From Heliocybe sulcata (lineage: Eukaryota > Basidiomycota > Agaricomycetes > Gloeophyllales > Gloeophyllaceae), in contig ML213508.1 in NCBI GenBank assembly GCA_004369045.1, positions 1-38,604 of the forward strand: DNA of 38,604 nt. The letters run 5' to 3'. The first letter of the stretch is position 1. Every line of letters begins with the position of its first letter. A program made the position numbers and the translations under genes. Below are positions 1 through 38,604 of the stretch, one piece after another. Under the pieces are notes generated by a model. That model made no database searches. It saw only the letters and a list, made by a program, of their open reading frames with translations, and was not told where the DNA came from.

Positions 1-65
1 CCTAACCCTAACCCTAACCTAACCTAACCCTAACCCCCTAACCTAACCTAACCTAACCCTAACCC
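1..65. repeat. Telomere repeat tract
   Basis: The first 65 bases are uninterrupted copies of CCCTAA with shorter CCTAA variants, that is TTAGGG/TTAGG read on the other strand. This is the standard telomere repeat of most filamentous fungi, and the C-rich strand at the 5' edge is the expected orientation for a left chromosome end. The mixed unit length could be real variation or assembly noise. The tract is short, so the true terminus is probably longer than shown. Confidence 0.95.
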
Positions 66-143
66 AAATATTCGTGTGAGGTCCTGTATATACATTAATG
101 TTGAATACAAAATCTTCCGCAAAACGGACAAGCGCCTCGAGCA

Positions 144-790
144 GCAGAGGCCGGGAACCTCGTCTGCAGACCCAGATTAGCTTGATTTCAGGCATTGTTA
201 GAGGGGTGCGCGACGCACACCTCCGCTGTTTCATAAAAAATTCTACCAGTATATACTTACAAACAAGGCACACAAATCGGTCTACATATGTCCAGGGGTG
301 CGTGCAGGTCTCGTAGGGGTGCGAGGCCCTCCGAGGTCGAGAGAGTCGGCCTTGCGACTCGCGACTGGCCAGTTGCCCGATTTGGCATGCAGGCCAGTCG
401 CCAGAATGCTTGTCTCGCGTGTTGTGCGAGGGCTGGAGGCCGCAATTTAGAGCATTTCGCTTAATCCCTCCGACAAAAATGTACTTCATTCCATTTCGGA
501 TCGAACTGTCTACTCAGGTTTCAGGAGTGCGCACTGTACGCGACGGTGCAGACGGGTGCACGCTGGAATGGCTGTGTCGCGTCTTGCGACTTTGGAGTTA
601 CCCGTTTCGGCATGCAGCCAATTCGCCAGACTCATCTCGAGCGTTGTGCGACGGGCGGAGAGGTCAATTTTAAACATTTCCTTGAGTGCTTTGGCCGAAA
701 GATCCATGAGTTTATTTCAAATCGAACTATCTAATTTTTACAGAGGGGTGCACGGTCTCAGGGACGGTGCACCCGGGGGCACTCTCGAAA
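144..790. repeat. Subtelomeric GGGTGC repeat, block 1 (about 222-bp units)
   Basis: Three units of about 222-224 bp start near 274, 498 and 719. Each opens with a version of AAATCGRWCTRYCTA, followed by GGGGTGC or GGGTGC motifs, a GRGTTRCCCGWTT core with GGCATGCAG, and a T-rich stretch. Units are diverged (roughly 60-75 percent by eye) and the third is partial. The block from about 144 to 620 aligns without net indels to block 2 at a constant offset of 2,246 bp. No convincing protein was found in it. Confidence 0.75.
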
Positions 791-849
791 GTATCGCGAT
801 AGAGGTGTAAGACTCTGGGGGTCGAGGGCGGCGGCAGCAGCGGGTGACG

Positions 850-2300
850 TCTGGTAACAAAAACAGCAGTTTTGACAGCTGATATAAAGCTCACTGAGAT
901 GTTTGGAGGCATCCAGGTGGTCGCTGCAGTAGCCCGCCGTCTGGGAGCGCCGCTATGGGTGGGAGGGGGGCAGAATCTGTAAATTGCGGACGGTGCGCCG
1001 TGGACGAAGTGCATTCTCGATACGTGTATCTCGTCAATATCCTAGAGAGAAGGACACTCAGTAACAGCCTCCTGTTTGCATACAGGAGACGAGGAAGCGG
1101 GGGAAGTGGAGGAGGACGGAAAATGGAAGAAAATACGAAATAAATCATAGGAAAAGAACGTACCAGCAAGTTGAGACCATTTCAACGGCATGCGTGTCCT
1201 GCTTGTCGCCACAGTAGAAGTAAAGATCCAAATCGAAGGGGCGTACACGTTCGTATTTTGGCATCCGGGGAGGAGGAGGGTCACGGCGGCGGAAGCAGGG
1301 CGCTTGAGACTCGAGAGTGAGTCTTAACAGCCTGAGCACGATATACCGACTGCGTGTACGGAGAAACTGGGCTCCGGGGACGGCCCGACCGATTGGAAAC
1401 CGTGGTCCAGCAAGGAGGGTACTAGAAAACAAACGATTACCCGATGGCAAGACAGCGCGCACGCGATACGCGTATCTCGCCATCATCCTGAGTCAGAGCA
1501 AGCTCAGAATCGACCTCCGGTACGAAGACAGGCGCATAGAAACGGAGGAAAGGGAAGGGAAGGGGAAAGGGCAAAGAAAAGGGAAATAAAATCATAAGAA
1601 AGGAGGGCGTACCCAATTTCCGCAAACTAAAATTCCTGGGTATCCTTCACATTGCTGCAGTCGAGTCAGCAATCGATATCGAGTGCATACGTGCGTACTC
1701 GGTATTGAGGTTGGATTCGGTCGGGTGACGTGGCGAGGGTCGATGGGCGCAACAGAGGCGAGGTCGGGTGGCAGACGCTTAGATTTAGTCGATAAAACAT
1801 TGACCGATGTTGTGAGTCTGCAAAAAAAGGATGTGAACCGCCAAAGCCAGCCAGCGTTGAGAGACGCGGTGAACATGGCAGCGCGGTGCATTAAGGGACA
1901 AACGTTCGATTTCTGAGAGAGATACTTACCTTATGACCTGTACTCCAGGTTACTAACCATCTACCCATCGCTTCCAGCGCTCCAGAGGATCCAGCGGACA
2001 CCGGAAGGACCACAGTGTGCGCGATGTCAAAGTGCCTGTTGAGGCCGGGAACTTGACTGAACCGTCGCCAAAGGATGTCCGACGAGAGATCCATAGACAG
2101 CCAGAAACGAAAGCAGAGCCACGGAAGAAGACCTAAGGGCAACAGACGCCGCGAATAACGCGGACGCCCGTCAGACTGCAGGACGAGAGGAGGAGGAGGT
2201 CGTCGAGCACGTCGCAAAGGCCTGCGGCGCCCGTGGGAAACGCCGCCACAGCACCTCTGCACCGACGATGTGAGAGGGGTGCGCGGCGGATGCTTCACTT
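850..2300 (-). other. Possible degenerate multi-exon gene, duplicated exon modules
   Basis: Not recognised. Read on the minus strand, several segments look like short exons with consensus splice signals: a perfect donor AAG|GTAAGTAT near 1932, an acceptor TTTTTTTGCAG near 1826, and donors TGG|GTACGC near 1613 and CTG|GTACGT near 1165. Two modules, about 950-1165 and 1430-1625, resemble each other. Each has an acceptor followed by a short exon encoding D-x-x-E-I-x-V-S-R, then a purine-rich stretch and the matching donor. No continuous protein could be built, so this may be a decayed duplicated gene or a coincidence of subtelomeric repeats. Confidence 0.2.
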
Positions 2301-2375
2301 TTAAATCACTAAAATATTTGTGAGATGTTACATACATTTGACCTTGATTAGTGCAAATTTTGGTGGAGAACGGAT

Positions 2376-2880
2376 GAGTGAGAGGAGAAGCAGAGGTCGA
2401 TGACCTCGTCTGCAGACCTGGATTGGCTCGATCTCGAGCAGTGTCTGACGGGTGCACGTCTCATACCTCAGTCGATCCCTTAGAAAATTTACCAGTATAT
2501 AATTTCGGACAATGCGCACAAATCTGTCTATATATGTTGAGGGGTGCGTACAGGTCTTGCACGGGTGCAACGCCCTCCAAGGTCGAGAGCGACGGCCTCG
2601 CGACTCGCGACTTGGCCAGTTGCCCGATTTGGCAGGCGGGCCAGTCACCAGAATGCTCATCTCGCTCGTTGCGCGAGGGCTGGAGGGTTCATTTCTCAAC
2701 ATTTCACTTATTCCTTTGACAGAAAGACACTTTATTTTATTTAGAATCGAACTGTCTACTCAGATTTCAGAAGTGCACCGGTGCCGCGGCGGTGCGGACG
2801 GGTGCGCGCTGGCAATCGCATTTCGCGTCGTTACCCGATATGGCAGGTGGCACGGCCACTGCACCTCTGGCACGGGTGCA
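2376..2880. repeat. Subtelomeric GGGTGC repeat, block 2
   Basis: A second copy of the block near the telomere. GCAGAGG at 144 matches 2390, CCAGTATATA at 246 matches 2492, and TCGAACTGTC at 501 matches 2747, all offset by 2,246 bp. Two units of about 224 bp start near 2520 and 2744. Recurrent ACGGGTGC and GAGGGGTGC motifs are kept. The constant offset indicates one segmental duplication rather than independent expansion. Confidence 0.75.
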
Positions 2881-3490
2881 CGGGTAAGGACCCTAGGACA
2901 CCTATCAGCAAACGATCTGACTTACCTTACTATCGGCCTTCTCAAGGTGCTTCTTAAGCCATCGACCGAGCAGCTCCAGTCAGAGCAAGTGGGTCGTCGC
3001 GGATCTCCCAAATGCGTGCCCTGTTCTTCGCAGCGTCTGTTCGAATGTTAGAACCCATCTGCCAACAAACAAGGCGTGCTCAGATGATGTATGATGCCCG
3101 TTTTCTTTTGGCCGTTTCCCTGTTCGATGTCTCTCGACAGTCTAGACGAAGCACTCGAAATTGGCAGAGGCTTCACCATCCAAGGTCACCACCAGACTTG
3201 ACGTATCCACTCACCTTCTTCCCGCTGTTCTATATCCCTTTCTCGCCTTCCCTGTCTCAGCGCATTTACAGCTGCTAGGAGCTACGATACAGGTCCGCTA
3301 CGAGCCAAGCCGAGATTTACGACTACAGAAGCAAGTATCCCACACCCGTTACTCCTCCACGAGCGTTGCTACGAGTCTAGGTGTAATACTCTCGCTTCTC
3401 ACCTCGTACCGCCTCCTATTCCGTTATCGCCTGCCAGCGTCTGTTTCCTCGCCATGGCCTCATCGCCCATCCGCTGCCGTCAGTAGCTCA
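2881..3490. other. Intergenic, repeat edge to ADH 3' end
   Basis: No gene recognised. The stretch lies downstream of the alcohol dehydrogenase stop codon and presumably includes its 3' UTR and terminator. A plus-strand open frame starting at 3161 runs antisense into the ADH last exon and shows no family signature. Confidence 0.5.
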
Positions 3491-4642
3491 TCAGTCAAAC
3501 TCGATGATCGACTTCAACACCTTGTTCTTTGCAGCAGCATCGAACTCCGAGTATGCCCGAACTATGTCCGCAAACTTGTAGGTGTGAGTAACCAGTGGTC
3601 TGGCATCGATCTTCCCTGCCTCCACAAGCTTGATGAGCTGAGGAATCGTAACCGTGTCTACAAGCCGGGTCGTAATAGCTGGGTAAATATGAAGTCAGTA
3701 CCTCCTACGCAAACATCATCTTGGTTCTGACGCACTGATGTTCTTGTTCCACAGTCTGCCCATGTCCAAGTCGATCGTCGACCCATGGATGCCTATGTTC
3801 GCGATGGTCCCACCGACGCCGACGATCTTTTGACACATATCGAACGCCGCAGGTAAGCCCACTGCTTCGACAACAGTGTCTACTCCAGCGCCTCCCGTGA
3901 TGTCCATCACTGCCTTCACCGTCTCAGGTCCTGACACCACAACGTGTGTAGCGCCCATCTGAGTCGCCAACCTCAACCGATTTTCGTCCATGTCGATAAC
4001 AATTATCCTCATCGGCGAGTAGAGGTGAGCCGTCAGCACCACGCCCAGTCCTACCGGACCAGCGCCAACAATCGCGACCGTCGATCCAGGCTGAACTTTC
4101 CCACTCAGCACCCCGCACTCGAGCGCCGTAGGAAGCACATCCGCGATCATGACCGACCCGACATCGTCCACCTTCTCCGACACCCGATTCAACCCGGTAT
4201 CCGCATACGGAACGCGCACGTACTCCCCGTGCGTGCCATCAACGCTGTTCCCGATCACCCACCCGCCTGTAGTGCAGTGCCCGTACGTGCCTCGTTTGCA
4301 GAAGTGGCACGTACCGCACGGGATGATGCCCGTGACGATCACTTTGTCGCCCGGCTTGAATGCCTTCACCGCAGATCCGACCTCAGTTATTACGCCGACT
4401 CCTTCGTGGCCTAGGATTCGGCCCTCGGCTACGGTCGTAATCTGGCCGTGGATAATGTGCAGGTCAGTACCTAAACTCTGGTCAGTGTCGAGTCCGTCGG
4501 GCGTTGGCAGGTGCGTACCACAGATGGTTGTTTTTGTCATTTTGACGATTGCATCACTGGGCAGCTCGATCTTCGGTCTCTCGCGTTCCACGACACCGTA
4601 TTGACCCTTGCCGAGAAATGCCAAACCTTTCATGGTCGTCAT
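3491..4642 (-). CDS. Zinc-dependent alcohol dehydrogenase
   Basis: Medium-chain NAD(P)-dependent alcohol dehydrogenase, expected to interconvert alcohols and aldehydes or ketones in the cytosol. Three exons: 4519-4642, 3736-4470, 3491-3678, giving 348 residues, the family's normal length. Introns are 4471-4518 (48 nt) and 3679-3735 (57 nt). Visible residues are the catalytic zinc ligand Cys41 in ICGTDLH, the GHE motif at 62-64, structural zinc cysteines 93, 96, 99 and 107 (CGTCHFCKRGTYGHC), and the Rossmann GAGPVGLG. The start at 4642 (MTTMKG) is chosen because family members begin near MKG; 4633 is an alternative. The open frame extends upstream to 4744, adding 34 basic residues that could be a leader but look like 5' UTR. 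The 48-nt intron has no stop and is a multiple of three, so an unspliced reading adds 16 residues inside the active site. The substrate is not predictable; secondary or short-chain alcohols are plausible. Confidence 0.92.
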
Positions 4643-5436
4643 CGCGTACGAAAGGGAGTACAAAGTGTGCAGCGAGCAGTCGTTGTCTTGGAGCAGGCGT
4701 GATAAGACGGGCGGCCGACTGGAATATAGCCGTAACGCGAACATCGTTCTTCACGACTGAAATAACCCGCCGAAGATAAAGAGCTAAAAATGCGGGACGT
4801 ATCGTGAGACGTGCGGTCAGCTGTGTACGGCTTCGCAGGATGATGATGCACGTACGCGTCTTGATTGAATGGATGGTTGCAGTTCGATACGCACGCGGCG
4901 CGAACACGACAGGTATCATGACCTTCCACTGCCGGCGAGGCTATTTTGACTTGATTGCAGCGTTCGTTTTGTGGGCTACCTTTCAGACCTCGAGACAGGC
5001 GACTGCGCGGTGACGTCTATCCTGCCGAAGAACTCCAATCGTCGACCGAGACGAAGGAAAGATTGCAGACAAGCGCACTGTATGCGTATAAGGCGTGAGC
5101 CGAATTTCTGTCCGTAATCCATGCTTGAAACTTGATCTCGCTGCTAAGAGAGTGGTAATCGCGAACAATCAGGTAACGCAATCCTTTAAGAATACACCGA
5201 ACCAGCTTCGATAAAGTTCACTGGATCACTGCTGCCAGATGTTTCGCAGGCGACTTCGACTCGGTGTTACATGTCCAAGAGCCGGTTGCATTGGCAGACG
5301 AAACATACGGCGAGGTATCCGGCTCAATGGGACATAGATCGATTCACTGACTAATGCATAATACATGACTTTTGTTTCTTGTCGTTTCGTCTCCGGAGGC
5401 CAATCGTACAACCTAAAGCTTCGAATCCGAGTGTAG
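4643..5436. other. Intergenic, ADH promoter side and SOD 3' side
   Basis: About 790 bp between two minus-strand genes. It should hold the ADH promoter and the superoxide dismutase 3' UTR. No conserved reading frame or clear regulatory element was recognised. Confidence 0.5.
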
Positions 5437-6258
5437 TCACTTGCCAACAGCCGCCAGGTAGCGCTTCTCAGCCTCCTCGAAGTTGATAACATTCCAAATG
5501 GCGTTAAGGTACTGAAGACAAGGTTAGTACTAGTGATATCATCCATAAAGGGTTACGCACGTCGGCCTTGACGTTCAAGTACTGCAGGTAGAAGGCGTGC
5601 TCCCAGACGTCGACACCGATGACGGGGGCGTGAGTGAGGAGTGGGTCCTGGTTGGGAGTGGTGGTGATCTCAAGACGCTTGTTCTGAGGGTTCACGCCCT
5701 ATAGTAGTAGCAGTCAGAGTCCATCCGGTATCTCCCATAAGCGGAGAGACGATATACTTACAAGCCAGCCCCAGCCGGAGCCCTGAATGCCCGCGGTGGT
5801 GGTGGTGAACTCCTTCTTGAAGTTGTCGAAGGATCCGAAGGTCTCGTCGATGGCCTTCTTGAGCGGGCCGTCCTTGAGGGCGCCTCCGCTGCCCTTGCCC
5901 TCCGACGCAGCACCAGCAAGGTTCTGCCAGAAGAGGGTGTGGTTGATGTGCCCTGTAGATCACGTCGATCAGGATCCGCAGTCCGATAAGAATCACGCGC
6001 GATACACGCGAGCTTAATGAAGGCATCCGAGTACTCACCACCACCGTTGAACTTCAACGCAGCCTGGAGAGCAATGCGTTCCTTCGGGGTGGAAGCCTTC
6101 GAGTACGAGACCTCTGCGGCGTTGAGGGCGTTGACATAGGTCTGGTGGTGCTTCTTGTGGTGAAGTTCCATAATCTGCCTCGAGATGAAGGGCTCGAGGG
6201 CATCGTAGGGGTAGGGGAGGTCGGGGAGCTTGTGTTGTCCGGTTGCTGCAGCTGCCAT
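5437..6258 (-). CDS. Manganese superoxide dismutase, probably cytosolic form
   Basis: Converts superoxide to hydrogen peroxide and oxygen. Four exons: 6039-6258, 5762-5952, 5561-5698, 5437-5511, with introns of 86, 63 and 49 nt, giving 207 residues. Mn ligands are His33 (LHHKKHH), His78 (GGGHINH), Asp167 and His171 (DVWEHAFY). Gln130 in QGSGWGW is the residue typical of Mn rather than Fe enzymes. [11 protein letters not shown] near the N-terminus is the family's opening signature. Only about 12 residues ([12 protein letters not shown]) precede it, so there is no usual mitochondrial presequence. Fungi often have a cytosolic MnSOD paralogue, and this looks like that form (inference). All splice sites are GT-AG and restore a continuous family sequence, so the gene appears intact. 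Confidence 0.95.
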
Positions 6259-6776
6259 GGTCGTCGATGAGTGAGAGAACGGTGGAGAGATAGCGAGGTA
6301 TTTGTATTCTGCGATTGCTGATTCAGGCGTAATTCTATGACGTTCTGTCCTCCCACGGTCACGAAGAGGAGAAGTGGCGACTGTGACGCTTCTGCCTCTG
6401 AGTACCTCCCAACGTGTGTAGTCTTGCGCCTTATGTTGCGCCGAGTTCCTCAGAAATTGATAATCCTCGACTCTCCGAAAGCTGGGCGAGTCAGCTGTAA
6501 TAGTCTGACGTCGTGCGTACTGAGCTCAGTCACTGGTCGGCAGAAGGTACTGATACTCAATCGCATTCTGAGATCCCATAAGCCGAGAGCGTTCTGTGCG
6601 CTCGGCGATCCGATGAATAACTGGCTACTGTTGCAGGAAGACTCCAGCGACATACGGATTTGTTGATGTGATTTAGCCCCCAAAGGCGCACATGCGAGAA
6701 GAACTGGTGCTAATTTCTTCTGGACTACATTCTCACATAACTTACAAAGCTAGCCTGACTTATTTTCCGTCCTCAC
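6259..6776. other. Intergenic, SOD promoter region
   Basis: About 520 bp upstream of the superoxide dismutase start and downstream of the short-chain dehydrogenase. Nothing was recognised beyond presumed promoter and 3' UTR sequence. Confidence 0.5.
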
Positions 6777-8211
6777 TTACCCGAACACCTTCCACACCGC
6801 CCACTCGTACACTGGTTCAGGTACCAGATCCCTCGCCATCTGTCCCAACAACGCATCCACGCCGACGGTACACACGGGCTGCATCCACGCCTCAGTCAAC
6901 GCATCTCTCACCGTCTTGCCCACGTTCACCGCCGGCGTCCCGAGCTCCATACTCAGCTCGATCATCTGCTGATTCCGGTGCATCATAGGCTCGTAGTCCT
7001 TCCAAGCATTGGGACGTCCGGTGCTGGGGAACTCGCCTGCAGACCTCACATCCACATCAATGGACTGGGAGTCTTTGACATCGCGGTTGGTGCTATTTTG
7101 CGGTGGGGAAAGTAAGGTGTTGCCGAGGGAGTCGAAACCGACTGCGTTCTCAGAGGACTCGTAGGCGGATAAAGCGCGAGCGATTTTGGGCCCGATACCT
7201 GCAGTGGCTACGAACCCAGGGCGGACGGTAGCCATCCGGATGCCGTGAGCTCTGCTTGTCTCGAGTGACCATGCCCGGGTAAGGTTCTCGATACCTGACT
7301 TGACGGCATTATACGTCGTCCAGCCCGGAACAGCTACCCAAGCGAGTTAGTGATGGCTACATGCGAAAAGAATGGGATTTTTCTGTACGCACAAAGCCAC
7401 CGAACAAGCCTACGTTCACAACTCTGCCCTTGAAACGCTTCAATAGGGGGAAGAAGGCCTTTGTGACGTCTATGTAGGCCATGAAGTCCAGGTCGATCAT
7501 ACGCTACATTGGACGTTCTACTTAGAACTGTCTCGGATTAGGTGACTGAGGCAAATGCGTACTGCGATATCCTCCCTAGACGTCAGTTCCATCGGCGAGA
7601 CCATGCAGAACCCAGCCACATTTACGACGCCCACAACGGCTTCGCCTTCCAATCCGCGGCAGTTGAGCTAGTCACTTCTCCAACTGCCGACTGAATGCTG
7701 GACTGGTCCAGTACATCACATACGATAGGTGCAAGCGATCCCAGCGCCTCTTTATTTCCAGAACTGGATTTCAGAGCATTCGTATACTCTTCAAAGAGAC
7801 GGCTAAGGTCCCAGACATCGTCCGCTTTTCTACAAGAGGTATAAGCATCCAAATGCGCAGGGAAGTAGCGGGGGCCACGCACCGAACCCCAGCAAACACC
7901 GTCCACCCACTCTCCGCCAATGTGAATGCAATAGCTCTTCCAATCCCGTCATGGGCGCCTGTCACGAAGACAGCCGGCTTGTAGCCTTCCCTTGGGCGGG
8001 GCCTCGTATGGTACGTTGGCGGGAAGCCTCCAAGGAAAAGGTCGAGGAAACCATAGTTGACGTAGTTGATCGCGGAGGACCACCAGGCGTAGAGCCGGTT
8101 CAGGCCGGGCAGTAAGACTGAGGTGAGGCTGAGGAGGGAACCATTGGCGATGTGTCTTCGCGTCGCTGGCGGCACGTTGACGGTCTTCTGGGACGACTTT
8201 CGGTTGGACAT
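6777..8211 (-). pseudogene. Short-chain dehydrogenase (SDR) with apparent frameshift
   Basis: SDR-superfamily oxidoreductase resembling the membrane-associated hydroxybutyrate/retinol dehydrogenase group. Exons: 7883-8211, 7563-7829, 7389-7503, 6777-7333. A hydrophobic N-terminal part precedes the cofactor motif TGAHDGIG. Later come NVAG (usually NNAG), YNAVK (the catalytic Tyr-x-x-x-Lys) and RPGFVAT. Near 7660-7675 the frame changes between GEVTSS and GLEGEAVVGVVNVAG. The exon sum is two bases over a multiple of three, and removing two bases there would restore the family sequence, so a 2-nt insertion is likely. No intron with GT-AG ends repairs it without losing the conserved PIVCDVLDQ segment. 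It could be a real null allele or a sequencing error. The third donor (GTGC|GTACAG) and the C-terminus are uncertain: the stop codon lies inside GGGTAAGTG, a possible extra donor. Confidence 0.75.
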
Positions 8212-9778
8212 GGCAAGTACAATGATGCTCGAGACGTGCGTCCTTGGGTTTTCCTCTCGTATTTGCTAGTACTATCGATGACGTCATAGCCTACGCAGCG
8301 CGAGGAGTCAGTGCGAGCTGCTAATGTCGACAGGAGTAGCATCATTACTGGCGCTTTGGTCGGCTGGACCGGGAGCTCTGTGAACCGCGGCGAGGAAGAC
8401 CCGTACAGAGAGACCAAGTATCACGGAGTTGAGGAGACGTCACGACCATTACGCCTATAGTTTGCGGCTGGCAGATATCCTGGGACTAGGAGAACAGAAG
8501 GACTTGTGCTGTCGAGAAGGTCGGTCCTTGTTAATGCCCTGCAGGAGGGAGCGGCATAAAACGTTCTCAGAGACTGCCAGAGTCGGGATTGAGACACAGA
8601 GAAACCAGAGCAAGTCAGTTTGCGAGACATGCCATCAAAGGCGAGCATAAAATGCGTGTCACGGAAGCTCAGAAATTGGGAGGTAGTAAGTCGTTGACTT
8701 CCGTGAACATCATGGCATATAAGTACAAGGACACTGTGAAATATCGTGCGATAAACGCACGTGATACATTTGGCACGTGCGTACGCGTCCTGTCACGCAT
8801 TCCGCCAGCGGCCACACGTTGTCAGATGCACTGTCTGTGGAGCCTAGAGGAAGGCTTGGCTTCGTATTCTCAAATATTCATTTGTACAGCATATGTCGCT
8901 ATAATATAGCGCCGCGGAGGACGTGCCACAGTAGCGTTGGGAACGACAGTATATATGCCGCCTCACTCGTTCGACGTTCAACCCGAGTTTCTAGTGTCCA
9001 CATGGACAGCTTCGGCCTCAAATGGAGCTCTATTCTAAAGCAACTACTATACAAGAGCTATTTAAACTGTATGTGCGTCTCCGAGCTCAATGCGAAGCTG
9101 GGAGCTGCGGCGCTTTTCTAGGAGCAAGCGACCGCCCCTGACCTGGCATAAGGATCATATATATCACAATTGTTGTAGTCAATGCAGCCTCAAGCGTCTC
9201 TGATCTCTCAGAATGTGGATAGCAGGGTCGTCACTCCGCCCAGAGCTTTCCGAAGACCGCAGAGAAGAGAACCGACGAATGTATGCGTGGTATTTACGCT
9301 TCGGGATAACGTTGCACATAAAGGCGCTCGCATGGTAGTATCGAATATGGAACTAGTTTATATCCGCAAGTGCCATCCTTCCTCACTCTGAACGGCATCA
9401 TGTTATTTACCTTTGAGTCAGCGGAGAGGACGCATACCCAGGAGTTCTGCCACATACCTTCGGAGAGAAACAAGTGATGCTTCGGGACTTGCACAGGAAT
9501 GACCGGTGTGCCTACAATGAGCCGTGTAGAAGAAGCAATGCATCGCGAGGCAGTACGATACAAGCAACCTAACAGTCAGAAGAATCATTAGCGGAGCTGT
9601 TCTGTTATCCATGTATGCGCGCTTTCGAACTTAGCAGAAAAGCGGCGAGCCGCGACGGTGTGGCGGGTGTGTTGACGACACTGCCGATCTGATCCGCGAT
9701 GGACGATTCCCACGCTCTGCGATTTGTTCTCAACCTTGTACGGGCCACACGACGTAACTATCCACAAACCAAGGCGAC
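8212..9778. other. Intergenic between divergent SDR and FunK1-A
   Basis: About 1.57 kb holding the promoters of two divergent genes. No recognised gene. A TATATATG at about 8949 lies upstream of a 39-codon open frame (9002-9121) that begins MDSFGLKWSS. It has no family signature, so I do not call it a gene. Confidence 0.4.
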
Positions 9779-12387
9779 ATGTCCCAACGAAGCACAGAAA
9801 CAAGAAGCAGCAGCACGCTGTCCTGTATAAGCACGTCCGCTTCCTCATCATCGTCCTGTGTACGCGTCCGTCTGATTCCTTGCTGCTGAACGCTGATAAA
9901 CGTCGGCTTTCTGGGCAGTCTCAGCCTCCGACGTCAAAGCAGAACACGGACTCGTACAGGATGCATGCGGGCAAAGAGGCCGCCACTAACGCAGCAGGAC
10001 CGTTCAATGTGGACGAGTTTCTTGAGCAGTGCTTCCCTGGTACAGATCGCAAGGCATTTCGGTCCATCTTCGACTCCAGGAAGAGAAAAAACTTCGAGGA
10101 ACTTTTGAGAGAGGCGAAAAAGGGCCGTAAGCATAAGAGCGAGAAAGCGATGCACGCGCCTACCGTAAATGATTTCTGCCGGAGTCAGGGGCGTAGAGGG
10201 CGGTTACTGATACATGATCTGCAGATGAAGGCCCTTCAATACGCCTACGACGTCCTAGCGGGAGACGGTCATCTCACCGAACTCCGCATCGACAACACGA
10301 GTCAGCAGAAGCTCTCCGGTGACGCCGAGGAACATAAACCGGCTCCAGATCTGGCTGTACAACTGAAGGCCTCTCCAGAGAAACGCTGGACGCATGCTCT
10401 TGCCATCGTAGACATCAAGCCAGATACCAGTAAAGACACGCCAAGACGAGACAATGAGCCTGTCGATGTAGAGGCACCGGACCAAATCCACGACTATGCC
10501 ACACTTGCCTTCCAGAGCCGTCCTCGCTGCTATCTCCTCGGCTTCGCCCTTCATGGTCATATCTCGCGGTTCTATCGTTGGGACCACTCTTGCGTCATTT
10601 ACTCAGCGTGGTTCAACTGGAAATGCCAGCCCGATATCGTTCTCGAGTTCCTCTATGCCTCCTCTGTCTTTTCTAACAGGACGATGGGAATCGATTCCAC
10701 TGTGGTTCCTGGAATCTCTGATATCGCAGAAGGACCGTTATTAGCTAATGCTTACCGCTTCGCTCGAGATCTTGGTATCCTTGACGGGCAGAAGGCGTTA
10801 GATCTGACGTCCCTGGTCGTCCAGAGCTCCGCAATCGTTGTGCCGGCAGGACATGACGACGCATCCCAGATCGATAAGGTCCTCCACGCGTATGGGACCA
10901 ATCACTCTGAGCGTGCTGCCTCACCTGCCCGGGAGGCCAAACACACAAGCTCGTCAGATGCTCAAGTGGCTTCCGAGACTGCGGTCGGAGATGAACGCGG
11001 AGACGAGCCTCGAGATCTCTCTCTCGTTACCGTCAGTCGCAAGCACTCGTCGCGATGCGAGGCGCGCAGTAAGCCATCTACCCACATTTATCCGACGTCC
11101 GGACAGAACACGACCGAGCGTTTCATCAGCCTCGGTACTGCGCTGTTCACGTCCAGCTCTCTTTTCGGACGGGGCACCCGCACTTGGCTGGCAGTTCAAG
11201 ACACCGTTCAATCATCGAGCCGATCTATTGGAACGCACGACCTGGTAGTCATCAAGGATTCTTGGCGTGACGCAGACAGATTCTCGGAGAGTGCAATTTA
11301 CTCCAAGATTCACCAAGCAGGGCACACGTTTGGTGTGGCGCGCGTTCGCCGTGGCGTTGACCTAGACGGAGGAGAGCGTCATTCGGTCCACCGTACTTGG
11401 GCAGAGAAATTGAATGCTTTTCGCGAGGTCGACCGATACACCCATCGTATCCATCACAGGATTATCATCGAGTCTATCGGCATACCTCTTTCGCAGTTCC
11501 GGTCTACGCGTGAGCTCGTACAGGCGACGAAAGACGCTATGGAGGGTGAGTGAAGGAATACGACATCTACGATAGTTGTATCATCGTCATTCAGGTCATC
11601 GGCATCTCTATGAAAAGCTGCAGATACTGCACAGAGACATCAGCGTCAATAACATTATGATCAGTGTCGCTTCTCAGGCCGAGGGCGGGGCAAAAGGGTT
11701 CCTGATCGACCTCGACTATGCCGTATTTGTCAATGACACAAGGGCCACATCGGAGCTCCAAGAACTGACGGTCCGTGTCTCCCTCGAATAGTAAAAGTAA
11801 ACGTCTTATCTGGAAAACAGGGGACTGCAGACTTTATAGCTGTCGAGCTGCAACTCGGAAATTATATCGGAAACCATCAACCCTACCACGACCTCGAATC
11901 CTTCTACTGGTCCCTCCTGTACACCACCCTCCGTCACACCCGCACCAACCGCGGTCCTCTCTACTGCGACTCCATCTTCTCGGCCCGATCCGGCCTGGGC
12001 AAACTCGGCTTCCTCAGCCCCCTGGCCCAAGCCGCGCTGTCAGTCGACAACAACCCGCGCTTGACAGCCTGTCTAACCTCCTTCGGCCGCCTCACATGGG
12101 AGAGCGTTCAGATCGGCGTGCGCATAACGCATAGCGCCGCGATGAACTGCCTTGACGCGGAATTGAAGAAACCGGGATGGTTGGAGGGCGACCGTGCTTT
12201 GCCGTTGGAGGCCTGTTCGAAGCAGCAAATCTCCGACGCTGTGGGAGAGAACAATTTCAGCAAGGAGATGCACGCCTCGGGGCTGGCTCGTCGGGCGTCT
12301 TTGAAACGCAAACCCGGAGACGGGGAGGGGGAGGGACAAGAGGAAGAGGTAAAAGCAAGGCAGCAGCCTCGCCAGCGGCGTGCTTGA
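9779..12387 (+). CDS. FunK1-family protein kinase-like protein (copy A)
   Basis: Fungal-specific kinase-like protein of the FunK1 family, whose substrates are unknown. Exons: 9779-9859, 9919-10164, 10225-11545, 11595-11770, 11821-12387, giving 796 residues; introns are 59, 60, 49 and 50 nt. Exon 1 encodes a Ser-rich start beginning MSQRSTETRSSS, chosen because copies B, C and D begin the same way; 9961 is an alternative start. Family signatures include FPGTDR, RPRCYLLG, VLEFLYASS, FGRGTRTW and a lysine in VVIKDSW (about 453). The catalytic loop is HRDISVNNIMI (His562, Asp564) and the metal site reads IDLDYA (DLD in place of DFG), then YHDLESFYWSLLYTTLRH. The C-terminus is an acidic run followed by a basic tail ending QRRA, suggesting nuclear targeting (inference). 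All donors are intact. The 60-nt intron at 10165 is stop-free. It is convergent with the transporter downstream. Confidence 0.88.
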
Positions 12388-12982
12388 TAAGTCGGCTCTG
12401 GCTTGGCTTAAGCAATATTCTATAGCTATTGATGGAGCTTCGTGTTCTCTCGCATCTATGTATCTACTCAGCAATCCAATTAATCACGACCGCCTGTTTC
12501 ATCCGCGCGGACCCTTACCGGTTACCCACCGCTCCAGCCGTTCAAGTCGCGTCTTCACCTCAGCACTGCTATCACCGACACAACAACATCCATTCATCCA
12601 ACACTATCTACAACCTCCTCCCCTCCTCTCCCCAGGAAACGCATCTATATACCAAATACAATGCAGACAATTAAAGAATGGATACTCCGTTTAGCGTGCG
12701 AGCAAGCGGCCAATGTGCGATTACGTATGATACTCTATGTGTCCGATCTCAAAGTGCGTGCGTGCGTGCGTGGGGGGCGAGATCTAAAGTCCGATGTGCG
12801 CGAGAAGAGAAGAGAGGAGGGGAGGGAGGGAAGAGAGAAGACGAAAGGGAAGTGCGTCCATGTCCATCGGCGGCGAGGGCCTGTCGACCCGGGATGGTGG
12901 CGTTCGAGCAGTGTCGAGGCTACCTATCCCATCTCAGCTCCCGTAAATCCAACGCAGTTTATACCACCCACCTCACGCCCTC
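12388..12982. other. Convergent 3' intergenic region
   Basis: About 595 bp between the stop codons of FunK1-A and the transporter. It contains a short GTGC-repeat stretch near 12757-12772 and purine-rich DNA at 12805-12850. No gene seen. A proline-rich frame on the plus strand here runs into the antisense of the transporter's last exon. Confidence 0.5.
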
Positions 12983-14793
12983 TCAAAACCTATTCCCCAC
13001 CCCCCCACCCCTCACATCCCACGTCCTCCCAGGATCCACCATCTGAAACCTCTCCCCCTCCTCCTGCATCTTCTTCTCCACATCCCCCTCCCCCTCCCCC
13101 CTCCCCGCCCTCGTCACCCCCGAATCAAAACTCCCACTCTCCCTCCTCTTCACAAACGTATCCTCCAGCACATCCTGCCCATTCGCCATAAAAATCTTGC
13201 CTCTCCAAAACGCGACCACGGTGAGGACAAAGAGCACCGCCCACGTGATGCATATCACCACCGTCATGACCACGTGCAGGACATAGAACCCCTCGATATG
13301 GAACACGTCCCCAAGGACTTTGATCACATTGATCCACCCCACTAACCCTCCCCATCAGCACCTCTTCATCCCCAAAAGGAAAAAGGACACACCATTCGGG
13401 AACGTCAACGCCCAACACCCCAAAATCTCGCTCAGATGCTTGTGCAGCTTGAACCAATACGGCAGGGCGCCAAAAACAAAAAAGAACACGGCGAGGCCGA
13501 AGAGGAGGAGCCCCGCCATCACGGAAGACGCGTACCAGATCTCGCCCGCGGCGGGGGAGACGAGGTTGTGGTGCGGCAGGCTGCGGGGGCGTGAGTGTGA
13601 GTGTGAATATTTGGGAGGGGAGGATGGGTGAGCGGCACTGGCACTTACATCTCCATGGCGCGATCGCCGAGGTTGATGAGCGCGAGCGCGGTAAAGCCCG
13701 GCGGGCCGCAGGCGACAAAGGCGCCGTTTGCTTGGTGGCCGTCGAGGAAGCCGGTCTGGGGGTAGGAATGAGTATTCGATGATTACAGCGGAGGTAAATG
13801 TATAGATTGATGACGGCAAGAGAAAGAATTGTAGGAGAGCGGGAACGTCACAAAAAAAGCCTCGAAATAAAGAGAGAGAAAACGGTACGCACGGTCATGA
13901 TACGGATGATGTATATGCAGATATAGATAAAGGTGACGAAGAAGCCGAGCCCTGCATTGTTATTCAGTCCAAGTCCGTAGTATACGACAAAGTCACGCAC
14001 CCTGGAAAAAGTACCCGACCAACAGGACGCCCAAGGCGCGCGGGTCCTCGGGGGGGATGACGCGGAGGGCGTTAAAGGCGACGACACCGACGAGCATCAT
14101 TGGGAAGACCTAGTGGGAAGGATGTCAGCGTTTGGGGGAACATGCGACGAGGGAACGGGCAAGTCAACGCTGGCACTAAGCGCGGCACTCGACCTGCGAA
14201 GCCACGTCAGCGACGAAAAGCGCTCACCAAGAAGGCCCATGCTGGCGTGAATGTGGTCAGGTCGTGGGGTTTGTTGAACCAGATCATGAGCATCGGTAAG
14301 CACACGACGAGCGAGAAGGTGACGTAGACCCTGGGCGAGGGTGAGGGAGGGTGAGGAAAAGGAAATTATGAGCGCACCAGAATAGATCGTAGATGAAACC
14401 TGGATGGACGTGGCCGCTTGGGACAGCGTAGTTGATGGTGCCGATGATGATAGTAGCAAAGGAGAGTACACAGAGTGGAACAAAGATGCCCTTGACGGGG
14501 TCCTTGATGAGCCTGAGGGCCTGGCGGGGGTAGAGGAGGGCCTGGATGAGGAGTGTGGACATGTTGAGGACGAAGAGGACCATGTTGATGAAGAAGAAGA
14601 TGGTCTCGATGACGGTGAGGACCTTTGAGTGGTACTTGATGGCGGACATGGTGACGTAGACGGCGCCGGTGCCCATGCCTATCGGGAAGGCCTGCCATGA
14701 CCAGCCGTGGATGCGGCGGGCGAGCGAGGAGACCTGCACGTCGTTGGGGTCGGTGCTGGGCCGGGCGGCGTCGGGGTTCATGTTGTTCAACAT
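12983..14793 (-). CDS. TDT/SLAC1-type anion transporter (Mae1/Ssu1-like)
   Basis: Plasma-membrane transporter of the tellurite-resistance/dicarboxylate (TDT) superfamily. Fungal members carry malate (Mae1) or sulfite (Ssu1); the substrate here is not decidable by eye. Seven exons: 14378-14793, 14228-14330, 14001-14109, 13893-13951, 13649-13755, 13393-13580, 12983-13341, giving 446 residues; introns are 47-137 nt, all GT-AG. Visible signatures are PIGMGTGAVYV in the first membrane segment, ACGPPGFTALAL in the middle (family GPPxFTALAL), and WALTFPN near the C-terminal third. About ten hydrophobic segments are spread evenly. The C-terminal 70 residues are a charged cytosolic tail. Exon junctions rejoin membrane segments smoothly, which supports the model. 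No transport regulator or pathway partner is adjacent. Confidence 0.88.
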
Positions 14794-14820
14794 TTCGGAA
14801 ACAGTCTATAGAGTCTATGG

Positions 14821-14835
14821 GAGAGAGAGAGAGAG
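14821..14835. repeat. GA dinucleotide microsatellite
   Basis: A run of alternating GA lies about 28-42 bp upstream of the transporter start codon, so it is probably in its 5' UTR or core promoter. Length variation there could affect expression, but nothing in the sequence shows this. Confidence 0.7.
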
Positions 14836-16366
14836 TCTATGAACCGAGACCAAAGGGGAGAGGATATAGCTTCTGAACAAAGGACGCACAGCGTTGCCTG
14901 CACTGGGCAGAAGAAGAAGGCAGAGCGGGCTGTGTGTGCCGAGGTTATATCAGCGCCTGAAGCACTTGAGAAGGCCGCATTTCAGGGTGCTTGGTCGGTT
15001 GCAGCCAAGCGTTCATTTCGAGGACGGACACTCCATTCGCTTCAACGTCCCCGACCTTGGCACTTGGCTTCTTCATGTCGCCCATTTCCTCTCCCTTTTA
15101 GCGATAGCAGACATACCTGAACATTGAAGTAGCATTTCTTTCATGTCCAGCCAGCCATACCCCGCAGCAGAGACTCCCCCAGTCGCGAAAACCAAAAGAC
15201 CGCCAAGTAAGAGGTTAGAAAGAGAAGCACCCGAGCAAGAAAAGAAGCACCGCAAGTCTCCGCAGCCAGATCCCACACCCCGATCGTCTTCGCTGTCATT
15301 GGCGGGTGTCGCCGATTGGTCGCTTCGAGGGCGCGCTTGGCGTTTGCTGTGGCGATACTGAACCCACCTCGAAGACGTGGCGAGCTGATCGTTTCTCGCT
15401 TCTCCCGCAGAGCATATACTATCCGGCGGCTTGTCTACTCTAGCATCAAACGATTATTATGCTTCCGTCTCATTAACCTCCTTGCGCTGATTACTTGGCT
15501 TGGGGTGCAGTGCTTTACATATCATGACGTACGCTTCTCTCCGAGCTTATAGGCCGAAATGTTGTCTTGGTAGTCTCGGCCACCGAGGAATACACGAGGA
15601 CTTGATAATAAGCAGTGGAACATAAAGCTGCGGTGGGAGTGTTACGCGAGGCAACGTTGATAAGTAGCGACTCGGTGAGCCTTCGCTTCATCCTCCCCGA
15701 TCAATTCCAAGCCTGCTCGGCCTTCTCCATATCCTTCTGTTCACAGTCCACCTTCCGCGTCGTCTCGGTGCTGACTGTACCGTAGGCATGGCTTGCTCCA
15801 CTGAGAAAATGAGCGGAACTGCATCCTAACCCACCCGATGCATGCCCGCGTCCCGTCGTCAGGACACGGAAATGCGAGATGCTTGCCTGGTCAAATTGCT
15901 TCCGGCAGAGATACTCTATTCCACTCGTCGCCTCCGTTTGCGTCGACAATACTTACACCAAAATCTCTCAGAGTCCCAACAAATAAACATCCTGTTAGGC
16001 ATGCAAAACTGCGTAAAGCTGTTCAATCCATATTCCTCTCGCCTCCAGTCAATCCCGCTTCCAAGTTCTGACTGCCTTCCCATAGCATCTAACATGATCA
16101 CCTTATCGCTATTGCTGTCCCCGTTCGCCTTAGCAACGTCTCCCTTCTCGCTCATCAGCCAAGCTTGCACAACGCAATTCCACTGTGCCATCGCGTCTTC
16201 CATGTACTTTGTTCACACCTCATACGCGATTGCTTGCCACTCGACTGACAAATTCGTCGATCCCAACAGCCAGGCTGATGAAGAGGGTACTGTGCAACAG
16301 CAGTCCGAGACATAATGAATGATGAAGCAGTAACAAAGATGAGACTGATCTCTTTTCTCGGGTCGC
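14836..16366. other. Intergenic, no gene recognised
   Basis: This holds the transporter promoter and about 1.5 kb of unassigned sequence. Open frames exist on both strands: plus 15143-15361 (rich in Lys, Pro and Arg), plus 15842-16315, and minus 15916-16203 followed by minus 15701-15949. The minus pair has a good donor (GTAAGTAT near 15946-15953), but joining the two frames through the nearest acceptor creates a stop codon. None shows a family signature, so none is called. Confidence 0.35.
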
Positions 16367-16417
16367 CCTAAACCGCCTCCGTCCTAAACCGCCTCCGTCC
16401 TAAACCGCCTCCGTCCT
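16367..16417. repeat. Three-copy 16-bp minisatellite
   Basis: The 16-bp unit CCTAAACCGCCTCCGT is repeated three times without a mismatch (16367-16382, 16383-16398, 16399-16414), followed by a partial CCT. It is in an intergenic region. The CCTAAACC core resembles a telomere unit but is not one. Confidence 0.9.
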
Positions 16418-17516
16418 CTTTATCTCACCGGAATGGCCGAAGTCTTCTCCTATTCCTCCATACCACGCACAAGCCTTCCTCAAGCCATCCCAACTACGTG
16501 CCGAGCTGGGACGAAGAACCGGATGCGCACCTCTTGCCTGCCGATTCATCGTGCCTTCTGCTTGACTACCCAGGTAACGCTTTCCGAGTATTTCGCCAAC
16601 CTGTCCGAGTCTCCGTCGAGGAATGTGCTTACGAGACGCTGCTTGGACGTGGATGGGGGTCATCATCCTCCCTATATCGGATCTTTTGGTACGTATTATA
16701 CACGCTCAATGAATTAGTTTGAACTCTCGCGAGCTAGGAAGCTAGGTAATGTACCACGCCTAGGCCGGAACTCGGCACCATGTCCCGCGGCAACCATCGA
16801 GCGCACTTGATCACTTCCACCCGTCCCAGTGGTCACGTCTCCTCGAGGCCGTACACCTATCACGTACGCCCACCATAGCAAACTCGAGAGCTTTTCATGT
16901 CCACAATCACAGATGGATGACAAGAATCTTCGACACCCTACCAGCGTGCAACCGATACTCCTATGCACACCAGCTTCAATCTCGGGAACGCTCCTACACC
17001 GGCAGATCCGTCCTCCCCGTCATCGCTACCTCCCACTTTTACACCGCGAGCGTGCCGTGGCCCGCGAACGTCCCTTCCACCGAACCGCTCCCTTCGATTC
17101 TCAAACGCGAGTGCCACATCGACACATATACCCATCCGCCTGCCGACACCCCACACTCCCGGCCTCCATGGTCCCATCTCCGAACACCTGGTCTAGATCG
17201 GAGATAAGTATATAGCTGTCCCGCGGCCCAGATCCGTGATTCCGTGGCGCCCGTCTCGACCACTTCTCGGACCCACAAGTGTACGTGGTGGACGAAACGG
17301 TACATCACAACTGGTGGCCAGATAAATGACGAGGCGATGCTAGTGGATACAATTAATAGGATAGTAGTCTAATTCAACGCGAATGCAAAAAATCAAGAAA
17401 AGATAGGTACTAATCGATACATCTGTCTAGCAGAGAATAACAAACGACACGACACTAGTTGATACAGCTATTAATCGGTAATAAAATACGGTACCGAGAA
17501 CGTAGTCAAGGCCTCT
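16418..17516. other. Intergenic, no gene recognised
   Basis: A plus-strand frame at 16498-16722 ends near a GTACGT donor-like site, and overlapping Pro/Ser-rich frames lie at 16829-17215. They compete with each other and have no recognisable domain. The last 200 bases are AT-rich and probably form the 3' side of the DUF6593-type gene. Confidence 0.35.
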
Positions 17517-18206
17517 CTAGTCGATGTTTCGCCCGGACTGCATCACCACGGTGGCGACGATGGCGCACTGCAAGAGGCCCAGCTCGATCGCGGCCGGGCT
17601 CAGCTCCAGCGTCACCGAGCTAGCTGTTTTAGATATCTTAGCGAGGACCTGCCGGACGGAACTCCCGGTGGTGTACAACTGACCGCCGATGCGATGAGAA
17701 GAGTACGGGAACTGCAGTTGATGGAGGCACGTACGAGGATGTGGCCGCCGCTCGGCGCCCATGCGTACTCGGTGTGGCCAACCGTCATGATCCTCGATCT
17801 AAAGGGTCCAGTCACCAATGGGTTAACCAAACTTGCAAGTAACAACTACACACCTCGCATCCCGCGACAGCGCCAACCACGCCCGCACCTCCTGCTTCGG
17901 CACCACCCCGCGCACCTCGACACTCGGATGCGTATGCCACTCCAGCGCAGCGACGCTCCTCCCCTCCCGGTCCTTCACAAACGTATACCTCGGATTCGTC
18001 TCGGTCGCCACGCGAAACAGGGTAGCGGAGCGGTTGTCCTTGACGCTGCAGTTGAGGATCGAGGGGTAAAACTCTGTGAAGACGAAGAGGACCGAGTTCG
18101 GCACTGGGGGCGGCGGGGACTGGGGGTAGGGCAGCGCGCCGAAGACGGATGGCGGTGATCCCCCGGTGCTCCAAGACTGAGCGAAGGGGTTGTAGCTCGT
18201 GGACAT
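17517..18206 (-). CDS. DUF6593-type protein
   Basis: Small fungal protein of unknown function that I place, by pattern memory, in the DUF6593 group common in Agaricomycetes. Exons: 17854-18206, 17735-17798, 17517-17678, giving 192 residues; introns are 56 and 55 nt. It opens MSTSYNPFAQSW-STGG with SVFGALPYP, the Pro/Gly-rich head typical of these proteins. Next comes a core with FVFTEFYPSILNC, YTFVKD, VAALEWHTH and EYAWAP, then VTLELSPAAIELGLLQCAIVA, which fits the usual hydrophobic C-terminal strand-helix. Upstream in-frame methionines at 18278 and 18290 would add 24 or 28 residues; 18206 is preferred because NPF-type starts are usual. The splice joins DAR-SRIM and HIL-LYTT keep the frame. 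Confidence 0.7.
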
Positions 18207-21200
18207 CTCGTAGGTGTTGCGATTGAGAAGCTTCGTTGCTCTGAGCCAATTGGTGTATTGTCCCACTGGCAAGGACATCTTATATACCAAGTTCTACGCG
18301 GCAATAAAAGTCAGGTCCGGGTACACGCAAGACCACAGCGGCCATGTTCCGATCATATTCGAGTTTGAGGTGGCGTACACGAAGGAAACACAGGATAGTG
18401 TTTTGATGCGTAGCGAAGAGGTGGCTCGCAGGAACAGGGCCATCTCGGATGGATAAACACATAGAGTAGCCAGATATTCCCAGTATCAAGTAGCCCTTAT
18501 GGTGCCAGTAGCGCCCATCGACTCTCGAACGCTTACATCAGCTGAAGAGGCTATCATGCCGCCTAACGAAGCAGCCGGGCAAAGCATCTCTTATCCCCGA
18601 TAGGTGTCTGTAGCGACTAGGCATTTCGCTGGAACAGGCCGCACTTGGAGTCGCCAGAGAGTTTCATCGCCGGGGATAGCAAGATGTCCATGGGTACGGA
18701 CCAGACACCATTGCGTAGGAGGCGCAGGGGAACGTCAGTACTCACTACTCAGCGGTCGACGCTCCTGGGACGATCGCACCCTCATTTGGCATTTGATGGA
18801 TCGCGTGGCATGCACACGAGTCCCGCGTGTGCTGCAGTGCCACCAGAGGCGCAGCCGCAGCACACCGCCTCCCCGCTCATTTGGCTGATGCGGACACAAC
18901 CTGAATAAGTCATCCTTTGTATTCATGCCGGCGGGAAACTGCTATCTCCTTCCGAGGTGTGATTATGCCGACCAATTACGCGTCCGCTGAGGCCTGTAGC
19001 TAACTACCACCCTCGCAGACGGCAGTGACGCTACTACATTGCCAGCATGACCGGAGAGCTCATGGAATTGCACAGGACGTACATCATACAGATCTGCGTC
19101 TTATTCCTTCTAGAGACCGGCATCTCAAGCACAAGCCGCTGGGCCTGCATTGCATCCGCACATCTTAGCGCTCGAGTACGCAGCGCCCGCATTGTCAATT
19201 TAACGCCGAAAGTTAGCGGTGCGTCTGTTTCCTTGCGCGTCTCGGCAGCGCTTCGGGTTTCTGGGCCAGTTGAAAATCACACGCTCGCTGGGTCGGGGTC
19301 GATATTGCAAGAAGAAGTCTCCCAGCAGTCTACGCAGCCATCTCCAGAAGGAGAACACGATACGACTCCGGGCCGGGAGAGCAAAGCTTTCGAGACCCGG
19401 GTCTGTTCTGGCAGATTCGGATATTCGACATGAGCTGACTCTGCATGTTAACGTACTAGCTCATATGAAGGCATCGTTTCATTTCATGCAGGCCACTTCT
19501 CATCCGCAGCTCAGTCGATACTCTCCGTGTTTGTCGCGCTCTCGGCATGCAACCTCCGCACCACCTCCAAAGTCTTGCTGGAGCCGCGTTGGTTGGACAC
19601 CGGATGGATGTCTCTACTCGGAAAGGCGCGTCCTCTGTACGAGAGCAGATCTTGTCATTCGATACCCCGGCCAGTCAGCTGAGATATGTCGGTCCAATCT
19701 ATCTCGGCAACTCACTGGCTCCCGTACACACACAGTACGGGGCGCTCGTGACACGTAGCTATGCTGCTCATGCACCAGAAATTCTCTCGAGTGCGGCAGG
19801 ACTGCTTCATGACACGCAGGGATTCGTTAGACTCTCACACCTTTGCACTCCGAAACCTGCGGCCACCACCTCAATGCGTAAAGGCTTTAGGCGCATTGCG
19901 TACACACCTTTTGGAAGACGAGAATGAGGCACCAGGGTCTCAATACCTGCGTTTGCGCTGTACCAAGTTTCCGCCGGGTCACGGTCCCTCACTCGTGATG
20001 ATAATTGCCGACGTTATACTACGATCGGCAGTGACGCGTCTCGACCATGTATAGCTCTGCTGAGAAAGTGGATCCACGTACTCTGTACACTTGAGGTCAT
20101 CCTCGACGTGGAACGGGGTTCCGTAATCCTTGCAGAACTCTGCGTTGCGATACAGTGCACGGGTACGTGCAAAAAGCCGGGAACATGCAGCCGCTTAACC
20201 GGAGCGACGCTTACCTGGGTCTACAGGAACGAAGAGGGCACCGGTGTTTGCACCGACATGCCTCTGCAGGCAAGTGAGACTTGGTGGCGGGGCTACGCAA
20301 AGGCGAACGAGGCGGATGGCCGGGTGGCGAAAGCCGTGACTTGTCGCAAGAGAACCACTCAATAATGGACGTCCGAGGGACATAATATATGGGGTAATGG
20401 AAGAGGAGAAGCGGAGCACAGAGGGAAGCGACGTACCGAATAGATGTATCCCTTGCAGAGGCTGTGTCTGAGGCAGTGTTTGAGGGATATCCATCCTGTG
20501 CAAGGGACCCTACTGCTGGGATTCCGGATCCGTTCAACCTGCAAAAGGTACCGCAAGCCATTTTTGAGATCTGACGGTGAGACTCGTCTCTGCATTCCTC
20601 TTTCTTCCCTTTATCGGCCATACGGGAAACAAAGAGAAGAGAAAGAGGAGATGCTGTCGCAACTCATGGTTTTCGGACAGAATCAAGACTGAACACCGTG
20701 GTTACAGTCCGCCTACCCTGCACCGCCCTCGCGCAACTGCATGTTTCTCTTCTCCTTCTCCTGGGTTGGGTATACGCTCCTAGATCTAGAGCAAGAAAAG
20801 GGCGTCTTCGGTCCAGGTGATCCTTGGAGAGCTGCGGTCGCCACCGGTCACCGCGTGGGTTCCACATGGGATCGCCGTGGAGGGCACAGCCACAATGATT
20901 CCTCCGATATACGTACTCCTCCTGCTTACCACTGTCAGCAATTCATATTCTAAAACTCTGCGAGGACGATTCAATGGTTTGGCGACCGAGTCTGCAGCAA
21001 GGGAGCTCCGACGGCCGAAACGCGGAGTATCTACCTAGGAAATAAAACCGAAGTCTTCAAGTTACATCCTCGGTGAATATTCTCCGATGGGCCAGTGGCA
21101 CCAGTCCGGGATTTGGACCCACCTATTCGGCGTGCCCCTTTCTTGACAATCCTATTCGGGTTTCTTCAGTTTCAAAACTGGTCCGCCCGCAATTATTCTT

Positions 21201-21509
21201 CGAAATCTCAGCAGGGTCTCTCTTTGCCTGTGCCGAAATCACTGTGTCCGATTCGTTGCACTTGCCTCTGCGCTGGCTGGTCCAGCAATCATTACATTGA
21301 TGGACGCTGTACTAGGGGACGTAGAACGCTGGTGATTACATAGTGCCATTATAGCCTGCGAGGTAGACCTGTTCCTTTCGAATGTAAGTAGTACCGCTTA
21401 AATCACTAGGACCGACGATTGACATATTCCTGAAAGAACCCCAATAGTTCTGCACCCTTCGTCCAGCGCTTGCTGCGCTATCGTGTACTACCTTCTAGGT
21501 CCCCTGGAG
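18207..21509. other. Long intergenic region, no gene recognised
   Basis: About 3.3 kb. Open frames of 60-180 codons occur on both strands (for example plus 19219-19758, plus 19547-19927, minus 20211-20621). They overlap each other, lack recognisable domains and do not chain through convincing splice sites. It may hold a decayed gene, an unrecognised lineage-specific gene or noncoding transcripts. Sequence alone does not decide. Confidence 0.35.
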
Positions 21510-22238
21510 ATGACCGTGACTCTGGACAACAATTCTCATCGTGGCATTCTATTCAGTTGTCTGCCTTTCAGCCGGACTTCGCCAAGGACTTCTGTAGAGG
21601 GCACCATGCGTTCACAATGCGACTTGCGGTACCTTGTTCAGAGTCAAGTGCACTCTTCCATGCTACCAACGTCTAACGACGGTACGGCTGGTGACTCCGG
21701 CGATTACAGCGAGCTTCCCTTGCGCTCGGGTGACTATGTAGTGCCGTCAGTGGTGGTAGAGTCCTACAAGACAATTCCACCAGCCCAGTAAGGTAACGAG
21801 CTGCACTTTGTCGTCACCAGGCTGGTCGCGAATAATAGTCCCCCTCGGCCAGGCGAGGATGACCCAAGCGGCCACCTAACCGTTCGACCTGTCGTACTCA
21901 CGCTTCCACAGACCACTGAGGGACTCGGACTGCCTGACATGCAATATACGATGTTCCCTGGATTGGCGTCGATGGCTTACGCGATCCCAGAATCCGTTAC
22001 AGATCAAAATTCCAAATTCTCGCTCTCTTGCACGTCACATCCCACCTCGGCTCTCCCAGTCGTCCTAAGCATGGAGCAGCCAGACGCTCACAGCCAGCCG
22101 CCCTGCACCGACACCGAACACGATACACCCAACTATTCACTTGATACATTCATGACAATCGTAGCTCCCCATCTAATACAAACCATACAGATACAACTTA
22201 CAAGCAGGGTATCACGCGCATATTCAAGTACACCATGA
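21510..22238 (+). other. Weak candidate gene, one in-frame stop
   Basis: From ATG at 21510 a single plus-strand frame stays open to 22238 except for TAA at 21789-21791, about 240 codons in all. No family is recognised; the translation is rich in Ser, Thr and Pro. The frame ends 27 bp before the convergent ATG7 stop, so the second half may simply be antisense to the ATG7 3' UTR. It could be a pseudogene, a gene with an unseen intron over the stop, or chance. Confidence 0.18.
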
Positions 22239-22265
22239 TTTCGTTCCTCTTCATCGTTTCTCTTC

Positions 22266-25240
22266 TCATTCCTCTTCCTCCTCCTCCCAATCCACACTCT
22301 CCATAGCCGCCTCACCCTCTCCATACAGCTCCTTCAACCCTGTCAACTCCTCCAAATAACCCGGCTCATTAAACGCCCTAATCATCATATCCCACCCCTT
22401 GGTCTCGTACTCTCTCAAGACCTACCGAAACGACGTTAGCATTATCTCCCTTGTCACCAAGCACCGCGGGTGAGGACGGGAGGCAGAGAAGAACTCACAG
22501 TCTCACTACATCCCGTACACCGATCATATGCCGCACCCGTGATAAGCATATTCCTGAACTGCGCCAAGAATCCTCTCAACTGATGAGGGACTAAGCCGAG
22601 TATACTCCCCGACGTGCTTGGGTCCGGCTAGACGACAACCAAGGCCATATTCAGTTCTCCGCTACCCATAGCCAATGTATATGAGTCGGGCTTACCAAAT
22701 CGTTGGAGTTACCGGTCTGCGGAGGCGGTGCCGGGGCGCGCACTCTGTCACCGCAAATCAGCACGATTGCAGGGATAAAGAGGTAAGGGAGAGGGGTCAG
22801 TAAGAGGAAGAGCAAGAGAAAGGGAAGCCAGGAAAAGAGAAGAAACGACCCACCCATCCGGATGCTGCACCAACCCCGCCAACAGCTCCACCGCTGTGCT
22901 CGCCGCAATACTCGCGAGCCCCGGCCTCGTGACCGTGCACATCTGGTCCAGCGTCCGGTCCGTCAAGGACTACACACAATTGCGCCGCATCCATCAATCC
23001 GGAGAAGGAGAAGAGCAGAAGCGAGAGTCAGTGACGAGAACGAGAGGGAGAGTTCCACAATGCAGGAGAAGAACACAAGATACAGGACTCACATCCGCAG
23101 GTGCCACGATATCATTACAATAATAACACCCCAACCTCCCCTCTCCCCCACCCCTCGCGCCATGCCTCATTACCAAAAATGTATCAAAACCCAATGCAGC
23201 ATTCATCACAATCTACTCCAATCAGCTTCCTCCCGTCCCTCGCACCAAACGACACGCACCTTTCCCTTCGCGGCACCCAGCACGGTCGGCAGCCACCTGC
23301 TCTCCCTCGAGTCCATCAACAAAAACACCGCGTCATGCTGCTCAACCAGCGTCTCCAGCATCTGCACATCCTTCTTCGTCTGCTCGACCGACGCTGCGGG
23401 CACGGGGTGCCCCGGCATGGGTATGCTCAGACTGAATCCCTTCGATTCCTACACCCCACGCGTCAGCATGGTCTGAGAAGGAAAGACGCAGGAGACAGCG
23501 GACGCACGACGCCGGGAAAGATCTTCTTCAGCCTATCCGCCGCACACTGCGCCTTCGGCTTTCCCCCATCGAGGCAGTCCTCAAACTCGAACAGCGGCTG
23601 CCTCACGGGATTCGAGAACGACACCCTTGCGGAGTCCACGAACGTGATCTTCCTCACGCCCCATCCCTGTATCCGCCAGAGTCCGCAGTCAGTCAAAGCC
23701 CTCGCACTGCACAGAAGAAAAATGCACACCATGAGTGTTCGTGCCACGTAACAGCCCAGCGTCCCCGCGCCGAGGAGCAGGCACTTGGTAGCCGCTATCT
23801 TGTCGAGGTCTAGCGCGGGGAGGATGCGCCAGCGCATGAGTTTAAGGTTCAGGTCTACGGCTTGGTCGGCGAGTCTAGGGAGGAGAGGTGGGGTAGTGTG
23901 AGGGGTAGGACGAAGAGAATAAGGATCCGGAGCACAGTAGGACACCGTAGCACAAAGCTAAACACCAATGATAGAACACAGCAAAATACAGAAGCGACGG
24001 AAAATAACACAAAAAATGAACAACTACTCGCCTCGTCGGGTCCATCATCGGTGCCAAATCCGCTACACGAGGGCCCAGCCGTCCCTGCGCGTTCTTCTCC
24101 CACCCCACGGCGCTGGGCCTCTCCTCTCTGTTTTCGCTGATGCCTTGCTCGATCAAACCGAGTCTCGATTTCCACGTCGACCCCGATGCGGGAAGGTCCG
24201 TGTCCCTCCAGCAGAGAACGCGCAGAGAAGATGTGGTGGAGGGGTGCAGACAGCGGAGGTAGGCGAGCAGGTTGCGGAGCGGCCAGCCGGGGTTTTGGGG
24301 GAGGGCGGAAGGGTCGAGGAAGGAGATGTATTGCTGGGACGATGATTAGCCGAGCGGAGAGGGCGAGAAATAAAGAGGGGTTGAGAGGCAACGGGAAGGG
24401 GGAAAGACAACATACCGAAGCAGGATCCACACCCTCGAAAAACTTCTCATACTCCTCCACACCCGCAACCTCTGTCTTTCCCGCCCGTATTCGCACTAGC
24501 CAATACGCCCTCGGAGCCTTCACAAGCGCATCATGTAGTGCCCTCATCTATCGGCCGTGCATCAACACATGCATATCAAACCAGAGCAAGGACGACTACA
24601 TACCGCGTCCTCCGACAACTCCTCATGCGCAGGCTTCCACTCGCTCGCGATCGTCCACGCTGGCTTGGCAGTGAAGGCAGGGAACGCGAACCAGTAGTAG
24701 TACTTGTACTTCTTGAGGTCCGCATAGGCAATGAGGAGGAAGCGGTTGAGGGCGGAGGGGTCGTGATTCGTCTTGACCGATGTCCAGATCTACGTACGTG
24801 TGCATACATGGGTTGAGACAGGCGATGGGTGAGAACAGCGCCGGACACAGACCTCGTCCGCGACCTGGTTGAACAGCACAGTTTTATCCGCCGCTTTGAA
24901 ATCCTCGATCGTATTATAATTCTTAAACACCCCACTCGCAGCCACAGCATTGGCGGGTGGTCTATGAAACCCGCATCGATCTCTGAGCAACATGTACCAT
25001 CTGACACTTGACTCACTGGAACTCCTCCGTAAATGCCTCCCCGCTAACTACAAGCTCGCACCCGAGGGGCACCTCCTGGCCGGTCTCGCGGTCACGGATG
25101 GTACGCCCTGCGGTGTAGGCGGCGCGGATGGCGACCGAGGCGTCGGAGAGCTTGAGAACGTCAATCTTGAGAGACGTAAGGGCGTGCCAGAAGTCGGGCT
25201 GGACGAGCGACGAGAGCGGCGTGAACTGGACTATCGGCAT
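22266..25240 (-). CDS. ATG7: Autophagy E1-like activating enzyme Atg7
   Basis: Ubiquitin-like modifier-activating enzyme that adenylates Atg8 and Atg12 and passes them to Atg3 and Atg10. Thirteen exons: 25017-25240, 24853-24961, 24604-24789, 24416-24547, 24032-24333, 23730-23874, 23508-23666, 23260-23448, 23093-23212, 22854-22969, 22696-22744, 22499-22627, 22266-22421. Together they give 671 residues, a normal length. The N-terminal domain starts [11 protein letters not shown] and carries [15 protein letters not shown] and [11 protein letters not shown]. The adenylation domain has the ATP loop [11 protein letters not shown] (353 on) and [16 protein letters not shown] precedes [13 protein letters not shown], whose Cys533 is the expected thioester cysteine. 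CTGCS is a zinc pair near the C-terminus, and the protein ends in an acidic WEEEEEE tail. Intron 5 starts with GC (AG|GCGAGT); all others are GT-AG. The gene looks intact. Confidence 0.95.
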
Positions 25241-25578
25241 TGTGGACGCAGGAGGGAAAGGACAAGCGCGCCGCGTCGGGAGTAGATAGCTCTTCTGCTT
25301 GCCCTCCTAGACTTATCCCGCTATCGCTGGCTGTAACAACGCGTGGCCCGGAGACTATCCTCTGTTTTCTATCGACAGTTATATTACCCTTCTCTATCAC
25401 AGGAAGGATTTGCGTAGGAAACGCAGTACTGGGACTGGAAGCTGCGCGCAGAGGCTCCAATCAACTGTACGTCTCCTCATTCTTACCCTCCCAGTTGATA
25501 GCAAGTACGAGGAACCTTGGATTGCACAAATCTATCCAGGACGGTCCGCCTACGGTACATGTCCTGACTTGTTAGCAC
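25241..25578. other. ATG7 promoter region
   Basis: About 340 bp between the ATG7 start codon and the end of FunK1 pseudogene P1. Presumably it holds the ATG7 promoter; no specific element was recognised. Confidence 0.5.
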
Positions 25579-26503
25579 TTATAGACAACCGCAGATGCAC
25601 AACGTCGAGATCCTCCGTCGATGGATACAGACCACACGTCGCCGGCGAGAATATTTACTACCCGACGGTGCTGTCGCTTCCACCTCTTCCTCTAGTCCGT
25701 CCTCTTCTTGGTCTCCAGCCTTCCGTTTCCGCGTCGCCTGGCACATGATCTCTGTGCTAGTCGCCTCTCTCGTGACACTCGCGATGGTTGGAAGTTGTTG
25801 GCCGGCCTCGCCTTGAGCCTCATTGGAAGCCCCTTCGAGGTATTTGACCGGCAGTGCGGGGTCATTCTCTGGCCACCCTGGCTTCTCCAGCTCATTTTCG
25901 AGAGAAATGATCGCAGACTCGTGCATCATACGCTGGTTTGCGACGCGCGCCTTATAGCTCCTCCACACACGTTCACCGAAGGATAGAAGGCAGGCGGACA
26001 GGCGAGGACTGTCGAGCACCGGCAGCGTCTCAAGTCCGTCAGTGAGAACGGCTACCTGTCCCGATACTTTGTGCCCCCCAAATATGAACGAGCCATACTC
26101 CAGGCCTTCGTGAGTCTCGGTGTGGCGGGAGGGTTTCAACCAATAGAGCGATTCTTTATTGTGAGTCAGTCGATGTTCGGATTCCCCTTGATAGGCCTTA
26201 TTTCGACGATAAAATTAGCAGTTCCCTTGGGCTCAGGATAAGATGTCGACCTCAATGAACATAATGGAGACACGCGCCATGTTCACAGCATATTCAAGAT
26301 CGAAAAGGAATGCTTTCGCCCCGCCTTCAGCCGTGGGATCGACACTAATAGATATTGCGGTGCAGGATCTCCAACTTTTTATAGAGGTGCTAATGGCCCG
26401 TATTGCAGCGCCATTTCGTGAGCAATTCTCAAGTGCAGCAAAACCCCTATCTCGCCTTTCATCGCCCTTCGACGAGCTCACGCGTGGACCGGGACCGGCA
26501 AAG
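25579..26503 (-). pseudogene. FunK1 pseudogene P1 (C-terminal half)
   Basis: Remnant of a FunK1 gene with no N-terminal half. Reading minus from 26503, STRELVEG matches the end of the long FunK1 exon. The catalytic loop exon follows but is damaged: CTGCACCGCAATATC then jumps straight to the SVDPTAEGGAKAFLFDLEYA part, losing the HRD aspartate and the NN residues and shifting frame. The C-terminal exon is open from 26139 with SLYWLKP (for SFYWSLL), RLSACLLSFGERVWRSYKAR, ENELEKPGWPENDPALP and an acidic-basic tail, and ends at 25579 with an unrelated extension. It lies directly downstream of FunK1-B in the same orientation, so it arose by tandem duplication. Confidence 0.8.
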
Positions 26504-26678
26504 AGGCTGCTCTGCGCGCCACAAGAACAGACGACTGCACTAAATTATAACCATGTCATGTAACGATTATAGTTGTATTACATCGCACCTTAATCAAGTC
26601 AATATACATTTGTACCGAATACACAGGTAACGGCAGATGCACATAATTGAGACCCTCTATCCGGCGCATGTTGAACAC

Positions 26679-29338
26679 TTACTGCTGACGAGAGCGTTTG
26701 CGAGCAGGAGGCTCTCCTTCCACATCTTCATTCTGTTCATCCTCATCCGCGTCTCCAGCCTTCCACTTCATGTACACTTCTTGCGTAGCCCTCACGATGC
26801 CTGTAAGTCGATGTATACTCTCCTCTATACCCTCATTGAAAGGTGTTTCCAGCGGCTCGAATGGCCGTGCCCGATCATTCGCCGGCCACCCAGACTTGCC
26901 CAGCTCATCATCCAGAGTTTTGATGGCGGACGCGTGCGTCATATACTTATGCGCATGATGGCTCTCCCATGCTACTAGACCGAAGGATTGAATGCACGCC
27001 GTCAAGGGGGGGTTGTGCGATACCACCAGCTCCGTCTGGCCCTGGACTAGAAAGGCGATTTTTCCGATGGCGTCAGGTTGCTCGAAAATTGACTGGCAGG
27101 ATCGCATCGCGTAATTAGTGATAGTGTGGCGGAGAGTCGTGTAGAGCAAGGACCAGTAGAAGGACTCGAGGTCGTGGTAAACCATATGCTCCCCACGATA
27201 ATGTCCCCGTTGGCGCTCAATTGCCATGAAGCATACCTCCCCCTGGTCGCCGATAAGATAATAGATTTGAGTGGACTCGAAAACGCACATACCGTCATTT
27301 CTCGAAGGGTCGACGTAGGACGCCTGTCCTGGAGGAAGGCGGCATATTCAAGATCAATTAAAAACCCTTTTGCGCCGCCCTCAGCTTGAGGATCCGCACT
27401 GATCATAATGTTGTTCACGCTGATGTCACGGTGCAGGATCTGAAATTTTTCAAACAGGTACTGATGTCCTAGATCACGGTGACATCTCGTCAGCAGATAG
27501 GAGGGGGGTCGTTGTATTCTACTCCCCTTTCATGGCATCCCTAGTCGCTTCAACCAGCTCGCGCGAAGACCGGAATTGGGATAGAGGGATGCCGATAGAC
27601 TCTATAACGATACGCTGGTGAATGCGAAGAGAATACTGCTCTTTCCCATAAAATTTGTTCAACCGCTCTGCCCAGGTGAGGTGCGTGGACTGTGGCTCTC
27701 CCTTGTCCAGGTCCACTCCACGGCGAGCACGCGCCACACCAAACACCGGCCCAGCGGCGTGAACTTTAGCGTAAATGGCGCTTTCTGGCAAACGGTCTGC
27801 GTGGCGCCAGGTCTCCTTGATCACCACAAAGTCAGCCAATTCAACCCTTCCTCGTTCAGAGTTTAGCACAGAGGCTCGAACCGCGAGCCATGTCCGCGTG
27901 CCACGGCCGAAAAGGGACGGAGACGTGAACAGCGCAGGACCAACGCTGATATATCGCTCGACTGTCTCCTCCTCCGATGCACCAGACTTGGCAGTGTTTG
28001 GCACAACCTGAACATCGCCTCCTGGGCTGTAGTTTCCAGAGAGGCGATCGTCGACATCGCACATAGGCACGGAGATCACAGCGCTCTCCGAGAGCAGATC
28101 GACGGCACGCAGGTTCATGTTCTTTCCGAGAATACCAGAAGCCGACGCAAAGCGACAAGACGACGCCAGTATCTCCAAGTCGCCAACATCGTATGCCCCT
28201 GGTGCCACAGTTGTATCCAGCCCCATGGTCCCGCCGGAAAACACGGAGGACGCGTACAGAAACTCGAGAACGAGCTCAGGCTGCGCCATGTACTCGAACG
28301 CCTCGGTAAACATGACCGAAGACTGATCACATCGCCAGAACCGCAGGGTATCTCCATACGCTCCTAACCCAAGGAGGTAACACCGAGGACGCGCTCTGAG
28401 CACGAGAGCGCTGGACTCGCAGAAGTGGTTCCAGGTTATAAAGCTGCTCGGCTCAGCCTTGTCGTGCTTGAATGGGTCTTGCTCCACGTCAGGCTTGGCT
28501 TCCACGGTGACGAGCGCGCGCGTCCAGTGCATTTCGGAGGAGTCCTTGAGCTGCAATGCAAGACCCGGGCCTACTGGGGCTTCACCGGTGAGCCTTTGCT
28601 GACTCGCGTAGTCGACGCGAAACGCGGGCAGCTTCATGTCTGCTAGGACGTCACACGCGTACTGAAGCGCTGTTCTCTACCAGATATGACACGTCAAATT
28701 AACCTTACATGAACGACCTCGTAGAGTGGTTCGGGAACGACGTACCATAGGTGGATACATAAGCTCTTCACTCTTGCGTTCGCACGCCTTGTCTACCTCT
28801 CCCCAAAGCGTCTCGAACTCGCGGGCGAAAGTCGACCCAAGACGAGCACGGTCTGTACCAGGGAAGCATAGCTTAAGGAACCACTGCATCTCGAACGGTC
28901 CTGCCGCGTACAGAATAGCTCCCGTTCCAGCATGCCACCTCTGCTGCTCGAAGTCCTTCTCCCATCTATGGGTCTGAAATAGGGGGAGGAGTTATATTCG
29001 CCGGTTTGACCGCGAGTCGGTTTGGGCGTTGTGAGCATATTGGAGGCATGGGATGTGTAAGAGATAGTTGAATTGCAATGAGGGTGGTTCGTCCACAAAT
29101 TCGCCACCGATGCAGTCAGGGGCCGTGGTAGTGCATATCGACCGGACGTCGGTGTAATGGCCCGAGTATACAGAGTCCAAATAAACAGTCATAGCAGGAG
29201 ACAAATCCAGAGAGATCCTGGTCAGCATTCACCAATGAGAAGAGGGTCTGCTCATACGTAGCATAATGACGAGGGCGCAGGGGAGCTTGTGCACGACGTG
29301 CTGCTGCTTGCTGTCCTCGAGGAGGTTGGTTGTGACAT
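26679..29338 (-). CDS. FunK1-family protein (copy B), splice donor defect
   Basis: FunK1 kinase-like gene. Best model by comparison with copy A: exons 29258-29338, 28746-28973, 27527-28676, 27293-27468, 26679-27242, giving 732 residues in a continuous frame. Landmarks are a Ser-rich start (MSQPTSSRTASSSTS), FPGTDR, RPRCYLLG, VLEFLYASS, FGRGTRTW, VVIKETW, HRDISVNNIMI, IDLEYA, DLESFYWSLLYTTLRH and a tail ending ARKRSRQQ. The donor after 27527 reads G|GGGAGT where copy A has G|GTGAGT. Without splicing, translation stops two codons later (stop at 27519), before the catalytic loop. A weak GTTGAA donor with acceptor TTTCAG could give an in-frame, shortened product. First-intron limits are uncertain: bases 28974-29257 resemble copy C and contain a conserved SHAxNMLxTPKP frame that may be coding. 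It may be a pseudogene. Confidence 0.7.
27363..28805 (-). repeat. Inverted repeat, left arm (1,443 bp)
   Basis: This arm mirrors 34969-36411: position x here corresponds to 63,774 minus x, with no indels. I saw no mismatch inside; the translations of all six frames agree across the 372-codon core. Identity stops at a T/A difference on one side and at a TTT/TTC difference on the other, after which the copies are only related. Confidence 0.93.
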
Positions 29339-29492
29339 GTTGCTGTGCCTATATCAATGTCAACTGTTTTCGCCTCGTGTAGAATGTCGATTGTTTTGCC
29401 TCATGTAGCATGCAGAGCGCACAGGCAGGGTATCCTCGCGCGCACCAAACGAGCCACAGTCACGGTCACTATGACGTGCCTGCCGTCCGGGA

Positions 29493-29513
29493 CACGTGAC
29501 CCCGTAACGAGAC
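29493..29513 (-). promoter_or_regulatory. Shared FunK1 upstream block (copy B)
   Basis: On the minus strand this reads GTCTCGTTACGGGGTCACGTG, one base different from the copies upstream of C and D. It ends about 155 bp upstream of the copy B start codon and contains the palindrome CACGTG, the core site of bHLH-type regulators. Function is inferred from conservation and position only. Confidence 0.5.
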
Positions 29514-29724
29514 GCGGCATTTTGCAGCCACAGTCACATTAATTTTCCTTTGTCGCAGTACAGCCCTTCGTACCCAAACCGTCCAGTGAGTAAAATATCA
29601 ACCAACCATACAGACAAGTGAGACAACAGGGAGTGCGCAACATTACTCATGAAAGGACCTGCAGGCATGCCACTTGCGAGAGCGTTTTACTACCAGAAGA
29701 CTCTCTCGCTTCCGCCTCTGCATC

Positions 29725-30830
29725 CTATCCATGCTCCTTCTCATCTCCAGCTTTCCGCTTCAGCGCCGCCTCCGAGCTGCGCGCATTTTCAATGACACCC
29801 GTGACAGCCGAGAGTTCTTTGCTCGCGTCGTCCAGCGCCTCGTTGGAGGGCGCATTGAGCGGTCCTCACGACATCGCGTGGTTATTGTCTGGCCATTCGG
29901 GCTTCCCCAGCTCATCATCCAGAATCTTGATTGCGGGAGTGTGCGTCATACGCCTTTCTGCCTTGCGCGCCTTATAGCTCTTCCACGCTATCCGGCGAAA
30001 GGACCGGAGACTGGCCGTCAAGCGCTGGTTATTAACCACCTCCAGCTCACCTCGCCATCGACTAAGAAAGGCAATTTTTCCCAAGGCATGTCGCACCTCA
30101 AACACAACTACCCAGTTCTGTGGGCCTTTGTTCATCTTTGTGTGACGGAAGGTGGCGAAGACGCGGGACCAGTAGAAGGGCTTCGACGAGCTCACGTATG
30201 GACTGGATCCGGCAAAAAGGGGTGCCGACAGACTCGACGACGATGTGCTGATGAATTCGAAGAGACAACCTTCGTTCTTTAGGAATTCATTCACCTTCTC
30301 TGGTGCTGTACGGTGGACGGAACTCACGTCCCTGTCATCCATATCTACGGTGCGGCCAATACATCACGTGCGACCCGTAGCGGTGGGCAATCCCTACCAT
30401 TTCATCTCATCGACAGTGTATAGTCTCAGAATGAGGGTCGTATCGAGTCCCACGTTCTTGCCAGATAAGATGGAGGAGGCATAAAGGAACTCGAGAACGC
30501 ATCCGGGGTTATTCGTGTAGCTGGATAAGGTCGAAAACGAGTCATCTGTAAAATCTGAAAATATTACCGTACACTCCCAAACCAGGAAGATAACACAGAG
30601 GACGAGTATGCAAGGCAATACTTGCGTAGTACGGGACTTGAATCCACATCTTGATGTCCTTACGACATATGACGCCCACCTCGCTGTCCATCCCGAGCGA
30701 ATCTTGATCATCATTCGGCTTAGCTATAATACCAAGGGCATGTGTCTAGTGTCTCTTAAGAGTTCTTTTGGTTGTATACCCAGGTCTGGTGCTGCATGGT
30801 GTTTCTCGGGATCACTAGAGAGCATGCCCT
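29725..30830 (-). pseudogene. FunK1 pseudogene P2 (internal deletions)
   Basis: Broken FunK1 copy upstream of copy B on the same strand. Reading minus, recognisable pieces are RPLCYLPGLGVYGNIFRFYR, then a stop, CVLEFLYASSILSG with GLDTT, then a jump to VDMDDRDVSSVHRTAPEK. The segment holding FGRGTRTW and the kinase lysine is missing. RSIRELVEA then fuses directly to FYWSRVFATFRHTK, so the catalytic loop exon is also gone, along with two introns. The C-terminal exon reads on through ALGKIAFLS, LTASLRSFRRIAW and DDELGKPEWPDNNHAMS, meets TGA, and continues in frame to KRKAGDEKEHG before a stop at 29725. The upstream FunK1 block is still present at 30934. Not functional as a kinase. Confidence 0.82.
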
Positions 30831-30933
30831 GACCTGTGTGGTCGACAGCGCAGTACGTGCGTCTACGCGCGCCAAATTAGCAGCGGCACAGTCACTGCCA
30901 CCGTCACGTGCCAGCACGCGTGGAGACGGAGAG

Positions 30934-30955
30934 CACGTGACCGCGAAATGTAGAC
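30934..30955 (-). promoter_or_regulatory. Shared FunK1 upstream block (P2 copy)
   Basis: On the minus strand it reads GTCTACATTTCGCGGTCACGTG, sharing the CGCGGTCACGTG half with the copies at 34261 and 37616 but diverged on the other side. A downstream GCTAATTTGGCGCGCG also matches copy C. It marks the original promoter of pseudogene P2. Confidence 0.45.
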
Positions 30956-31121
30956 GGAATATCTAACTTTTCTTACATCATTACACCGGCATCCGTTGGT
31001 CCACAATCTCAGCACAGCCTCCAGCACGCTTCGGATACACTGATCGCAGAACATTCCCTTCTCCATTCCCGACGTAGGTACAACTCCCATTAGGACCAGC
31101 CCATTTCTGCCCGCCCCACCC

Positions 31122-33154
31122 TCACATCAAATCCCCAAACGCCGCCATCTCCGCCGGCCCGCTCTCCTTCACCCCAATCTCCCAATACCCATAAATAATC
31201 GTCACCGCCATCAAAATCCCCGTCCCATTCCCCAGCGCACCCATCAAATCCGCCACCACACTCAACAAGCCCAACAGCGCCCCGCCCAGCGCCGCCGCCG
31301 TCGGGATCACTCGTTTCAGCTCGCGGTACATCGACGCTTCCCGGTGCCCCGCCATCACCAACTGCTGATCCTTCAACTGCCTCGCCACCTCCCGCGGCCC
31401 GCTCCCGCTGATCTCGATCCACGTCTTGCTGAACAGCGCGCACGCACTCAGCGTAAATACGATATAGACAAGCGTGTGCACCGGATCGAGCAGCGCCGCC
31501 CGTAGCGTGTGCGGCGGGGACATGTAGTACGCGAGGCCGGAGACAGCTTCGAGCTGCGGCGAGTCTTCCATCGGCTGTATCATAGTTAGTTTGTAGAAAC
31601 AGACGGAAGGGAGGAGTAAGCGCACCTCCCAGTACCCGAGCAATCGCACGAGGAAGTTATCCGGGAAGCGCGAGGCGAGCATCTGCGAGACGATGAACAC
31701 GTTGCTCGTCAGCGTGCTCTGCAGCATGATCGGCATGTTCGAGGTGTAGAACAGCTTGACGGGGTAGCTTCCACGCTGGCCACGGAAGCGGTTGCTCTTC
31801 ACCGGAATCTCGACGCGGAAGCCCTGCAGATAAATGACCACCACAAACACCGCGAGGGTCGCGACGAGGTTCATCACATTTGGCAGCCTCTCCCGCCAGA
31901 ACGCCTCCCGCAGCGCGCGGCCCTTGTCGTTCCACGTAAACAGGAGATGGAAGAGCGCGACGATGGCGCCCTCGAACTCGGGCCCGCGGCCGGTGTTGAG
32001 CGTCGTGGGGGAGAAGGCCTTCCAGACGATGGACTCGCAGATGTTGGTCGCGATGAAGAGCGAGATGCCGGAGCCGAGGCCGTATCCTTTTTGGAGGAGC
32101 TCATCGAGGAGGATGACGATGAGCGCCGCGGAGACGAGCTGGATTATGAGCAGCAGGCACACGCCGGCGCCCAGATCGGAGGGCTGGCCGTAGAGCCCGG
32201 TGAGGACGTAGACGGTTGCCTGGCCGAGCGAGATTATAAGGGCAAAAACTGAGGGGAAGTCAGTATGAGATGAGACCGAGCTAAGGGCAACGCAGAGGAA
32301 GGCAAAAGAGGGAGGAGGAAGAGCAACACGGTGGCAACGGCGACAAAACCCGCAACTCTAAGCGTAACACCGGGAGCAGAAACCAAGCGGGACATGAGAC
32401 TCGAGAGGGGTGGGGTAAAGCGAGACGCGCAATATCCGTTCCGCATTCTCAGCTATCAGGTCTGCGTGCTCCCCAAGTGCGTCTCAGTGGCCGCTCTTAG
32501 CTAAGTCCGAGTCTGAGCTATTCGTTCTTCAGGTCATCCCCCGAGGCGGAGACGCCCATTTCTCTCAGAGGAAGGAGAAAGACAGGAGAGGAACCTAAAC
32601 AGCGAGGCCGGCCGTGTGGAAATACACAGGAGCGCATGGTAGCAAAGAAAGAACCGAGCAATCCACCCCCACTGCAACAGGAACAAAGGTGCAGGGAACT
32701 AGGTCGAAACAGAGAGAGCCCAAGGTAATCATAAGAGAAAATGACATACGTTTCTGGGCACTGCTGAACAGCGCGCGGTCTTCCTTCAGACTAAAGTCCA
32801 CCTCGATAAGGTTGGCGCCAGCCAGAAGTTGCATGATCATGCCCGAGGTGAGGATGGGAGAGATGCCTAGTTCCATGAGGGTGCCGCGGTTAGAGGCGAG
32901 GATAACACGCAGCCAGTAGAGTGGGTCTGACGAATCCGACGACATAATCCCATACAGAGGCACTTGCGAGCATACCAGGAAAATGAGCAGGGTCACGGCT
33001 GTCCAGAGGATTTTTTGGTTGAAGGGGACTTTGCGGTCTGGCGAGGAGACCTCAGGGAGGATGGGCAGGAATGGGCGGACGAGGTTCAAGAACCGGACTG
33101 GGGGGGGGGTCAGCGTTGGTTGAATAGAATAGAGAAAGACTTACACCCGCTCAT
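31122..33154 (-). CDS. SEC61: Sec61 alpha subunit, ER protein translocation channel
   Basis: Pore-forming subunit of the Sec61/SecY translocon that moves secretory and membrane proteins across or into the ER membrane. Four exons: 33145-33154, 32750-33097, 31626-32248, 31122-31574, giving 477 residues, the usual length. Exon 1 is only 10 bases (ATG AGC GGG T), fixed by the conserved start [20 protein letters not shown]. Other signatures are [24 protein letters not shown], the [14 protein letters not shown] loop, [18 protein letters not shown] (ribosome-binding loop), [11 protein letters not shown] and IIYGYWEIG at the end. Introns are 47, 501 and 51 nt. The 51-nt intron is a stop-free multiple of three, and the 501-nt intron is about ten times the local norm. 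The gene is intact and sits between the inverted FunK1 arms. Confidence 0.96.
32479..32555 (-). other. Possible structured element in SEC61 intron 2
   Basis: Within the unusually long intron, GCGTCTC and GAGACGC can pair (7 bp) around a 63-nt interior that also contains a TAGCT/AGCTA hairpin. On the transcribed strand CTGA abuts the closing stem and GATGA lies about 13 nt inside the other side, loosely like boxes D and C of a snoRNA. The C-like box is too far from the stem for a standard C/D snoRNA, so this is only a suggestion. Confidence 0.15.
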
Positions 33155-34260
33155 GATGAAGGAACGGCTATGGTCAGGTAAGAGTTGTTGGCGACTAGGA
33201 TGCAAACACGGACGTGATAGACGTGGCAGCCAAATAGTCACAAATACATTGCCACGTCGGTTGCAGATAAGATTACGGTAAATCCCGACCTCTGCCATGC
33301 TCCTCCACCTCAACGCGAGACATTTCGTCTACCAATACCACCTCTCTCACTCGCTCTACATAAAGCATCAGGGTGAATCCAGTTTGTGCAGGTGCCTGCT
33401 TACGGGGCGGATTATCAACCCTCTCGGCCTCGCCTCTCTCACCTCGCTGCGACCACGTTTCCGTCTCTCCCCGCTCCTGTGCCTCTATCTCCCTCCGTAC
33501 ACGATCGCGTACAGCAGGGTCAGTTCGGCGGCCTCGGCTAGTTGAAATTTCTTTGTTTCTTGTGTAGTGGGTGTGCTGGTAAGAGGATGGACGAGACGTT
33601 CGCGACTATATATGCGCCTATAATGCTCCACGACTAGGTACGTCACTTTCCTGGAGCTATTTCTAAGCTAGCGCTACCAATATCCTCATCACAGCGACTC
33701 CCGCTAGTCCTGATATATTATTAGGAGCCGAGCATGAAAGACGGATGCCTGCTTACTTGGTCGACCCAGCCTCGTTCAGCATCTCGACATGACAGAACCC
33801 ACCCCTTGCCCATCCGTGGTCGTGGTGGGTGTAGTCATACCTTACATGCGACCATGCACAATTAGAGACTTTTCAAAGGTCGGAGACATGGATGAGGAAT
33901 CCGTCTCTAGCCTCCTGTCCGACTGCTCGTGGATGCTGAGGCCTGAGGAGACGGAGCTGGGATGTCTGTTGGCGGGTTTATCAGTCTATCAGGTATTTCG
34001 GGAGTCGAATTCTGCTGGGATTATACGCTGTCCGCGATGGTGACGGCCTCGGTCGCATGATGAATAATATAGCCGTAAACTCTAGACACGGATGAAGCGT
34101 TGGCAAAGAGAGCTGCAGCTGAAACCGGTGTCTCGTGGCGGGTGCGAAGCCAGAGAGTAGTCCCGCTTGCTAGGGCATCACAGACTGTATGCTGGCTTTG
34201 GCCGATACATAGTTTGATGAGGGAAGATTAAGGTGTCTGTAGCTGCAAAACGCCGCACAT
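33155..34260. other. Intergenic between SEC61 and FunK1-C
   Basis: It holds the SEC61 promoter (pyrimidine-rich stretch near 33360-33500) and spacer. From about 33965 the sequence resembles 37390-37620 upstream of copy D (shared TAGTCTAYCAGGTATTT and AATATAGCYGTAAACT), so the duplicated FunK1 unit includes this spacer. An 84-codon frame at 33789-34043 has no known domain. Confidence 0.5.
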
Positions 34261-34281
34261 GTCTCGTTACGCGGTCACGTG
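34261..34281 (+). promoter_or_regulatory. Shared FunK1 upstream block (copy C)
   Basis: The block ends in GTTACGCGGTCACGTG, 155 bp upstream of the copy C start codon. The same sequence occurs upstream of copy D, and near-copies occur upstream of B and P2. A second shared element, GTGACCGTGAC then GCTGATTTGGCG, lies 60-90 bp further downstream. It is probably a promoter element (inference from conservation). Confidence 0.5.
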
Positions 34282-34436
34282 CTCGCCAGACACGGAAAAC
34301 CACGCAGCGCCGACGAGACAGGCACGTGCTGGTGACCGTGACTACACTCCTGCTGATTTGGCGTGCGAGGACAGCGTCTCGACCGTGTACGTGCCACGCG
34401 AGACGAAACCATCAGCTTCGATACACGCAAAGCAAT

Positions 34437-37116
34437 ATGTCGCAACCTACCTCATCGACGACAACAAGCAGCTGCATGTCGTGGACAAGCTCGTCTGCTT
34501 CCTCATCATTGTGTAATGTACGCGCACATCCCTTGCTCGCTGATGCACACTGACAATTACTTCTCGCTATACATCTCCTGCTACGACTATTGGATCTGCA
34601 CGCTGTCAATATAACGCTGGTTCGGACCGTTTCACCGACGTGCGGTCGTTCTGCTGCCACGGCCCCTGACTGGATCGGCGGCGAATCCGTGGACGTCCCA
34701 CCGACTGCACGCAATTGCAATTCCAATCCAACTATCCCTCACACATCGCATGCCGCCAACATGCTCGCAACGCCCAAACCGGCGAATACAAAACCTCACC
34801 CTATGTCAGCCCCAACGACGGAAGCGGAACTTAGACGGGCACGCTGGGACGGGACCTGTCCTGCACGCAGCCGGACCATTCGGGGTGCATCAGTTCCTTG
34901 ATCTGTGCTTCCCTGGTACAGACCGTACTTGTCTTGGGTCGACTTTCACCGGCGAGTTCCAGACGCTATGGGGAGAGGTAGACAAGGCGTGCGAACGCAA
35001 GAGTGAAGAGCTTATGTATCCACCTATGGTACGTCGTTCCCGAACCACTCTACGAGGTCGTTCATGTAAGGTTAATTTGACGTGTCATATCTGGTAGAGA
35101 ACAGCGCTTCAGTACGCGTGTGACGTCCTAGCAGACATGAAGCTGCCCGCGTTTCGCGTCGACTACGCGAGTCAGCAAAGGCTCACCGGTGAAGCCCCAG
35201 TAGGCCCGGGTCTTGCATTGCAGCTCAAGGACTCCTCCGAAATGCACTGGACGCGCGCGCTCGTCACCGTGGAAGCCAAGCCTGACGTGGAGCAAGACCC
35301 ATTCAAGCACGACAAGGCTGAGCCGAGCAGCTTTATAACCTGGAACCACTTCTGCGAGTCCAGCGCTCTCGTGCTCAGAGCGCGTCCTCGGTGTTACCTC
35401 CTTGGGTTAGGAGCGTATGGAGATACCCTGCGGTTCTGGCGATGTGATCAGTCTTCGGTCATGTTTACCGAGGCGTTCGAGTACATGGCGCAGCCTGAGC
35501 TCGTTCTCGAGTTTCTGTACGCGTCCTCCGTGTTTTCCGGCGGGACCATGGGGCTGGATACAACTGTGGCACCAGGGGCATACGATGTTGGCGACTTGGA
35601 GATACTGGCGTCGTCTTGTCGCTTTGCGTCGGCTTCTGGTATTCTCGGAAAGAACATGAACCTGCGTGCCGTCGATCTGCTCTCGGAGAGCGCTGTGATC
35701 TCCGTGCCTATGTGCGATGTCGACGATCGCCTCTCTGGAAACTACAGCCCAGGAGGCGATGTTCAGGTTGTGCCAAACACTGCCAAGTCTGGTGCATCGG
35801 AGGAGGAGACAGTCGAGCGATATATCAGCGTTGGTCCTGCGCTGTTCACGTCTCCGTCCCTTTTCGGCCGTGGCACGCGGACATGGCTCGCGGTTCGAGC
35901 CTCTGTGCTAAACTCTGAACGAGGAAGGGTTGAATTGGCTGACTTTGTGGTGATCAAGGAGACCTGGCGCCACGCAGACCGTTTGCCAGAAAGCGCCATT
36001 TACGCTAAAGTTCACGCCGCTGGGCCGGTGTTTGGTGTGGCGCGTGCTCGCCGTGGAGTGGACCTGGACAAGGGAGAGCCACAGTCCACGCACCTCACCT
36101 GGGCAGAGCGGTTGAACAAATTTTATGGGAAAGAGCAGTATTCTCTTCGCATTCACCAGCGTATCGTTATAGAGTCTATCGGCATCCCTCTATCCCAATT
36201 CCGGTCTTCGCGCGAGCTGGTTGAAGCGACTAGGGATGCCATGAAAGGGGAGTAGAATACAACGACCCCCCTCCTATCTGCTGACGAGATGTCACCGTGA
36301 TCTAGGACATCAGTACCTGTTTGAAAAATTTCAGATCCTGCACCGTGACATCAGCGTGAACAACATTATGATCAGTGCGGATCCTCAAGCTGAGGGCGGC
36401 GCAAAAGGGTTCTTAATCGATCTTGAATATGCCGCCTTCCTCCAGGACAGGCGTTCTACGTCTACCCTTCGAGAAATGACGGTATGTGCGCTTTCGAGTC
36501 CGCTCAAATCTATGACCTTATAGGCAACTAGGGCACTGTATACTTCATGGCTCTCGAGCGCCAAGATTCAGACTATTCGGGGAAACACAAAGCGTACCAT
36601 GACCTCGAATCGTTCTACTGGTCCCTCGTCTACACTACCGTCCGCTATACTGTCACGAACGACGGTGCGCGATCCTGCAACGGCATCTTCACCCACCGCA
36701 ACTCGAAATCCGGCTTTCTCGCTGACGGCCGAAGGCAGCTGGTGGTATTGGACAACCCGCGCTTGACGGCCTGCATTCGATCCTTCGGCCGAGTAGCGTC
36801 CAAGAGCCATCATGCGCGCAAGTATATGACGCACGCGTCTGCCATCAAGACTCTGGATGACGAGCTAGTCAAGTCGGGGTGGCCGGAGAATGATCCGGCA
36901 CTCCCGCTCGAGTCGCTGGAAACGTCTTCCAATGAGGATTTAGGGGGCAGTCGTCGACTTACAGCCCTCATGCGTGCTTCGAAAGAGATGCAGAGATTGA
37001 AGATGATGCGCCAGGCAGTGCTGAAGCGGAAAGCTGAAGACGAGGATGGGAATGAACAGACCGGAGAAGTAGCATTGGGAGAGCCTTCTGCTAGCAAACG
37101 CTCTCGTCAGCAGTAA
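34437..37116 (+). CDS. FunK1-family protein (copy C), splice donor defect
   Basis: FunK1 kinase-like gene, divergent partner of copy B. Model: exons 34437-34517, 34810-35028, 35098-36247, 36306-36481, 36532-37116, giving 736 residues in one frame. It starts MSQPTSSTTTSSCMS and carries HAAGPF, FPGTDR, RPRCYLLG, VLEFLYASS, FGRGTRTW, VVIKETW, HRDISVNNIMI, IDLEYA, DLESFYWSLVYTTVRYT and a basic tail ending SKRSRQQ. As in copy B, the donor after 36247 reads GG (GGGGAGTAG) instead of GT, so unspliced mRNA would stop at 36255, before the catalytic loop. All other junctions are GT-AG. Outside the identical arm, the last exon differs clearly from copy B and remains open, suggesting constraint or recent inactivation. 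The first intron boundary is uncertain. Confidence 0.7.
34969..36411 (+). repeat. Inverted repeat, right arm (1,443 bp)
   Basis: Reverse-complement copy of 27363-28805, covering the end of exon 2, all of exon 3, an intron and half of exon 4 of copy C. The spacer between the arms is 6,163 bp and contains the 5' ends of both genes, pseudogene P2 and SEC61. Confidence 0.93.
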
Positions 37117-37615
37117 GTTCAACATGCATAGATGCCTGGCTACACTTCACATGGTACACGAGGCTGTTTTGTGACTGGCCAAAAATAGCTTTCCAAATAC
37201 CTGAAATATTTGACAGCGGGAGGGGAGACTGAAGGCCGGACCTACAGCAAATATAAATCCGTTCAAGTGACCAATACTTGCTCAATACCTTGGATTCCGA
37301 GGAATATTCGAGGATTTCGAGCTATGTAAACTCTAAACCGACACTGAAGTAAATTCCCTTAATAATAGAGGTGGGATGTGTCTGGGCAGCATTGATTAGT
37401 CTACCAGGTATTTTGAGAGTGGAGAGGACTAGAATTACGCAGGCATCTATGCGCTTACCGCGAACCCGAATATAGCTGTAAACTGTAGGCTCGCAGGTCT
37501 AAGCGGGGTAAAGGTGTGCCGTGTGTGTTCAATGCCAGGTGCTGGCGCTTGACTGACACACGTACTTCTACGAGTATTGTTGCGATGGAAGATTGATCTG
37601 TCCGAGGCTGCACGC
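37117..37615. other. Intergenic, copy C 3' end and duplicated spacer
   Basis: The copy C 3' UTR, then sequence from about 37390 related to the spacer upstream of copy C. No gene. The start of copy D lies about 3.92 kb after the start of copy C, which gives the size of the tandem unit including the later insertion in the D promoter. Confidence 0.5.
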
Positions 37616-37636
37616 GTCTCGTTACGCGGTCACGTG
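37616..37636 (+). promoter_or_regulatory. Shared FunK1 upstream block (copy D)
   Basis: Identical to the block at 34261-34281, including GTTACGCGGTCACGTG. Here it ends 723 bp before the start codon rather than 155 bp because a foldback-like element separates it from the gene. Confidence 0.5.
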
Positions 37637-37699
37637 CCCTTTAGATCGCGGCACGGTACCACGCACGTGAAATAATCGTGACCGTGTTGCCGCTGATCT

Positions 37700-38290
37700 T
37701 GGCGCCATACCGTCATCAGGAAACCGGGATTTCTCCGCCTGGAGACGGCGTCTCCACGGCACCATCCGGCCCGAGATGGGGACGCCCTCTCCGGATGGAG
37801 ACACCTTCTCCAGATGGAGACCGCTCTTACCTCCAATGCTAAGTCTCGAGAGCGTCAATATAGCGGGCATTATTCGGTGTGCTCTAAGAAGAATCTGTGG
37901 TATATATACGTGTTCTGAAAACAAAATTACTGCAAAAGATTGCTTTGTTCATGTCATGCACACCAATAATGCCGAGAACTTGTACTTACAGGGTACCCAA
38001 GCCTTTGTAAGACCCGGAATTTATCTAGGACCTGTTTCAATGTCTATTTTATGTACATCTGGATTGTATGGGCCACCTCCAGGACCCCTCCGAGCCCTAC
38101 TCAGTCCGCATAGACTCGGGACAGGTCCCGCCACGGCCACGTGCTGTCTCCATCTGGCTCCATCTGGAGAGACACGTCCCCATCTAGGCCGCGCCGGAGA
38201 TGGCCATTTCCATAATAAGGGGGTACCTCTCCATCACTCCATCCAACCATCTGGCGCCATATGACTCGGCTGGAAATTTCCGAGCTTCCT
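37700..38290. mobile_element. Foldback/MITE-like insertion in copy D promoter
   Basis: Relative to copy C, about 570-590 bp interrupt the promoter after CTGATCTTGGCG; homology resumes at CTCGACCGCGCACGTACC near 38304. The insert has imperfect inverted arms: GAGATGGGGACGcc...TCTCCAGATGGAG at 37773-37822 matches the reverse complement of 38144-38188, and GGCGCC occurs near both outer ends (about 37702 and 38251). ATGGAGA is repeated many times. There is no transposase frame, so it would be nonautonomous. Exact ends and a target-site duplication could not be fixed. Confidence 0.5.
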
Positions 38291-38359
38291 GATGGTGCTC
38301 TCGACCGCGCACGTACCGCTCCAGGCGATAACCATCACCTTCGATAGACGCCGAGCAAC

Positions 38360-38604
38360 ATGTCGCAACAGGCCATATCGATGACAGCAAGCAGCAGCAC
38401 GTCGTGTACAAGCTCGTCTGCTTCCTCGTCGTCGTGCGAGGCAGGCGTACCCACCTTTGCTCTATGATGCACGCTGACCATAACTTCTCGCGCTCCGTCT
38501 CCTGCTACGTGTGACGCTAGCTGACTAAGCAGGTGGCGGCACACGCAGATTCAAACAGAGGAGACGGTTTTCAGAACAGTGAGATATTGAGAGACAAGCT
38601 AAGC
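38360..38604 (+). CDS. FunK1-family gene, 5' end only (copy D)
   Basis: From ATG at 38360 the first exon matches the other copies: MSQQAISMTASSSTSCTSSS, then SASSSSC. In copies A-C the exon ends right after 27 codons with GTACGC or GTATGA. Here the site reads GAGGCAGGCGTACC, so the donor is changed or shifted, and the frame closes at TGA near 38468 if unspliced. The homologous spacer (CTGACCATAACTTC then TCCGTCTCCTGCTAC) follows before the window ends. Whether D is intact cannot be judged from this window. Confidence 0.45.

Follow-up and report, generated by a model that had tools for sequence, protein, structure and literature searches.

The window, meaning the whole stretch of DNA that was analysed, comprises the first 38,604 nucleotides of one contig (C6:1-38604) in a 31.6-Mb genome of 51 contigs from Heliocybe sulcata, a wood-rotting fungus. 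It opens on telomere-type repeats and contains, near its far end, two genes of the FunK1 kinase family (PF17667), called B and C here, on either side of a copy of SEC61 (Table 1). B reads leftward and C rightward, with their 5' ends facing the spacer between them and their 3' exons outside it; this divergent geometry, described in an earlier note on the same DNA, is right as judged from the layout of the PF17667 matches. The core exon scores 68.8 bits against PF17667 (curated cut-off 24.1), which places it in the FunK1 family, and a deposited H. sulcata protein, P0001, matches the core exon along its full length without a difference. The start of P0001 agrees by eye with the N-terminus of B, and its cluster consists of two member sequences. 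The start of gene B is uncertain, the candidates being the ATG at 29338 (by analogy) and the ATG at 29038 used in the deposited model; its tail open reading frame spans 26679-27347. When relatives of the core exon were sought among proteins of other strains or species, with 7,997 candidates scored, only the H. sulcata protein itself came back.

Table 1. Features of the subtelomeric FunK1-SEC61 region (positions in the window)
Feature	Position	Strand	Remarks
Telomere-type repeats	1..65	+	CCCTAA-type; contig start
FunK1 gene B	26679..29338 (approximate extent)	-	PF17667 at 27314-27469, 27525-27971, 28203-28544
Outer flank of B	26679..27362	-	HRD-loop exon end, intron, tail exon; diverged from C
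Arm 1, perfect tract in gene B	27363..28805	-	exact reverse complement of arm 2
In-frame TAG of gene B	27519..27521	-	inside tract, just past the non-GT donor position; P0001 ends here
Inner (5') flank of B	28806..29387	-	homologous to C, diverged; best match C inner flank, 72%
Spacer between perfect arms	28806..34968	.	6,163 bp; holds SEC61 and FunK1 remnant
FunK1 remnant between B and SEC61	29677..30661	-	DNA matches
SEC61 (SecY family), in spacer	31122..33140 (approximate extent)	-	PF00344, 207 bits
Inner (5') flank of C	34420..34968	+	best match B inner flank, 72%
FunK1 gene C	34437..37116 (approximate extent; N-terminal frame uncertain)	+	PF17667 at 35230-35571, 35803-36249, 36305-36466, 36526-36633
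Arm 2, perfect tract in gene C	34969..36411	+	exact reverse complement of arm 1
Same in-frame TAG in gene C	36253..36255	+	inside tract
Outer flank of C	36412..37116	+	nearest relative B outer flank, 75%

SEC61 is essential in other fungi. A protein search and a family search of the genome found one full-length copy only, the one in the spacer, and this sole full-length SEC61 found lies ~31 kb from the telomere. A decayed partial SEC61 is present at C6:91968-92812, adjoining another FunK1 copy (locus L039), and the pairing of a partial SEC61 with a FunK1 copy at C6:92 kb suggests an old segmental duplication. Other traces of the family are scattered around B and C. The remnant between B and SEC61 consists of FunK1-tail DNA matches (29677-29762 and 29884-30087) and a FunK1-core match at ~30552-30661, and its open reading frame gave no Pfam match; the first 126 kb of C6 contain four more whole or fragmentary FunK1 copies that match the tract described below. 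The start of another FunK1-like N-terminal region occupies 38323-38509; it matches 34407-34534 at 79% and 29261-29375, in inverted orientation, at 76%. A run of Ns begins 95 bp beyond, directly after the window.

The earlier note had also reported a perfect 1,443-bp inverted repeat around SEC61, which was confirmed to the base: the two arms are exact reverse complements over 1,443 bp, the longest perfect run between them. A DNA search of the genome with the tract found it in two places at 100%, and the next match among the best candidates scored was 79% identical over 635 bp. The tract is embedded in a wider imperfect inverted repeat (27096-28936 and 34838-36678) that is 96% identical without gaps and, when gaps are allowed, 89% identical over 2,609 aligned columns. 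Its inner edge is sharp, with 15 differences in the adjoining 95 bp; at the outer edge there is a shoulder of 79 bp with 4 differences, perhaps an older tract end, beyond which identity drops. The tract runs from the end of an exon through a 69-bp intron, a 1,158-bp core frame and a defective intron into 107 bp of the HRD-loop exon, stopping on the outer side just before a LIDLE motif, which we take to be the DFG position. B and C are the same throughout, including the 69-bp intron and ~385 third codon positions. The chance of 1,443 consecutive matches is ~10^-140 if the 20% divergence of the flanks is assumed to be uniform and independent between sites, and zero differences in 1,443 bp put the divergence since the event below ~0.2% at 95% (rule of three). 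No GC bias of the kind that marks repeated conversion was found, the GC content being 55-57% in the tract and 53-56% in the flanks.

The DNA adjoining the tract within the same two genes has a different history. In genome searches with all four flanks, the counterpart in the other gene was the best match each time among the best candidates, at 75% for the outer and 72% for the inner flanks. B and C were further aligned with two other FunK1 copies on the contig, L039 (C6:89 kb) and L042 (C6:125 kb), and gap-free columns were compared. Between B and C, identity is 77.9% over the 512 inner-flank columns; in the outer flank it is 79.9% over the initial 249 columns and 78.2% over the 426 that follow. 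Their tail exons differ with dS ~0.49, dN ~0.24 and dN/dS ~0.49 (184 codons). Within the tract, where B and C are equal, both are 70.4% identical to L039. Over the initial 249 bp of outer flank the three copies are nearly equidistant (B-C 79.9%, B-L039 81.9%, C-L039 80.3%), while L039 is far from B and C elsewhere (58.9 and 56.1% in the inner flank; 62.3 and 58.6% in the second part of the tail). Because the identity of L039 to B and C is also uneven along the tract, at 56-73% in the 5' two thirds and 80-84% near the 3' end, L039 may itself be a mosaic. The near-equidistance is thus no clean clock, since L039 is possibly mosaic and B and C are closer to each other in other parts of the flanks. 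B and C are each other's closest relatives among the matches, so that the age of their flanks cannot just be equated with that of the third paralogue; judged by these identities, they are sister copies, but old ones.

A perfect tract that ends inside genes, between homologous flanks only 72-75% identical on both sides, argues well for gene conversion, as does the discordance in age between tails with a dS of ~0.49 and a tract with none. The near-equidistance of B, C and L039 at the start of the outer flank points the same way, with the reservation that L039 is possibly mosaic. We therefore regard recent ectopic gene conversion between the old inverted FunK1 paralogues B and C, the process favoured in the earlier note, as very probably the correct reading. 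The two genes would have stood head to head, 6 kb apart, as old paralogues in a FunK1-rich subtelomere when, recently, a stretch of at least 1,443 bp in one copy was overwritten, the other copy acting as template in repair or as partner in recombination. The route was presumably a fold-back, either within one chromatid or between sister chromatids. Either copy may have been the donor, and a crossover, hence an inversion, may have accompanied the conversion.

The alternative that survives best is an assembly artefact, in which the arms were given a single consensus or the spacer was wrongly oriented. The examined parts of C6 contain four runs of Ns, some of rounded length and resembling estimated scaffold gaps (an uncertain likeness), one of them being the run that directly follows the window. 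The assembly may for this reason derive from short reads, with the 1.4-kb repeat not read through. Both arms, however, lie in a single N-free stretch of 38.6 kb and have distinct flanks on all four sides, and the density of differences in those flanks could hardly be hidden by a collapse. We consider an artefact unlikely, and trust the presence of the arms more than the orientation of the spacer: were the reads short, only mate pairs would support that orientation and tie each inner flank to its outer flank.

A second alternative supposes a recent inverted duplication whose flanks afterwards took on the sequence of other paralogues by conversion. Potential donors are at hand in the four further copies or fragments on C6. 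This history nevertheless requires that both flanks of one copy were replaced, and the matches found (best candidates) include no donor closer than B and C themselves, all four flanks pairing with each other as best match; it is accordingly very improbable. A recent duplication of the whole region was rejected for the divergence of the flanks, and a mobile element for the position of the tract, which is internal to FunK1 genes and was found in two near-identical copies.

In a further FunK1 gene of the window (gene A, 11 kb) and in L039, GT opens the intron that precedes the HRD exon, whereas B and C have a non-GT start there; the GT donor is kept in two of the three compared paralogues, L042 also being without it. 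In both B and C the reading frame reaches a TAG at most 8 bases past the non-GT donor position (Table 1). A 37-nt alternative intron starting at the next GT would keep the frame, and is very short; by eye, it would have a branch-point-like CTGAC within a few bases of its end. Since the tract carries the lost splice donor, B and C are probably both truncated or dead kinase genes, and their tails are predicted to be untranslated. The tail exons are still open and have the dN/dS of ~0.49 given above, for which reason the loss of the donor may be recent. The conversion may have spread this loss from one gene to the other.

The predicted truncation bears directly on the proposal in the earlier note that the locus acts as a switch, a crossover between the arms flipping the SEC61 segment and swapping promoters and N-termini between the two kinase tails. 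The arrangement has the appropriate geometry: the genes are divergent, with 5' ends inside, tails outside and 1.4 kb of perfect homology, and the inverted repeats flank a segment that would bear the promoters, as placed by gene direction. Against this, both frames end at the same TAG within the tract, past the non-GT donor, as does the deposited model. Because predicted translation ends in the identical tract, an inversion would leave both predicted products unchanged; what would change is which untranslated 3' part follows each gene, and the direction of SEC61, whose immediate surroundings would stay the same. In the region at C6:88-93 kb, used as an outgroup for orientation, a SEC61 remnant and a FunK1 copy are ordered and directed as are SEC61 and B. 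L039 was scored only at sites where B and C differ, and these sites are non-independent. In the inner flank it sided with B 19 times, with C 11 times and with neither 12 times (two-sided P 0.20); for the outer flank the corresponding counts were 67, 48 and 28 (two-sided P 0.09). Past the stop codons the counts were 35 for B, 17 for C and 22 for neither (two-sided P 0.018), and in the promoter region 0, 1 and 1. L039 thus leans weakly towards B on both sides of the tract, the excess being small, a result that speaks, if weakly, against an earlier exchange of tails. Of what the earlier note proposed, the conversion and the geometry are borne out; the promoter and N-terminus switch is not supported, both frames stopping within the tract, and a functional switch is scarcely credible. 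Inversion between the arms is possible.

Nine FunK1 pairs, hand-picked from the matches rather than drawn from a census of the 114 exon-level matches, were compared across the genome. Four are inverted pairs on the same contig (B and C on C6, and one pair each on C15, C35 and C26). The C15 pair (L010, L013, L055-L058) also contains a perfect inverted tract, of 2,678 bp (C15:91128-93805 and 102435-105112) with an 8.6-kb spacer, and a genome search with 1,981 bp of this tract found it in two places. The C15 tract begins at the inner edge of homology, so that a diverged homologous flank of ~3.1 kb is present on the outer side only; this flank is ~87% identical on average, patchy, and near-identical again at the far end of the part compared. 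No exact run of at least 60 bp occurs in the C35 pair (79% over 2 kb) or in the C26 pair, which is barely alignable. Among the other five pairs, the longest exact run was 320 bp in a direct pair on C27, 83 bp between C28 and C26 and 1,643 bp between C42 and C50, and two C16/C24 pairs had no exact run of 60 bp. These very few pairs suggest that inverted FunK1 copies lying close together undergo conversion recurrently.

The members of the C27 pair (L049, L050) lie 94 kb apart in direct orientation and share 97% identity across 2.5 kb, the longest exact run being the 320 bp given above; they are perhaps the product of another conversion or of a recent duplication. The FunK1 regions of L047 (C42) and L048 (C50) are 99.5% identical over 4.2 kb, and C50 is only 29.7 kb long. 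This pair was rejected as a further case of conversion; C50, a contig of that size, may be an alternate haplotype, or the pair may reflect a recent duplication.

The process envisaged for B and C can be set beside known systems. For the human Y palindrome P6, a mean conversion tract of 2,068 bp is reported, with conversion common and inversion rare (PMC3723533). As at P6, the arms here would have been made identical by conversion in tracts of kilobase scale, with inversion as a possible by-product. Unlike here, the P6 arms are long and more than 99.9% alike as a whole, with 146 conversion events counted (PMC3723533), whereas the present locus shows a single tract between paralogue flanks 72-80% alike, with one event seen. 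In man, inverted repeats are known to give rise to inversions recurrently, an example being HsInv0389, with FLNA and EMD (PMC3961182). The B/C locus resembles that one in having inverted arms around a spacer with conserved genes; the human inversion is described as polymorphic and recurrent by genotyping (PMC3961182), whereas no inversion was seen at the B/C locus, known from one assembly. The FunK1 family itself (Pkinase_fungal, PF17667) is reported to be duplicated, lineage-specific and enriched in non-syntenic regions in Paracoccidioides (PMC3203195). That account concerns the same family and describes duplication, with no conversion tracts in the passages concerned (PMC3203195); the copies B and C appear, in addition, to be truncated. 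Among the literature matches listed, no title was plainly about conversion between inverted or subtelomeric paralogues in fungi or basidiomycetes, an observation by which we do not claim absence from print, and no title listed was that of a Heliocybe genome paper.

The mechanism is thus an ordinary one, well displayed, to which the second perfect inverted FunK1 tract and the shared splice loss are modest additions. A more far-reaching idea is that head-to-head FunK1 pairs, of which there are at least two (C6 and C15), form a recurrent fold-back setting, that their spacers, including the one that holds the only SEC61, switch back and forth in orientation between strains or nuclei, and that dead kinases persist mainly as recombination substrate; we hold this to be unlikely. 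What the locus offers is a case, cleanly preserved in nature, of probable ectopic conversion between inverted paralogues of a mushroom subtelomere, in a region that surrounds the only full-length SEC61 found. In it, conversion may have spread a gene-breaking mutation, the loss of a splice site common to both copies. Together, C6 and C15 suggest that partial concerted evolution can occur in inverted FunK1 pairs, and this would confuse gene counts and dating in the expanded FunK1 family.
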